From NCBI GenBank assembly GCA_029881255.1, contig JAOUMY010000003.1, positions 368,732 through 432,731 of the forward strand: a DNA stretch of 64,000 bases, in the 5' to 3' direction. Below are positions 1 to 64,000 of this stretch, piece after piece. Under the pieces are notes generated by a model. It saw only the letters and a list, made by a program, of their open reading frames with translations, did no database searches and was not told the origin of the DNA. The DNA comes from Gammaproteobacteria bacterium (GTDB taxonomy: Bacteria; Pseudomonadota; Gammaproteobacteria; S012-40). The translations under genes and the position numbers were made by a program. Within the stretch, counting starts at the first letter, position 1. Every line of letters begins with the position of its first letter.

Positions 1-57
1 CGCGCTAGCAAAAGTTCACGAGCGGCAACAAAAGGAATTACAAAAACGGGGATTGCG

Positions 58-1161
58 TTAAGGGGATACATCAAACATACGTTGCAGCGCCAGCAATGCC
101 TCAGCCGCCTCGCTCTTTTCCACCTGGATACGATTAACGACATTGCCTTCCACCAGATTCTCCAGCGTCCAGGCCAGATGTTGCGGACTGATGCGAAACA
201 TGGTTGAACACATACACACTGTTGGCGACATGAAGTGCACGTGCTTGCCCTGATGCTTGAACTGCTCATGAAGGCGATTGACCAGATTCAATTCGGTTCC
301 CACCAACCATCGCGTACCAGGTTCCGAGTCTGCAATGGTTTTAATTATGTATTCGGTCGAACCGACATAATCCGATTTCTGACAGACTTCAAACGAACTC
401 TCTGGATGAGAAATGATTTTCGCATCGGGATATTTAGCCTTGAAGTTGTCGATGTGTTCCGGGCGAAACATCTGGTGCACAGAACAGAAGCCTTTCCACA
501 AAATCATTTTTGCTTTACGGATCTGTTCCGGTGTTAAACCACCCATGGGTTGATCGTAATCCCACACGACCATTTCATCGAGCGGTATGCCCATGCGATA
601 CGCTGTGTTACGCCCCAGGTGCTGGTCAGGGAAAAATAGAATCTTTTCGCCTTGCGAAAAAGACCATTCGAGCACATTACGCGCATTGGTTGAAGTACAC
701 ACAATACCGCCATGACGACCACAAAATGCCTTCAGATCGGCGGCTGAATTTATGTAGGTTACCGGCGTGACACTGGATTCAACATCTTCCAGCACCTCAC
801 CAAGCTCTTTCCAGGATCTTTCGACTTTTGCAAGATTGGCCATGTCAGCCATCGAACAACCGGCAGCCAGATCAGGCAAAATGGCAACCTGGTTTGGACC
901 AGAAAGAATATCAGCGACTTCGGCCATAAAGTGCACGCCACAAAATACAATAAATTCGGCTTTGGATTGCGCGGCCAGACGCGATAACTTGAGAGAGTCT
1001 CCAGAGTAATCTGCGTGTCGGAATACTTCTTCACGCTGATAATGGTGCCCCAAAACAATGACTCTATCCCCTAAGGCCTCTTTGGCTGCCTTAATTCTGG
1101 ATTCACACTCTTTGTCATCCAGAGTCGCATAAGGCTGAAGATGAATTGCTGAAACCGCCAT
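58..1161 (-). CDS. nadA: Quinolinate synthase NadA
   Basis: Condenses iminoaspartate with dihydroxyacetone phosphate to quinolinate, the second step of de novo NAD synthesis, in the cytoplasm with a [4Fe-4S] cluster. The 367-residue protein is slightly longer than E. coli NadA (347). The three expected cluster cysteines are visible: C102 in AAGCSMAD, C226 in WKGFCSVHQMF, and C316 or C318 in PTVCMCSTM. The early motif GHHYQREEV and the later CTSTNARNV also fit the family. It lies 70 nt downstream of aspS on the same strand and may be cotranscribed with it. nadB is not in the window, and nadC is far away near 59 kb. Confident by motif content. Confidence 0.96.
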   Translation of the reverse strand: MAVSAIHLQPYATLDDKECESRIKAAKEALGDRVIVLGHHYQREEVFRHADYSGDSLKLSRLAAQSKAEFIVFCGVHFMAEVADILSGPNQVAILPDLAAGCSMADMANLAKVERSWKELGEVLEDVESSVTPVTYINSAADLKAFCGRHGGIVCTSTNARNVLEWSFSQGEKILFFPDQHLGRNTAYRMGIPLDEMVVWDYDQPMGGLTPEQIRKAKMILWKGFCSVHQMFRPEHIDNFKAKYPDAKIISHPESSFEVCQKSDYVGSTEYIIKTIADSEPGTRWLVGTELNLVNRLHEQFKHQGKHVHFMSPTVCMCSTMFRISPQHLAWTLENLVEGNVVNRIQVEKSEAAEALLALQRMFDVSP

Positions 1162-1231
1162 ATTACTTCCCCGTTACCAACGCTAAACCACTAACAACCG
1201 AGCACCGGATTCTTGTCTTGTGGCTGTCAAT

Positions 1232-3010
1232 CTACTCCGCTTTAGGAGAGGCCGCAAGTTTGATCCCGACGTCGCGCAACTGCTGAAAAGACACCTCGGA
1301 TGGTGCGCCTGTGAGCAGACACGCCGCTGACTGGGTCTTGGGAAACGCCATTACATCACGTATGGACTCGGCGCCAACCATCAGCATAACCAGTCGATCC
1401 AGACCGAATGCGATTCCACCATGTGGAGGGCATCCGTATTTCAGTGCGTCTAACAGAAATCCAAATTTAGACTTGGCTTCTTCATCATCGATACCGAGTG
1501 CGCGGAAAACCTGTTCCTGAACGTGTTGACGATAGATACGCATAGAACCGCCGCCAATCTCAGTACCGTTGAGCACCATGTCATAAGCGCGTGAAGTGCA
1601 TTCGCCCGGTGTGCTCTCCAGTTTATCCAGATCGGATTCCTTGGGAGAGGTAAACGGGTGGTGTAATGAAACCCAGCGCTTCGCGCCTTCATCCCATTCA
1701 AACATAGGAAAATCGACAACCCATAGCGGGCGCCAACCTTCATCCATAAGACTGCGATCGTGACCAAGTTTCACGCGCAATGCACCGAGCGCCTCGTTAA
1801 CAATTTTGGTTTTGTCCGCGCCAAAGAAGATCAAATCACCGTTTTCCGCACCTGTGCGAGACAGTATCGCATCAACCGATTCATCCGGCAGGAATTTCAA
1901 AATCGGTGACTGCAAACCTTCACGCCCCTGGGACAAATCATTGACCTTGATATAGGCCAGGCCTTTCGCACCGTAGACGCCAACAAACTTGGTGTAATCG
2001 TCGATTTCCTTACGCGTTAATTCGCCACCGTTTGGCAAACGCAGGGCTGCAACGCGACCATTGGCATCGTTGGCTGGTCCAGAAAACACCTTGAACTCAA
2101 CATTTTTCATCACGTCGCCAACGTCCACCAGCTCCAGATGAATACGCAGATCAGGCTTGTCCGAACCGTAGCGGTCCATCGCTTCCGCATACGGCATACG
2201 TGGGAAAGGATTCGGCAATTCCACATCCATCGTCTTCTTGAACACGCTGCGTATCATCTCTTCCATCGTACCCATGATTTGATCTTCGTTAAGAAACGAG
2301 GTTTCAATATCGAGCTGGGTAAATTCCGGTTGGCGATCGGCGCGCAGATCTTCGTCACGGAAGCAACGGACGATCTGATAGTAACGATCCATGCCTGCCA
2401 CCATTAACAACTGTTTGAAGATTTGTGGCGACTGTGGCAGTGCAAAAAATGAATTCTTGTGGGTACGGCTCGGCACCAGGTAATCACGCGCGCCTTCAGG
2501 CGTCGCCTTGGTCAACATAGGGGTTTCCATATCGAAGAAACCTTGCTCATCCAGATAATTGCGCAGATAGCGAGTCACTTGAGAACGGAATTTCATACGT
2601 TCCAGCATTTCGGGACGACGCAGATCGATATAGCGATAGCGCAGGCGATGTTCTTCGGAGACATCTTCGTCGTCTATCTGGAACGGAGGCGTTGCCGAGG
2701 CATTGAGAATTTCGAGAGTCTTGCCCAGAATTTCCACTTTACCGGAACGCAGATTTTCGTTGATCGTGCCTTCGGGACGATGTCTAACCTTTCCAGTAAT
2801 GCGTAATACGTATTCGCTGCGTACCCGCTCTGCAGTGGAAAATACATCGGGAACATCGGGATCGAACACGACCTGTACCAGACCTTCGCGGTCACGCATA
2901 TCGAGAAAGATCACCCCACCATGGTCACGGCGGCGGTGGACCCATCCACTTAGTTCGACGATTTCATCGATCAACGACTCGTTGACCTCACCACAGTAAT
3001 GGCTGCGCAT
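1232..3010 (-). CDS. aspS: Aspartyl-tRNA synthetase
   Basis: Class II synthetase charging tRNA with aspartate. At 592 residues it matches the long bacterial form (E. coli 590). Visible parts are the N-terminal OB-fold anticodon-binding domain (about 1-110, with [19 protein letters not shown]), motif 2 as [20 protein letters not shown], the bacterial GAD insertion domain in the middle, and motif 3 as [13 protein letters not shown] near the C-terminus. The gene follows the FmdB-like gene by 92 nt, an arrangement common in gammaproteobacteria. The annotated ATG starts [11 protein letters not shown], the usual family N-terminus. Whether it is discriminating or also charges tRNA-Asn cannot be decided from this window. 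Confidence 0.97.
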
Positions 3011-3102
3011 GGACTCTCATCCTGTTGTGTTATTGTGCTAAAAATAAAAAACATGGCCGGGACACATCTGCCCCGACCACTTCTGTTGTCAAATTTATCC
3101 GG

Positions 3103-3402
3103 CTAATCCCCTGAAGCCTTGCTCGAGGAGGACGCCGAAGACTTACTGTCCGAGCTTTTGCTTTCGGAGCTCTTGCTCTCGGTACTTTTGCTCTTGTCTC
3201 CGGCAATATTCTTTTTACTGCCGCTCTTGAAATCCGTCTCGTACCAGCCGCCACCTTTGAGGCGAAAACCGGCCGCAGATATCAATTTTTTCAGGGCCGC
3301 GTCGCCACACTCGGGGCAATCGACCAACGGTGCATCACTCATCTTCTGGATGGCCTCCAGAGTGTGACCACATTTTTTGCATTCGTACTCGTAAATTGGC
3401 AT
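3103..3402 (-). CDS. FmdB/CxxC-type zinc ribbon regulatory-like protein
   Basis: Small 99-residue protein. The N-terminus MPIYEYECKKCGH plus a second CPECG gives the two CxxC knuckles of the FmdB zinc-ribbon family, whose molecular role is poorly defined. The reading frame is open a further 22 codons upstream, but the family N-terminus MPIYEY fixes the start at 3402, with GGTGAGAG upstream as a plausible ribosome-binding site. The last roughly 30 residues are a low-complexity Ser/Lys/Glu tail, as often seen in this family. First gene of a likely fmdB-aspS(-nadA) transcription unit. Confidence 0.9.
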   Translation of the reverse strand: MPIYEYECKKCGHTLEAIQKMSDAPLVDCPECGDAALKKLISAAGFRLKGGGWYETDFKSGSKKNIAGDKSKSTESKSSESKSSDSKSSASSSSKASGD

Positions 3403-3518
3403 TGCTAAACTCTCACCAACGTATAACCATAAAACATAAGCAAAACAACCGGTTAATATCCGCTCCAAGCAGTTTTCCGAGGGATATCAAGCCAAACCTC
3501 TGCCATCCAGGGGCGCGC

Positions 3519-3524
3519 ATTATA
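3519..3524 (-). promoter_or_regulatory. Candidate -10 element for the fmdB-aspS unit
   Basis: On the minus strand the sequence reads TATAAT, an exact sigma-70 -10 hexamer, about 115 nt upstream of the FmdB start. No good -35 hexamer is seen at 17 nt (CGTGCG), so this is a tentative call. It lies in the divergent region between the FmdB-like gene and the ABC exporter. Confidence 0.4.
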
Positions 3525-3577
3525 CTACATTTAGGCATAATCGCACGAAGCCCATAAAATCACGGATTTCGTATAGA

Positions 3578-5401
3578 ATGGGGCCTGAATCAGCAAGAAC
3601 AAGTCCTATCCATATGCCACAAACCTCGCCTTCGTCTCAGCCCGGAGACTTGAATACATTACGCACCCTACTCCCCTACCTATGGGTCTATAAGTGGCGG
3701 GTCATTATCGCTATGGGTCTACTCATTGTTGCCAAGCTGGCCACGGTAGGCGTACCTCTGATCTTGAAGGATATCGTCGATAGCCTGGACACCACCCAGA
3801 CCACCCTGATTGTTTTACCCCTGGCCTTATTGCTGGCCTATGGTGGCTTGCGCCTGACCAGTACCCTCTTCGGTGAATTACGCGATGTCGTGTTCGTCAA
3901 TGTCACCCAGCGCGCCGTGCGCCAGGTCGCACTCCAGGTCTTTCGTCATCTTCATTCCCTTTCCTTGCGTTTCCACCTTGAACGCCAGACCGGAGGGGTG
4001 TCGCGCGACATCGAAAGAGGAACACGCGGCATTACCTTTCTGATGAACTTCATGCTGTTCAATATCCTGCCTACCATCGCCGAGATTCTCCTCGTCACCG
4101 TCATTTTGTTTGTGAAGTACGATGCCTGGTTCGCTGTGATCACCCTGACGACGATTGCCTTGTATGTTGCCTGGTCTATTGGCGCAACCGAGTGGCGCAT
4201 CCGTATTCGCCGCGTCATGAATGAACTCGATTCCAAAGCCAATACCCGCGCCATCGACAGCCTGCTCAATTATGAAACGGTGAAGTATTTCAATAATGAA
4301 GAATTTGAGGCCGGACGCTATGACCGGAACATGCAGGAGCTGGAAGGGGCCGCAATCAAAAATCAGTATGCGCTGTCGGTTTTGAATTTCGGTCAAGGCG
4401 CGATTATTGCGATCGGCATGACCTTGCTGATGATACTTGCCTCTCAACGCGTCGTTGAAGGGGTAATGACTATGGGTGACCTGGTGCTGGTCAATGCCTT
4501 TCTGCTGCAACTATATATGCCGCTCGGATTTCTTGGCTTTGTGTATCGCGAAATCAAACACTCACTGGCAGACATGGAAAAGATGTTCAGCCTGTTGTAC
4601 AAAAACCGCGAAATCCAGGACAGTCCTGATGCGCAGGCGATAGTGGTCAAGGGTGGTCGACTTAATTTTGAACAGGTAAGTTTTAGTTATGAACAGGAAC
4701 GACAGATTCTTCAAGACGTCAGCTTTACTATCGAACCGGGACAAAAACTGGCCGTTGTAGGTTCGAGTGGCGCGGGAAAATCCACCTTGTCCCGTTTATT
4801 ATTTCGCTTTTACGAAATCGACAGCGGCAGTATCCAAATTGATGGGCAGGATATTCGTCAAGTCACTCAGGACAGCTTACGCAGTTGCATTGGCATCGTG
4901 CCGCAAGACACCGTGCTGTTCAATGACACCATTTTCTACAACATTCATTATGCAAAACCGGATGCCAGCGCCGAGGAAGTCTACCAGGCAGCGCGTATGG
5001 CACATATCCATGATTTTATCACTAGCCTGCCTGCGGCTTACGACACGCTGGTTGGTGAACGCGGACTCAAACTTTCCGGTGGTGAAAAACAACGCGTTGC
5101 CATAGCGCGCACCATATTGAAAAACCCGCGCATACTCATCTTCGATGAAGCCACCTCAGCACTGGATTCAAAATCAGAGAAGGCCATACTCAAGGCATTG
5201 AAAGAGATTGCCGAAAATCATACCACCCTGGTCATCGCTCACAGGCTTTCTACGATCATAGACGCCGACACCATACTGGTAATGGAGAACGGCCGCATTG
5301 TCGAAAGCGGCAGTCACAAGCAATTACTCGACAAAGGTGAACAGTATGCACAGATGTGGGCCTTGCAACAGGAAAAAAAACACACCTCCGAATTAACGTA
5401 A
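3578..5401 (+). CDS. Atm1-type ABC exporter (fused permease-ATPase)
   Basis: Half-transporter of 607 residues expected to act as an inner-membrane homodimer. The N-terminal membrane domain (about 25-330) has six predicted helices and contains LERQTGGVSRDIERGTRGI, a stretch typical of the Atm1/HMT1 group that exports glutathione-linked metal or sulfur compounds. The ATPase domain shows Walker A GSSGAGKST (about 395), signature LSGGEKQR (about 500), Walker B RILIFDEATSALD and the H-loop VIAHRLSTI. The start is uncertain; an in-frame ATG lies 12 codons in (MPQTSPSSQ). Divergent from the FmdB gene and convergent with the amidase. The substrate is inferred from family resemblance only. Confidence 0.9.
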   Translation: MGPESARTSPIHMPQTSPSSQPGDLNTLRTLLPYLWVYKWRVIIAMGLLIVAKLATVGVPLILKDIVDSLDTTQTTLIVLPLALLLAYGGLRLTSTLFGELRDVVFVNVTQRAVRQVALQVFRHLHSLSLRFHLERQTGGVSRDIERGTRGITFLMNFMLFNILPTIAEILLVTVILFVKYDAWFAVITLTTIALYVAWSIGATEWRIRIRRVMNELDSKANTRAIDSLLNYETVKYFNNEEFEAGRYDRNMQELEGAAIKNQYALSVLNFGQGAIIAIGMTLLMILASQRVVEGVMTMGDLVLVNAFLLQLYMPLGFLGFVYREIKHSLADMEKMFSLLYKNREIQDSPDAQAIVVKGGRLNFEQVSFSYEQERQILQDVSFTIEPGQKLAVVGSSGAGKSTLSRLLFRFYEIDSGSIQIDGQDIRQVTQDSLRSCIGIVPQDTVLFNDTIFYNIHYAKPDASAEEVYQAARMAHIHDFITSLPAAYDTLVGERGLKLSGGEKQRVAIARTILKNPRILIFDEATSALDSKSEKAILKALKEIAENHTTLVIAHRLSTIIDADTILVMENGRIVESGSHKQLLDKGEQYAQMWALQQEKKHTSELT

Positions 5402-5428
5402 TCGACTACGACACCCAAGGTTTTGAAC

Positions 5429-6796
5429 CTAATCTCTCCGTAAAATTTTTTCCACGCGAGCCGCATGTTCCAATAATTGGTAATCGCTAAAACGACGACC
5501 ATGTAATTGCATTCCGACAGGAAATCCGTCAGGCGTTTCTTTGGCGTGCGCAATCGCAACCGGGTGTCCGAATAGCGCAAAGCTACAGTTTAGCAGCGCC
5601 AGCGGCTCAGCGTAGGGTACGGGCACTCCGTTCACTGTCAGATCTGAACCTGTTTTACATAGAGGCATGCCCTTAATGCCGCTCACCGGCGTCAACAACA
5701 AATCCGCGCTTTCAAGAAAACGATCGAAGTCAGCCATGAAATGTTTGCGCCGCTCCAGGGCCGACAAATATTCCCGATGTGACATCGCCATGCCATCGCC
5801 GATGGCACTGGAAAAGAGATGTCGGCTGTAACGTCTTTCAAAGAATGCACGGTACATGGGCTTTAGAAAACGCGGCATGTAAAGCGGCGAAGATGCCTTC
5901 AACTCATATCCGCAAATCAAACTCCACAAGCGCAAGGCTTCTTCGAAATCTATCCCCGACTCTGCATTTACAATTTCAATGCCCGCATCCTTTAGCTTTG
6001 CGATCGCCGCTTGTATAGAATCAAGCACTGCTCTCTCTACACGCACACCTGGAAATTCAGTTTGCACCAGAATACGCTTTAGCGGTGAAAGTGCCTCGGG
6101 CGGTTTCAGGTCGCTAATAACACTAAATACCAGCTTTAGATCTTCATAGTTGCGCGCCATAGGGCCAGCAGTAAGCAGACTTTTTGTCGGTCTGCTCATC
6201 GGTACTGCCATATGTCCTTCTAGTGAAATCGTGCCTTCGGTAGGACGCAATGTTTTGACACCACAAAAAGCGGCAGGCACACGCAATGATCCCGCAATAT
6301 CGCTACCAACTTCAAACGGGACTATACCTGCTGCCAATGCTGCGGCAGATCCGCCAGAACTTCCACCAGGACTAAAAGCGGAGTGACTGGGGTGTCGCGT
6401 CTGACCATAGCGCGGATGACGCGCCTGCCAATCGAAAGACATAGCAGGTAAATTGGTCTTGCCGATTATGATTGCACCTGCATTCTGCAATCGCGTGACA
6501 ACTTCTGCATTCTGTTTGCACCGATAACGTATCGGCATACCAAAAGTAGTGGGTATATGTGTCGTGGCAAAGGTGTCTTTTATTGTGACGGGGATTCCGT
6601 GCAACGGCCCCCGATAGGAATCGCGTATCTGCCTGTCTGCGATAGCAGCGGATGCCTGCGCATGTTTCCGATTCAACGCGACGACGGAATTGAGTTCTTT
6701 ATGTTCTTCAATACGTGTGAATGTTCGTTCGAGCAGTTCGGAAGGACTCATACGTTGCTCGTGTATGTGTGACGCCAATTCTGTCAAGGTTTCCAT
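5429..6796 (-). CDS. Amidase-signature family hydrolase
   Basis: 455-residue amidase of the Ser-Ser-Lys class. K73 lies in PVTIKDTFATT, the glycine/serine loop is SPGGSSGGS (about 142-150, cis-Ser 146/147), and the nucleophile is S170 in DIAGSLRVPAAFCGV. Length fits free-standing amidases and GatA. The absence of adjacent gatB/gatC argues for a general amidase with unknown substrate rather than the tRNA amidotransferase subunit. No signal peptide is seen, so it is likely cytoplasmic. Its 3' end converges with the ABC exporter, leaving only 27 nt between stops. Confidence 0.9.
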   Translation of the reverse strand: METLTELASHIHEQRMSPSELLERTFTRIEEHKELNSVVALNRKHAQASAAIADRQIRDSYRGPLHGIPVTIKDTFATTHIPTTFGMPIRYRCKQNAEVVTRLQNAGAIIIGKTNLPAMSFDWQARHPRYGQTRHPSHSAFSPGGSSGGSAAALAAGIVPFEVGSDIAGSLRVPAAFCGVKTLRPTEGTISLEGHMAVPMSRPTKSLLTAGPMARNYEDLKLVFSVISDLKPPEALSPLKRILVQTEFPGVRVERAVLDSIQAAIAKLKDAGIEIVNAESGIDFEEALRLWSLICGYELKASSPLYMPRFLKPMYRAFFERRYSRHLFSSAIGDGMAMSHREYLSALERRKHFMADFDRFLESADLLLTPVSGIKGMPLCKTGSDLTVNGVPVPYAEPLALLNCSFALFGHPVAIAHAKETPDGFPVGMQLHGRRFSDYQLLEHAARVEKILRRD

Positions 6797-6895
6797 GATA
6801 GTGACTCTTGCACTTGGCAGAATATAAGTACACTAACTCCAACAGTCGTTCAACAAAAACTTTACGGCAGTATGTACTGTTAGTAGAGTACCCAT

Positions 6896-7600
6896 ATGAA
6901 GTTAGAGGACGTAAAACGAGAGCTACGTAAAACTGCTGACGAGAAAATCGCTACGCACGCCTTGCGCTTTTTCAAAACCGGCAAGGGTGAATACGGTGAA
7001 GGCGACACATTTATTGGCGTGCGCGTACCGCAAATCCGCGCATTGGCGAAAAAGGCTAAATCTTTATCTGATCAAGAAGCGGAAACCTTAATCCAATCAC
7101 CCATACACGAAGAACGCATGTTGGGCTTGTTTATCTGGCGCCATCAATTTGACAAAGGAGACACAGCCCGGCAGAGCCAGATCTATCAAAGCTATCTGGA
7201 CCATGTGGCCCATATCAACAATTGGGATCTAGTCGATTGCTCGGCGCACTACATCGTCGGGCAGTATCTCTACGAACGCTCACGCAAACCGCTGTATAAA
7301 CTGGCTCGTTCCAAAAACCTGTGGGAACGACGAATTGCCATCATGGCAACTTTTTACTTCATCAAACAAAATGACTTTGAAGATAGCTTGTCACTGGTTG
7401 AAATTCTTCTGCATGATAGCGAGGATTTGATACACAAGGCCACCGGCTGGATGTTGCGCGAAATTGGCAACCGCCACATGAAAACGGAAGAAGAATTCCT
7501 GAAGCCTCGATACCAGACCATGCCTCGCACCATGCTACGATACGCGATTGAAAAATTCCCGGAAACAAAGAGACACCGTTATCTGAGTGGCAAAATATGA
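6896..7600 (+). CDS. AlkD-like DNA alkylation repair protein
   Basis: HEAT-like-repeat DNA glycosylase of 234 residues, expected to excise 3- and 7-alkylpurines without base flipping. Residues corresponding to the functional set in Bacillus AlkD are present: W110 and D114 in NNWDLVDCSAHYIVG, an arginine in LWERRIAIM (145/146), and W185 in ATGWMLREIG. Stands alone between the divergent amidase and the phosphorylase cassette. Confidence 0.9.
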   Translation: MKLEDVKRELRKTADEKIATHALRFFKTGKGEYGEGDTFIGVRVPQIRALAKKAKSLSDQEAETLIQSPIHEERMLGLFIWRHQFDKGDTARQSQIYQSYLDHVAHINNWDLVDCSAHYIVGQYLYERSRKPLYKLARSKNLWERRIAIMATFYFIKQNDFEDSLSLVEILLHDSEDLIHKATGWMLREIGNRHMKTEEEFLKPRYQTMPRTMLRYAIEKFPETKRHRYLSGKI

Positions 7601-7727
7601 GCCGCTTGCGTGAGACAGCTTTTGATCAGAATACCTAAGTAAATCACTGCAAGAATATGGTGAATAAACTCAGTTTTTTTTCCTGTTTCACCCGGCAATG
7701 GTATATGCCACAATAGAAACACACTAC

Positions 7728-7734
7728 AAGGAGG
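7728..7734 (+). promoter_or_regulatory. Strong ribosome-binding site that fixes a GTG start
   Basis: AAGGAGG, a full anti-16S match, lies 6 nt before GTG at 7741. This supports the GTG as the start of the phosphorylase and suggests strong initiation. Confidence 0.85.
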
Positions 7735-7740
7735 AGTGCC

Positions 7741-9279
7741 GTGACCAACCAGGAACAGCTCTGCCTTAAACGCGTCGCAATCGATACCTATCATGAAAAC
7801 GTCGCCTATCTACATCGTGACTGCGCCATTTATCGTGCTGAAGGATTCCAGGCACTATCAAAAATCGAAGTATCTACCGATGGACACCATATTCTCGCGG
7901 TTCTTAATGTTGTAGACGATCCCGGCCTGGTGTCTCCCGGCGAGCTTGGACTTAGCGAGCAAGCCTACGAACAATTAAACGCGGGCGAACAAACCATGGT
8001 TACGGTTCGACACGCGGAGCCGCCGATTTCCATGGATGCCGTTCGTCGCAAAATAGATGGTGAACGACTCAATCAGGAAGACTTCAGCACTATTGCGAGA
8101 GACATTGTCGATAGTCGTTATTCCAAGATGGAAATGGCGGCGTTTCTAGTTGCATCGGGTCAGTCGAATCTGGACCGCGACGAAATCCTGTTTCTTACAC
8201 GCGCAATGATCGAATCCGGTGATCGACTCGACTGGAAGGAACATCTGGTTGCGGATAAACATTGCATAGGCGGAATACCCGGCAATCGCACCTCTATGCT
8301 GGTTGTGCCTATTGTCGCTGCCCACGGCATGTTAATTCCTAAAACCTCAAGTCGCGCCATAACCTCCCCTGCTGGTACGGCAGATACAATGGAGTTAATG
8401 GCCGAAGTAAATCTGCCACCGCAACATCTGCTGGAGCTGGTGCGAACGCAACGGGGTTGTCTCGCCTGGGGAGGCACCGCCAAACTGGCGCCAGTAGACG
8501 ATATGCTGATTTCGGTTGAGCGCCCTCTTGGAATCGATTCACAAGGCCAGATGGTGGCCTCAATACTGTCGAAAAAACTCGCCGCAGGCTCTACCCATTT
8601 GCTGATCGATATCCCTGTCGGACCGACAGCCAAGGTCAGACATATGCGACAGGCGCTGGCGCTACGCAAACTCTTCGAATATGTCGGTGATCAACTCAAT
8701 ATACATCTTGAAGTTGTCATTACCGATGGACGACAGCCGATAGGGCGCGGCATCGGTCCGGTACTGGAGGCAAGAGATGTGATGCAGGTTTTACAAAACG
8801 ATCCTGCGGCACCCCATGATTTGCGCCAAAAAGCCTTGCAGCTGGCGGGACGTATAATTGAATTCGACCCTGATGTACGTGGCGGACAGGGATATGCCAT
8901 CGCCAGAGATATACTCGATTCCGGTCGAGCGATTGCAAAAATGGACGCCCTGATTGATGCACAAGGCCGAAAAGAATACAGCTTAGAACCCGGCAAACTG
9001 TCCTTCGAAATTGCCGCGCAACACGATGGTGTCGTGACCAATATCGATAATTACCAATTAGCCAAAATCGCCAGACTGGCAGGCGCGCCTATGGACAAAC
9101 GCGCAGGAGTAGACCTGCTGAAAAAACTCGGTGACAAGGTAAGACAAGGTGAAATCCTGTATCGCGTACATGCAGAGTTTCAGTCTGACTATAAATTTTC
9201 GCAAACCCTATGCCTCCAAAACAACGGTTACAACATAGGCAACGCCGAGGATATTCCTGCGTCCTTCGTGGCCTTCTAA
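7741..9279 (+). CDS. AMP phosphorylase / thymidine phosphorylase family protein
   Basis: 512-residue nucleoside or nucleotide phosphorylase. It has an N-terminal extension of about 80-90 residues, which matches archaeal AMP phosphorylase (about 500 residues) rather than E. coli thymidine phosphorylase (440). The core motif [20 protein letters not shown] followed by [20 protein letters not shown] is of the AMP-phosphorylase type. In characterised relatives the reaction is NMP + phosphate to base + ribose 1,5-bisphosphate; substrate choice here is inferred. The C-terminal domain has the usual [13 protein letters not shown] lipoyl-like turn. First gene of a four-gene cassette, 12 nt before the PRPP-synthase-like gene. 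No Rubisco or R15P isomerase gene is in the window. Confidence 0.88.
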
Positions 9280-9291
9280 GAGATCCGACTT

Positions 9292-10173
9292 ATGCAGCAA
9301 AGTGTGTTTTATTTCCGCGACGAGGAATCACAAGCGTTAGCGCTGGCAAACGCGCTGGGATGTTCGAGTGCGCAGATCGACTTACATCGCTTTCCTGATG
9401 GTGAAAGCCTTCTGACCTTAAGCACTGCAATACCACAACATCTGTTAATGTATCGCGGCTTAGATCACCCTAATGAAAAAATTGTTGAATTAATTTTGTG
9501 TTGTGCCAGCGCGCGAAAAAAAGGCGTACAGCGAATTAGCTTGATCACGCCTTACCTTTGCTACATGCGCCAGGATAGAGAAAATCATCCGGGAGAAGTC
9601 GTCAGCCAGTCTATTATCGGTGAATTATTGAGTGAATATATCGACGACATCATTACTGTCGATCCACATTTACACCGCATACATGATCTGCACCAGGCCT
9701 ATCCTTTACAACATGCATTGAGTCTCAGCGCAGCCGAATTGATTGGCGCATATCTCAAGAAGAATTTTCCAAAATGTTTATTGATCGGCCCGGATGAGGA
9801 GTCTGAACAGTGGGTGTCTGTTGCCGCAAACATTGCGGGACTTGATTATTGCGTCGCAAGCAAGATTCGCATGGGAGACCGGAAGGTGGAGATCGAACTC
9901 CCCTCAGAAGACTATGCTGGACGTAACATCGTACTTGTCGACGACATGATCAGTTCAGGGGGAACCATCATAAATATCGCCAGGCAGTTAACGGCGCGAA
10001 AAGCGCAAATTAAAGCATGCATCGTTACCCATTGTCTGTGCTCCCCGGATGACGAAAAAAATATCGTGGCGGCAGGTGTACCGACTGTCATCAGTTGCGA
10101 CAGTATTTCCCATCATACAAATCACATCGCGCTCACCGATTTGCTCGCCGAAGCAATACGTAAAATCAACTAG
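9292..10173 (+). CDS. Ribose-phosphate pyrophosphokinase-like protein
   Basis: 293-residue member of the PRPP synthase/phosphoribosyltransferase superfamily. Recognisable parts are RFPDGES near the N-terminus, PYLCYMRQDRENHPGE (equivalent to the ATP-binding PYxxYxRQDR of PrsA), VDPHLHR (counterpart of the catalytic DLH), and the PRPP loop NIVLVDDMISSGGT. It is shorter than housekeeping PrsA (about 315) and several motifs deviate, so it is probably a paralogue rather than the essential enzyme. Pairing with the AMP phosphorylase suggests interconversion of AMP, ribose phosphates and PRPP. That role is inference. Confidence 0.85.
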   Translation: MQQSVFYFRDEESQALALANALGCSSAQIDLHRFPDGESLLTLSTAIPQHLLMYRGLDHPNEKIVELILCCASARKKGVQRISLITPYLCYMRQDRENHPGEVVSQSIIGELLSEYIDDIITVDPHLHRIHDLHQAYPLQHALSLSAAELIGAYLKKNFPKCLLIGPDEESEQWVSVAANIAGLDYCVASKIRMGDRKVEIELPSEDYAGRNIVLVDDMISSGGTIINIARQLTARKAQIKACIVTHCLCSPDDEKNIVAAGVPTVISCDSISHHTNHIALTDLLAEAIRKIN

Positions 10174-10175
10174 CC

Positions 10176-10835
10176 ATGTACTCCCCCAGGCAATTGCTGT
10201 TTTTTCTGATTTTACTGGCGATACTCATTGTCGTTATTCAATTCGGCGCGCTATCGCTGGCCTATGACAAACTCGGACTTTCGCCACAGATGGCGCTGTT
10301 GATTATTGGGCTATCGATTTTTGGCAGCCTGGTCAACATCCCGCTGTTCCGTATAAAAGCCAACGAGTCCCAACCCGAGACACTCCCTTTCTATTTTCGC
10401 GGCATACTTCGCCACGCGCCACAACCGTTTCAGGGTTATACTCGCGTATACGCCAATTTCGGCGGTTGCGTCACACCTGTTGCGGTGTCACTGTTTCTAC
10501 TCCAACATCTCCAGCTCGATCTTCGCGCGGTTGCACTGGCCACTATATTAATGACAAGCATTTCATTTTTTTTCAGTCGTCCGATTCATGGGCTAGGCAT
10601 AGGCATGCCGATCTTCATCGCGCCACTTTCCGCAGCCATAATTGCGCTGACACTGACGCCCGAGTATAGTGCGCCGGTCGCGTATATTAGCGGTACTTTT
10701 GGTGTTCTCATTGGCGCCGATCTTTTACGCTTAAAAGACATCCGCCACATGGGTGCGCCCGTTGCCTCTATCGGTGGTGCGGGCACTTTCGACGGCATTT
10801 TTATTACCGGCATTGTTGCCGCCCTACTCAGTTGA
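10176..10835 (+). CDS. DUF1614 family membrane protein
   Basis: 219-residue polytopic inner-membrane protein beginning with a long hydrophobic helix (LLFFLILLAILIVVIQFGAL) and followed by about five more. The pattern, including GLSIFGSLVNIPLF and the glycine-rich C-terminal SIGGAGTFDGIFITGIVAALL, fits the uncharacterised DUF1614 family. It starts 2 nt after the PRPP-synthase-like stop, so it is almost certainly cotranscribed. A transport or sensing role linked to the upstream nucleotide enzymes is conceivable but not shown by sequence. Confidence 0.82.
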   Translation: MYSPRQLLFFLILLAILIVVIQFGALSLAYDKLGLSPQMALLIIGLSIFGSLVNIPLFRIKANESQPETLPFYFRGILRHAPQPFQGYTRVYANFGGCVTPVAVSLFLLQHLQLDLRAVALATILMTSISFFFSRPIHGLGIGMPIFIAPLSAAIIALTLTPEYSAPVAYISGTFGVLIGADLLRLKDIRHMGAPVASIGGAGTFDGIFITGIVAALLS

Positions 10836-10839
10836 TGAC

Positions 10840-11694
10840 ATGGCGAATAAAGAATCTAAAACTATCTTGATTACAGGCTGCTCCAGCGGCATAGGTCTGT
10901 GTTGCGCAAAAGGATTGCAAACACGTGGTTATCGCGTCTTCGCCACGGCGCGCAAGACCGAGGATGTTGCACACTTGCAACAACAAGGGCTTGAGAGTCT
11001 GCAACTTGATCTTGCCAGCAGTGCCTCCATCGAAAACGCGGTGGATGAAGTCCTGAAACGCACTGATGGCACGCTGTTCGCCCTGTTTAACAATGGCGCA
11101 TACGCCATGCCTGGTGCCGTAGAGGACTTAAGCAGGGACATGTTACGCGAGAACTTTGAAACCAATTTCTTCGGCACACATGAACTCACTTGTCGAATTA
11201 TTCCAGTGATGCGCAAACAGGGCTATGGCCGCATCATTCAAAACAGTTCGCTTCTAGGCTATGTATCCTTACCCTATCGAGGTTCCTATAATTCAAGCAA
11301 ATATGCGTTAGAAGGACTCACCGATGCCATGCGTCTCGAATTGAGCGACACCAACATCTTCGTCAGCCTGATTGAGCCAGGCCCAATTTCCAGTCGTTTT
11401 CGTGCCAATGCATTTGCCATGTATCGTAAACATATCGACAAGGAAAAGAGCCCGCATCGAGCGATATATGAAGGAATGGAAAGCCGTTTGACCAAACAGG
11501 GGCCAGCGCAGCCGTTTACGCTGCCACCGGAAGCGGTCTTGAAGAAACTGATACATGCATTGGAAAGTCGCAAACCAAAAATAAGATACCCGGTAACCTT
11601 CCCTGCATATATGTTTGCATTTTTACGCCGTTATACGACGAATCGTTTTCTCGACAATTTTCTGTTATCGCTTTCGCGCAGGGAAAATCGATAG
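10840..11694 (+). CDS. Short-chain dehydrogenase/reductase
   Basis: 284-residue classical SDR. The NAD(P)-binding TGxxxGIG motif is ITGCSSGIG near the N-terminus, NNGAYA replaces NNAG, and the catalytic YxxxK is in YNSSKYALEG with the preceding serines in IIQNSSLLGY. The start ATG at 10840 (MANKESKTILI) lies 4 nt after the DUF1614 stop. The frame is open further upstream, but that extension only overlaps the previous gene. Last gene of the cassette; substrate unknown. A C-terminal hydrophobic stretch (FPAYMFAFLRRY) may help membrane association, as in retinol/steroid-type SDRs. Confidence 0.9.
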   Translation: MANKESKTILITGCSSGIGLCCAKGLQTRGYRVFATARKTEDVAHLQQQGLESLQLDLASSASIENAVDEVLKRTDGTLFALFNNGAYAMPGAVEDLSRDMLRENFETNFFGTHELTCRIIPVMRKQGYGRIIQNSSLLGYVSLPYRGSYNSSKYALEGLTDAMRLELSDTNIFVSLIEPGPISSRFRANAFAMYRKHIDKEKSPHRAIYEGMESRLTKQGPAQPFTLPPEAVLKKLIHALESRKPKIRYPVTFPAYMFAFLRRYTTNRFLDNFLLSLSRRENR

Positions 11695-11857
11695 GTATTA
11701 CTTAAAAAGGAATCCACTGATTATGTTAGCTAGCGAGGGAGAAGAGCAAGGCAAAAACAAATGAGTAAGCACTGTTTACACAGAGTAAATGAGCATTTCG
11801 AAATTGTTTTTAGCGCAGTTATCGCTTGCTAGAAGACTTAAGTAGAGAATTCGATGA

Positions 11858-12691
11858 TTATTTGACGCCGGAGGCGATTAGATATTCGTGCGGCACCACC
11901 AGACCATCTGCAGACATGAATTCTTCCGCCATTTGACGGATTTCATTCTTTATCTGCGCATGCTGGTTTTCCGGCAAGGCATCGAACTGGGCTTTTAATA
12001 TGCCGGTTGCATCCACCAACTCCCAATAACTTTCGAAAGAATCAAATGAGTAGTTAAATTGTTTGGTCATTACGCGAACGCTGTGCAGGCCGCTATCTTG
12101 TAGCAGTTTTTCCAATACATCTGGGTCGCCTAATGATGTGCCGCGCACTAATGGCGGGTGTTTTTCTTCTGGCAAACGATCTTTGAATGCCTCGTACGAC
12201 CATCGCATACTCGGCATACGGTCTGCCTGACTCCACACTACGACAACCAGACGCCCGCCTACCTTGAGTACGCGAGACATTTCACTTAGACCACGTGCGG
12301 GGTTGTCAAATAGCATGACGCCAAATCGACACATGATGCGATGAAAACTGTGATTATCGAAACTCAGCTTTTCCGCTGGCATGACGTCGAATTGCACATT
12401 GCTCAGGTTTTCTTTTTCGACCTTGGCTCTCGCGGCAGCGATCATGCCCTCGGACGCATCTACCCCTACAATGTCAGCGTTGCCCCGTGTGCGACGTGCG
12501 AGCATCAGGGCGGGCTCTCCTGTTCCGGTTGCCACATCCAGTACCTTATTGCCTGCGCCCACGGCCAGCGCATTGAGCATGGTATGACCCACAGGTTCCA
12601 GGTGGGGTAACCACAGATCAAACTTTTCTGCAATTTGTCCCCAATCCGGCAAATTACCGCCTGCTGTCATTGCGATGCTCCCTGTATCCAA
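11858..12691 (-). CDS. Class I SAM-dependent methyltransferase
   Basis: 277-residue UbiE/Coq5-like methyltransferase. SAM-binding motif I is VLDVATGTGEPALMLA; the acidic end of strand 2 is ADIVGVDASEGMI, and NVQFDVMPAEKLSFDNHSF follows. Substrate cannot be named; the true ubiE normally has a different C-terminal part and sits with ubiB/ubiJ, which are absent here. Divergent from the DUF481 gene. Confidence 0.85.
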   Translation of the reverse strand: MDTGSIAMTAGGNLPDWGQIAEKFDLWLPHLEPVGHTMLNALAVGAGNKVLDVATGTGEPALMLARRTRGNADIVGVDASEGMIAAARAKVEKENLSNVQFDVMPAEKLSFDNHSFHRIMCRFGVMLFDNPARGLSEMSRVLKVGGRLVVVVWSQADRMPSMRWSYEAFKDRLPEEKHPPLVRGTSLGDPDVLEKLLQDSGLHSVRVMTKQFNYSFDSFESYWELVDATGILKAQFDALPENQHAQIKNEIRQMAEEFMSADGLVVPHEYLIASGVK

Positions 12692-12831
12692 TGTGGTTGT
12701 AAGTGTACGTCAGAACTTAGAAGTCTTCCACAAACGTTGCTAAACTAGGCAATTCCGCTGTTCGTCAGTTCGTATCAGATAGATGTAACGAACGAAGACA
12801 GTGAAACTTGATAATGACAGGGAGTTGGGAA

Positions 12832-13587
12832 ATGAAAAAACGTGTGCTGGGTCCGATTTTTTTCATGCTGCTAAGCGCCAATGCGCAAGCTATTGTAAGC
12901 ATGGAAAGCCTTCACTTTGGTGATGAAAATCCGGGCTTTCTTGGCAGTAGCAGCCTGTCAATAGATGTCGCCAGGGGCAATGCCGAGCGCATGCGCGCCA
13001 AAGGAGGTCTAACCCTGCAGTGGAATCGTTCTCGTTCGATCTATTATTCGTCTATCTCGGCGGCCTACGGGGAAAGTAAAAACGTTCGTGATCAAAATGA
13101 GTGGTTTATGCACGGCCGTCGCATTGGGAACATCTCGGACATGCTTGCCTGGGAGGTGTTTGCGCAGTTAGAGAGAGAAGAGTTTGCACGATTAAACCTT
13201 CGCACTCTGGGTGGCAGTGGTGTACGCATACAACTGGGACAAAAGCGTCCGCAACAGGCTTTCTTCCTTGGCGTGGGGGCCTTCTATAGCCATGAACTCA
13301 TAAACGATACGACGAAAACAGTGGCGCAAGAAGTCAAAGGAAACATCTATCTTTTATTCAAACGCTCGCTGTCGAATCATGCATCTTTCGTTAACACACT
13401 TTATTGGCAACCCAATGCCACCAGTTTATCGGACTATCGCCTACTCGAAACCGCGACACTGAGCGCAAAGATACTGGAACGCCTGGCGTTAAAAATCAGC
13501 CTTGAATTGCGTCAAGATAGTCGGCCACCGGCGACAGTAAAGCAAACTGATATGAAATTGTTAACGGGAATTGAATTTAATTTCTGA
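12832..13587 (+). CDS. DUF481-like outer-membrane protein
   Basis: Start chosen at MKKRVLG (ATG 12832), preceded by GGAG at a suitable distance; the open frame begins 8 codons earlier with a TTG. The 251-residue product has a signal peptide (about 1-20, cleavage after NAQA) followed by alternating-residue strands rich in Tyr, Trp and Arg. These include LTLQWNRSRSIYYSS and a final strand ending LLTGIEFNF with a C-terminal Phe, typical of outer-membrane barrels. The overall pattern resembles DUF481 (salt-induced outer-membrane protein) members. Followed by a strong terminator. Confidence 0.72.
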   Translation: MKKRVLGPIFFMLLSANAQAIVSMESLHFGDENPGFLGSSSLSIDVARGNAERMRAKGGLTLQWNRSRSIYYSSISAAYGESKNVRDQNEWFMHGRRIGNISDMLAWEVFAQLEREEFARLNLRTLGGSGVRIQLGQKRPQQAFFLGVGAFYSHELINDTTKTVAQEVKGNIYLLFKRSLSNHASFVNTLYWQPNATSLSDYRLLETATLSAKILERLALKISLELRQDSRPPATVKQTDMKLLTGIEFNF

Positions 13588-13707
13588 GAACTCAGAGCCT
13601 GGTTTTAACGCCACATTCGTTTTCTCGACAATGTTCTGTGTCGATGCAAACTAGCATTAACCCGTAGTGGGCGCCATTATCGCGCGATAGACTACAGCAG
13701 ATAGACA

Positions 13708-13741
13708 AGAGGGTGTCTTATGAGAGACACCCTCTTTTTTT
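13708..13741 (+). terminator. Rho-independent terminator between DUF481 gene and clpB
   Basis: Perfect 11-bp stem (13708-13718 with 13725-13735), 6-nt loop, followed by seven T residues. It ends plus-strand transcription from the DUF481 gene. Read on the minus strand the same hairpin follows the clpB stop immediately and may also serve clpB, though the U-tract there is weak. Confidence 0.9.
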
Positions 13742-13743
13742 AT

Positions 13744-16350
13744 TCAGGCCACGGCGGCCTGCTGTTCAAGCTTTTTTACAAAGGACAGATCCTCCCCGGA
13801 CCTGTCGACTACAATTACATCACCAGGTCCGAAGGCACCCGACAAAATTTTCTGCGCCAGCGGATTTTCGATACGTGTTTGTATCGCGCGTTTTAACGGT
13901 CTCGCCCCGTAAACAGGGTCGTAGCCCGCTTCCGCAAGAAAATCCAGCGAGGCCTTACTCAATTCCAGCGCCATATCTCTATCAGCCAGACGCTTACGCA
14001 GATAATCGATTTGGATACTGGTAATTGAACGCAACTGTTCTCGTCCCAGCGGGTGGAACACCACGACATCGTCGACACGGTTGATGAACTCAGGTCGGAA
14101 ATGTTGACCAACCACTTCCATCACCGAGGATTTCATTTCCTCATACTTTTCTTCACCCGCCATTTCCTGTATCAGCTGAGACCCAAGATTTGACGTCATC
14201 ACAATCACAGTGTTGCGGAAATCAACGGTACGCCCCTGACCATCAGTCAGACGACCATCATCGAGCACTTGTAGCAAGATATTGAAAACATCGGGATGCG
14301 CCTTTTCCACCTCATCGAGCAATATTACCGAATACGGTTTGCGACGCACGGCCTCAGTCAAATATCCGCCTTCTTCGTAGCCAACATATCCCGGAGGTGC
14401 GCCTATCAAACGCGCCACGGAATGTTTTTCCATGAACTCAGACATATCGATTCTGACCATGGCCTCTTCGGTATCAAAGAGAAACTGCGCCAGCGCTTTC
14501 GTCAGTTCAGTTTTACCGACACCTGTTGGGCCAAGAAATAGAAACGAACCATTAGGACGATTAGGATCAGAAAGTCCGGCGCGTGAACGGCGTATGGCAT
14601 TGGACACAGCGACCACCGCTTCCTGTTGCCCAACTACGCGAGTCGCAAGCTCCTCTTCCATGCGCAACAGTTTTTCGCGCTCGCCTTCGAGCATTTTGCT
14701 AACGGGAATACCTGTCCACTTGGAAACAACTTCGGCGATCTCTTCATCTGTGACCTTATTGCGCAACAAGGTCATTTCCTTACCCTCTTCTGCATTGGCA
14801 TCTGCTGCTCTGAGTTGCTTTTCCAGCTCCGGTAATTTGCCATATTGCAGTTCAGACATGCGGCCAAGATCACCCGCGCGGCGAGCCGCTTCTAATTCCT
14901 GGCGTACACGATCAATCTCTTCCTTGATGTGTTGGCTACCCTGCACCGAAGCCTTTTCTGATTTCCACACTTCATCGAGATCGGCATATTCTTTCTCAAG
15001 GCGAGAAATTTCGTCTTCGAGATTCTTGAGGCGTTTGCTTGATGCCTCGTCTTTTTCCTTCTTGAGCGCCTCGCGTTCAATTTTCAATTGCACCAGTCGG
15101 CGATCCAACTTGTCCATTTGCTCTGGCTTGGAATCAATTTCCATGCGTATGCGACTTGCCGCTTCGTCGACTAAATCGATAGCTTTGTCTGGCAATTGAC
15201 GATCGGTGATATAGCGGTGAGACAAGGTCGCAGCGGCAACAATCGCAGGATCGGTAATATCCACACCGTGATGCACTTCGTACTTTTCTTTCAGCCCGCG
15301 CAAAATAGCAATGGTGTCTTCCACACTCGGTTCATCGACCAACACTTTTTGGAAACGTCTTTCAAGCGCGGCATCTTTTTCGATGTATTGTCGATATTCG
15401 TCTAAGGTTGTCGCCCCGACGCAATGCAACTCGCCGCGCGCCAAAGCCGGTTTGAGCATATTGCCCGCATCCATAGCCCCTTCCGCTTTACCCGCGCCAA
15501 CCATGGTATGTAGTTCGTCGATGAATAAAATTACCTGACCTTCCTGCTTGGAGAGATCATTCAATACGGACTTCAAACGTTCTTCGAATTCGCCACGAAA
15601 TTTTGCACCGGCAATCAAAGCGCCCATATCCAACGACAGCAATCGTTTGTTTTTCAGGCCCTCGGGCACTTCGCCATTAATGATGCGCTGCGCCAGTCCT
15701 TCTACGATTGCCGTTTTACCCACGCCTGGCTCACCAATGAGCACCGGATTGTTTTTGGTGCGACGTTGCAAAACCTGTACAGTACGACGAATTTCATCGT
15801 CACGTCCGATGACAGGATCGAGCTTGCCCTGTTCGGCACGCTCGGTAAGATCTATGGTGTATTTTTCCAAAGCACGTCGGTGTTCTTCCGCGTCCGGATT
15901 CTCAACTTTTTGCCCTCCGCGCAGTGCATCGATAGCCTCACTCAAACCACCTTTGGTGGCACCCGCTTTACGCAGCAAATCGCCTAATGGGCCTTTGTCT
16001 TCCACTGCTGCCAATACAAACAATTCGCTGGAGATATAGGCATCTTTTCGTTGCTGCGCCAGTTTGTCCGTGAGGTTTAACAGTCGTCCCATGTCGTTGG
16101 AGATGTGCACATCACCTCCTGCCCCCTGTACCGAAGGCAGACGGTCAAGCGCTTCGCCAAGCTTTGAGCGTAATGACTTAACGTCGACACTGGATTGCGT
16201 CAAAAGATAAGGAACAGTGCCACCATCTTGATCCAACAGCGCGCTCATCACGTGTACAGGTTCGATAAATTGGTGATCTCGTCCAACGGCAAGACTCTGC
16301 GCGTCACCGAGTGCCATCTGAAATTTGCTGGTCAGTTTGTCCATTCTCAT
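13744..16350 (-). CDS. clpB: ATP-dependent disaggregase ClpB
   Basis: Hsp100 chaperone of 868 residues (E. coli 857) that threads aggregated proteins through a hexameric pore with DnaK. Domains in order: N-terminal double Clp-N domain, NBD1 with Walker [10 protein letters not shown] and Walker [16 protein letters not shown], the long middle coiled coil (about 405-525, rich in Glu/Lys/Leu), then NBD2 with [10 protein letters not shown] and the C-terminal D2-small domain. The start is set at [11 protein letters not shown] (16350), which aligns with the E. coli N-terminus. The longer open frame to 16416 runs into the heat-shock promoter and is rejected. Confidence 0.98.
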
Positions 16351-16389
16351 GGGATCAATACCTTGCTGGCTGAATTTGAATTGTTTCCT

Positions 16390-16417
16390 ATATGGGGCCA
16401 CTCTCTTTGAGTTCAAG
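16390..16417 (-). promoter_or_regulatory. Sigma-32 heat-shock promoter of clpB
   Basis: On the minus strand CTTGAAC (16417-16411), a 14-nt spacer and CCCATAT (16396-16390) match the RpoH consensus CTTGAAA-N(11-16)-CCCATnT almost exactly. Transcription would start about 33 nt before the clpB ATG. This agrees with heat-shock control of clpB in other gammaproteobacteria. Confidence 0.88.
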
Positions 16418-16522
16418 TCATGTCGCTACTGCACTAAATCCGCAGAGTTTCAATCAGGTTTATCATTCCGGCACCATGTTTGATACTATGATGCCTCATC
16501 CACCCAAACCCGAAAACATCAT

Positions 16523-17302
16523 ATGACTGACTATTTTGTTTGGAGCATCGACCCCATCATTTTTTCCATCGGTTCATTTGGAATACGTTGGTATAGCCTG
16601 ATGTTTGCTACCGGCTTTATCGCCGGTTTTTACATCATGCGCGATGTATTCAAACATGAAAACAAGCCTGAGGAAAAACTTGATAGCTTGTTAATACATC
16701 TGGTTTTAGGCACGGTTATTGGTGCCCGCCTGGGCCATGTGCTCTTTTACGAACCTGGATACTATCTTTCCAATCCTCTGGAAATCATCAAAATCTGGGA
16801 AGGTGGTCTTGCCAGTCACGGCGGTGCCATGGGCGTACTGATTTCACTGTTTCTATTCGTACGCAAACATCAGTTTTCCTATTTATGGCTGCTGGATCGA
16901 CTGGTGATTCCTATCGCCTTAACCACTAGCCTGATCCGTTTAGGTAATTTTTTCAACTCGGAAATTCTGGGCAATAAATCCGATTTGCCCTGGGCAATTA
17001 TTTTTTCCCGCATCGATCAGATTCCGCGCCACCCGGTACAGTTGTATGAGTCTATGGCCTATCTCGCCATTTTTGCCTTGTTGTTTTTTGTGTATCGTAA
17101 ACAACAGCGCAAACCGGCCGCCGGTTTGCTGTTTGGCAGTTATCTCATTATCGCGTTTAGTGCGCGTATTTTCCTCGAAAGCTTTAAAACCAAACAGGCC
17201 TCGTTCGATGCCCCGCTAGCCATGAGCATGGGGCAATGGCTAAGCGTACCCTTCATCCTCGCGGGCATATTTCTCCTGGTTAAAGCATTGAAAAAAACCT
17301 GA
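16523..17302 (+). CDS. lgt: Prolipoprotein diacylglyceryl transferase
   Basis: Inner-membrane enzyme that transfers diacylglyceryl from phosphatidylglycerol to the lipobox cysteine of prolipoproteins. The 259-residue protein has about seven membrane helices. Conserved family segments are visible: IRWYSLMFATGF, GARLGHVLFYEP, HGGAMGVL, IRLGNFFNSEILG and the RHPVQLYES signature. It is at the short end of the family (E. coli 291). Divergent from clpB; followed after 120 nt by the two-component genes. Several lipobox proteins in this window are potential substrates. Confidence 0.95.
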   Translation: MTDYFVWSIDPIIFSIGSFGIRWYSLMFATGFIAGFYIMRDVFKHENKPEEKLDSLLIHLVLGTVIGARLGHVLFYEPGYYLSNPLEIIKIWEGGLASHGGAMGVLISLFLFVRKHQFSYLWLLDRLVIPIALTTSLIRLGNFFNSEILGNKSDLPWAIIFSRIDQIPRHPVQLYESMAYLAIFALLFFVYRKQQRKPAAGLLFGSYLIIAFSARIFLESFKTKQASFDAPLAMSMGQWLSVPFILAGIFLLVKALKKT

Positions 17303-17318
17303 AAAAATTCGCCTGATA

Positions 17319-17347
17319 GCTTAAGACCCCCGTTCTTAAGCCGATAA
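17319..17347 (+). promoter_or_regulatory. CTTAAG inverted repeat overlapping a GCCGATAA element
   Basis: GCTTAAGA (17319-17326) and TCTTAAGC (17334-17341) form a perfect 8-bp inverted repeat with a 7-nt spacer, containing two CTTAAG half-sites. It is immediately followed by and overlaps GCCGATAA (17340-17347), an exact sigma-28 -10 element; 11 nt upstream of that is TTAAGACC, a partial match to the -35 TAAAGTTT. PmrA/QseB-type regulators bind TTAAG-like half-sites in other species, so autoregulation by the adjacent response regulator is plausible but inferred. Confidence 0.5.
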
Positions 17348-17406
17348 GTAACTTAGCCTCTTCACGGCCAGACGACGGCCAAAAAGGAGAAGAGGCATAG
17401 TTACTT
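17346..17406 (+). promoter_or_regulatory. Leader hairpin before the response-regulator gene
   Basis: An 18-nt arm (17346-17363) pairs with 17389-17406 at 16 of 18 positions. The 25-nt interior contains two GGCC blocks (17366-17369, 17377-17380) able to form an inner stem. The structure ends 3 nt before a perfect AGGAGG at 17410-17415, which sits 7 nt from the ATG at 17423. It could influence translation, or act as a DNA operator. Confidence 0.55.
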
Positions 17407-17422
17407 TTCAGGAGGAACAGGC

Positions 17423-18091
17423 ATGCGCATTTTAATCGTTGAAGACGACACGCTACTGGGCGACGGTATCCGCACCGGATTGGCACAACACGGCTACGCC
17501 GTAGACTGGGTGGAAGACGGCCAGGCAGCGGAAACCGCGCTGATGACGAATGAATACGAACTCATGGTACTTGACCTGGGTTTACCCAAAAAATCCGGGC
17601 TTGAAGTCCTGAAGCATGTACGCGGCGGGGGCAACGATCTGCCTGTCATTATCCTGACTGCCCAGGACACTATCGATGACCGCATCAAAGGACTCGACAC
17701 CGGTGCGGATGACTACCTGACCAAACCTTTCGATCTGGATGAACTATCCGCGCGTATCCGTGCTTTGCTGCGTCGCCGTGGTGGTCGCACATCGCCAGTT
17801 ATCGAACACTATGATCTGATCGTCGATCCTGCGTCACATACCGTGACCAAGGATGACAGAGGTGTGGATATTTCCCCTCGCGAATTCACCATCCTGACCT
17901 TACTCCTGGACAATCGCGGCAAAGTCATGTCGCGCAGCCGTTTGGAAGAAGGTTTGTACGCGTGGAATGACGAGGTCGAAAGTAACACCGTCGAGGTACA
18001 CATTCATCACCTGCGTAAAAAGCTAGGCGCTGAACTGATACGCACTATACGTGGCGTAGGTTATATCATCGACAAACCCACTTCGAAATAA
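17423..18091 (+). CDS. OmpR/PhoB-family response regulator (QseB/PmrA-like)
   Basis: 222-residue DNA-binding response regulator. Receiver domain 1-115 has acidic pocket D8/D9, phospho-acceptor D51 in LMVLDLGLP, switch Thr in ILTA and K101 in KPFDLDEL. The C-terminal winged helix contains ISPREFTILTLLL and the recognition segment ESNTVEVHIHHLRKKL, ending in the typical IRTIRGVGYII. The gene is 14 nt upstream of its partner kinase and resembles the QseB/PmrA/TctD group. Signal and regulon unknown. Confidence 0.93.
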   Translation: MRILIVEDDTLLGDGIRTGLAQHGYAVDWVEDGQAAETALMTNEYELMVLDLGLPKKSGLEVLKHVRGGGNDLPVIILTAQDTIDDRIKGLDTGADDYLTKPFDLDELSARIRALLRRRGGRTSPVIEHYDLIVDPASHTVTKDDRGVDISPREFTILTLLLDNRGKVMSRSRLEEGLYAWNDEVESNTVEVHIHHLRKKLGAELIRTIRGVGYIIDKPTSK

Positions 18092-18105
18092 AATACCCGC
18101 GGCCT

Positions 18106-19494
18106 ATGTTCCACTCGATACGCCGCCGCTTGCTGCTGATACTGCTTTCCGCGTCTATCGGATTGTGGTTGCTTGCGGCTGTGTTCAGTTACCTCGATAC
18201 CCGTATAGAAGTCGAAAAACTCTTTGACGCCCAGCTGGCCCAATCCGGACGCGTCATGCTCGCCCTGAGTATGCATGAAGTCATGGAACAACGCCTGCTC
18301 GGCAAATTGTCCGGCACGGTGACAGAAACCATACGCGAAGGTATCTGGCAACTCGGGCACAACTACGAAAAGAAGCTCGCCTTTCAGATCTGGATTAATG
18401 ACGACATTCTCGCCATGCGTTCAGATAACGCCCCCGATGTTCACATGACACGCAGTGTTGAGGGTTTTTCTGAAGAGCTGGTTGGCGGCAATACCTGGCG
18501 TATGTTCACGCTTCAGAGCGAAGACGGCGATATCACCATACACATTGGCGAGATGAATGATATACGCCACAAACTGGCTAACGGCGTTGTGATGCGCACG
18601 CTTGCACCGATGATTATGATTTTGCCGCTAACCGGCTTTGTGCTTTGGTACGGCGTTGGTCAGGCCATAAGTCCCTTGCGACGTATCGCAGAAGAAATGC
18701 GAAATCGCCGCGCCAACGACTTGCGTCATATCGACGCAGACTACCTGCCCGACGAGGCCAAGACGCTGGCGGCTTCGCTCAACAATGTCTTCGACCAGTT
18801 GCAAAGCGCCGTGGAAACGGAGCGACGATTTACTGCCGACGCCGCGCACGAATTACGCACCCCATTAGCCGCCCTGAAAACTCATGCGGAAGTGGCCTTG
18901 CAAGCCGCAACCGAGGAAGAGAAAAAACAGGCCTTGCGCCAGGTCGTGCGTGGCGTTGATCGCGCTACACGACTGGTGGAGCAATTACTTACTCTCGCCA
19001 GACTCGATCCGGATACGGGGAAGGCCAATGTAAAACGTTTTGACTTGTTCATAGTCGCCGAACAGGTCATCAGCGATGAAGCGGCGATTGCCATCGAAAA
19101 AGACATTGAGATCAGCCTGAATGGAACACGCGGCAAATTCGTACATTGTAATGGCGACGCCGTCGCCGTGATGATGCGCAACCTCATCGATAACGCCATA
19201 CGTTATACGCCTGAAGGCGGCGTGGTCGAAGTTTCCATCATACGCTTCGACGACAAAATCACGTTCCGCGTATCCGATAGCGGACCAGGAATTCCTGCAG
19301 AAGACAGAGAGCGTATTTTCCAACGCTTCTACAGACGCCTCGGCACCAAGTCACCAGGCAGTGGTCTGGGTCTGTCTATCGTCTCCCGCATCATAGATCT
19401 CTACGGTCTGAATATCACCCTCGACGAAGCCGTACTCGGCGGCCTGCAAATCGACGTTCAGTTCAAGGCCATGGATTTGGAACCACGCACTTAA
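18106..19494 (+). CDS. Sensor histidine kinase (QseC/TctE-like)
   Basis: 462-residue inner-membrane kinase. TM1 is about 9-30, the periplasmic sensor about 31-161 is of the 2CSK-N type found in QseC/TctE, TM2 is about 162-184, and a HAMP segment runs to about 236. H248 in FTADAAHELRTPLAALK is the phosphorylated histidine. The ATPase has the N-box MRNLIDNAIRYTP, G1 VSDSGPGIP and G2 GSGLGLSIV. It is expected to phosphorylate the regulator encoded just upstream. Its stop lies 67 nt from the convergent FMN glutamate-synthase-like gene. Confidence 0.93.
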   Translation: MFHSIRRRLLLILLSASIGLWLLAAVFSYLDTRIEVEKLFDAQLAQSGRVMLALSMHEVMEQRLLGKLSGTVTETIREGIWQLGHNYEKKLAFQIWINDDILAMRSDNAPDVHMTRSVEGFSEELVGGNTWRMFTLQSEDGDITIHIGEMNDIRHKLANGVVMRTLAPMIMILPLTGFVLWYGVGQAISPLRRIAEEMRNRRANDLRHIDADYLPDEAKTLAASLNNVFDQLQSAVETERRFTADAAHELRTPLAALKTHAEVALQAATEEEKKQALRQVVRGVDRATRLVEQLLTLARLDPDTGKANVKRFDLFIVAEQVISDEAAIAIEKDIEISLNGTRGKFVHCNGDAVAVMMRNLIDNAIRYTPEGGVVEVSIIRFDDKITFRVSDSGPGIPAEDRERIFQRFYRRLGTKSPGSGLGLSIVSRIIDLYGLNITLDEAVLGGLQIDVQFKAMDLEPRT

Positions 19495-19561
19495 TCCTAT
19501 CGTCCGAATGCTTTGAATTAAATTTCAGGAATTGTAATTACGATAAGTGAGCGATTACCCA

Positions 19562-21082
19562 CTACCCTTCACGAAGGATTTTTACGTTACTCGTATCAAA
19601 TCCCTTACCCTCGACGGGATAGGGATGGAGTTGATCAAGAGGAAGACTTTGATCGGCTGCGGTTACCAGTCGCACATGTTCGCGACGGAATTCCCTGGCA
19701 TTGCTCAAGCCACAGGAATGGGCAAGTTTGTCGATTTCGACATTTACCCAATGGGCATAGTTAGCGACACGCTTGAATTTTTCCGTCACCACCAGGCCAC
19801 GCTGAAGTCGTTTGTTGTGCGTGGTAATGCCCGTCGGACAGGTATCCATATGGCATTGCATGGACTGTATACAGCCTAGGGAAAACATAAATCCGCGAGC
19901 GGAAGTCGCAAAGTCTGCGCCGGCACACAGTGCCCAGGCCACTTTCGCCGAGGTGACCAATTTACCTGAGGCAATCACTCTGACGCGATTGCGTAAGCCG
20001 GCCTCGATGAGAGAATCCACCAGCATAGGCAAGGCTTCCTGCAAAGACAAACCGACATGGTCAGCAAGAATCTGTGGGGCAGCGCCTGTTCCCCCATCGC
20101 CACCATCAACGGTAATAAAATCCGGCGCAGAATCCGAACCTCGCCGTATCACGGCTTCAAACAACGTATCGGTAAATGTCCGATTGGATATCACGACCTT
20201 AAATCCTACTGGTCGTCCAGTCACTTCGCGTATCCGCATAATCATGTCCAACAAATCATCCGGACTCTTGATTTCACGATGGCGGTTAGGGCTACTGGAA
20301 ACAACGCCGACGGGTATGCCGCGGATGCGCGCGATCTCGGGCGATACTTTGACTGCAGGGAGAACGCCGCCACGTCCCGGTTTGGCGCCCTGAGAAATCT
20401 TGATTTCAAATGCTTTCACGTGTTGCGCCATCTCAATCAGTTTTTCATCACTGAGTTTGCCATGTTCGTCTCGCACGCCGTACTTGGCGGTTCCGATTTG
20501 AAAGATGCGATCACAATCGGCAGCTAAATGAAACGGCGATAATCCACCTTCTCCGGTATTAATCCAGACGCCGGCCTGGGCGGCGCCCATCGTCAGTGCC
20601 TTGACCGCCGGGCCGGAAATCGCGCCATAACTCATGCCGGATATATTAAAGATCTGTCGCGCGACGAATGGCTTGTCACAACCTTCGCCTATCGTCATTT
20701 GAGGTGAGGGCGTACATTCCTCTTCGAGCATGGGATAGGGAGAATTGACAAAGATGATAGTCCCGGGTTCGCGTAAATCATTCGTCGAACCAAAACCGAT
20801 GACACCGCCCAAACCCTTCGATGTTTTATACACCCAACTGCGAGTGGCGCGATTAAACGGCATTTCCTCGCGATCGTGGGCAAAGAAATATTGGCGAAAA
20901 AATTCACCCTGACGTTCGAGAAAATAACGCATATGCCCGATGACCGGGAAATTTCTCAAAACAGCATGTTTACTCTGGAAAATGTCGTAGAAAAAAACCA
21001 CTGACAGGAACAACATCACAATGCCGGCTAACCAGCCCATGATGGTTATGATGGTCGATAAAGTGGAAAATAATTCGTCCAT
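19562..21082 (-). CDS. Membrane-anchored FMN-binding glutamate synthase family protein
   Basis: 506-residue protein with one N-terminal membrane helix (about 10-33) followed by a domain like the FMN/Fe-S region of GltB. Conserved segments are GMSYGAISGPAVKALT, GAKPGRGGVLPAVKVS, ITVDGGDGGTGAAPQ and the cysteine cluster CIQSMQCHMDTCPTG that would bind a 3Fe-4S centre. The glutaminase domain of true glutamate synthase is absent, so it is a stand-alone oxidoreductase family member with unknown physiological substrate. Last of three minus-strand genes with the acyltransferase and ankyrin protein. Confidence 0.87.
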   Translation of the reverse strand: MDELFSTLSTIITIMGWLAGIVMLFLSVVFFYDIFQSKHAVLRNFPVIGHMRYFLERQGEFFRQYFFAHDREEMPFNRATRSWVYKTSKGLGGVIGFGSTNDLREPGTIIFVNSPYPMLEEECTPSPQMTIGEGCDKPFVARQIFNISGMSYGAISGPAVKALTMGAAQAGVWINTGEGGLSPFHLAADCDRIFQIGTAKYGVRDEHGKLSDEKLIEMAQHVKAFEIKISQGAKPGRGGVLPAVKVSPEIARIRGIPVGVVSSSPNRHREIKSPDDLLDMIMRIREVTGRPVGFKVVISNRTFTDTLFEAVIRRGSDSAPDFITVDGGDGGTGAAPQILADHVGLSLQEALPMLVDSLIEAGLRNRVRVIASGKLVTSAKVAWALCAGADFATSARGFMFSLGCIQSMQCHMDTCPTGITTHNKRLQRGLVVTEKFKRVANYAHWVNVEIDKLAHSCGLSNAREFRREHVRLVTAADQSLPLDQLHPYPVEGKGFDTSNVKILREG

Positions 21083-21126
21083 TACGATCCCAGTTACGAA
21101 TACCCTCTTTGACTACTAACGGCTAA

Positions 21127-21816
21127 TTAGGTTGTATGCTTAACACTATTTAATAACTGATCCAGTGTTTTAACGTACTCATCGTAGCCATTTGTATCCG
21201 TACAATAAAACGGGCTACCGATTTCGACTTTCACATGACTTCTGACGAGCAGTGCTCGCAAGGTCGATCCTGGCAGACCGATTCCAGTAATAAAAATCGG
21301 AAAAATCGGTGCCCCGCTTTTCATCGCCATACGAATGGCGCCGCCTTTTACCTTACGCGGTTTGTCTGCTGGCCAATGTATGCCACCATGCGGGAAAACA
21401 ACAACGACTTCGCCATTGGCCAAAGCATCATAGGCCTCACGCAAGGCCTTTTCAGGGCGTGTTTCACGATCAACGGGAATACATCCAGCAGCCTTAAATA
21501 AAAAAGGTAGACGATTGTATTCCTCACGCGCGATTAAAAAACGCAAAGGCCGTTTGCTCAAACCAATCAGTAAGGGAGGATCAAGCCCGGAAATATGATT
21601 CGCAACGATAATCGCCGGCCCATGTTCAGGGAGGTCGATGTATTGATTCGCATCGAGACGATGATAGCGATACAAAAACAGACGCAGGGCGCCATCAATG
21701 AGATTCAAACCCGGACGGCCCCAGTCCACTTCAATGGCATTACGCGACGCGCGATAGAAACGACTAACGGCGAACATGGAAAAAACAACAAAAAAACCGG
21801 CGATATAAGGCCACAT
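21127..21816 (-). CDS. 1-acyl-glycerol-3-phosphate acyltransferase-like protein
   Basis: 229-residue lysophospholipid acyltransferase-family protein with an N-terminal membrane helix. The catalytic HX4D is ANHISGLDPPLL, the second block is CIPVDRETRPEKALREA, and the third is VVVFPHGGIHWP, replacing the usual FPEGTRS. This deviation argues for a PlsC paralogue rather than the housekeeping enzyme. Lies 44 nt upstream of the FMN-protein gene. Confidence 0.85.
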   Translation of the reverse strand: MWPYIAGFFVVFSMFAVSRFYRASRNAIEVDWGRPGLNLIDGALRLFLYRYHRLDANQYIDLPEHGPAIIVANHISGLDPPLLIGLSKRPLRFLIAREEYNRLPFLFKAAGCIPVDRETRPEKALREAYDALANGEVVVVFPHGGIHWPADKPRKVKGGAIRMAMKSGAPIFPIFITGIGLPGSTLRALLVRSHVKVEIGSPFYCTDTNGYDEYVKTLDQLLNSVKHTT

Positions 21817-21871
21817 GCGTCAGAAAGATAAACTGTTTTACGTAGTGTAACGAAGATAGCTAGCGACTGTC

Positions 21872-22687
21872 TTATTTCTTTTTCTTGCTGCCACCGGCTT
21901 CCGCCTCTGCTGCCGCCGCTTCGGCCTCGAGTTCTGAAGCACGCTCTTCGATCAAATCAATCAAATCGTCATTGGCAAGAATTTTCGCCCTGGCCAGTGC
22001 ATTCCCGCCAAGCTTGCTCTCAAGTTTGATATCAGCGCCATTACTAACGAGGAGTTGCGCGACCTCAAGTTTCTCCTGGGACACGGCCAGCATTAACGGC
22101 GTTGAACCATCTTCTGCCGCCACATTGATGTCTGCGCCATGGACCAGCAGGAGATTGGCGATGTCTTTGTGCCCAAAATACGCGGCATGGTGTAAAGCGG
22201 TCAAACCGTTCTTGCGGGCGGCGCGTGTATCCACGCCTCTCGAAAGCAGTGCCCTCACCATTTCCGTATGACCGTAATAGCTAGCGGTAATCAGCGCCGA
22301 TTCGCCATTTTTGTCTTGAATGGTCGGATCCGCGCCTTCATTCATCAAACGATCAAAATTTTTCTTGTCGCCACGTGCGATGACTTGCATCAATGCAGTT
22401 GACCCACGACCATCGGCTTTATCCACATCTGCGCCTTCGGTAAGCAGGTAGTCAACCGTGCGCGGGTTTCTAAGCTGTAGTGCCGCCATAAGTGCCGTTC
22501 GACCTGCGGCATTGGAAAAATTGACATCCGCGCCATCCATGAGCGCCGATTTCAGACGTGGAATATCGCCAGCACGGGCAGCCAGCAGCAAAACATCATT
22601 GGCAGTTACCGCCAATACGCTTGACGACCACCAAGCCTGGAACAAAACTGCCAGCACGAATAGTGTAGACTTAACCTTGACATTCAT
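21872..22687 (-). CDS. Secreted ankyrin-repeat protein
   Basis: Start chosen at MNVKVKSTLFV (22687), which begins a clean signal peptide (cleavage near SSVLA); the frame opens 13 codons earlier at a TTG without a clear ribosome-binding site. The mature part is about six ankyrin repeats of about 33 residues, each with the TPLMxAxxxG or TALMxAxxxG pattern (for example GRTALMAALQLRNPRTVDYLL and GLTALHHAAYFGHKDIANLLL). It ends with an Ala/Glu-rich helix and KKKK. It is likely a periplasmic interaction scaffold with unknown partner. Confidence 0.85.
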   Translation of the reverse strand: MNVKVKSTLFVLAVLFQAWWSSSVLAVTANDVLLLAARAGDIPRLKSALMDGADVNFSNAAGRTALMAALQLRNPRTVDYLLTEGADVDKADGRGSTALMQVIARGDKKNFDRLMNEGADPTIQDKNGESALITASYYGHTEMVRALLSRGVDTRAARKNGLTALHHAAYFGHKDIANLLLVHGADINVAAEDGSTPLMLAVSQEKLEVAQLLVSNGADIKLESKLGGNALARAKILANDDLIDLIEERASELEAEAAAAEAEAGGSKKKK

Positions 22688-22771
22688 ACTATTTATAGCG
22701 ACAGTTTTGTTGAATTTCTTGAACAAGTCTGTTTATTGAAAACCAATTACCACAGTCTAAAGGTGTCTGAA

Positions 22772-23203
22772 ATGCGTGTATTCATTTTGCCAATAATATT
22801 GTCTTTCGTCATATTTCAGACCGCACTGGCTGAATCCACTCTCATCGTTAACATACAAGGCCTGAAATCCGACAACGGTCAGGTTTCCGTCCATTTATTC
22901 GAAGCGACGAATGCTAATGCCTTCCCGACCAAGCAGGACATGGCACTGAGATCGGCACTCAATTATATTCGCCAGGGCACAAGCAGAATTCGCTTTTCAG
23001 CACTGGCCTCTGGCACCTATGCGATCTCTGTTTATCACGACGAAAACGGGAACAATCAGCTGGACACCAATTGGCTGGGGATACCGGATGAAGGTCTGGG
23101 TGTTTCAAAAGATGCCAAAGGCAGTTTTGGCCCACCCAGTTTCAAAGACGCCGCCTTCGAGGTGTCAGAAGATTCCACCGTGACCATCAATATGCATTAT
23201 TAA
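22772..23203 (+). CDS. Secreted DUF2141 protein
   Basis: The start ATG at 22772 is supported by AAAGGTG upstream and a clean signal peptide (MRVFILPIILSFVIFQTALA). The 143-residue product has the DUF2141 pattern of a beta-sandwich: VNIQGLKSDNGQVSVHLF, the acidic loop YHDENGNNQLDTNWLGIPDEG and the C-terminal strand TVTINMHY. Function unknown in the family. Divergent from the ankyrin gene, with about 85 nt between the two preferred starts. Confidence 0.85.
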   Translation: MRVFILPIILSFVIFQTALAESTLIVNIQGLKSDNGQVSVHLFEATNANAFPTKQDMALRSALNYIRQGTSRIRFSALASGTYAISVYHDENGNNQLDTNWLGIPDEGLGVSKDAKGSFGPPSFKDAAFEVSEDSTVTINMHY

Positions 23204-23250
23204 AAAATGCGCTAATGGCAATCTATTTTTACAAACGTATTACATAAACA

Positions 23251-23258
23251 GCCGATAA
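23251..23258 (+). promoter_or_regulatory. GCCGATAA, candidate sigma-28 -10 element
   Basis: Exact GCCGATAA lies 83 nt before the histidine-kinase ATG at 23342. The -35 position, 11 nt upstream, reads CAAACGTA, only a partial match to TAAAGTTT. A TATAGT sigma-70-like -10 lies just downstream, so the sigma factor is uncertain. Confidence 0.35.
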
Positions 23259-23341
23259 TTGTATAGTAAACCTTGCTCGTTTGAGGCTTGTGATTTTTCC
23301 AGTTACTGCAAACAGAAGGAACTGGCGTTAGACCTATCCGT

Positions 23342-25411
23342 ATGGACTATTTTATCCGCTACAGAAAAAGTATATTTCTCACCCTGCTTATCTACCCATT
23401 GATAACCGGCATACCGGTATACGCCGATCACGGCTCTGGGGAAACTCACCCCAGACAATCTTTTGTCGTCGCCTCAAGCAATAATTTTCCACCACTGAAT
23501 TTTCTCGATAAGGATAAAAATCTGACCGGATTTGGTCGTGAGCTGTCAGATGCGGTGTTTGCCTCTATCGGTATTACCCCAAAACGTTTGCACAGCGGCA
23601 ATTGGACTGAGGTTCTTAGCTGGCTGGAAAAAGGTCAGGCGCAGATCATTCATGATACGGGTTACACAGAGGATAGAGATAAATTTCTCGACTATACTGT
23701 TCCCATTATTGAAATGAACGAAAGTATTTTTGTACAGAGCCATCGTTTCGATATTCAAAATCTGGAGTCACTGAGGGGAAAACGCGTCGCTTGCGTTAAT
23801 AAACACATTACGCATCTCTATCTCCAGCAAATCCCGTGGATAAACTGCCATATCGTCAACACCCCGGCTGAAGGTGTACACGCCTTGATAAACGGACGCG
23901 TTGATGCCTTCATCTACCCGGAAGAAATTGTACTGTATTTCCTGCACACCTTTGATCGCATCAGAGAAGTCAAGATTACCGGTGAACCATTGCGTCGCTT
24001 AAGCTGGTCGATGACAGTAAAGGAAGGCAATACCGAGCTACTAGAGAAACTCAATGAAGGCATTCTTGCCATTAAACACAGTGGAGAATACGACCGAATT
24101 TATAGCAAGTGGTTTGGCTCGCCACTGATTTCAGGCTATACAAAAATGGAGTTCACCTTTCTTGGTATAGCGGTATTCGCCACGACGCTACTGGTTGCCT
24201 TTGTTATTTACACCGCCAAATTGCGCAAATCCAAGTCGGAGCTTCGTCGCTACAGGGAAAACCTGGAAGAGGAAGTCGCAAAACGTGCCGACGAATTGAA
24301 ACAGTCGAATCTCTTGTTTCAGGCGGTAGTCGACACCATACCGTCACGCGTCTTCTGGAAAGATCTGGACAATAATTATTTGGGATGTAACAGCGCCTTC
24401 GCCCGCGACGCAGGAAAACAATCCCCGTCTGAAATGATAGGCAAAGATGATTTCGATATGCCGTGGAAATCAGAGGCGCCTCTATATCGACGAGACGATG
24501 CATCCGTCATGCAAACCGGCGAATCCCGTCTCAACTTCGAGGAACCTCAGACGACGCCTGATGGAAAAACCATCTGGCTGGAAACCAGCAAAATTCCGTT
24601 GCGCAAGTCTGACGGAACTGTTTACGGCGTGCTCGGGACTTACCAGGACATTACCTTACGCAAGAATTTTGAAAGTGAACTGATAAAGGCAAAAGATCTG
24701 GCCGAAGAAGCCAACCTCGCCAAATCCATGTTTCTGGCCAATATGTCTCATGAATTCAGAACGCCTCTACATGGCATACTCGGTTTTGCGCAAATGGGTA
24801 TTCTGCGCAGCAGCGAATCCACCGACGAAAAATTAAATAAATTTTTTCATCAAATAAAAAGCAGCGGTGAACGATTAAAGACGCTAGTCGATGATTTGCT
24901 CGACCTGAGCAAACTGGAAGCCGGTAAAATGTCGCTGAATTTTCAGCAACATGATATCCGCGAAATCATACAGGAGTGTGTCGCGGAACAAGAAGTCTTG
25001 ATTACCGGGCATCGCCTCATTATTGAATATGATTTCGATGAAAATTTACCGGCTATTGATTGCGACAGAAATCGCTGCGGGCAAATCATCATGAATTTGT
25101 TGAGCAATGCTATTAAGTATTCCCCTGACCGCGGACACATACATATTAGTGCCACGACAAACACGGCACAGGACAGTTTGGTTTTTACGATAGATGACCA
25201 GGGACCGGGCGTAGCGGACGAAGAAAAACAAAGTATTTTTGAAAAATTCGTTCAAAGCCCGAAGAACCCCAGTGGCAGCGGCGGCACTGGGTTAGGTCTG
25301 GCGATTACGCGGGAACTTGTACGTGCACATCACGGTAAAATCTGGTGTGAAGATGCGCAAGGCGGCGGCGCCAGTCTGGTTGTGGAACTCCCTCTAAAGC
25401 AAATCGCGTAA
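23342..25411 (+). CDS. Histidine kinase with periplasmic solute-binding sensor and PAS domain
   Basis: 689-residue kinase. A signal peptide/anchor (about 10-28) is followed by a family-3 solute-binding domain (about 40-265) with FVVASSNNFPPLNFLDKDKN, the entry motif seen in amino-acid binding proteins and BvgS/EvgS sensors. Then come a membrane helix (271-292), a short coiled coil, and a PAS domain (about 325-440). The dimerisation domain has H470 in FLANMSHEFRTPLHGI and the ATPase has NLLSNAIKYSP, DDQGPGV and GTGLGLAI. There is no receiver or HPt, unlike BvgS, so its output partner must be encoded elsewhere. The ligand is probably a small organic molecule such as an amino acid, inferred from the domain. 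Confidence 0.9.
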   Translation: MDYFIRYRKSIFLTLLIYPLITGIPVYADHGSGETHPRQSFVVASSNNFPPLNFLDKDKNLTGFGRELSDAVFASIGITPKRLHSGNWTEVLSWLEKGQAQIIHDTGYTEDRDKFLDYTVPIIEMNESIFVQSHRFDIQNLESLRGKRVACVNKHITHLYLQQIPWINCHIVNTPAEGVHALINGRVDAFIYPEEIVLYFLHTFDRIREVKITGEPLRRLSWSMTVKEGNTELLEKLNEGILAIKHSGEYDRIYSKWFGSPLISGYTKMEFTFLGIAVFATTLLVAFVIYTAKLRKSKSELRRYRENLEEEVAKRADELKQSNLLFQAVVDTIPSRVFWKDLDNNYLGCNSAFARDAGKQSPSEMIGKDDFDMPWKSEAPLYRRDDASVMQTGESRLNFEEPQTTPDGKTIWLETSKIPLRKSDGTVYGVLGTYQDITLRKNFESELIKAKDLAEEANLAKSMFLANMSHEFRTPLHGILGFAQMGILRSSESTDEKLNKFFHQIKSSGERLKTLVDDLLDLSKLEAGKMSLNFQQHDIREIIQECVAEQEVLITGHRLIIEYDFDENLPAIDCDRNRCGQIIMNLLSNAIKYSPDRGHIHISATTNTAQDSLVFTIDDQGPGVADEEKQSIFEKFVQSPKNPSGSGGTGLGLAITRELVRAHHGKIWCEDAQGGGASLVVELPLKQIA

Positions 25412-25417
25412 CTAGCC

Positions 25418-26146
25418 TTATGGATACTCTAGGCGATAGCCGAGCGACTTCGCATGATCCTTCAAAGTTGAAAAAGCCTGCTCGACTGTCGAGGCATTAC
25501 CGCTGACTACAAATTCGACATATCCCTCAGGTTTGCCGAGATGAGGAAGGCTGGCGACTTTTAATCCCTGTTCTATAAGCGACGCCATTAAGTCGATAAA
25601 ATCACTTTCATGTCCAGCGATGACTCGCAGCACTTTTTTCGCACTTGGCACATCTTCGCGACCAACATATTGCGCTAATATCCATTCACGCATGGGATTT
25701 GCCATTTCTGGAAAGCCTGGAAGAAAGTGAACATGGCCTACTGAAAATCCCGGCACGCGATTTACCGGATTCGGAATCAAGCTAGCGCCCTCTGGCAATT
25801 CAGCCATGAGTATGCGCTTGGGTCTGGCCTTTTCACCAAACTGCGCCTCAATTTCCACCAACGCTTGCGCATGTGTCACCAATGGCAGTTCAAAAGCTTT
25901 TGCCGCGCATTGCCGAGTATAATCATCCGGCGTTGCGCCTATCCCGCCACAACAAAAGACCGCAGAAGCATTCTCGCGCGCGGTTCGTAGCGTGGAAATT
26001 ATCTGCTCAGGCTCATCACCCACCAGATAACACCACTTGAGATGGTGTCCATAGCGATTGAGCAATTCGATAGTCTGCGACAGGTGCTTATCCTGTCGGT
26101 AGCCGCTGAGAATTTCATCTCCGATAACAATGAGCCCAAAATCCAT
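25418..26146 (-). CDS. Molybdopterin-binding (CinA N-terminal-like) protein
   Basis: 242-residue MoCF-biosynthesis-fold protein. It starts FGLIVIGDEILSGYRQDKH and has VFCCGGIGATPDDYT and the loop ELPEGASLIPNPVNRVPGF, all as in the N-terminal half of CinA. The C-terminal nicotinamide-nucleotide deamidase half of full CinA is absent. Family members are annotated as competence/damage-inducible A or molybdopterin-binding, but the true role is unclear. It starts 10 nt after the LysR gene and converges on the kinase gene with a 6-nt gap. Confidence 0.87.
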   Translation of the reverse strand: MDFGLIVIGDEILSGYRQDKHLSQTIELLNRYGHHLKWCYLVGDEPEQIISTLRTARENASAVFCCGGIGATPDDYTRQCAAKAFELPLVTHAQALVEIEAQFGEKARPKRILMAELPEGASLIPNPVNRVPGFSVGHVHFLPGFPEMANPMREWILAQYVGREDVPSAKKVLRVIAGHESDFIDLMASLIEQGLKVASLPHLGKPEGYVEFVVSGNASTVEQAFSTLKDHAKSLGYRLEYP

Positions 26147-26156
26147 ATTCGTTCAC

Positions 26157-27053
26157 CTATTCCTGATGCAGCATATCGATGAAAGCCTGCGCTACGGGGT
26201 GTTCCAAATGCATGCGATTACGCGCTATCCACAGCGTACGCTTTAACTGCAAATTCTCTACTTTCAGTACAACAAGATCGCCTTTCACCACAAGATCGGT
26301 GACAGCAAACCGAGGAAGAAAACTCACATGACGTCCACGCAATAGAATATTCATAATCGCCGCAGTGGAACCAACCTCCATCGCCACTTCGGGACGAAAA
26401 TTAGTCAGTGTGCGGAAAATATTATCGACATATTCACGCAAGGCAGCGTTTTTTTCACGCAATACAAAACTCAGGCTCTCAAGTTCTTTTTGACTCACTT
26501 CCTGTCTTCGGGCGTATGGGTGACTGCGCCCACACACCAGCAAAATTTCATCGTCCCGCCACTTTTGCACCAGTACGTCCGGATGGTCCGGCGCATTCTC
26601 CATAACCGCCAAATCTGTCTGACCAGTTGCCAGATGCGGCTCAATCAATCGACCATAGGCGAGGCGACTCTCGACACGATATTCCGGGTAGGCATCTGTA
26701 AACCGTACCAGCCAGCCGGAAAGAAAGTGCTCCCCTATCGCCATGGTTACCTCAAGGCGCAAGGTCTTGCGTCCAAGGCGTAGATTGGCCAGAGCGGATT
26801 CCAGTGCAAGGCCGTATTCCAGGGTTTGCGCTGCAAACTGATACACCAGCTTACCCGCTTCTGTAAGCTGTAATCGCCCGCTGACCCGCTCCATTAGCTC
26901 AACCTCGTAAATCTCCTCTAGCGCCCGTAGGCGCTTGGTAACCGCGGGTTGCCCAATGTTCAGCGTCAGTGCCGCCTCATTCACGCCACCACGTTCCACC
27001 ACTGCCTGAAGAGTAGCCAGAAATTTGAGATCCGGAAGCTTGCTATATTCCAT
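26157..27053 (-). CDS. LysR-family transcriptional regulator
   Basis: 298-residue regulator. The N-terminal helix-turn-helix reads ATLQAVVERGGVNEAALTLNIGQPAVTKRLRALEE, followed by the linker helix and a two-lobed effector domain. It resembles CysL/CbbR-like members, but no specific orthology can be claimed. It is transcribed divergently from the small membrane protein and TauE/SafE permease across a 178-nt region, the classic arrangement in which a LysR regulator controls the divergent genes. That suggests control of export of a sulfur- or carboxylate-type anion. Confidence 0.9.
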   Translation of the reverse strand: MEYSKLPDLKFLATLQAVVERGGVNEAALTLNIGQPAVTKRLRALEEIYEVELMERVSGRLQLTEAGKLVYQFAAQTLEYGLALESALANLRLGRKTLRLEVTMAIGEHFLSGWLVRFTDAYPEYRVESRLAYGRLIEPHLATGQTDLAVMENAPDHPDVLVQKWRDDEILLVCGRSHPYARRQEVSQKELESLSFVLREKNAALREYVDNIFRTLTNFRPEVAMEVGSTAAIMNILLRGRHVSFLPRFAVTDLVVKGDLVVLKVENLQLKRTLWIARNRMHLEHPVAQAFIDMLHQE

Positions 27054-27231
27054 AAAGGAATATTAGCGGAAACTTTTTCAATTTAAAACCTCCACATTAC
27101 AAACGATAATACCGGCACAACTTACTGGCATGTTTTAATTTTCTCGACTTTTTCTTAAAACGGCCGATCAAGTTAATAAGATTCGTATATTCCGCAATTG
27201 AATAAATCTATCCCTAAAGTGAGGTTTCAAT

Positions 27232-27477
27232 ATGAGCACATCCAAGGCAAGCGTTAGCAGCGTGGTCACCCTCGGGGTTATCAGCATAGCGCTGTATTGG
27301 GCCCTGTATTCCTATAACGAAGAGATACTCAACATTGCCCAACAGGTACGCAACGGCGATAAAACCCTGTTCCTGGTGCCGATCGCGATTGCCTTCGTCT
27401 TCTCGTATGTCCACGGCGCCTTCACCGGCAAGTTCTGGGACATGCTGGGTTTTAAGGCTGCGACCAAAAAGAAGTAA
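27232..27477 (+). CDS. Small two-helix membrane protein paired with a TauE/SafE permease
   Basis: 81 residues with two hydrophobic segments (about 11-27 and 46-63) and a basic C-terminus (AATKKK). An AGTGAGG ribosome-binding site precedes the ATG. It ends 15 nt before the permease gene and is surely in the same operon. The family is not recognised with certainty; it could be a permease subunit or stability factor. Confidence 0.8.
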   Translation: MSTSKASVSSVVTLGVISIALYWALYSYNEEILNIAQQVRNGDKTLFLVPIAIAFVFSYVHGAFTGKFWDMLGFKAATKKK

Positions 27478-27492
27478 TCGAGGAAAGCATCA

Positions 27493-28569
27493 ATGGAAAT
27501 CATTAATTTTATAGATCTGACCTGGACCAACATTATTGCCCTGTTGCTGGTCGGATTCGTCGGCGGCATGGTCAGCGGTTTCATCGGATCGGGCGGCGCG
27601 TTTGTACTAACACCAGCGATGATGAGTTTCGGCGCGCCAGGTATTGTCGCAGTGGCGAGCAATATGGCTCACAAGTTTCCAAAGGCCTTAGTAGCAGCGA
27701 TCAAACGCAACAAATACGGACAGGTCGATATCAAGCTCGGTATCGTTATGGGCGTCTTCGCCGAGGCCGGTGTATTGGTAGGCAAGAACTTCATGACCGA
27801 TATTCGCGACGCCTTTGGCAACGTCGGAACAGACTTATATGTCTCGGCGGTATTCGTCGTGGTGCTGGCCGTTGTTGGCGGCTTTGTATTGCGCGATGCC
27901 ATACGCAGCCGTCGTAGCGCCGATTCCCACGAGGAACACAAAGCCGGCAAACTGGCGCTTTGGGTACAGTCGATACACATCCCTGGCACCATGATGTACT
28001 TCCCGTCGATCAAGGCCAAAGTCTCGCTATTGTTCGTCGCGCCACTAGGCTTTGCCACCGGTCTGCTTGCCGCGACCATCGCCGTCGGCGGCTTCATCGG
28101 TGTACCCGCAATGATTTATGTGCTCGGTGCACCTGCCATCATGGCCACCGCTACAGAATTGGTTGTCGCTTTCATCATGGGTATGGGCGGTTCGATGCTG
28201 TACGCATGGGATGGATTTGTCGACATCCGACTGGCGATGATTATTCTGGCCGGCTCACTATTCGGCGTACAGGTTGGTGCAATCGGTACAACCTATGTAA
28301 AAGAACACACCGTCAAGTTTGTTATGGGCATCATCATGGTCATCGTCTTACTGAGCCGTCTGATCAAACTACCGGTTTATCTTGATCAAATGCACTGGAT
28401 TGCACCGCTTTCAGCAAACACGACGCAATGGCTCGACAGCGCAAGCTTTGTCACGCTGGTACTGGCTCTGGTAATCGGTGCCGTGGTGATACTCGGTGCG
28501 CTGTTTAAAGGAATGGCGGAACACAAAAAACAACACGCGGTCTTTGTCGAGACCGGCGCCACGGACTGA
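27493..28569 (+). CDS. TauE/SafE-family anion permease
   Basis: 358-residue inner-membrane protein with about eight hydrophobic helices. The N-terminal repeat GFVGGMVSGFIGSGGAFVLTPAMM and its second-half counterpart GFATGLLAATIAVGGFIGVPAMIYVLG show the duplicated TauE/SafE (DUF81) architecture. Family members export sulfite, sulfoacetate and related anions. A GAGGAAAG ribosome-binding site precedes the ATG. It is longer than many members (about 260) because of a cytoplasmic loop around residues 130-160 (RDAIRSRRSADSHEEHKAG). The operon is closed by a terminator. Confidence 0.9.
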   Translation: MEIINFIDLTWTNIIALLLVGFVGGMVSGFIGSGGAFVLTPAMMSFGAPGIVAVASNMAHKFPKALVAAIKRNKYGQVDIKLGIVMGVFAEAGVLVGKNFMTDIRDAFGNVGTDLYVSAVFVVVLAVVGGFVLRDAIRSRRSADSHEEHKAGKLALWVQSIHIPGTMMYFPSIKAKVSLLFVAPLGFATGLLAATIAVGGFIGVPAMIYVLGAPAIMATATELVVAFIMGMGGSMLYAWDGFVDIRLAMIILAGSLFGVQVGAIGTTYVKEHTVKFVMGIIMVIVLLSRLIKLPVYLDQMHWIAPLSANTTQWLDSASFVTLVLALVIGAVVILGALFKGMAEHKKQHAVFVETGATD

Positions 28570-28597
28570 TTTCAGGTACTCTCACTACCAAATGTCT

Positions 28598-28623
28598 AGC
28601 GGCCTCTTGGCCGCTTTTTTTTG
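28598..28623 (+). terminator. Rho-independent terminator after the TauE/SafE gene
   Basis: Perfect 7-bp stem AGCGGCC/GGCCGCT with a 4-nt loop (TCTT), followed by a run of nine T residues, 29 nt after the permease stop. Confidence 0.93.
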
Positions 28624-28657
28624 TTTGAAAAATTCGAAAATAAAACGGATGGGTGTG

Positions 28658-29494
28658 TCAGTTCGCCGCTGGCAACCACAATAACTTGGCACCCAAATGC
28701 TTATGAACCACACTCGCTATCAGGCCGTGCATCAAATAAGGCAGTTTTTCTTTTGGCAACTTCTCGCACTGCACACTGCCCTGCTGTTGAATACGTTCTA
28801 CATCGCGCGACAACGACGAACCCTCACCACCTAAGACTGCCAGCGTTTGCAATAAACGGGTATTGGCATCGTCGATCGACTCCCATTCATAATTGCGCGT
28901 AATCACATCGGACAAACTGCTTTTGCCCACGCGTTCGGCCTTGCCGTGTAACTGAAAATGGCTTGAGGATTCAGTGAACGTAACAAACTCGTGTTGATAA
29001 ACAACATCACGCACATCTAGCGCCGGCGTTCTATCGAGCAAATCTCCACTCGCCAGGGCATCGCTGAGGTCTTGCCTGTCCAGGGTTGTGTGAGTTGTAT
29101 AAAAGACAGGATAGCCGTCTTTTGCGAGTGTCGACAAATTCTGCCACTGGCTGTAATCATCCACATTGCGACGCGTGGTTTTGTCGTGGGTACGAAAGGG
29201 CAGCTTGAATCGAAAATATTTCTCTTGCCACGTACCCCATTCACGCGCCCCGCTCGAAGCCAGGTATTGAGACATGCGATATTGCAGAAAAACATGACTG
29301 CCCAGATGGTCGCCAAGACTGCGAAAGGGAAACCAGGGAAAGAAGAAGGCGCTATCCCAACCGAGATCAAACACATTGATGAGCGACGGCATATGCACAA
29401 ACACCCACTCGCCGTTTTGTTCGTATATACGACGGATAATCGCGGTGTTTACGAGTTGCTGGAGTTGAGATTCACTAAAATTGGGTTCACTCAT
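28658..29494 (-). CDS. Conserved-looking hypothetical protein, family not recognised
   Basis: 278 residues, no signal peptide and no convincing membrane helix. The N-terminus (EPNFSESQLQQLVNTAIIRRIYEQNGEWVFVHMPSL) is followed by an aromatic-rich block (GWDSAFFFPWFPFRSLGDHLG) and a mixed C-terminal half. No catalytic motif could be picked out. It is the next minus-strand gene after the chemoreceptor, 213 nt away. Codon phase and length support a real gene; no function is proposed. Confidence 0.7.
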   Translation of the reverse strand: MSEPNFSESQLQQLVNTAIIRRIYEQNGEWVFVHMPSLINVFDLGWDSAFFFPWFPFRSLGDHLGSHVFLQYRMSQYLASSGAREWGTWQEKYFRFKLPFRTHDKTTRRNVDDYSQWQNLSTLAKDGYPVFYTTHTTLDRQDLSDALASGDLLDRTPALDVRDVVYQHEFVTFTESSSHFQLHGKAERVGKSSLSDVITRNYEWESIDDANTRLLQTLAVLGGEGSSLSRDVERIQQQGSVQCEKLPKEKLPYLMHGLIASVVHKHLGAKLLWLPAAN

Positions 29495-29707
29495 GACAAT
29501 TCCGTTTTTAAAGGCGGCGAAGCGACCCTGCTGGTTTGTTTACAAGTACCAGTATCGGCGGCATGAGATATTTTTTTACAATCCAAACCGTGCTTGGTCG
29601 ACGGATACAAGAATCGCATGGATTAACTTGATATTTTGGGGGCTATCAATGACCTAACGGTGTTTTATGTATCGAATGTACTCGGTGTATGTACGCCATA
29701 ACACGAA

Positions 29708-31648
29708 TCAAACTTTGAATTGTCCTAATAATTGTTCGATTTTACCGGACATATTGCTCAACTTCTCGCCTTCCTCAGAGACTGTCAGCGCGTCGCTAGC
29801 GGCACTATCTGCATGTTTGCTCCAGCTACTCACGTTGTCGTCAAGTATGCGCGTGGAGTCGATCTGCATCTCCGCCGCTTTTGCGGTGCTCATGGTCATT
29901 TCCGCGATGTGGCTGATAGCGCTAACAATGGCATCCAGGACCTCGTCTGCATGGGCCGCTTTTCCTGCTGTCACCTGGGTATGCTCCAGGTTTACAGACA
30001 TCACGTTTACCGCTTCCTGGGTACCCGACTGAATATTGCTAACGACTTCTTCGATCTCACGAGTGGATTCCTGGGTGCGTTGCGCCAGTGATCTAACCTC
30101 ATCGGCAACAACGGCGAAGCCACGACCTTGTTCGCCTGCACGGGCGGCTTCGATCGCGGCATTCAATGCCAGCAAATTGGTTTGTTCTGCGATGGCTTTG
30201 ATGACCTCTAGCATCGCACCGATGTTTTCACTGCTGACACGCAAGTTCTCAATGACTTGTCCCGAGTGCTCCATATTGGTGGCCAATGTCTTGATTGCCT
30301 CGATACTGGCAGATAGCGCTTCACGTCCCTGACATGCCTGTTCGTTGGCGTCACGAGTAAATGAAGCCGTCGATGTCGCGTTTTGATCGATCTCGCCCGC
30401 CATGCGGCTCATATCAGAAATCGCCTGTGTCACCGCCGCACTCTGGCTATGTTGTAAGTCAACGCTATTCTTTGCGGAAGAAGCTATATCGGAAAGGTGG
30501 CTGGAAGAAGCAGACAAATCTACAACTGTTTCCTTCACCGACTTGACGAGATGCTGGATGTGCTCAATAAACGTATTAAAGTTGGTCGCGAATGCACCAA
30601 ATTCGTCATTCGATTCGACAGGTAGGCGACGCGTCAAATCGCCACGTCCCTGCGAAATCTCGCCCAACATACGGTTAACATTGCGTAGTGGTCGCGAGAT
30701 GTTTTTCACCATATAGAAAGCAACACCGGTTGCCAAAGCGAATATCAATAAGGACACCACGAACACACTAAACAGGTGAGAATTGAATACACTGTTCAGG
30801 TGACTTGAGTCGGAAGTGATCATAACCACGCCCGCAGTTTGGCTACGCGCATCGGTAAACGGGTAGGTGGCGACGTGATAACCCACACCTTCGATATTCG
30901 CATTGCCCTCAAATACAGTGCTATCGCTTATTTCTGGACTGAACTGCTCCATCAATTGTTTGTGCGATGTTTCGTCAGACGACATGACATAGAACCAGTC
31001 ACCTGTCGCCTGAAAGTGCTCCTCGACGCCTTTCTCGCCAACATAAGGGCGACTAATCCACATACTCACATTAGCCGAGGTCGCACGCTGAAAGGCGCTA
31101 ACCAGATAGTCGAGTTCTTCGCCGAGTTCGAAGTGACCGATGACCTCACCATCAACGCGCACCGGCATAACCACGCGCAGGGAAAAATATTTCTTTCCCA
31201 TCTCGATGCCTTTGCCTACCTCACCAGTCTCTCGCGAATGCTGATAGGTCGCATGTTTAATCGGATCACCGTATTTTTTTAGATTGTGCGCCCTCAGCAG
31301 CGAGTGGCCATCGCTCTTGATGAAATAGAAATGGGTGACCGCATAAAGCTTTTTGAGTTCTTCAAATTTGGGAACCGCGACCTCAATCAAGGCATCGCGA
31401 TCTTCGGCGGCAAAAGCCTCGACGATTTCCTTGTCCCGCGTCAATATGCTCAGAAGTTTTTCGAAAGATACCGCATCTTTTTCCACCTGCTCCCAGAAGA
31501 CTTTGTTATAGGTGGCGGAGCGGTCGGCATCGAGAATCTGGCGAGTCTTCTGACTGCCTAAATAGTTTGAAACCAACACCACCAGCAACATCGCAAATGC
31601 GACACCGACCACGAGGGACAATACCTTTCCAACCACACCTGACTTCAT
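29708..31648 (-). CDS. Methyl-accepting chemotaxis protein with periplasmic Cache-type sensor
   Basis: 646-residue chemoreceptor. TM1 is about 6-30. The large periplasmic sensor, about 31-275, contains [23 protein letters not shown], typical of double-Cache (dCache_3-like) domains. TM2 is about 278-300, followed by HAMP and the cytoplasmic coiled coil with the invariant hairpin [20 protein letters not shown] near residue 500. It ends LGQFKV, without a CheR-docking pentapeptide. No che or flagellar genes are in the window, so it signals to an array encoded elsewhere. A sigma-28-like promoter precedes it. Confidence 0.95.
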
Positions 31649-31681
31649 ATAAAAAACCGGCTAACTGATTAATAAGTAACA

Positions 31682-31708
31682 GTATCGGCCCACAGCTACA
31701 TTTTTATA
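31682..31708 (-). promoter_or_regulatory. Candidate sigma-28 (FliA) promoter of the chemoreceptor gene
   Basis: On the minus strand TATAAAAA (31708-31701), an 11-nt spacer and GCCGATAC (31689-31682) follow the TAAAGTTT-N11-GCCGATAA layout. The -10 matches 7 of 8 and the -35 is weak. It is about 34 nt before the ATG. FliA control of chemoreceptor genes is common in gammaproteobacteria. Confidence 0.55.
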
Positions 31709-31813
31709 CATTTTAATCCGTGTCTTACTCGCCACTTTTGCCTTTTAATTCAAATATGTCGTCGTACGCTTTGATTCAGAAACTCTACGTCAACCGGCGT
31801 TATACTTACGCCA

Positions 31814-32419
31814 ATGAAACCGTCTTACTACACACCCAAGAGCTTTCTCGAAACCAGTATCGAGGTCAAGAAAAGCCGCTTTATTGCGCGAGCGGCCAAG
31901 GTACGCGACAAGGCCGAAGCCAAGACCTTTATCGATCAGGCCCGACGCGACTTTCCCGATGCCCGTCATCATTGCTGGGCCTATCTCCTGGGCAACCCTC
32001 ACGCCGCCTGTAGCGCCGCCATGAACGACGACGGCGAGCCAGGGGGTACCGCCGGCAAACCCATACTCAACGTCATCCAGCACAAACACATCGGCGACAT
32101 CATGGTGGTGGTGATCCGCTATTTCGGTGGTATCAAGCTCGGTGCAGGTGGTTTGGTGCGGGCATATAGCTCGGCGGCCGAGGCCGTAGTGTCAGGCCTG
32201 GCGCTGGAGGAACACCGGGCCAGGGTGGAATTGCAGTTGTACGCGGATTTTCAGCAGGAGCAGTTTGTTCGCCACCTTCTTAGCGGCGTGAACGGAGAAG
32301 TATTGGCAACACACTATGGCGAGGGTGTGGAGATCCATATCAGTATCGAAGAACCGCATCAGGCCAGCTTTTTACTTGAATGCAATCAACGTGGTATCCG
32401 ACTTAAAGATGCCGATTAG
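31814..32419 (+). CDS. YigZ/IMPACT family protein
   Basis: 201-residue protein with the N-terminal UPF0029 domain: KKSRFIARAAKV, HHCWAYLLG, DDGEPGGTAGKPILNVI and VVVIRYFGGIKLGAGGLVRAYSSAA. A C-terminal ferredoxin-like domain (DUF1949 type) follows. Bacterial YigZ function is not settled; the fold is related to translation-linked IMPACT proteins. Divergent from the chemoreceptor. Confidence 0.93.
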   Translation: MKPSYYTPKSFLETSIEVKKSRFIARAAKVRDKAEAKTFIDQARRDFPDARHHCWAYLLGNPHAACSAAMNDDGEPGGTAGKPILNVIQHKHIGDIMVVVIRYFGGIKLGAGGLVRAYSSAAEAVVSGLALEEHRARVELQLYADFQQEQFVRHLLSGVNGEVLATHYGEGVEIHISIEEPHQASFLLECNQRGIRLKDAD

Positions 32420-32453
32420 CCCTTGCAGCTAGGCCCATTATAAAAATCCCGTC

Positions 32454-32482
32454 TTGACATCTAAAGCCATAGTGTCTACAAA
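32454..32482 (+). promoter_or_regulatory. Sigma-70 promoter of the tetR gene
   Basis: TTGACA at 32454-32459 (perfect -35), a 17-nt spacer and TACAAA at 32477-32482 as the -10. The operator-like repeat begins 2 nt downstream, so it would cover the transcription start. Confidence 0.7.
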
Positions 32483-32483
32483 T

Positions 32484-32502
32484 AGAACGAGCGTTCGATT
32501 TA
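32484..32502 (+). promoter_or_regulatory. Probable TetR operator, copy 1
   Basis: Contains GAACG-AG-CGTTC, a dyad with two mismatched centre bases, followed by GATTTA. The 19-nt block matches copy 2 at 33208-33226 in 15 positions (shared pattern AnAACGnnCnTTCGATTTA). It sits just after the -10, as expected for autorepression. Confidence 0.7.
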
Positions 32503-32516
32503 AATGAAGTTGGTAT

Positions 32517-33143
32517 ATGGCACCTAAAGTCACCGAAGAACACCTGGAAGCCCGCCGCGAGCAGATACTCGGGGCCGCGATTGCCTGTTTCGCCGAGAAA
32601 GGCTTTCACAAGACGTCGATGAAGGATATCTGCAATAAATCGCAGCTCAGTCCGGGGGCCGTCTATCATTATTTTGAAAGCAAGGATGACATCGTAGAGG
32701 CCGTCTGCCGCATGGGCGAAGAGCAGAACAGCGCGCTATTCGAACAGACGCGCAAACTCGGCGGCAGTATGCGCGAGCAGGTCGAGTTCAACCTCGGCGG
32801 CTATCTCCAGATGCTCAAGGACCCACTGGCCGAGACCTATCTCAAGGCCGACATCATGTTTCACGCCGAGGTGCTTACCAACGAACGGCTGCGTGAATCA
32901 GGCAAGCGCAATTACGAGACCATACTTGGCCATCTGCAACAGGTGGTGGAAAGCTGGCAGCGTGAAGGACATGCCAATAAAGCCCTCGACCCAAGAGCCA
33001 CAGCGCAGGTGCTATTTGCCACGGTCAATGGCATCGGCTTTCAGAAACTCATCGATCCAGATATGGATCTGGACAAGTATTTTCAATCGCTCAGTGCAAT
33101 CATCATGGGCGATCTTACCCGGCTCAAGGACGGCGCCGGGTAA
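32517..33143 (+). CDS. TetR/AcrR-family repressor
   Basis: 208 residues. The N-terminal helix-turn-helix is visible in ILGAAIACFAEKGFHKTSMKDICNKSQLSPGAVYHYFESKDDI, followed by an all-helical ligand-binding domain. It lies 124 nt upstream of the MMPL operon on the same strand. Both promoters carry the same operator-like sequence, so it very likely represses itself and the export operon. The ligand is unknown, perhaps a lipid or hydrophobic compound handled by the MMPL pump. Confidence 0.93.
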   Translation: MAPKVTEEHLEARREQILGAAIACFAEKGFHKTSMKDICNKSQLSPGAVYHYFESKDDIVEAVCRMGEEQNSALFEQTRKLGGSMREQVEFNLGGYLQMLKDPLAETYLKADIMFHAEVLTNERLRESGKRNYETILGHLQQVVESWQREGHANKALDPRATAQVLFATVNGIGFQKLIDPDMDLDKYFQSLSAIIMGDLTRLKDGAG

Positions 33144-33207
33144 CAGGTTTCTCCCGTATTCGTGTTTTACTCAAGAAAAAAGATAAGATTTTCACAGCAA
33201 CTTAAAT

Positions 33208-33226
33208 AAAACGGTCATTCGATTTA
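33208..33226 (+). promoter_or_regulatory. Probable TetR operator, copy 2 (MMPL operon)
   Basis: Matches the tetR-proximal copy at 15 of 19 positions, including the unbroken TTCGATTTA. It is 41 nt before the MMPL ATG, a position that could block transcription or initiation. Confidence 0.68.
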
Positions 33227-33267
33227 CTGAGAATTAAACAACTTAACGCCGCTTTCGGAGGCACAAC

Positions 33268-35847
33268 ATGAAAAATCTGCTCACCCACCTCAGTCTCTTT
33301 TTCGAGACTATTCCGGATCGTGTGCGCCGTGGGCGCTGGCTATTCTGGACAGCCTTTATTTTGGTGTTGGCAGGTTATGGCTCAGGCGCCGGGCGCTTCC
33401 AACTCGACCTCACAGACGAGGGTTTCTTCAGTAAAGATGACCCGGTACGGGTGGCCTTTAATCAGTTTCGCGCCCAATTCGGTGGCAATGACGACATCTA
33501 CATCGTCTACAAACCCAAAGACGGCGACGTATTTTCTGAGGCCTCATTGACGGCTGTGCGTGGGCTACAGGAAGAGCTGCTCAATTATCGATTACAGCTG
33601 GCGCCAGGACAAAGCTCACCGCTGGATCATGTGCTCGATGTCAAAACCATCGTCAATACCAGCTACCTGCAGGCATCAACCGATGCCCTGATTTCACGTC
33701 AGTTTATCGGTGAAGATATTCCTTCGAATCAGCAAGCCCTGGAAGAGATCCGTCGCGCCGCGCTTGCCCATCCCGACTATCCGCTGTTGTATGTGTCGAA
33801 AGACACCAGCTATGGCGGGATCATGATACGCACCGATCTTGGCAGCAAACCGGTAGTCCAGGCTGGGCAACAGGACGAAAGCCCGTTAACACTGGATGAT
33901 CTGGATGTCAGTCTCGACGCGCTGGATATTACTGACGCAGTAAGCAGTAAACCGCCTTCAGACTTACCTACCAATCCCGAGTTCGAATTTGTCGATCCCA
34001 AACAATACGTCGAACTTTTTCACACCATTGAAAGCTATCTCGATAAACCACAGTATCGTGAGCACCTGCAGTTTCATCCCGTTGGGAATGCTGTTGTGCA
34101 CACCTATGTCATGGACGTGATGTTCGAACAGATCAATAACGTGATGGGCTTTTCCGTTCTGCTCATTATCCTGATGTTGTGGGTGCTGTTTCGCTCCGCG
34201 TCTTCGGTTATATGGCCGGTTGTGATTATTGGCTCCGCATCGCTGCTAACCTTAGCCACACTCGGCTGGTTTGAGTTGCGTATGAACATGATGGTCAACA
34301 TCACAATATTTCTGGTACTGGTGGTTGGTGTCGCGGACTCAGTGCACCTGCTCTCCGGCTATATCTATTTTCGCAATCACGGTCAGGCGCATGAACAGGC
34401 CTTGCGTTCTGCCTACCGCAATGCGGGCACCGCGATTTTGTTAACCAGCGTCACCACCGCGATGGGTATGCTGGCGCTGTTTATGGTGCCCATCGACGCG
34501 ATACAGATTTTTGGTTTTTCTGCCGCGGTCGGGGTGATGTTTGCCTTTGTCGTATCGGTAATCATGCTGCCATTGATGCTGGATATCTGGCGTCCGTATA
34601 AAAAACTCGATGCCAGCGAAGGCGACATCGACACCGCACGTCACCACATCATTCAACGTGTATTGCGCCGGGTCGAACACTATAGCCATGCGCGGCCGGG
34701 ACTCAATATCGCTTTGTTCACCGTGTTGCTTGTCGTATTCGCCTTTGGACTGAGCAAGATAGAAGTCGACTCAAATCCCATGAGTCTGTTTGACCCGGAA
34801 GTATCCATCGTTAAGGATTTCCGTCTGGTCGATGACAATATGGGCGGTACCCAAAACGTCGAAGTCATGATCGATATGGGCAGAGAAAACGGTTTGAAAG
34901 ACCCAGTTGTCCTGAACGCCATGCAAGGCTATCAGGAATTCCTGGTACAGGCTTTCCCCGATGAGGTGATACGCACTAACTCCTTAGTCAATATCGTGCG
35001 CGATTCCAATAAATCGCTGAATGGAGGGCGTTCGGATTTTTATGTGATACCACAAGATCCGCGTGTGCTCGATCAAACATTGTTTCTGTTTAATAACGCC
35101 AATCCCTCGGACAGACGTCTGGTGGTCTCCGACGATTATCGTCTGGCGCACATCAGCGCGAGTTTTGCCAATGTTGGGTCGAAACGCTATATCGAAGTCC
35201 TGAACGCAATTGAGCCCGAACTGGAAACCTTGTTCGAACCCTTGCGTGCGCAATATCCTTCCATGAAGATCACCTTGACCGGCGGCATGACGATATACGC
35301 CAAACTGCTCGATATGTTGAGCTGGTCCCAGGTGAAAGGTTTTGGCCTCGCCCTGTTGATGATTACGGTGTTGCTGTTTGTTGTGTTTTCGTCTTACAAG
35401 CTGGGCTTGATCGCTATTTATCCTAACATTTTCCCGCTGGTGGTGATGTTTGGTTTGATGGGGTATCTCGGTATCGCGCTAGACGTCGACACGCTTATCG
35501 TCGCACCTTTGATGATTGGTATCGTGGTAGACGACACCATACACTTTATGAATCATTATCGCGCTGAAGTACAAAAACACGGTGATGTGTATAAAGGTAT
35601 ACAGATCGCTTTCCGCGAAGTTGGGCAGGCGATCGCCTTTACCTCCATCATACTGGCGGTGTCTTTTCTGGCCATGGCCTGGCTCGATCATCAGGGCCTG
35701 AAGAATTTCGGCATACTGAGCTCGATCACTATCATTACAGCCTTGCTGGCGGAACTGTTTCTGTTGCCCGCCCTGTTAGTGAAAATGAATGCCGACATGG
35801 GAAAACAAACGCGCACCGGGGCATCACCGGCAGGCGCTACCGTATAG
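33268..35847 (+). CDS. MMPL/RND-superfamily transporter
   Basis: 859-residue inner-membrane protein with the duplicated RND layout: TM1 near the N-terminus (about 25-42), a large periplasmic loop to about 285, and helices 2-6 (about 290-450) with VVGVADSVHLLSGYIYF. A second loop and second helix bundle follow (about 690-845), containing MIGIVVDDTIHFMNHYRAEV. The conserved Asp in each transmembrane block supports proton-coupled transport. It resembles the MMPL/sterol-sensing-like exporters of lipids. A GGAGG ribosome-binding site precedes the ATG. The downstream LolA-like and outer-membrane genes suggest an envelope lipid-trafficking route. Confidence 0.92.
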   Translation: MKNLLTHLSLFFETIPDRVRRGRWLFWTAFILVLAGYGSGAGRFQLDLTDEGFFSKDDPVRVAFNQFRAQFGGNDDIYIVYKPKDGDVFSEASLTAVRGLQEELLNYRLQLAPGQSSPLDHVLDVKTIVNTSYLQASTDALISRQFIGEDIPSNQQALEEIRRAALAHPDYPLLYVSKDTSYGGIMIRTDLGSKPVVQAGQQDESPLTLDDLDVSLDALDITDAVSSKPPSDLPTNPEFEFVDPKQYVELFHTIESYLDKPQYREHLQFHPVGNAVVHTYVMDVMFEQINNVMGFSVLLIILMLWVLFRSASSVIWPVVIIGSASLLTLATLGWFELRMNMMVNITIFLVLVVGVADSVHLLSGYIYFRNHGQAHEQALRSAYRNAGTAILLTSVTTAMGMLALFMVPIDAIQIFGFSAAVGVMFAFVVSVIMLPLMLDIWRPYKKLDASEGDIDTARHHIIQRVLRRVEHYSHARPGLNIALFTVLLVVFAFGLSKIEVDSNPMSLFDPEVSIVKDFRLVDDNMGGTQNVEVMIDMGRENGLKDPVVLNAMQGYQEFLVQAFPDEVIRTNSLVNIVRDSNKSLNGGRSDFYVIPQDPRVLDQTLFLFNNANPSDRRLVVSDDYRLAHISASFANVGSKRYIEVLNAIEPELETLFEPLRAQYPSMKITLTGGMTIYAKLLDMLSWSQVKGFGLALLMITVLLFVVFSSYKLGLIAIYPNIFPLVVMFGLMGYLGIALDVDTLIVAPLMIGIVVDDTIHFMNHYRAEVQKHGDVYKGIQIAFREVGQAIAFTSIILAVSFLAMAWLDHQGLKNFGILSSITIITALLAELFLLPALLVKMNADMGKQTRTGASPAGATV

Positions 35848-35858
35848 GAGAGAATAAA

Positions 35859-36722
35859 GTGAAGAAATTTATATCTATCGTTTTTTTGAGTTTTCTGATC
35901 AGTCCGATCACGTATGCCCAGAGCGCGCGCGACATCGTACAACAGGCCAACGATAGGGACGACGGAAAATCGCAGTTCTCACGACAGACGATTGCTACCT
36001 GTAAATACGCGATCAAAGATCGCCGTATTAGCTGTGTCGAATCACCGCGCAGAAAAACGCTTGAGGCCGTCAGCAAAGACTATGGCAAACGCGGTAAAGA
36101 CAAAAAGTCGGTAATGATTATCCTCGAACCACCATCAGAGCGGGGCATCGGATTCTTGCAGTTCGACTATGACGAAGCTGGCAAGGACTCCGATCAGTGG
36201 ATGTATTTGTCTGCATTGGGCAAGGTTAAGCGTGTGGTGTCTGGCGACGAGGACGCGCCCAAAACCGGCACCTTATTCGGGTCTGAGTTCAGCTACGAAG
36301 ATACCGAGCAGCGACACATCGATGACTTCACCTACACCATCGTGAAAGAAGAAAGCTACCAGGGACGCGACTGTTGGGTCATCGAGTCCAGACCCACCGC
36401 GAGTTACGCGCGCAAAAGCAATTACTCGCGCTCGGAACAGTGGATAGACAAGGAACGCTTGCTCATGCTCAAGGCCAATATGTATGACAGACGCGGGCAA
36501 CTGATCAAACAAATGGTGCAGACCGATTTTGTGCAACAAGACGGTATCTGGATAGCGCGCAAGATGAATATGAATAACGTGCAGAGCCAGCGCATCAGCA
36601 CCATGAAACTGGAAAACATCGCATTGAATATTCCGGTCGAAGACCAGCTGATGTCGCAGCGAACCTTGACCGATGGCGTGTTTCGCGAACAACGTCTGTC
36701 GACACTGAGAAGCACTAAATGA
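35859..36722 (+). CDS. LolA-like outer-membrane lipoprotein-sorting family protein
   Basis: 287 residues with an N-terminal signal peptide (MKKFISIVFLSFLISPITYA). The mature protein resembles the LolA-like proteins found beside MMPL pumps: segments GIGFLQFDYDEAGKDSDQWMYLSALGKVKRV, GTLFGSEFSYED and RKSNYSRSEQWIDKERLLMLKANMYD. It probably binds a hydrophobic cargo in the periplasm and passes it between the pump and outer membrane. It starts 11 nt after the pump and overlaps the next gene by 4 nt. Confidence 0.87.
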   Translation: MKKFISIVFLSFLISPITYAQSARDIVQQANDRDDGKSQFSRQTIATCKYAIKDRRISCVESPRRKTLEAVSKDYGKRGKDKKSVMIILEPPSERGIGFLQFDYDEAGKDSDQWMYLSALGKVKRVVSGDEDAPKTGTLFGSEFSYEDTEQRHIDDFTYTIVKEESYQGRDCWVIESRPTASYARKSNYSRSEQWIDKERLLMLKANMYDRRGQLIKQMVQTDFVQQDGIWIARKMNMNNVQSQRISTMKLENIALNIPVEDQLMSQRTLTDGVFREQRLSTLRSTK

Positions 36723-37984
36723 GTTACACAAATATATCCGGTGTCGTGGTTTTGGCTTTTTTCCTCGGAAGCAAACTCGTATTAGCGCAGGATGAACCGG
36801 TGGACGCGATGCTGGATTTCGAGGTGCCGACGGGAGAACCTGTTGCCGACACGCCAACGGAAAGCACGCCAACGCCAGTCGCCAAGGCGATGGACAATCT
36901 GCGTTTTGATTTTGCTTTTCGCTTGGGCAGTAACAAGGATCTAGACATTAACAGCCATCGCTTCGACAGCCGCCTGATCTGGCAAGGCCTGCTCGGCAAG
37001 CGTTTGTTTACCGAACTCGACGGCAAGCTCGTGTTACGTGGCCCGGGAGACCAGCAACTCGAAGCCGACCAGGACGTCAACGCGCAGCTAAAACTGAACA
37101 AGCTTTCGGTGCAAACCAATCTTGGTCCGCTCAGCGCCAAGCTGGGGTTTGAAACGATCACCTGGGGAGAGATGGACACTGTCGGCATCGTCGATGTACT
37201 CAGCCCCTGGGACTATACCGAGAACGCATTTACCGCGCCGGAAGATGCGCGTATCGGACAAGCCCTGCTTAGCACCGATTTGTATCTCAAGGATACGCGC
37301 CTGAATGTCGTGTTTAATCCGTTTCCGCAGACCAGTCTTTTTCCTGCGGGAACGGCTGCGAGTTTATCCACTGTCGACAATGAGTATGAATTGGCCGCAC
37401 GCGTAAAATACAATTACGGCCCTGGCGATGTCGCGCTGTATGCCGCACGTGTGGTCAGCGACAATCCGGTTCTGGAAAACTTTACCACCCTCACCTACCC
37501 GGCTTATCACATGCTAGCCGGGAGTATTAACATCGCCAGGGGTAGTTTTCTGTGGAAGAGCGAAGGTGCCTATAAAAAGGATTTGCCTCTTTCACCGGGC
37601 ACTGCGTTAAAAGCCGATGTCCTCCAGGGCGCGTTAGGATTCGATTACAACCCGGGAAATTCTCACGCGCTCACGCTTGAAGCAAGTGCGCAATATGTAT
37701 TGTCGGATACCGCACAACTACCCGGCGTACAAACCCTGAGCACTAGCGTCAACCTGCGTTGGTCAAAAAATTTTCTACACGACACTTTGATGCTGGTTGG
37801 CTTCGGTAGTTACCAATTGGACTACGGTGATATTGTCGCGGCGATGGCGGTTCAATACGCGATTAACGACTATTGGAAATTACAGATGAACGCAACTCTG
37901 TTTGAGATTCCAGACACCAATTCCCCACAAAAACTCGCCGATGATTTTGACTCCATCAATATTGGCGTTTCATTGTCGATTTAA
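36719..37984 (+). CDS. Outer-membrane beta-barrel protein of the MMPL operon
   Basis: 421 residues, signal peptide about 1-22 (cleavage near LVLA-QDEP), an acidic/Pro-Thr linker (DTPTESTPTPVA), then a long series of amphipathic strands. The ending FDSINIGVSLSI fits a barrel. The segment GFETITWGEMDTVGIVDVLSPWDYTE is characteristic of DUF1302-type proteins encoded with MMPL/LolA-like pairs. The ATG overlaps the preceding stop (ATGA), indicating translational coupling. A channel or acceptor role is inferred. Confidence 0.82.
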   Translation: MSYTNISGVVVLAFFLGSKLVLAQDEPVDAMLDFEVPTGEPVADTPTESTPTPVAKAMDNLRFDFAFRLGSNKDLDINSHRFDSRLIWQGLLGKRLFTELDGKLVLRGPGDQQLEADQDVNAQLKLNKLSVQTNLGPLSAKLGFETITWGEMDTVGIVDVLSPWDYTENAFTAPEDARIGQALLSTDLYLKDTRLNVVFNPFPQTSLFPAGTAASLSTVDNEYELAARVKYNYGPGDVALYAARVVSDNPVLENFTTLTYPAYHMLAGSINIARGSFLWKSEGAYKKDLPLSPGTALKADVLQGALGFDYNPGNSHALTLEASAQYVLSDTAQLPGVQTLSTSVNLRWSKNFLHDTLMLVGFGSYQLDYGDIVAAMAVQYAINDYWKLQMNATLFEIPDTNSPQKLADDFDSINIGVSLSI

Positions 37985-38014
37985 TCGGATTTATTTCAGA
38001 TGAGAGAAACCGGT

Positions 38015-39730
38015 TTACGCGCGGGGAACAAAATGGGCGCTGACCTGATAGAGTTCGCCCTTAACGATAGGTTTGGTGAGAAAGCCGTCGCTACCCGCTT
38101 CTTCACACTGCGTGCGATCCTCTAAGGTGGCGTTTGCCGTCAACATAACAATAGGATGTTCGTAGCCGCGCCCACGCAATTGTTTTACCGCATCGACACC
38201 ACTGAGCACTGGCATTTGCATGTCCATCAGGATCAAATCGAAATTCGATTTTGACGCTATCTCCACAGCCTCCGCGCCATTCGCTGCTATCGTGACACTC
38301 AAACCCATTTTTTCCAGGTAACGTTGTATCAGGGCCTGATTCAAATCGATATCATCCACGAGCAAGACCTTACCTTTTAATTGTGGCAATTGTGCTGCAT
38401 CCGTTTTGTTTTTATTCGCCTCGCCTTTTGAATTTTTGGACTGAAGCATGTCTATTTCCGGTATCTCACCCAGCCCGAGTGACAAGGTAAAAGTCGATCC
38501 CTTTCCCGGCGTGCTTTCCACAGTCAAATCACCGTTCAACAAATGGGCAATTCGTCGTGATAAAGACAAGCCGAGTCCGGTACCACCATATTTTCTCGTG
38601 GTGCTGGAGTCCGCCTGTTTAAAGGGTTGAAATATTCGTCCCTGTTGTTCCTGGGTGAGCCCAATGCCCGTATCGCTTACCGCAATATCAAACTGCTTTT
38701 TATCCCTGTCATATTTTGCCAACACCTTTATCCCACCTTCGTCGGTGAACTTGATGGCATTGTTAATGACGTTGATAAGGATTTGCTTCAATCGAAGCGC
38801 ATCACTGCGGATAATCGCAGGAATGGGAAATATTGCCTCGAAACCCAGGTCTAATCTTTTGCGTTGCGCCTGGCCGCCAACAATCGCATTAACTTCTTCG
38901 AGCATTTGCATCACATCAACGTTTTCTTCCGAGATATCCAGTTCGCCCGCTTCTATCTTGGAGAAATCCAGAATATCGTTGAGTAGATTTAGCAGATGTT
39001 TTCCACTATTGCGTATCACTTCCAGCGAAGACGCCATTTGCTCCACGCTATGCTCGTCGTCCAAGGCCATTTCGGCAAAGCCGATAATCGCCGTCAGCGG
39101 TGTTCGAATTTCGTGGCTGGTATTGGCAAGAAACGCACTTTTAGCGATGTTAGCCAGTTCGGCACTTTCTTTTGCCTCACGTAGCTCTTCTGCATCCAGA
39201 TGTCGCTCCATCATGATGCTGACCCAATTCGCAATCAATCTGACGAGTTCTTTGTCTTCTTCCGTAAACGGTTTTTCCAGTGGCTTTCGGTTAGAGAAAT
39301 TCACCGTACCAAACTTTTTACCGTGTACATTGATGCTGCAACCGATATATACCTTCATACCAAGAAATTCCACCGCCGGGTGGTCGCGAAATTCCGAGTT
39401 GTCGACATCGTGAAAACAAATGGTATCAGGAGAGGCGAAGGTAACATTGCAAAACGTCTTGTCCAGCGGGAGCACGACACCACGGCGTGCGGGGAGATCA
39501 CTCATGACGATGGTATTGAGAAATTCCGAGCGATTGTTTTGTGGATCCTGGCGCCCCAGTTTGCCGACCTCGGTGCCGAACAGCTTACACCCCAGACGCA
39601 ACACCTCATCAATCTGTTGATCAAACGTCAGGTCAGGGCGGGCAATAATTTCATGCACCGCACGTATTCGTCGCCCCTGTTCCGCCAAAGCCTCATAGCT
39701 TTGAGTGGCCCCTTTATTGTTGGTACCCAT
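38015..39730 (-). CDS. Cytoplasmic GAF-domain hybrid histidine kinase
   Basis: 571 residues without membrane helices. A GAF domain (about 25-175) is followed by a coiled coil, a dimerisation domain with H206 in [19 protein letters not shown], an ATPase domain ([25 protein letters not shown]), and a C-terminal receiver with D503 in LILMDMQMP and KPI lysine. No HPt domain is present, so phosphotransfer must use a partner HPt, for example those of the hybrid kinases near 48 or 57 kb. Convergent with the outer-membrane barrel gene (30 nt between stops). Confidence 0.93.
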
Positions 39731-39875
39731 GATTCAACGCATTACCAGAATTATTAGACTCGTTAGAAAAGCACGCGTATAAGGCGCACAATTTTCCCCA
39801 CTATATGCTTCTGTAGCGGAAAGTCCTTCGAAACGCTTAATGATTTTTGTGTGGATTTGTGGAAAATTCCATGAA

Positions 39876-40928
39876 TTAGGCGATTCTTTTGCTGGACAGG
39901 AGGTATGTGAATGCTTCGGGATCACGACCGGTTAGTCTGGTGCCGCCGAATTCAGCATAGGGATACATCAAAAACGGTACTTGCTCATCCCGCTGATTCG
40001 GTAAATGAAAATCTCGTGCATAGTTGAATCCTACCCAGTTCATTTCCCAGTTGCCGAATAGGCGTTCACGTAATTGTTTAACGGCGGCATGGTTCACCGG
40101 TAGTCCTTCTTCTAATACCACTTTTCTCACGTCGGCCGGGTCGACGGGTACCCAGCCAAAGCGCGGCGAGAGATACTCGGCGCGACAGTGTTGCGCGGTG
40201 GAGATGTCGCCCTTACGACCCAAGGATTTGAATTGCACGGATTCATCTACCCGCACGCCATACACTTCTCGTGCGGGAACACCCGCGGCGCGTGCAAGGC
40301 CGACAAATAGTGAATTGATGTCTGCGCACTTGCCTTTGAGGTTTCCCGTTTCGAGCATCCATTTAATATTGCCCAGGCCACAGCCTTCCACTTTTGGGTC
40401 ACGAAAGGTATTGTCAACCACCCACTCATAAATCGCCCGCGCCTTCTCGTCTACATCAAGGCGATTACCGACGATATCTCTAGACGTTTCCAACACGATG
40501 CCATCTGTTGGCATACTTTTGGTCGGACGCAAATACAGGTGTTGTTCGTCGATGATTTGCAACATCTCACGTTCTTTGGATATCCGCTTGACAGCGACAT
40601 CGACGACGCAGGTAACTGTCACCTTGCGCGCCGTCTGTGTTTCGCAGTTGACGACGATTATTGGCGCGTGATAAAGCGGATCTTGATAGAGAACGGCATC
40701 GACGTTGCCTTCCCAATTTATGGACTGCACTTTCTGATAATTTCCGGCACTATGAGGAACCGGCACCCACAAACGTCCGGGGCCTTTGTGCTCGGAGAGA
40801 TTGATGTCGTAAGTTAGTTCATAGCGTCGCCAATCCGGCTGCATCGAGACGCCGGCAAATGCGGCCCATGGTTTTATAGTGAGAAACGCCGATGATGCGG
40901 CAAGTTGTAAAAGGGTTCTTCTATTCAT
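39876..40928 (-). CDS. Secreted transglutaminase-like protein
   Basis: 350 residues. The N-terminus MNRRTLLQLAASSAFL has twin arginines followed by a hydrophobic stretch, compatible with Tat or Sec export. The transglutaminase-like catalytic triad is visible: C201 in LKGKCADINSLF, H247 in AQHCRAEYL, D263 in GWVPVDPADV. Bacterial members are usually cysteine peptidases rather than cross-linking enzymes. Its start codon overlaps, on the opposite strand, the first ATG in the cytochrome peroxidase frame. Confidence 0.9.
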   Translation of the reverse strand: MNRRTLLQLAASSAFLTIKPWAAFAGVSMQPDWRRYELTYDINLSEHKGPGRLWVPVPHSAGNYQKVQSINWEGNVDAVLYQDPLYHAPIIVVNCETQTARKVTVTCVVDVAVKRISKEREMLQIIDEQHLYLRPTKSMPTDGIVLETSRDIVGNRLDVDEKARAIYEWVVDNTFRDPKVEGCGLGNIKWMLETGNLKGKCADINSLFVGLARAAGVPAREVYGVRVDESVQFKSLGRKGDISTAQHCRAEYLSPRFGWVPVDPADVRKVVLEEGLPVNHAAVKQLRERLFGNWEMNWVGFNYARDFHLPNQRDEQVPFLMYPYAEFGGTRLTGRDPEAFTYLLSSKRIA

Positions 40929-42414
40929 GACATATCCCTGTCTTTCCGAGGCAAGAAAATCTTACGCGCAAAATATCGCGAGCGCCATCGGATATTCTTT
41001 TCGTATCAATACAGGATTTCAAGACTATAAAAAGTACTTAATTTGCGCATTATGCATAACACTTGCTCCAATAGTGGCATCCGCAGAGCTCAGCAAACTA
41101 GACCGTGATGTGCGTGAAGTCATCGATCGGCACGCGCTTACTGGTAAACCCTTACTCGCAAAGAAAACAGCAACAATCAACGATCCGCTTGCACAGCTCG
41201 GTAAGCGCCTATTTTTTTCCATGTCCTTAAGTGGCCAGGAAGACACTGCATGCGTCTCCTGCCACCACCCACTGTTAGGTGGCGGTGACAATCTTTCACT
41301 CTCTATCGGGGTAAACGCCATTGATCCCGCAGTCATAGGTCCCGGCAGACGCCATTCGCCTAAGGGTTTTGATTTTGATGGAGGGCCTACCGTACCACGT
41401 AACGCGCAGACAACGTTTAATACGGTTTTTTACAACCGCTGCATGTTTTGGGATTGTCGTATCGAAAGCCTGGGTGCCACTCCGGGTATGAACGGCCAGG
41501 ACAATAGCATTATGCGTACGCCGGATACCATGTGGGGCATGCCCGCTTCACCCGCAGATAGTTTATTACAGGCGCAGGCGGGGTTTCCTGTTACGGCGGA
41601 AGACGAGATGCGCGCGCGATTCATGCGCGACGCCCACGGTAACGAGGTGCGTGAGGCGTTGGCAAAACGACTGCGTGACAAACAGGAACACTGGTTACAG
41701 GATTTTCAAATTGCCTTTAAGTCCAATAGAAATGCGTCTGAACTTATCGTATTCGAAAACATTTCCGCTGCGATTGCGGCGTACGAGGAAAGCCAGGTTT
41801 TTGTTGATACACCGTGGAAAAAATATGTCGCCGGCAATCTCCAGGCGATAGAACAAAATGCCAAACGGGGTGCCTTGTTGTTTTATCGTGATAAGGCCCA
41901 AGGCGGCGTCGGCTGCGCCCGCTGTCATCGGGGGGATTTATTCAGCGACGAGAATTTTTATGTGATGGCCGTGCCGCAAATTGGGCGAGGAACGGAAGAC
42001 GGTGCGCGCGAGGATCACGACTATGGGCGATTTCTACAAACTGGCAATGACGAGGATAGGTTCGCCTTTCGAACGCCAACGCTACTTAATATCGAAGTCA
42101 CCAGGCCATATGGACATAACGGTGCCTATGAAGACTTACGCGAAATGATACGCCATATGCTAAACCCCATACGCGCCATCGCCCGCTATCCCTTCCGCCT
42201 GACACAGTTTGACGCCAATGTGATAAACCGGCATGCACGGGAAAATACGCGCGAGGTACAAAAACATTTTGAGCAGCTAGTGAAGAAAAACCCTGGGCTC
42301 GTTGAGATGTTTGATGACAATGAAACACAAGTGGAGCAACTCCACGCATTTCTGTTATCGCTGACCGATCCCTGCGTAAAGAATCCTGTGTGTATGGCGC
42401 CCTGGCTAGAGTAG
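40927..42414 (+). CDS. Di-haem cytochrome c peroxidase / MauG family protein
   Basis: Two c-haem motifs are present, CVSCH (about 109-113) and CARCH (about 330-334), with the C-terminal FRTPTLLNIEVTRPYGHNGAYEDL typical of the CcpA/MauG family. It is periplasmic, reducing peroxide or modifying a protein substrate. At 495 residues it is longer than classical CcpA (about 325-350). The start is uncertain: the frame is open to 40879, the first ATG after the divergent gene's start is at 40927, and the apparent signal segment (KKYLICALCITLAPIVASA) begins about 34 codons later with no good start codon near it. It converges with the FG-GAP gene with 1 nt between stops. Confidence 0.88.
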   Translation: MTYPCLSEARKSYAQNIASAIGYSFRINTGFQDYKKYLICALCITLAPIVASAELSKLDRDVREVIDRHALTGKPLLAKKTATINDPLAQLGKRLFFSMSLSGQEDTACVSCHHPLLGGGDNLSLSIGVNAIDPAVIGPGRRHSPKGFDFDGGPTVPRNAQTTFNTVFYNRCMFWDCRIESLGATPGMNGQDNSIMRTPDTMWGMPASPADSLLQAQAGFPVTAEDEMRARFMRDAHGNEVREALAKRLRDKQEHWLQDFQIAFKSNRNASELIVFENISAAIAAYEESQVFVDTPWKKYVAGNLQAIEQNAKRGALLFYRDKAQGGVGCARCHRGDLFSDENFYVMAVPQIGRGTEDGAREDHDYGRFLQTGNDEDRFAFRTPTLLNIEVTRPYGHNGAYEDLREMIRHMLNPIRAIARYPFRLTQFDANVINRHARENTREVQKHFEQLVKKNPGLVEMFDDNETQVEQLHAFLLSLTDPCVKNPVCMAPWLE

Positions 42415-42415
42415 A

Positions 42416-44383
42416 TCAACGGCTGATCTGAAAACGATTACCCGTGGTAAACTCGCCGCTGAATAACGTTTGGCTTTTATCTGGCCACTGAACGCGTATC
42501 TCTTCGATCTTGTCGTGACGGCCCAATCCAAACCAGGCCATGGGTGCATCAAAACTCAGATAGCCACCGCTGGCTTTTATCTCGCGCATTTGCGATTGCT
42601 TTCCCTGCTCATAGCGAATAAAGACTTTTGCACCAATGCCAGCCCTATTTCCCTGACTATCATCAAGACTGATCGCAATACTGCGGTGCTTATCAATGTT
42701 GTTATTTCGAAAGACCTGAACCGGGCCCTCGGCGCTATTGCCAACAATATCCAGATCGCCGTCGTTATCGAAATCCACCAGCACAAAAGAGTACAAACCA
42801 AAGTCCGACTGCAATCCCGCGCTAAACTGTCTTTGTTCAAAGCGTTTGCCATCGAGATTTTTCATAAGCACATTCCAGCCATAGCCGCTTTTCCTGACCG
42901 CGCCATCCGCGTTGAACACATCTTGCCATCCGTCGTTGTCGAGGTCTGCGATACGCGTACTCCAGGTCCAGCCACCCGGGTGTTGAAACCCTTCGACAGT
43001 TTGAAATGCCTGTGTTGCCCGATCAAAGCGATACAACATATTACGATCATCCTGCGGAATAGCGCCGTAGATGTTGCGCCTGTCGTATTCCCTGTCCCGT
43101 TGTTTCAAGGCCTCGCACACGCGTATCAATCGTCTGTCACCGTGGTAGGTGTTTTGGCAGTTTGCGATTGTTGGCGTCGTGGTAATGAGATGCCACATCA
43201 CTTCAGTCAAACATACCTCCTGTTTCGCGCCAGACATGGCCTGACACTCTTTCATGGCGACATTATTTTGCTGGTCCAGTTTTTCCACATAACCACTTGC
43301 GCGAACGGCAGAGCAATTTTCCCGATAGTCGTCGTGACGTATTTTTTCGCAGCTATCTTTACCACCGCGATACTGTGTATAGACTTCAGGCTTTACCTTA
43401 TCTATGAGCGATTTCCCAACATTGCGCGCACTGGACATCGTTCCCATCATCACCAGATCCAATTCCAGATCGTTGTTGATATCTCCAGTGTCCGCACCCA
43501 TCGAGTAAAACGGTGTAAATGGAATCAGACGATTGCCTTTGACCTCGCTATAACCACGCCCATCGCCGAGCAACACTTTATCGGGGATAAAAAAGTCATT
43601 ACCAAAGTAGATATCAGTGATGCCGTCGTTATTGATATCGGAAATCAATGTCGCCATGGTCTCGCCAGAAGTAGATTCCATCAACACATCACGAAACTGC
43701 AAATTGCCATTGAAGACGATGGAGTTATTACGCCCCGCTTTCATGTGATGAAAACCACTAACCACCCCTAGCGCCACGTTGCCATTAAGTACGTCGACGA
43801 AACCGTCGCCATCAATATCGGCAAAGGCTGGGCTCAGGGTCAACAGCGCTTTTTGATTGGGCACGGCGAGTATGTGCTCAAAATCAAATTCGCCATGACG
43901 ATTTAAAACAAGAAAGTTGCCGTCGGCAAATGTGGTGTAGAAGATATCTGGCCAGTTGTCACGATTGAGGTCGACCAGGGCGATAGCGAATATTTCATGG
44001 CGATCTGCAATAGACGCGGGAAGTAATACACGCGCAAATTTTCCACCGGTATTGTGATATAGAAAAAAGCCCTGGTTACCGGCCAACAAAATATCCTGCC
44101 AACCGTCTCGATCATAATCACCACTAGTGGTGCCACGTCCAAACCAGAAGGGATCGGTATAGTCTCGAATGCCGTACATAAAACCCCGGTCCAGACCGAT
44201 GTCCTGCCCTTCGAGATAGTCGAATGGCGCGGCAGACGGCGGTGTGCGCGAAGGCAGAAACGCAGACTGGGATAAGCTGGCCGAGCCGTTCCTGGCGATT
44301 TCGACGAATGGCGCAAGTGGTGCCGCCATGACAGATGACAAACTAGAAAACAGGAGGAATACAAAAGCGGCGAGATACTTCAT
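42416..44383 (-). CDS. Secreted FG-GAP/VCBS-repeat protein with C-terminal ASPIC/UnbV domain
   Basis: 655 residues with a signal peptide (about 1-20, ending VMA). It carries multiple FG-GAP-type calcium-binding blades with D-x-(N/D)-x-D-G motifs: YDRDGWQDILLAGN, LNRDNWPDIFYT, IDGDGFVDVLNGN, INNDGITDIYFGN, LDNDGWQDVFNADG, FDNDGDLDIVGNS. The C-terminus has NRAGIGAKVFIRYEQG and EEIRVQWPDKSQT, typical of the ASPIC/UnbV domain. It is probably an extracellular or outer-surface beta-propeller. A central cysteine-containing insertion (about 330-430) interrupts the blades. No partner is identified; tdh-kbl lies upstream on the same strand, 77 nt away. Confidence 0.9.
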   Translation of the reverse strand: MKYLAAFVFLLFSSLSSVMAAPLAPFVEIARNGSASLSQSAFLPSRTPPSAAPFDYLEGQDIGLDRGFMYGIRDYTDPFWFGRGTTSGDYDRDGWQDILLAGNQGFFLYHNTGGKFARVLLPASIADRHEIFAIALVDLNRDNWPDIFYTTFADGNFLVLNRHGEFDFEHILAVPNQKALLTLSPAFADIDGDGFVDVLNGNVALGVVSGFHHMKAGRNNSIVFNGNLQFRDVLMESTSGETMATLISDINNDGITDIYFGNDFFIPDKVLLGDGRGYSEVKGNRLIPFTPFYSMGADTGDINNDLELDLVMMGTMSSARNVGKSLIDKVKPEVYTQYRGGKDSCEKIRHDDYRENCSAVRASGYVEKLDQQNNVAMKECQAMSGAKQEVCLTEVMWHLITTTPTIANCQNTYHGDRRLIRVCEALKQRDREYDRRNIYGAIPQDDRNMLYRFDRATQAFQTVEGFQHPGGWTWSTRIADLDNDGWQDVFNADGAVRKSGYGWNVLMKNLDGKRFEQRQFSAGLQSDFGLYSFVLVDFDNDGDLDIVGNSAEGPVQVFRNNNIDKHRSIAISLDDSQGNRAGIGAKVFIRYEQGKQSQMREIKASGGYLSFDAPMAWFGLGRHDKIEEIRVQWPDKSQTLFSGEFTTGNRFQISR

Positions 44384-44460
44384 ACAGCTACAGCATACTA
44401 CTCTTGGTCAGACAGCTCGGAAGTGAGTGGCTATGTTGCCAAACTAAGCTTACCGATCAA

Positions 44461-45645
44461 TTAATTATCATCAAGACCCGCTCTCACTTCGACAAAGGCT
44501 TTGACCGCTGTGTCTAGCTGTTCCCGTGTATGCGCCGCCGAAATCTGCACACGAATCCGCGCCTTGCCCTGAGGCACAACCGGATAAAAGAATCCGACCA
44601 CGTATATGCCTTTTTCCAACAACGCCGCGGCCATTGCCTGAGCAAGTTTGGCGTCATAAAGCATGATAGGCACGATAGGATGTTCGCCCGGCTTGATATC
44701 AAATCCGGCACGGGTGATTTGCTCACGGAAATACTGCGTGTTGTCACGCAAGCGCTGTTGCAGCTTCGTCGATGTCGACAATATTTCAAATGCTTTGATT
44801 CCTGCTGCTGCCAGCGCCGGTGTAAGCGTATTGGAAAACAAGTAGGGTCGCGAACGTTGACGTAGCAAATCGATAATCTCTTTGCGACTCGCCGTAAACC
44901 CACCCGAGCCGCCACCCAGGGCCTTGCCCAAAGTCGATGTGTAGATATCAACACGATCCAGCACATTGTGATATTCAGCAGAACCACGCCCGGTTTTACC
45001 TATCACTCCGGTGGCATGGGAGTCATCTACCATCAGCATCGCCTTATATTTTTCGGCCAGTGCGACGATGTCGTTTAAACGGGCAATATCACCATCCATG
45101 CTGAACACGCCATCTGTCGCGATCAACCGCGTACGATAGGATTGCGCCGCTTTCAATTTTGATTCCAGATCGTTCATATCGCTATGGGTATAGCGAAAAC
45201 GCGCCGCCTTACATAGACGTATGCCGTCGATGATAGAGGCATGGTTTAATTCGTCGCTGATTATTGCGTCCTGTTCGTCGAGTAGGGTTTCGAACAGTCC
45301 GGTATTGGCATCGAAGCAAGAGGTATAGAGTATGGCATCTTCAGTCCCGAGAAAACCGGCTATCGACTGCTCCAGCTGCTTGTGTAAATCCTGCGTACCA
45401 CAGATAAAGCGCACCGAGGCCATGCCGAAGCCATGACTGTGTAAGGCATCGCTGGCGACTTGGATGATATCGGGATGATTGGCGAGACCGAGATAATTAT
45501 TGGCGCAAAAATTCAAGACCTCACCCGAGACCTGTGTGGCGATATTGACGCCCTGGGGCGTAGTAATCACGCGCTCGCGCTTATAAAGACCGGCGGCCTC
45601 AATTTCCGTCAAGGTTGTTTGAAAACGCGAATCACGGAATGTCAT
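44461..45645 (-). CDS. kbl: 2-amino-3-ketobutyrate CoA ligase (glycine C-acetyltransferase)
   Basis: PLP-dependent alpha-oxoamine synthase converting 2-amino-3-oxobutyrate and CoA to glycine and acetyl-CoA. It has 394 residues (E. coli 398). The Schiff-base lysine lies in [15 protein letters not shown], with the PLP aspartate in [11 protein letters not shown] and [13 protein letters not shown] near the N-terminus. The start at MTFRDSRFQ (45645) is preferred over an upstream in-frame codon because it gives an ATGA overlap with the tdh stop. It acts directly after Tdh. Confidence 0.97.
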
Positions 45646-46673
45646 ATGCTCGTCCAATCCAGTATGACCTTGCCACACTCGCCGCTACGCATTACCTGAA
45701 ATCCATCATCGAATTCATGCATGCCAAAGCGATGGGTGATCACGGGAGTGATATCGAGACCACTGCGTATCAACTGGGTCATCTTGTACCAGGTTTCAAA
45801 CATCTCACGACCATATACGCCCTTCAATACCAAACCTTTGAAGATCACCTGGTCCCAGTTAATTTCCGTTTCCGGCGGCAAAAAACCTAATAGCGCGATA
45901 TGACCGCCGTTATACATATTGGCGATCATGTCGTTAAACGCCAGCGGATTGCCGGACATCTCCATGCCGACATCAAAACCATTAGACATGCCGAGGTTGG
46001 TCATTTCGGTTTTGATAGAAGACTTGCTGACATTAACTGTATTGATATGGGCAAGGCGGTGGGCAAGCATCAGACGAAAATCATTCACGTCTGACAGCAA
46101 AACGTGACGAGCGCCTACGAAACGCGCGACTGCCGCCGCCATAATACCTATCGGCCCCGCGCCGGTGATCAATACGTCCTCACCGATAACATCAAACGAT
46201 AAAGCGGTATGTACGGCGTTTCCAAAGGGATCGAGTATAGCAGCGATATCGTCGGATATATCATCGTGTACCGGCCATAGATTGCGTGCGGGCATCACCA
46301 GGTACTCTGCAAAGGCGCCATCTCTGCCGCCGCCTATGCCCACGGTGTGGTCACACAGATGGCGTTTGCCCGCACGGCAATTCCGGCAAATTCCACAGGT
46401 AATATGACCCTCGCCTGTGACGCGATCGCCAATCGCATAACCGTGTACGCCTTCGCCGAGTTCGACGATATCACCGACAAATTCATGCCCGATTACACGT
46501 GGTGTTTTTATATTCCTTTGCGCCCAGCTATCCCAGTTATAGATATGCAAATCCGTCCCACAGATTCCGGTTTTACGAATGCGTATCAATACTTCATTGG
46601 TACCAGGTTTAGGTTCTGGGACATCTTCCAACCACAAGCCCTGCTCCGCCCGCGATTTGACTAAGGCCTTCAT
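45642..46673 (-). CDS. tdh: L-threonine 3-dehydrogenase
   Basis: Zinc-dependent medium-chain dehydrogenase oxidising L-threonine to 2-amino-3-oxobutyrate with NAD. It has 343 residues (E. coli 341). The catalytic zinc ligands are in [13 protein letters not shown] and VIGHEFVG, the structural zinc cysteines in [15 protein letters not shown], and the NAD fold in [20 protein letters not shown]. Overlaps kbl by 4 nt; together they degrade threonine to glycine and acetyl-CoA. Confidence 0.97.
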
Positions 46674-46771
46674 ACGACACTTCCATATGGCTGCAATACA
46701 CTTTGCTTACTGTACGACAATACATAAACTCTGTTAAGTCACTTCTTTTACGATAATTTCTGGATAAACAT

Positions 46772-47278
46772 TCATTGAAGCAGATTCAAGCGTTCCTGCA
46801 TCGGTGTTTCATCGTTCCACGTCTCAGAGTCTATCAGCCATTCTCCATCATCCTGTCGCAGAAAGATGACTAGCCAGACGCCACTCTCGGTATAGGCCTC
46901 CTCTTTGCTATCCCTCTCCATCATGGTTTCACGATAATTGGATCTGAAATACGCAATATCGCCTGAGATGCGTATCCTAGGCTCGCTATACTGCAATTCA
47001 TAACGGTATCTCTCATGATGGGCACGTGCCCTTGTATAGATATCGGCCGCGCTGATGACCGCCGACTCGTGCGGTGCAATCTGTATTGCTTCGGCACGAT
47101 AGAGCTTTGCCAGTTGATCGACATTGCTTTGATTGACCATGTCGCGGTAGTGCGCAATCACCTGGTTGATCTTTGCCTCATCCGCTTTTGACGATGATGG
47201 ACGATACATGCCTGTGTGCTGACAGGCACTCAACAGCGACACCAATACAATAAACATCAAAAAAGTCAATTTTCCCAT
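46772..47278 (-). CDS. Small lipoprotein with a SnoaL/NTF2-like domain
   Basis: 168 residues. The signal peptide ends in a lipobox (VSLLSAC), so Lgt should acylate Cys19. The rest has an NTF2/SnoaL-like layout: a helix with VIAHYRDMVNQSNVDQLAKLYRAEAIQIAP, a pattern seen in DUF4440/SnoaL proteins, then strands ending WLVIFLRQDDGEWLIDSETWN. No catalytic residues can be assigned. Monocistronic, divergent from the (MGG)n peptide across about 430 nt. Confidence 0.8.
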   Translation of the reverse strand: MGKLTFLMFIVLVSLLSACQHTGMYRPSSSKADEAKINQVIAHYRDMVNQSNVDQLAKLYRAEAIQIAPHESAVISAADIYTRARAHHERYRYELQYSEPRIRISGDIAYFRSNYRETMMERDSKEEAYTESGVWLVIFLRQDDGEWLIDSETWNDETPMQERLNLLQ

Positions 47279-47711
47279 TTTTTACTCCCTTATAGTTTTC
47301 GAGCTTACATAACTAAATTGCTCCGCCTTTCCCCGTCGACAAAACGCTGATCGTTTAAGCATGTCAACGCTACGTGAAACTGGTATGAGATTGCTAACAC
47401 GTTTTTCAACGCACTTTGAGTCGCGAGCTTCGTTTGAGCAGTTCATCGCTTATCTCATTTTTTAACCACGTATTGCAAAGGGACGGAGATTTTTCTCCAT
47501 AAAATTAGGGTGCGCACATTTGTGATACACAAAGACATATTAGCAATACATTTCCAAAACATTACCGTTCAGATAACTAAGCAAAATAGTATATTAATAT
47601 TCTCTAATATTTATCAGCTATGGTTAAGTTCGCGGTGTTTAAATAAAACCATAGAGAGAGTTTTTCAAACAGCAACACAAAACATCAACGTGATGTGAGG
47701 AGGATAAAGAT
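47279..47711. other. Long intergenic region before the (MGG)n peptide
   Basis: 433 nt without a convincing gene, AT-rich between 47560 and 47640. A short GGAGA-TTTT-TCTCC hairpin lies at 47485-47498. Any open frame here lacks a ribosome-binding site. It probably carries divergent promoters for the lipoprotein and the microprotein and perhaps a long leader, but no hexamer pair stands out. Confidence 0.5.
47698..47703 (+). promoter_or_regulatory. Perfect AGGAGG ribosome-binding site for the (MGG)n peptide
   Basis: AGGAGG with an 8-nt spacer to ATG 47712. An in-frame stop (TGA 47691-47693) just upstream shows the repeat frame does not continue from a larger upstream gene. Confidence 0.8.
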
Positions 47712-47792
47712 ATGGGTGGCATGGGCGGAATGGGTGGTATGGGCGGAATGGGTGGTATGGGCGGTATGGGCGGTATGGGCGGCGGTATGTAA
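47712..47792 (+). CDS. 26-residue (Met-Gly-Gly)n microprotein
   Basis: Starts at ATG 47712 and ends at TAA 47790-47792. The product is eight consecutive Met-Gly-Gly units followed by Gly-Met, nothing else. The 9-nt units vary at third positions (GGT, GGC, GGA), so the repeat is not perfectly identical at DNA level, which is compatible with selection on the peptide. It has a strong ribosome-binding site and is followed after 43 nt by a 14-bp hairpin. The composition matches the flexible (GGM)n C-terminal tail of GroEL/Cpn60. It may be a translated microprotein, a detached groEL tail duplication, or an untranslated minisatellite. No family is recognised. Confidence 0.6.
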   Translation: MGGMGGMGGMGGMGGMGGMGGMGGGM

Positions 47793-47835
47793 TCACAGCG
47801 TTAACCACTCCACTGAACTCATCAAGACCTTAAAC

Positions 47836-47868
47836 CAACAACCCCCTGAGACTATCAGGGGGTTGTTG
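47836..47868 (+). terminator. Strong 14-bp hairpin between converging genes
   Basis: Perfect 14-bp stem (47836-47849 with 47855-47868) and 5-nt loop, located between the (MGG)n peptide and the 3' end of the large hybrid kinase on the other strand. Neither side has a long U-tract, so efficiency is uncertain; it may act on both strands. Confidence 0.65.
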
Positions 47869-47915
47869 TATCAATATCACAAACTGTACAAACAATTACC
47901 CACATTCAAATCATC

Positions 47916-50900
47916 TCAAATATCCGTACCGGTTTTTTTGGCTATCTTGTGTAGTGACTCTAGCGCGGCATCGAAGTCATAAGATGCGATATTCTGTTCT
48001 AACTCGACAATTTCTGGCTCTATTACGTCTCTTTGGAATTGCGCCCTTAGTTCTACAATCTTTTCACTTGCGTCGGTATCACCGGATTCCAGCATTCGTG
48101 CAAACTCCTTCAAATCGACATTCTTTTTCCCTTGATCGATAGAAATGACATTGTCATTCGCTTTCTCATCGCTATCCAGATCTGCCTGGTATAACGCTTC
48201 CAAAACTCTGCTCAGTTCTTCTTCCAGATATTTCAAACGAACGAGAATTTCCTCGGTATCCACACGTTCAGCAAAGGCCATTTGCAATTTCTCTGCGCGA
48301 GATTGCGCCTCTAAAGCGCCAATATTCCCTGACACGCCTTTTAATGTATGCGCGAGACGATGGGCAGTCTCAATATCATCCACGTTGAACGCCGCCATGA
48401 ACTCATTAACAAAGCTGGAATTTTTTCTATATTTCAGCAAAAGTTTTTTGTACAAATCAAGATTATTGTTACAAATACGTAGCCCATATGCCGTATCAAT
48501 TCCCTGAATCGTTGGAAGCAAGCTGCCGTCAACAGACTGCAGACGCCTTTGTACCGTACTTGCGTCAATTTCCGTATGACAAATCCACCGCGCCAGAACC
48601 TGATACATTTTGTCGATGTCTAGTGGTTTTGAAATATAGTCATTCATACCCGCGGCGAGGCAACGCTCTCTGTCGCCAACCAAGGCATTTGCGGTCATCG
48701 CAATAATAGGCAACTTTGAAAAACGTTGCTGTTTGCGAATCTCTGCTGTAGCCGTAAAGCCGTCCATCTCTGGCATATGTACATCCATCAACACCAGGTC
48801 GAATTCCAAATTGTCAAGAAACGTCAAGGCCTCTTTGCCATGATTGGCAACCGCTATTGATAATCCCACATCCTCTAACAACTCAACGGCAAGTTCCTGG
48901 TTGATCTCGTTATCCTCAACTAGCAAAATACGATGTCCACGCAGACTGGCGAAAATATTTTCGTATGAGACCACATCTTGTTTTTCCTGTTTTACGGAAA
49001 CGACATGCTCTCCTCCCAGTGCGTCAGTCAGCGCATTGAGTAGAGATGACGGGTTCACAGGTTTTAGCAATGTTCCACGCAGGGGGAGATTATCGATGTG
49101 TTTCTTAAGTTCAGAAATCGCGTAGGCGGTTACCATAATAACAACCGGAACATGAAATAGATTCTCATCATGAAAAATGGCCTTTGTGGTTTCAATTCCA
49201 TCCATTTCCGGCATTTTCCAGTCCATCAATACCAGGCTGTAAAATTCCCCTCTTGCATCGGCTGACGCCAGTTCTTTAATTGCTTCTCTACCGGACTCGC
49301 AGGTGTTCACTTTAAATCCGAAGCTTCCAACAGCTTCTTGAAGTGTTAATCGTGCAGTTTCATTGTCATCCACAATGAGCACCCGCATGGTATGTACATC
49401 AGCAGGCAGAACAGAACGTGCCGAGTTGACGGCCTCGCCTATGCCGAGCACCGATGTAAAGTAGAAACGGCTTCCGCGTCCGGGTTCGCTGTCGAAATTG
49501 ATCTCACCGCGCATGAGCTCAACCAGACGACGTGAAATAACCAAACCCAGTCCTGTGCCGCCAAATTTGCGTGAAACAGAGCTATCTGCCTGCGTGAACG
49601 CCTGAAACAGCTTCTTGCGACTGTCTTCATCTATGCCAACACCAGTATCTTGCACTTCGAACAGTAACGTTACCTGCTTCTCTTCAGTTCGCTTCACCGA
49701 AACTCGTATCTGCAATTCGCCTTTGTGAGTGAACTTCACCGCATTGCCACCGAGATTAACAAGAACTTGAAGTAGGCGATTGGGATCACCCAATAGTTCC
49801 AACGGTACATCCGCTGCCACATGATGAATGTATTCGAGCCCCTTTTCTTGTGCCTTCAATCCCACCAGGTTGGTTAAGCGTTCCAGCAAATCGCCCAGCA
49901 TAAACGGAATACTTTCTATTTCCATATTGCCCGACTCGATTTTGGAAAAATCAAGGACATCGTTAATTATGGAAAGCAAAGAATCAGCGGAAAAATGTAC
50001 TTTTTCGATATAATTGCGCTGCTTTGCATCAAGATCGGTTCGCAAAGCAAGCGCAGACATACCGATAATAGCATTCATCGGCGTACGAATTTCGTGACTC
50101 ATCATTGCCAAGAATTCTGATTTAGCACGGCTAGCCTCTTCAGCCTTTTCGCGCTCTCTGATCAGATTCGCTTCGAATTCCCTCCTTTCCGTCAAATCGT
50201 GGACCATACCGGTAAACATTTTCCTGCCGCGATACACAATCTCGCTAATACCAAGACTGATTGGAAATTGATCACCTTGCTTATTCCTCCCTATCAAATC
50301 TCTGCTTGTCCCGATGATTCTTGCTTCCCCTGTCGTCAGGTAGCGTTCCATATAAGAATTGTGCCTAGTCCTATGAGATTCAGGCATTAAAATACTGACA
50401 TTTTTCTTGGTGACTTCTTTGGCTGTGTAGCCAAACAAAACTTCTGCGGCATGATTGAAGCTCTCAATGGTACCAGCTTCATCGATTATAATAATTGCAT
50501 CGGTAGCATTTTGTAGAATATTCCGTAAAAAGGTTTCAGATCGACGCAAATCTTCATTCGCCGCCTCGATCGCGTCAGTAGCTGATTTCAATTTCTCCTC
50601 TTCTTGTTTGCGCAGAGTAATATCTCGAATTACCGCTACTAGCGTAGGAGCAACATTTGGTTGGGAAAATATACTGAATCTCGCCTCTATGGGAAATTGT
50701 TTACCTGAGCTTGTGCAAGCGACATCTTCCAGCGTCTCACCTAGGGACTTCCCTTCCAATAGCTGAACCACCTTGTCTATGGAGTGATCCGTGTGATTGA
50801 CGAACACATCGGAAATCCTGATATGTTGAATTTCATTTTTTTCGTATCCAAATCGTGTTAGTGCACTTTGATTACAATCGACAATTTCATAGGAAACCAG

Positions 50901-51449
50901 GTCTATAAGAAATATACAGTCGCTAGTCGTATCCAGTGCAAGACGAAAACGATCATTTACGTTTCGCATTTTCTCTTGTTCGACAACAAGACTTTCGGTA
51001 TACGCCTCATTAGCCAAACAAAGACGTATGGACTTAGATAAATTTGACAATATGGGTGAAAATATTCGCGCAAACATATTCGTGTCCCGCTTATCACCCA
51101 CGCCAAGGAGGATAATATGTCCGTACTCTGGAATTTTCAGCGTTTGTTGAATAGAATATCTGTCCTGACGGATAGGCAAACACGAAAGCACAAATTCGTT
51201 ATCTTTCCATAGCGTCTTAAAAGGCTGCCCTTGCGCTCCCTTGGCAATCGGATCACCAATACTCACTTCCAACCAATTGGCACTGTCACCAAACTCTTCG
51301 TCGTTACGTACGACTAGTCCGGTCGAGAATCCTGTATGAAACATCAACCGCTGCAGCACCTTCGTCAACATAGGGCGATATTTCATCTCCGACCCCATGA
51401 CCTGACTCAAGTCATACAGAATGGAAAGTAGTTGAACTTGATCATTCAT
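47916..51449 (-). CDS. Large cytoplasmic hybrid histidine kinase: PAS-PAS-HisKA-HATPase-REC-REC-HPt
   Basis: 1177 residues without membrane helices. An N-terminal GAF-like region (about 1-150) precedes PAS1 (about 165-285) and PAS2 (about 305-425). H452 lies in FLAMMSHEIRTPMNAIIGM; the ATPase has NLGGNAVKFTHKGE, DTGVGI and GTGLGLVI. REC1 has D743 in LVLMDWKMPEMDG and REC2 has D889 in LVLMDVHMPEMDG, followed by a C-terminal HPt with H1034 in RLAHTLKGVSGNIGALEAQ. All residues for a complete His-Asp-His relay are intact. The gene starts 26 nt after a lone receiver gene on the same strand, a plausible target. No DNA-binding output is attached. Confidence 0.95.
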   Translation of the reverse strand: MNDQVQLLSILYDLSQVMGSEMKYRPMLTKVLQRLMFHTGFSTGLVVRNDEEFGDSANWLEVSIGDPIAKGAQGQPFKTLWKDNEFVLSCLPIRQDRYSIQQTLKIPEYGHIILLGVGDKRDTNMFARIFSPILSNLSKSIRLCLANEAYTESLVVEQEKMRNVNDRFRLALDTTSDCIFLIDLVSYEIVDCNQSALTRFGYEKNEIQHIRISDVFVNHTDHSIDKVVQLLEGKSLGETLEDVACTSSGKQFPIEARFSIFSQPNVAPTLVAVIRDITLRKQEEEKLKSATDAIEAANEDLRRSETFLRNILQNATDAIIIIDEAGTIESFNHAAEVLFGYTAKEVTKKNVSILMPESHRTRHNSYMERYLTTGEARIIGTSRDLIGRNKQGDQFPISLGISEIVYRGRKMFTGMVHDLTERREFEANLIREREKAEEASRAKSEFLAMMSHEIRTPMNAIIGMSALALRTDLDAKQRNYIEKVHFSADSLLSIINDVLDFSKIESGNMEIESIPFMLGDLLERLTNLVGLKAQEKGLEYIHHVAADVPLELLGDPNRLLQVLVNLGGNAVKFTHKGELQIRVSVKRTEEKQVTLLFEVQDTGVGIDEDSRKKLFQAFTQADSSVSRKFGGTGLGLVISRRLVELMRGEINFDSEPGRGSRFYFTSVLGIGEAVNSARSVLPADVHTMRVLIVDDNETARLTLQEAVGSFGFKVNTCESGREAIKELASADARGEFYSLVLMDWKMPEMDGIETTKAIFHDENLFHVPVVIMVTAYAISELKKHIDNLPLRGTLLKPVNPSSLLNALTDALGGEHVVSVKQEKQDVVSYENIFASLRGHRILLVEDNEINQELAVELLEDVGLSIAVANHGKEALTFLDNLEFDLVLMDVHMPEMDGFTATAEIRKQQRFSKLPIIAMTANALVGDRERCLAAGMNDYISKPLDIDKMYQVLARWICHTEIDASTVQRRLQSVDGSLLPTIQGIDTAYGLRICNNNLDLYKKLLLKYRKNSSFVNEFMAAFNVDDIETAHRLAHTLKGVSGNIGALEAQSRAEKLQMAFAERVDTEEILVRLKYLEEELSRVLEALYQADLDSDEKANDNVISIDQGKKNVDLKEFARMLESGDTDASEKIVELRAQFQRDVIEPEIVELEQNIASYDFDAALESLHKIAKKTGTDI

Positions 51450-51475
51450 AGCGCTTTCTCACCATTGTAATTCTG

Positions 51476-51850
51476 CTAGGCGACAAATTTCTTTACGCAC
51501 TTCAGGAGTTCAGAAGGTACTATGGGTTTTTTGATAAAGTCGCTTGCCCCAACCTCAAGTCCTTTTTTGTAATCGCCATCGCCTCCGAGCGCGCTAAGAA
51601 ATACCACGGGAATATCTCTAGTCTTCTGGTTACTCTTAAGCGCGAGACAAACTTCATATCCATCCATTTCCGGCATCACGACATCTAACAACACGAGATC
51701 CACTGGCTCATTTGATAACGCAATTTTTAAGGCTCTCTCGCCTCGTGTGGCTGCTTTTACTCTGAATTGTGTCCGCAGTGTGTTAACCGATATGTCTATA
51801 TTGTCAGGGTTATCGTCAACCACAAGTATCACAGGTGAATCTTTACTCAT
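51476..51850 (-). CDS. Single-domain response regulator
   Basis: 124-residue receiver with nothing attached. It begins ILVVDDNPDNIDISVNTL, has the acceptor Asp in VDLVLLDVVMPEMDGYEV, a Ser switch in VVFLSALGG and the lysine in FIKKPIVPSELL. First gene of a two-gene unit with the large hybrid kinase. It could be a shuttle between kinases or a CheY-like protein-binding output. Confidence 0.94.
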   Translation of the reverse strand: MSKDSPVILVVDDNPDNIDISVNTLRTQFRVKAATRGERALKIALSNEPVDLVLLDVVMPEMDGYEVCLALKSNQKTRDIPVVFLSALGGDGDYKKGLEVGASDFIKKPIVPSELLKCVKKFVA

Positions 51851-52125
51851 CTAGCATTCGTCCTAGGCATTAACCGTATGGAGCAGTAGAAAACAACTAT
51901 ATTGAAAGTGTAAATAAGCGCGTGCACATTAACCATGCGCAGCTCTTGTTAATTATCGTAAGTGAGAGCGGCTTATTAACAATGAATTGTATAATTTTAA
52001 TGCACAACAACTAAAAAAAGTAAACAGTCGTAAATTGTAACTAGCCATCTCTGTTAAACCATAAACCACGCCACAAATCGGACGCTAGAGCTTATTAAAT
52101 ATTCGCATTTTTAATTCAAGGCAAA

Positions 52126-53823
52126 ATGACAACCAATTTTACACGTCCATTTGTTCACCCTCTGCTGATGAGTGACATATCGAAAAATATGCCATTCTCA
52201 ATGCAGGGTATTGCCTTAAGCTCGCTGGTATTTTCGATATTGCTTTATAGGGAGACAAGTGACTTGATGTCTCTCGCATGGGCGACGTTATTGCTTATGC
52301 TATACGGTGCCATTGTGTACTATTTCAGTGAAATACTTCCTTTGGATATTAGGGGAAACTCACGAAAGAGCAGGTCCTGGGAATCACGACTGGCGCTAGG
52401 CAGTGCTGTTGCGGGTTTTATTTGGGGTGTGGGAGGTTACCTATTCGTTCCCGAAAACAATGCTGTATTATCACTTATCTATGCGCTATTTACCGCTGGC
52501 TTCTGCTCAATCACTTGCATAGTGTTTTCCTCCAGCGCCGAAGTATTTCCCTCGTTTTCGATACCTCCCTTACTTCTGAGCAGCGCTTTATTTTTTCGCC
52601 TTACTGATAGCCTAAATGCGCTAATTGGTACATGCATTATCTTTTATCTATTGATTTTACTAATTGCGCATCGTCGATTGAATTTTTCGGTAAAACATCG
52701 CCTGATATTGGAAGTAAGAAACAATCGCCTAATCAGTCGTATGCGCCTTTCCGAGGATCGACTCAATGAAGAAACTGTCAAGCTCAACAAAGAAATCAGG
52801 CAGCATGCTAACGCGATGGTTAGTTTGCTTGAATCTAGAGAATATCTTCAGGATATCGTCAGCTGTACTTCAAGTGCACTGATTGTGACGGACTGTAATG
52901 GGTATATTGAGCTAGTCAACAACCGCGCTGAAACCATACTGTCCTATGAGGCCAAGGAACTCGTCAATCGCAATATCAGCACCATATTACCCCAGGAGTT
53001 TTCCAGCCCTCACAGAATGATGATACAAAACTTTCTGAAAAAAGGCAGTTTCCAGCGTGGTGTCCAACTTGTCGAGGCTGAATCGCTGGTTGTCGACAAA
53101 TTCAAAACACTGATTCCTGTTATGGTGAGCCTTAGCCAGACTATCATTCGGGGAAATATCGCATTCATCGTCAACATCAGAGACATGACTCTCGAAAAAA
53201 GCGACCGTGAAGCACTATTGGAGAAACAAAAAGAGCTCGAAGAAGCCAAAGAAAGACTTAGTATGGCCAATCGCAGTCTAAACGTCCTCGCCACAACGGA
53301 CGGACTGACAGGTTTGGCCAATCGCCGCCATTTCGATATGTGTATTCAAAAAGAGTGGAAGAGGAGTCAGCGCTATAACACGAATATTGCTGTACTGATC
53401 TTGGATGTCGATCATTTCAAGCAATTCAACGATACCTTCGGTCATCAGAAAGGTGACCAGTGCCTAATGATGGTAGCGGAGGCTATCAAAAACGTCGGCG
53501 GCACAAATCGTCCAGATGACGTTGTTGCCAGATACGGTGGAGAAGAATTCGTCATCATGCTAAGCAATCCGACGCAGGATCATTCATACACGTTAGCCGA
53601 GTCTATACGGCGAAAAATATGGGCCATCGGTGCACACGAGTGCGACTTCGATACTTCCAAAAACTTCAGTTTAACCATAAGTATCGGTTGTGCGTATTGT
53701 GCGGACACGAGCTCCTGCACTCCTGCGGAACTGATTCAACTTGCTGACAAATCACTATATCGCGCTAAAGAGAAGGGAAGAAACTGTACTGTATTTGAGG
53801 AGTATAGGGGTACAAATGAGTAG
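52126..53823 (+). CDS. Membrane PAS-GGDEF diguanylate cyclase
   Basis: 565 residues. About six N-terminal membrane helices (27-181), a coiled coil, a PAS domain (about 235-355) with ALIVTDCNGYIELVNNRAE, a second coiled coil, and a GGDEF domain. The active-site motif is GGEEF (471-475) in RYGGEEFVIML, and the inhibitory I-site RxxD is intact (R462-P-D-D465, same spacing as PleD). It is expected to make c-di-GMP with product feedback. Overlaps the HD-GYP gene by 8 nt, so synthesis and breakdown are translationally linked. Confidence 0.94.
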   Translation: MTTNFTRPFVHPLLMSDISKNMPFSMQGIALSSLVFSILLYRETSDLMSLAWATLLLMLYGAIVYYFSEILPLDIRGNSRKSRSWESRLALGSAVAGFIWGVGGYLFVPENNAVLSLIYALFTAGFCSITCIVFSSSAEVFPSFSIPPLLLSSALFFRLTDSLNALIGTCIIFYLLILLIAHRRLNFSVKHRLILEVRNNRLISRMRLSEDRLNEETVKLNKEIRQHANAMVSLLESREYLQDIVSCTSSALIVTDCNGYIELVNNRAETILSYEAKELVNRNISTILPQEFSSPHRMMIQNFLKKGSFQRGVQLVEAESLVVDKFKTLIPVMVSLSQTIIRGNIAFIVNIRDMTLEKSDREALLEKQKELEEAKERLSMANRSLNVLATTDGLTGLANRRHFDMCIQKEWKRSQRYNTNIAVLILDVDHFKQFNDTFGHQKGDQCLMMVAEAIKNVGGTNRPDDVVARYGGEEFVIMLSNPTQDHSYTLAESIRRKIWAIGAHECDFDTSKNFSLTISIGCAYCADTSSCTPAELIQLADKSLYRAKEKGRNCTVFEEYRGTNE

Positions 53824-54910
53824 AAACGCCAATCTAAGAATGATCGAAGAGGACGTACGCCATCGAGTTCTTGTGGTGGACGATATGCCGGAGAATATTG
53901 ACCTTCTATGTTCAATTCTTGAGGATGACTATACCGTCGTTGTTGCCACGTCGGCGGTCAAAGCGCTTGAAATATGCACAGGCCCGAACAGTCCAGATAT
54001 CGTGGTCATGGACGTCATCATGCCCGATCTGGACGGCTTTACCGCATGTAAACGGTTAAAGGAAAATCCTGCCACGAGTGATATTCCTTTAATCTTCATA
54101 ACCGCGCTCTCTAACAATGAAGATCAGAGTAGAGGTCTGGAGCTTGGCGCATCGGATTACATATATAAGCCCTTCAATCCAGGGCTCGTAAAAACGAGAA
54201 TTCGCAATCAACTCATGCAAAAACAATATGCCGCCAAGCTTGAACGCGAAGTTGCAAACAGAACCTCAGAACTACTCGTAATGAAACAGGTCACCATGCA
54301 GGCCATGGGTACCCTGGCAGAGTATCGCGACCCGGAGACTGGGGCGCATATTCTGCGTACGCAGAATTATGTACGTGTTTTAGCCATTCATCTGTCGAGA
54401 GCTCCTAAGTACCATAGCGTTCTTACAGATGATTTTATTAACATGTTGTTTCAGTCAGCGCCTTTGCACGATATCGGAAAAATCGGTATCCGAGACAACA
54501 TTCTTCTAAAACCCGGCTCTTTGACAGACGATGAGTTTACTGAAATGAAGACGCACACTGTGTTGGGTAGAGACGCCATACTCAAAGCAAGTACGGGTTT
54601 GGGGGATAACTCCTTTTTACGCATCGCCGCTGAAATTGCCGCATCACACCATGAAAAATGGGATGGTAGCGGTTATCCACTCGGTCTCAAGGCAGACGAA
54701 ATCCCCATTAGTGGCCGATTAATGGCGCTGGCTGATGTTTATGATGCGCTGATAAGCAAACGAGTCTACAAACCCGCATTCAGTCATGAGAAGGCGAAAT
54801 CCATAATTCTTGAAGGCAAGGGAACGCATTTCGATCCAGAAGTTGTTGATGCCTTCGTCGCTAAAGAACATGAATTTATAAAGATTGCCAGCCAATACAA
54901 AGACGAATAG
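53816..54910 (+). CDS. Response regulator with HD-GYP c-di-GMP phosphodiesterase output
   Basis: 364 residues from ATG 53816; the frame is open 25 codons upstream inside the cyclase gene, but the receiver begins naturally after MSRNANLRMIEEDV. Receiver acceptor D66 is in DIVVMDVIMPDLDG and the lysine in YIYKPF. After a coiled coil, the HD-GYP domain has HD at 218-219 (APLHDIGKIGI), HHEKWDGSGYP (GYP about 286-288) and ALADVYDAL, all needed for metal-dependent hydrolysis. RpfG-like architecture. It is expected to be switched by phosphorylation, probably from one of the neighbouring hybrid kinases. Confidence 0.95.
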   Translation: MSRNANLRMIEEDVRHRVLVVDDMPENIDLLCSILEDDYTVVVATSAVKALEICTGPNSPDIVVMDVIMPDLDGFTACKRLKENPATSDIPLIFITALSNNEDQSRGLELGASDYIYKPFNPGLVKTRIRNQLMQKQYAAKLEREVANRTSELLVMKQVTMQAMGTLAEYRDPETGAHILRTQNYVRVLAIHLSRAPKYHSVLTDDFINMLFQSAPLHDIGKIGIRDNILLKPGSLTDDEFTEMKTHTVLGRDAILKASTGLGDNSFLRIAAEIAASHHEKWDGSGYPLGLKADEIPISGRLMALADVYDALISKRVYKPAFSHEKAKSIILEGKGTHFDPEVVDAFVAKEHEFIKIASQYKDE

Positions 54911-54925
54911 AGCTTCCGTAAATCT

Positions 54926-57556
54926 ATGCCACCTCTTGCACAGGCTATGATTATTGATGAAAATCCAGAGTACTTGCAGATTCTGCAACGCTTATTGGAG
55001 ACGGGTGGATATGCCGTAAGGGCAACAGCCAATAGTGAGAGCGCGCTTCGAGACATACAAAACAGTCGTCCTGATATTATTTTGATGGACTTCTCCATAC
55101 TAAACTCAGGAAAACTTGATCTCAGTCGCGAGTTAAAAAAGGATAAGACGCTTTCGGAGATTCCGCTTATTTTTATCAGCGAAAAGCATCAGTCTGTCGA
55201 CATAGTCGAAGCCTTTATGAAAGGCGGTGTAGATTACATCTCCAAGCCTTTTAACGAAATAGAAGTACTCGCCAGGGTACAGACACATCTAGCGAATTTT
55301 CGCGCCAAACAGGAAATACAAAAGGCACGACTTGAGGCGGAAAAAGCAAGTCAGGCAAAAAGCATGTTTCTTGCCAATATGTCTCATGAAATTCGCACAC
55401 CGCTAAATGCAATCACCGGCATGACCTATCTTGTACTGCAGAGCGAGCTGAGTGAAAAGCAGAAGAAATTTGTACGCCGCATTCAACAGTCGTCAGAACT
55501 GTTAATGGCGCTAATAAATGACATATTGGATTTCTCCAAGGTCGAGGCCAACCAATTGGCCATCGAGCAGATTCCTTTTGAGCTCAGCGATGTATTCGAG
55601 AATCTCAACAATATTCTCTCTATCAAATCGAATGAAACGCAATTGGAATTTGTCTTTGATAAGGATCCCAATATTCCCGATGGATTAGTCGGCGACCCGC
55701 TTCGACTTGGTCAGGTCCTGGTAAATCTTAGCGGAAATGCGTTTAAGTTTACCAAAGAGGGCCAAATCATTGTTCGTGCGATATTGATTAACTCTTCAGC
55801 TTCCACTGTCAGGCTACGCTTCGAGATAGAGGATAGCGGAGTTGGCATATCCGAAGAGGCTACATCACGATTATTCAAGAGCTTCTCTCAAGCAGACAAT
55901 TCCGTTTCCCGAGTTTACGGCGGAACTGGCCTGGGACTGGCAATCTGCAAAAGCCTGGTTGAGTTAATGAATGGCAATATCGGATTCGAGAGCAAAGAAG
56001 GCAAAGGCAGCAAATTCTTTTTTGAACTCCCTTTTTTGATCGACAAAGACCATGAGCTCACTAGAAACGAAATCCCTAAAGAGTTTGACAAATTTCATAC
56101 CGTCATCGTCGATGACAACACTGCCAGCGGCGACATACTTACAAAAATGCTGAAGGCCTTTGGGCACAAAGTATCGTGTTACACTTCAACTTCGGAAGCC
56201 TTAAGCTCCATAAAGGAAAAAAGCGCTATTCAGCCAGTCGATCTAATTTTGCTTGATTGGTCCGCGACGAACTTTAGCAGCCATATTTTTAAAGCACAGC
56301 TGAATGAATTAAAATTGGATACACAGCCCAAAGTGCTGATAATGTCGAATGGATTTGAAGCGGAGCGAGAAAAGTATCTTTTCAAAAAAGAAGATGAAGA
56401 TTCCATACTAATTAAACCAATCACCCCTTCGACATTGCTTGACAATATTCTCACGCTACTTGGGAAGCCCTTAGTCACCGCAAACAAGGAAAACAGGAGC
56501 AAATCGCGTATAAAGAATGCTCGCCGCCAGATTCGCGGAGCAAACATTTTGCTTGCCGAGGACAATGAGGTCAATCAGGAACTGGGGGTCGAACTTCTCA
56601 GTCGCTGTGGCGCAAATGTCACGCTGGTATCCAACGGCCTTGAGGCAATAGATGCTCTCACCAGACAGCACTATGATGTCGTGCTAATGGACATTGAAAT
56701 GCCTAAACTCGATGGAATTTCTGCCGTGAAAGAAATCCGTAAAAACAAACAGTTTCAACATACGCCTATTATAGCCATGACTGCATTCGCGCTTAGCCAG
56801 GATCGACGTCGCGCACTGGAGGCCGGGATGAACGACTACATTACCAAGCCACTTGATCCGGCGAAACTCTATCTCACCATCGCAAAATACCACCAGAGCG
56901 ATTTATCTCAGAGTGGCCAAGACAACAGCACGCATAGTGAACCTATTTATTTCGATGACGACGTTAAACAAACCTTAGAAACAATAGAAGGCATCGACAC
57001 CAGCGAGGGACTCGCTCGCTGCGAGGGCAATGTCGACCTTTATAAACGCCTGTTAAAGCGATACTACGAAAGAATTAGACGATTTGAGGGTGAGCTAAGC
57101 AAGGCCTTGGACAAAGGTGATGTAAACGAGACCATGCACCTCGCACACAGCTTAAAAGGGGCCTCTGCAAACGTTGGCGCGACCCAAGTCTATTTGGAGG
57201 CGGTCACATTGGAGTTCTACTGTCGAAACGATAGTTTCCAGAGTCTGTTACGCGAACAGTTGAGAAATGTCGTCGTCGCTATAAATGTATTAGTGAAGAA
57301 TCAACCATCATTTATTGATAATGACGACAACAGTTCGACTGGGGCAATTACAGACATCAACGCACATCTCGAAGAACTCTCGATATTACTCGAACAATCT
57401 GATAGTCGTGCCAGCGCCATGATAGAACAGCTTAACACAAGCAATATTGATGGATTGGCAGGGTATGTTGACGAAATGCAAAAGGCAATTAAAAGCTACG
57501 ACTTCGAAAAAGCATCCACAATCCTGCAGAAAATGCTATTACGCAAGGCGGGATGA
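54926..57556 (+). CDS. Soluble hybrid kinase: REC-HisKA-HATPase-REC-REC-HPt
   Basis: 876 residues, no membrane helix. An N-terminal receiver (D55 in DIILMDFSIL, K107) is followed by H154 in [19 protein letters not shown] and an ATPase (NLSGNAFKFTKEGQ, DSGVGI, GTGLGLAI). A divergent receiver (D444 in LILLDWSATNF, lacking the usual MPxxDG) and a canonical receiver (D589 in VVLMDIEMPKLDG) follow, then a C-terminal HPt with H741 in LAHSLKGASANVGA. The N-terminal receiver means it can accept phosphate from another kinase. It starts 15 nt after the HD-GYP gene and is the third gene of the cyclase/phosphodiesterase operon. Confidence 0.95.
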   Translation: MPPLAQAMIIDENPEYLQILQRLLETGGYAVRATANSESALRDIQNSRPDIILMDFSILNSGKLDLSRELKKDKTLSEIPLIFISEKHQSVDIVEAFMKGGVDYISKPFNEIEVLARVQTHLANFRAKQEIQKARLEAEKASQAKSMFLANMSHEIRTPLNAITGMTYLVLQSELSEKQKKFVRRIQQSSELLMALINDILDFSKVEANQLAIEQIPFELSDVFENLNNILSIKSNETQLEFVFDKDPNIPDGLVGDPLRLGQVLVNLSGNAFKFTKEGQIIVRAILINSSASTVRLRFEIEDSGVGISEEATSRLFKSFSQADNSVSRVYGGTGLGLAICKSLVELMNGNIGFESKEGKGSKFFFELPFLIDKDHELTRNEIPKEFDKFHTVIVDDNTASGDILTKMLKAFGHKVSCYTSTSEALSSIKEKSAIQPVDLILLDWSATNFSSHIFKAQLNELKLDTQPKVLIMSNGFEAEREKYLFKKEDEDSILIKPITPSTLLDNILTLLGKPLVTANKENRSKSRIKNARRQIRGANILLAEDNEVNQELGVELLSRCGANVTLVSNGLEAIDALTRQHYDVVLMDIEMPKLDGISAVKEIRKNKQFQHTPIIAMTAFALSQDRRRALEAGMNDYITKPLDPAKLYLTIAKYHQSDLSQSGQDNSTHSEPIYFDDDVKQTLETIEGIDTSEGLARCEGNVDLYKRLLKRYYERIRRFEGELSKALDKGDVNETMHLAHSLKGASANVGATQVYLEAVTLEFYCRNDSFQSLLREQLRNVVVAINVLVKNQPSFIDNDDNSSTGAITDINAHLEELSILLEQSDSRASAMIEQLNTSNIDGLAGYVDEMQKAIKSYDFEKASTILQKMLLRKAG

Positions 57557-57558
57557 GA

Positions 57559-57714
57559 TTATTTCGCAACCCATACATGGGTAAAGCCAATCATCTTGCC
57601 GTTTGATCCCTTCTTTACATGAGAAGAATCACCACCGTACAAGGTTAACGACGTAAATAGTAAAACCACCCCAAAAACAGCAACCATGCTGTAGAAAATG
57701 TACTGTCTCCACAT
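57559..57714 (-). CDS. 51-residue single-helix membrane peptide
   Basis: ATG at 57714, TAA at 57561-57559. The product starts MWRQYIFYSMVAVFGVVLLF, a clear membrane helix (about 5-25), and ends with a short basic, aromatic tail (SSHVKKGSNGKMIGFTHVWVAK). AGGGG about 7 nt upstream serves as ribosome-binding site. It is convergent with the hybrid kinase (2 nt between stops). Family not recognised. Confidence 0.65.
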   Translation of the reverse strand: MWRQYIFYSMVAVFGVVLLFTSLTLYGGDSSHVKKGSNGKMIGFTHVWVAK

Positions 57715-57822
57715 GACGCACCCCTAATTGTAACCATGTATGTCTAGGTTAGCGGACGTTTAGCGAAATCCTCCTGTGACAGAGTTCTCAGTTTTAATAA
57801 CAATTGGGAAAATCGCCCCAAA

Positions 57823-57855
57823 ACTCACATGAATGCGTCTAAGACGCATTCATGT
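57823..57855 (-). terminator. Hairpin terminator containing the stop codon of the MTHFR-like gene
   Basis: Perfect 13-bp stem (57827-57839 with 57843-57855) with a 3-nt loop. On the minus strand it is followed by GAGTTTT. The TGA of the upstream gene lies within the first arm. Confidence 0.7.
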
Positions 57856-58758
57856 ATGGGAGACGAGGTTTAACAATTCGATGGACGCGTCTATCTCAAC
57901 CTTGCGTATGGAAACGCTTTCGATATTACAGCCGATAGGGATTTGCTTTTCGTCGGCAAAGTCCTTGAGTTCTCGCCAGGCCTGTGCAGAAAAATCGACG
58001 GAGTGTTGAAGAATGTCGTGCGCGTGCAGCATTTCGTTTTCCAACCAGCGCGGGATACTAATACCCAGCCATTTCATAAACTGTAGTGTTTTCGCCGAAC
58101 CGCACGGGGTTAATGTAAACAGAACCGGGACCAGGGGAATATCATGCTCCTGCGCATAGTAATAATAGTCTGAGAGAAAACTCTTCGAGGCGTTTACATC
58201 ATAGACGCCTTGCGATACGAAAAAACTACAACCCTGTTTCATTTTTTCTATCACGCGCAGGTGTTCATCACCCTTGCTCAAGTGGCGTTCGGGTATCGTA
58301 ACTCCGCCTAGCAGTAGCGGATTACTCATACTACTTCTTAGTTGGTAGGCGTCTTTCAGTGACAGGCTGACATCCTGAGATTTTGAAGCAGCGCCAACAA
58401 ATACCGTCAGAAAATCACTTGCTGATGGCACTTGCAAAAAATCCCGCAATTCATCGGCGCTATATTTGCCCACGGCGCGGTAGACGATTTTTGGAATGGC
58501 CAGTTGGTTCAGATAGTCGCGACTATACTCATAGGCATCGAGCGTGGCCATAAACGGAAACGGACGTTCATCATCGGTGCGCGTCTTTTCGTCCTGAATA
58601 TCGTAGAGGATCAAACCGTCGACAAGATGCTCGCGCAATCTTTCCATCTGCTTTTCGGCAATATCCGCCACCTGCGCCGGATCGGTGCCCTGTTTCGGCG
58701 GCGTAATGCCATATACGATGATGCCGCTTTCCCGGTTCCTGATTTTGTCGGTCAGCAT
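57850..58758 (-). CDS. Methylenetetrahydrofolate reductase-family protein
   Basis: 302 residues with the TIM-barrel pattern of MetF-like proteins: YGITPPKQGTDPAQVADIAE at the N-terminus, DGLILYDIQDEKTRTDDERPFPF, LLLGGVTIPERHLSKGDEHLRVIEKMKQGCSFFVSQGVYD and PVLFTLTPCGSAKTLQFMKWLGISIP. The last two correspond to the MetF KxxxGAxFxxTQ region and the following strand. It deviates from canonical MetF in several motifs, so it may be a paralogue with another folate or C1 substrate. Divergent from nadC. Confidence 0.78.
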   Translation of the reverse strand: MLTDKIRNRESGIIVYGITPPKQGTDPAQVADIAEKQMERLREHLVDGLILYDIQDEKTRTDDERPFPFMATLDAYEYSRDYLNQLAIPKIVYRAVGKYSADELRDFLQVPSASDFLTVFVGAASKSQDVSLSLKDAYQLRSSMSNPLLLGGVTIPERHLSKGDEHLRVIEKMKQGCSFFVSQGVYDVNASKSFLSDYYYYAQEHDIPLVPVLFTLTPCGSAKTLQFMKWLGISIPRWLENEMLHAHDILQHSVDFSAQAWRELKDFADEKQIPIGCNIESVSIRKVEIDASIELLNLVSHT

Positions 58759-58908
58759 ATTAATGTCATTCTGTTATCCATAGGTTGCCGCATTCTAATA
58801 CAGATCATTCCCGGGTTTAAGCCGCTATCGGCCCAACCATTGCCGCCCCGAGGCAATTCACCGATAATAGGCCGCTTTTGAATCAGCCATAATCCTTGAA
58901 AGACAGCC

Positions 58909-59745
58909 ATGTCCCAACAAAGCACCCAATTCCATCACATATTGCGCCTGGCCCTCGAAGAAGATATTGGCAAGGGCGACCTGACGGCTGGCCTGGTCCC
59001 TGAGGACACCAGGGTGACGGCACGGGTGATTTGCCGCGAAGATGCGGTAATTGCTGGCGCGGCCTGGTTTAGCGGTGTGTTTGCCTTGTTAGACCCGACA
59101 CTGGATATCGACTGGAAAGTAAGCGACGGTGACCGCGTTGAGGCCAATACCACCCTGGTGGAAATCAGCGGACTGGCCCGCCCGATTCTGACCGGCGAGC
59201 GCTCAGCACTGAATTTTTTGCAAACACTTTCTGCGACGGCGACGCGAACTCGCAGCTATGTTGATGCCATTGCAGGAACCCACGCCAGGATACTCGACAC
59301 GCGTAAGACTTTGCCCGGCCTGCGTGAGGCGCAAAAATATGCGGTTACCTGTGGCGGCGGCACCAATCATCGCATTGGGCTGTTTGATGCCATCCTGATT
59401 AAAGAAAACCATATACTGGCAGCTGGCTCTATCACCGCGGCCATGCAAAAGGCGCGACAACTGAATACCCAGGTAAAGATCGAAGTTGAGGTCGAAAACC
59501 TAATGGAGCTGGAAGAGGCGATCAATGCAGGCGCCAATGCCGTGTTGCTCGACAATATGTCAACAGAGCAACTACGTGCAGCGGTGGCGCTTAACGCCGG
59601 TCGTGTCAGCCTGGAGGCCTCAGGCGGTGTAACACTGGAAACTGTACGCGCGATCGCCGAGACTGGTGTTGATTTTATTTCCGTTGGGACACTCACCAAA
59701 GACATCAAAGCCATCGACTTGTCGATGCGCTTTGATTACGAATAA
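58909..59745 (+). CDS. nadC: Nicotinate-nucleotide pyrophosphorylase (quinolinate phosphoribosyltransferase)
   Basis: Converts quinolinate and PRPP to nicotinate mononucleotide, the step after NadA. 278 residues (E. coli 297). Signature segments: [68 protein letters not shown] and [13 protein letters not shown], ending with [26 protein letters not shown]. It is 18 nt upstream of proS in the same direction. Confidence 0.97.
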
Positions 59746-59763
59746 CCACTGTTGGAGAAAACT

Positions 59764-61476
59764 ATGCGTACTTCCCGGTTTCTACTGGCCACGCTCAAAG
59801 AAACACCTTCGGACGCCGAAGTTATCAGTCACAAACTTATGCTGCGCGCCGGCCTGATTCGCAAACTGGCGTCCGGTCTCTATACCTGGCTCCCGCTGGG
59901 GTTACGCGTGCTGCGCAAGGTAGAGCGTATAGTCCGTGAAGAAATGGATCGCTCCGGCGCACAGGAAGTCCTGATGCCAGCAGTTCAGCCCGCCGAGTTG
60001 TGGGAAGAGTCCGGACGCTGGGAAAAATACGGCCCAGAATTGTTGCGTATACGCGACCGCCACGATCGCGAGTTTTGTTTTGGTCCGACGCATGAAGAAA
60101 TCATTACCGATTTGATTCGTCGAGAAATTCAAAGCTATCGACAACTGCCTGCCAATTTTTATCAGATTCAAACAAAGTTTCGTGACGAGGTTCGTCCGCG
60201 CTTTGGCGTTATGCGCGCACGCGAGTTTCTGATGAAAGATGCCTACTCTTTTCACGTCGATCAGGCGTCACTACAGGAAACGTATGATGTAATGCATGCG
60301 ACATATTGTCGTATCTTCGAGCGCCTCGGTCTTGATTATCGTCCGGTACTCGCAGACACCGGCTCAATCGGCGGCAGTAGTTCGCACGAATTTCATGTAC
60401 TCGCCGAATCCGGCGAAGACGATATCGCGTTTAGTAATGAAAGTGATTACGCCGCGAATGTGGAACTCGCCGAAGCGGTGCCACCTGCCCGCTCGCGTGG
60501 TGAAGCATCGCAGACCATGCAAACCATCGACACGCCGGATCAGCGCAGTATTGACGAGGTTTGTGCGCTGTTAAAAATCAAGCCCGAACAAACTATTAAA
60601 ACGCTCATCGTCAAAGGCGCTGAAAAAGGCCAGCTCGTCGCACTGATAGTGCGCGGCGATCATGAAATCAACGAAATCAAAGCGGAAAAACTCGCCAGCG
60701 TCGCCAGCCCATTCACACTGGCAAGCGAAGAGGAAGTTATCCAGGCCACGGGCTGTCGCCCGGGTTCGGTAGGACCTGTCGGTTTAAAGATTACCGTTGT
60801 CGCCGATCACAGCGCAGTTCAATGCAGTGATTTTGTATGCGGTGCAAATAAAGACGGAAAACATTTAACTGGCGTCAACTGGGGACGTGATGTCGCGGAG
60901 CCTCAAGCAGCCGATATCCGTAACGTGCTTGCCGGGGATCCAAGCCCCGATGGGAAAGGAACACTGTCCATACGTCGCGGCATCGAAGTCGGCCACATCT
61001 TTCAGTTGGGACAAAAATACAGCGAGGCGATGAAGGCGCAAGTACTCGACGAAAACGGCAAGAGCGTTACCATGACCATGGGTTGTTATGGCATAGGCGT
61101 CAGCCGTATCGTTGCTTCTGCAATAGAACAAAACAACGATGAAAAAGGCATCGTCTGGCCAGAGAACATCGCCCCCTTTACCGTCGCGCTTTTGCCCATG
61201 AATATGCACAAGTCTCAACGCATACGCGACACGGCAGAAGCCATATACCAGCAGTTACAAGACGCTGGCATAGAAGTCTTGTTCGATGATCGCAAAGAAC
61301 GTCCTGGGGTTATGTTTGCAGATATGGAACTGATAGGGATTCCGCATCGCCTGACACTGGGTGAGAAATCCCTCGACAATGGCGTCATTGAGTATCTCAA
61401 TCGAAAAGACATGTCGAAAAAAGAATTGCCACTGGATAATTTAGTGGCTTCGCTTTTAGCTCAATTCGCGCAATAA
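59764..61476 (+). CDS. proS: Prolyl-tRNA synthetase (bacterial type with editing domain)
   Basis: 570 residues (E. coli 572). The start [20 protein letters not shown] matches the family N-terminus; the TTG four codons earlier is discarded because GGAG sits 6 nt before this ATG. Class II motifs include the [26 protein letters not shown] block and the later GCYGIGVSR. The INS/YbaK-like editing domain occupies about 240-400 ([28 protein letters not shown]). A C-terminal anticodon-binding domain follows. Confidence 0.97.
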
Positions 61477-61503
61477 ATTATTTTTTTCAACAGCGCCTGC
61501 TCG

Positions 61504-61553
61504 GCATACGCCACGATAGTCTGCATGTAAACGTCTTCTATCGTGGCCTATGT
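61504..61553. repeat. Inverted repeat downstream of proS
   Basis: GCCACGATAG (61510-61519) pairs perfectly with 61538-61547 around an 18-nt loop. The arms extend 5 bp further (one G-T) after a single mismatch. No T-run follows, so it is not a standard terminator. It may be an RNA processing or stability element in the 245-nt gap after proS. Confidence 0.6.
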
Positions 61554-61721
61554 CATTCACCTTGAATTCTGCGTCTTTCACGTGGAATAAAAAATGCTAG
61601 TTTTTCCTGGTATTTTCGAAAAATAGTGGTGATGACTGCATTTACTCAATCCATGCACTGAACCGCGCTCTTTCTCGATTCTCAAATCACGTGTGATGAC
61701 ACCCAAACGAGGGCATAAACA

Positions 61722-62321
61722 ATGAAATACAAAACCCATTTACAGTATTTTCTATTCACTCTCGCCTTATCGGGATGTCTCACATCCATAAACGACACTG
61801 GCAACACAAGTACTAGTGCGACGGGATTCAAACTCAGCAGCACCAGCTTTACATCAAACGGCAAAATCCCTCTCAAGTTCGCATGTACAACGCTCGGAGG
61901 CGACAATCTGTCTCCTGCACTATCCTGGTCTGCCCAACCGGCGACAACAGACCAATTCGCACTGGTTGTTGATGATGAAGACTCTCCTTGTGGAACCGGA
62001 ACACAAGCATGTCAACACTGGTCAGTATTTGCCATCCCCGCGAGTGTGCAGTCCTTCGTAGCGGGACAGGATATTGGGCAAATTGCGGGGGCAGTCGAAG
62101 GCGACAATCTCACAAACACACAAGGCTATTTCGGGCCGTGCCCACCAAAAGGCCATAATTACAACTTCACTCTTTACGCTCTCAAAGACACCATGCCTGC
62201 TGTTGTCGCTGGCACACTGATCACTCGCGCAGAATTCGCTCAGGATTATGCGGACCACATCATCGATTCAGTAACGCTGGTTGGTTACTTTGACCCGTCC
62301 AACCCCGTCGTTACTCAGTAG
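61722..62321 (+). CDS. YbhB/YbcL-type PEBP lipoprotein
   Basis: 199 residues with a signal peptide ending in a lipobox (ALSGC), so probably membrane-anchored via Cys19. The mature domain is a phosphatidylethanolamine-binding/Raf-kinase-inhibitor-like fold: LSPALSWSAQPATTDQFALVVDDEDSPCG, ACQHWSVFAIPAS, YFGPCPPKGHNYNFTLYAL. The ligand is unknown. Monocistronic, with a palindromic terminator downstream. Confidence 0.92.
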   Translation: MKYKTHLQYFLFTLALSGCLTSINDTGNTSTSATGFKLSSTSFTSNGKIPLKFACTTLGGDNLSPALSWSAQPATTDQFALVVDDEDSPCGTGTQACQHWSVFAIPASVQSFVAGQDIGQIAGAVEGDNLTNTQGYFGPCPPKGHNYNFTLYALKDTMPAVVAGTLITRAEFAQDYADHIIDSVTLVGYFDPSNPVVTQ

Positions 62322-62357
62322 CGCTCTACTTCACTATGGGGTCCATAGTTGTCAATC

Positions 62358-62385
62358 GAAGAGGTCTAAACGTTTAGACCTCTTC
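62358..62385 (+). terminator. 28-nt perfect palindrome after the PEBP gene
   Basis: Arms 62358-62371 and 62372-62385 are exact reverse complements with the centre AAACGTTT. The 3' side continues TTGCC, so the U-tract is weak. It sits 36 nt after the stop and is most likely a terminator, possibly bidirectional, although a dyad protein-binding site is also possible. Confidence 0.65.
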
Positions 62386-62557
62386 TTGCCTGGCATTACC
62401 GAGTAGTTGCCCATTGCTGGAAAGGGTATTAAACTCATTCAAAACTGGTGGCGAAATAACACAAATATCAACGACCTCCAAAATTCAAAAAATTCATATA
62501 AACAATTAAATCGCCCATTTAAGTAAACAATAATCTTGGAAAGGTAGTCTTTGCCGG

Positions 62558-63115
62558 ATGCGTAGTCTACTCATAAGTCTGATATGTATTTTCATGTGGG
62601 GAAACAGCTTGGCCAATGCGCCAGACCCCGAGCTACGTGATGCCTTGATAAAAGCCGTTCAACAGACCGAGGCCTTCAGCGACCGTTTTGAGGCAGAAGT
62701 CTGGTTCACCGATATGTCTTACCGTCTACGCACGAAATTCCCGGACACCCACGACCGGCTGACGTTTTTACGCATGGTCTACAACGAAGCCCGCCGCGTC
62801 GATCTGACACCAGAACTCGTCCTATCCGTAATACAGGTTGAAAGCAATTTTGATCAGTGGGCAATATCGAAAGTAGGGGCACGCGGCTTGATGCAAGTCA
62901 TGCCATTCTGGTTAAAAGAGATCGGCCGTCCTGAAGACAATCTATTTCACATCAAGACCAATCTTCGTATGGGTTGCACCATACTCAAACATTATCTCGA
63001 TAAAGAAAACGGCAATCTGATCCGCGCTCTGGGACGTTATAACGGTAGTCTGGGCAGTTATCGCTATCCGAACAAGGTAATGGCGGCGTTGAGAGATCGC
63101 TGGTATCGCCCGTAG
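62558..63115 (+). CDS. Soluble lytic transglycosylase-like protein (SLT domain)
   Basis: 185 residues with a signal peptide (MRSLLISLICIFMWGNSLA), then a helical lead and an SLT lysozyme-like domain. The catalytic glutamate is in LSVIQVESNFDQWAISKVGARGLMQVMPFW, followed by NLRMGCTILKHYL and ALGRYNGSLG, the classic ES, GLMQ and AYN-type motifs. It cleaves peptidoglycan in the periplasm. It is shorter than Slt70 or MltC and resembles small stand-alone transglycosylases. Confidence 0.93.
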   Translation: MRSLLISLICIFMWGNSLANAPDPELRDALIKAVQQTEAFSDRFEAEVWFTDMSYRLRTKFPDTHDRLTFLRMVYNEARRVDLTPELVLSVIQVESNFDQWAISKVGARGLMQVMPFWLKEIGRPEDNLFHIKTNLRMGCTILKHYLDKENGNLIRALGRYNGSLGSYRYPNKVMAALRDRWYRP

Positions 63116-63237
63116 CATTCAACAGCCCACACAACACTTACTCTTCTGTACAAAGATTTAAATATCGGTGCTTACACCAGCTGTATAACGCCAGGAAATA
63201 CTCATTTCGCAAAGGGAAGAAACGGCAAAGCTGAAAC

Positions 63238-64000
63238 CTATTCCTCGACGTGATTTTCGGTTGCCGTAAAATTCGGCATCTCGCCGGGTGTGCCGGCCAT
63301 CGGACCAATCTGTGTAAAGAAAGAGACCATTTTCCAGTGCCCCGCGTCATTCTGTAAAAAACAGGCAGAATGTTCGTTCGGTCCGTAGATATCTTCACGC
63401 TGCAAGAATCCCGGCGTCCCATCCAGGGTGCTCACCTTTAACCAGAACAAACCCTCGGTACCGTTTAGATCAGGCACGGGATTCCAGTCATGCACTTTCA
63501 AAACATTATAGGACAGACTGGTCACAACATCAGAAGCGCTTGACGGTTGACTCATCAATTCTGCTTTTTCTTTGATCAACGCGCCATGCTGTCGTCCATC
63601 AAGATTCCCTGGAAATTCTGTAAATATATACGGGGAACAAAACAACACGCCTTTCTCAGAACGTACAAAGCCACCACCTAAATTGACCACCCGGCGCAAA
63701 ATATCCCAGAAGTCCGACTCGAAGGCATCAATGCGCCATATGTCTGCAAACTCTTGCGCCCCGGCAGGTCGATTGACACCGTTAAATATTCCAATATCGA
63801 CCAGTTCAACCAGACGTTCTGGTTCGTGGTGACGCGCAGCGGTCAGTAAGCGCTCACGAAACTGCAAAAGACTAGGGTCCCGATCCGCCTCATCCACGGG
63901 TAATAACTGTTGGTGTTGGGTTCCAGTTGCATACGCATGGAATCCCAAGAACTGACACAACAGTATGACGGATAAACGATGTTTGAATTTTTGATTAATA
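63238..64000 (-). CDS. Secreted protein of unknown family, truncated by the window edge
   Basis: The frame stays open to position 64000. Upstream of the first available start codon (TTG 63960) the in-frame residues read KFKHRLSVILLCQFLGFHAYA, a typical signal peptide. The true start therefore lies beyond the window and the gene is partial. The mature part (about 230 residues) is Trp/Asp-rich with FREHLL-type helices, then WNPVPDLNGTEGLFWLKVSTLDGTPGFLQREDIYGP, which looks like an SH3-like fold. The C-terminal region is HWKMVSFFTQIG. No function is assigned. Confidence 0.75.
   Translation of the reverse strand, partial: INQKFKHRLSVILLCQFLGFHAYATGTQHQQLLPVDEADRDPSLLQFRERLLTAARHHEPERLVELVDIGIFNGVNRPAGAQEFADIWRIDAFESDFWDILRRVVNLGGGFVRSEKGVLFCSPYIFTEFPGNLDGRQHGALIKEKAELMSQPSSASDVVTSLSYNVLKVHDWNPVPDLNGTEGLFWLKVSTLDGTPGFLQREDIYGPNEHSACFLQNDAGHWKMVSFFTQIGPMAGTPGEMPNFTATENHVEE

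Follow-up and report, generated by a model that had tools for sequence, protein, structure and literature searches.

A 26-codon open reading frame (ORF) encoding only glycine and methionine, found in the 64,000-nucleotide stretch of gammaproteobacterial DNA that we analyzed (the window), is very probably a translated gene belonging to a real microprotein family, as judged by the synonymous pattern of its repeats, the recurrence of its anatomy in other genomes, and the linkage of its relatives to one subfamily of ABC exporters. Both this peptide-exporter linkage and the status of the ORFs as genes are well supported; translation in vivo is what we infer from them. In most of the family-bearing genomes found, one family member is paired with an MsbA-like exporter, often together with a fused MFS/spermidine-synthase-like (MFS/SpdSyn) protein.

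A Gly/Met-only ORF with a coding signature

The product of the window ORF, MGGMGGMGGMGGMGGMGGMGGMGGGM, consists of eight MGG units followed by GM. The frame, the AGGAGG motif with its 8-nt spacing, the in-frame stop upstream, and the varied glycine codons, all recorded in a preliminary description of this DNA, are borne out by the sequence (Table 1). Glycine is encoded eight times by GGT, seven times by GGC, twice by GGA, and never by GGG. When the eight 9-nt units are compared, positions 1 to 5, 7, and 8 are constant, variation is confined to the two glycine third positions, and every difference between units is synonymous. Because only these third positions vary, the pattern reads as a coding signature, which would not be expected from a drifting DNA repeat, and a chance origin is further opposed by relatives elsewhere that share the same anatomy. 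Among the options that the preliminary description had considered, a translated, free-standing peptide thus gains support from the strong ribosome-binding site, the synonymous-only variation, and the recurrent family.

Table 1. Features of the microprotein locus in the window
Feature	Position	Strand	Basis
Gly/Met-only microprotein ORF, 26 aa (ATG at 47712, last base of TAA at 47792)	47712..47792	+	ORF list and sequence; compiled family members
Shine-Dalgarno motif AGGAGG, 8-nt spacer to ATG	47698..47703	+	Sequence; counterpart before nearly every family member (partly a selection criterion)
In-frame stop TGA closing the frame upstream	47691..47693	+	Sequence
14-bp hairpin between convergent microprotein and kinase genes	47836..47868		Fold; terminator scan negative
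Neighbor: small lipoprotein, SnoaL/DUF4440 domain (context only)	46772..47278	-	Pfam
Neighbor: hybrid sensor kinase PAS-HisKA-HATPase-REC-REC-Hpt (context only)	47916..51449	-	Pfam

The 14-bp hairpin described downstream of the ORF folds well, but no U-tract follows it and the terminator scan gives it no score; it is possibly a weak bidirectional terminator. The view that the neighboring genes give no functional hint holds for the window copy, an unlinked paralog with no exporter nearby, but not for a second copy on contig C5 or for most relatives, which have an informative neighbor. Searches of plasmids and of viral contigs returned no matches.

A family of Gly-rich microproteins

The second free-standing Gly/Met ORF of this genome, on C5, encodes MGGMGGMGGGGGGGMGGMGGGMGGGM and is preceded by AAGGAGGTCACT. 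A terminator-like hairpin follows it, and an MsbA-like ABC exporter gene lies 200 bases downstream on the same strand. Relatives were sought by BLAST in related genomes and by pattern scans of both a class sample and the 85,000-genome GTDB collection, all genomes compared with the window copy lying outside its genus. About 25 free-standing relatives were found, spread over at least five other gammaproteobacterial families. In the GTDB collection the strict pattern matched six contigs, three with chaperonin tails (L053, L054, and L058) and three with free-standing ORFs (L055, L056, and L057), the latter all gammaproteobacterial MAGs.

The repeat type differs by clade and includes GGM, poly-Gly, Ala-Pro tails (G402, G404, and G401), GDI (G392 and G394), and DGD. 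Constant across clades are Gly-richness, small size, and the ribosome-binding site; the 22 members that we tabulated were chosen partly by this site, so its presence among them is no independent evidence. Glycine codons in these 22 members are nearly all GGC, GGT, and GGA, with GGG accounting for 1 in ~497; G010 and two further ORFs in G048 are members outside the table. Homology of the Gly-rich repeats across clades is not demonstrable by sequence. None of the peptides matches a family in Pfam, NCBIfam, or Rfam, and a limited search of an incomplete literature library gave no precedent for a named Gly/Met microprotein; the family is apparently undescribed so far.

Some members are damaged or incomplete: a relative in G403 no longer has an ATG where one is expected, and the peptide ORF runs into N gaps in G045 and G327. 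The G387 member (L111:3622-3843, minus strand) carries a one-base shift within the repeat, with the MSGGGGG pattern kept in both halves in different frames, reflecting either a real frameshift or an assembly error. Two Asp-Gly-rich ORFs of 49 to 50 aa in family f2 (L144:3449-3601 and L145:8362-8511, both minus strand; f-handles are anonymous family labels) share the start MLT(D/K)Y(V/I)I and sit directly 3' of the exporter, and possibly serve the same role with another repeat. Between two f64 genera (L105 and L110), the DNA can be aligned from the peptide ORF onward into the 3' flank, at 67% over 254 nt, and a structured 3' UTR is possible there. G048, which has three free-standing Gly/Met ORFs, also encodes two proteins in which a signal-peptide-like N terminus precedes long GGM repeats (L006 in G048:C139 and L158 in G048:C24).

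Linkage to one subfamily of ABC exporters

The exporter contains ABC_membrane and ABC_tran domains plus weaker P-loop matches, and no peptidase domain. It shares its domain architecture with MsbA and TIGR02204 MsbA_rel but scores far under the curated cut-offs (353.9 vs 780.4; 341.2 vs 602) and, on this sequence comparison, is a separate subfamily. With the exporter of L057 as query, matches were found in 11 of 369 genomes of the class; further matches came from families f64 and f101 and from G003, G006, and G010 of the window's own family, of which G005 has an exporter fragment at a contig end. In a phylum-wide sample of 398 genomes the exporter occurred in this genome alone, indicating that the family is narrow.

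The linkage test began from the exporter, not the peptide, and used a fixed criterion: a ribosome-binding-site-like motif, an ATG, and a short Gly-rich ORF no more than 1.5 kb from the exporter. Such an ORF was present at 18 of 37 exporter-subfamily loci versus 0 of 13 control loci, the latter being the next-best paralogous exporters of the same or related genomes (Fisher p ~0.001, uncorrected for relatedness). G378 and G389 are apparently one genome, as are G379 and G402 (identical contigs and coordinates), and each pair was counted once in the 37 loci. The peptide gene is in this sense tied to one exporter subfamily, the window copy itself being unlinked. Several ORF-negative exporter loci end at a contig edge beside the exporter, which is what assembly breaks inside the repeat would produce; in G112, a poly-Gly ORF following the exporter runs off the end of one contig, and a second contig opens within a poly-Gly ORF that precedes an MFS/SpdSyn gene. 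At G310:C15, G048:C29, and G393, no Gly-rich ORF lies within 1.5 kb of the exporter, and these are true negatives. Copies sit 3 to 5 kb from the exporter in G207, G249, and L056, and G003, G310, and G048 also have copies unlinked to it.

Arrangement varies among clades. In the window's family, the copies of G003 and G006 lie directly upstream of the exporter, like the C5 copy, whereas most families other than f1 have the ORF and the exporter facing each other in convergent orientation. At many loci of families f64 and f101, groEL adjoins the exporter (L079, L080, L110, L111, L116, L117, and L118), with the peptide beyond the exporter on the opposite strand.

A fused MFS/spermidine-synthase-like neighbor

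The second recurrent neighbor is a 1036-residue fused protein that passes the cut-off of the MFS/spermidine synthase subfamily NF037959 (136.2 vs 40). It occurs in 9 of the 369 genomes, all nine within the 11 that have the exporter (hypergeometric p = 1.7e-16, uncorrected for relatedness; eight families involved). A Gly-rich ORF lies within 1.5 kb at 7 of 12 MFS/SpdSyn loci versus 0 of 4 paralog loci. The order ABC-peptide-MFS/SpdSyn is seen in G045, G048, and G327, likewise across the contig break in G112, and several families have the order (groEL)-ABC-peptide-MFS/SpdSyn. The Asp residues of the DSTD motif are catalytic in spermidine synthase, yet in an alignment to spermidine synthase 1inl the protein has QPSH in place of DSTD and so lacks the catalytic Asp pair, which makes aminopropyl transfer doubtful. 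A literature search in an incomplete library returned no relevant paper on fused MFS and spermidine synthase domains.

Proposed role and alternatives

Taken as a whole, our preferred reading, a translated Gly-dominated peptide gene with a dedicated ABC exporter, is in our judgment evenly poised between right and wrong, and its central element, handling of the peptide by the exporter, to which the linkage points, has about an even chance. The peptide would be a cytosolic product lacking a cleavable leader, its chain would be extended and likely polyproline-II (PPII)- or polyglycine-II-like, and the ABC exporter would recognize its composition rather than its sequence and carry it across the inner membrane; the MFS/SpdSyn protein might process it, or no processing might occur. 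The window copy would be an extra member, encoded away from the exporter, that shares this machinery in trans. PPII helices have been measured in the Gly/Met stretches of GroEL tails (PMC12571646), and a tendency toward such extended chains would be common to the repeat types, as we infer for the Gly- and Ala-Pro-rich relatives.

Several observations weaken the exporter reading: the window copy lacks a neighboring exporter, the peptide has no leader and the exporter no peptidase domain, the loci G310:C15, G048:C29, and G393 have an exporter without a peptide, the homology of the repeats across clades lies beyond sequence proof, and members are disrupted by the G387 frameshift, the lost ATG of G403, and the N gaps of G045 and G327. 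More tentatively, and with less confidence than in the exporter reading itself, the family could represent a new microprotein class: exported, Gly-dominated peptides of drifting sequence, structural or signaling in function, that adopt polyproline-II or polyglycine-II form and are served by an ABC exporter of their own and by a pseudo-spermidine-synthase in the membrane. Selection would then keep their composition rather than their sequence.

Such ORFs tend to be dropped as low complexity by gene-finding programs and profile libraries, and an entire family of peptides linked to one specific exporter has apparently been overlooked. If exported, the peptides would illustrate, in extreme form, how a transporter can read composition instead of a sequence signal, and they would constitute a natural bacterial polyglycine-type material. 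The exporter and the MFS/SpdSyn protein provide handles for finding and testing further members.

A different function, in which a Met-rich peptide handles Cu(I) by sequestering copper or supplying periplasmic copper enzymes, is unlikely. In its favor, the Met spacing is regular, so that MGGM and MGGGM would form Mets-type sites, and in G170 and G249 multicopper-oxidase-like proteins with GGM loops are encoded close to the exporter and the MFS/SpdSyn gene. Against this, some members are nearly Met-free: the sequenced parts of the G327 and G112 peptides are poly-Gly, and G404b contains 4 Met among its 39 residues. Others have Ala-Pro or DGD repeats; the constant residue is Gly, not Met.

The ORF might instead be merely a cis element, part of a regulatory RNA or a leader-peptide attenuator, which we consider improbable. 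Such a role would suit G000:C5, G003, G006, and L057, where a terminator-like hairpin separates the ORF from the exporter just 3' of it, and several members have 100 to 200 nt of 3' sequence ahead of terminator-like hairpins. However, the convergent orientation in most families outside f1 makes a cis leader or attenuator unlikely and led us to reject it; in addition, several copies, among them the one in the window, are not followed by an adjacent gene on the same strand, and there is no Rfam match.

Still less probable is a detached or trans-acting GroEL tail that acts in or on the chaperonin or derives from a groEL 3' end. The composition matches the genome's own GroEL tail, and the adjacency of exporter and groEL in f64 and f101 may reflect an ancient connection of the peptide to the GroEL tail. 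But no groEL lies near either copy in this genome (window and C5) or near the f34 loci examined, the f101 peptide is antisense to groEL and past the exporter, and the repeats drift to poly-Gly, GDI, and Ala-Pro. The suggestion that the ORF is a relic of a groEL 3' end, which was to be judged against the organism's own gene, fails on that comparison: the single groEL lies on contig C1 and the window ORF on C3, the GroEL protein retains its tail intact, ending DMGGMGGMGGMGMM, and the relatives are each equipped with a separate start and ribosome-binding site, often beside an ABC exporter. The window ORF, with its own start and ribosome-binding site, is neither continuous with the groEL end nor its missing tail, and we rejected it as a GroEL tail fragment.

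Finally, the earlier option of a simple DNA repeat, whose ribosome-binding site and start would be fortuitous, favored by the low complexity and by copies that are broken or contain Ns, is extremely improbable and was rejected, given variation restricted to glycine third positions, a ribosome-binding site, start, and stop that recur at ~25 loci in several families, and the tie to one exporter subfamily.

Comparison with known systems

The microprotein resembles the (GGM)n tail of GroEL/Cpn60 in Gly/Met composition and MGG spacing but differs in that it is free-standing, has a start and a ribosome-binding site of its own, and has exporter-linked relatives with poly-Gly, Ala-Pro, GDI, and DGD repeats. 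As in microcin and lasso-peptide cassettes with McjD-like exporters, a tiny peptide gene lies by an MsbA-like exporter lacking a peptidase domain, and an asparagine-synthase gene adjoins in G139, G249, and L057. Unlike the peptides of those cassettes, the product has no leader or cleavage motif and is almost one residue type. The asparagine synthase, in contrast to that of lasso clusters, has a normal glutaminase domain where complete and occurs at these three loci only; no McjB-like protease was seen, and a lasso peptide cluster was rejected on these grounds. A leader-peptide RiPP or bacteriocin with a C39 exporter was likewise rejected, the exporter having no peptidase domain and the peptide no non-Gly leader. 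GRRM/GrrA-type RiPP precursors are Gly-rich repeat peptides with conserved neighbors, features also found here, but our peptide is much shorter and has no NCBIfam match, and no radical SAM enzyme was seen among the neighbors scanned.

Other genes at the exporter and MFS/SpdSyn loci

Multicopper-oxidase-like proteins occur in pairs, in each of which one protein carries embedded GGM repeats, at L143:5466-7687 (minus strand), L084:17489-19694 (plus strand), and L162, those of L143 and L084 close to the exporter and MFS/SpdSyn gene. A Qrc-like complex, comprising a multiheme cytochrome c, a molybdopterin subunit, an Fe-S subunit, and NrfD, is conserved beside the MFS/SpdSyn gene at L061:1-5172 (minus strand), L063:5401-10000 (plus strand), and L081:1-4150 (minus strand).
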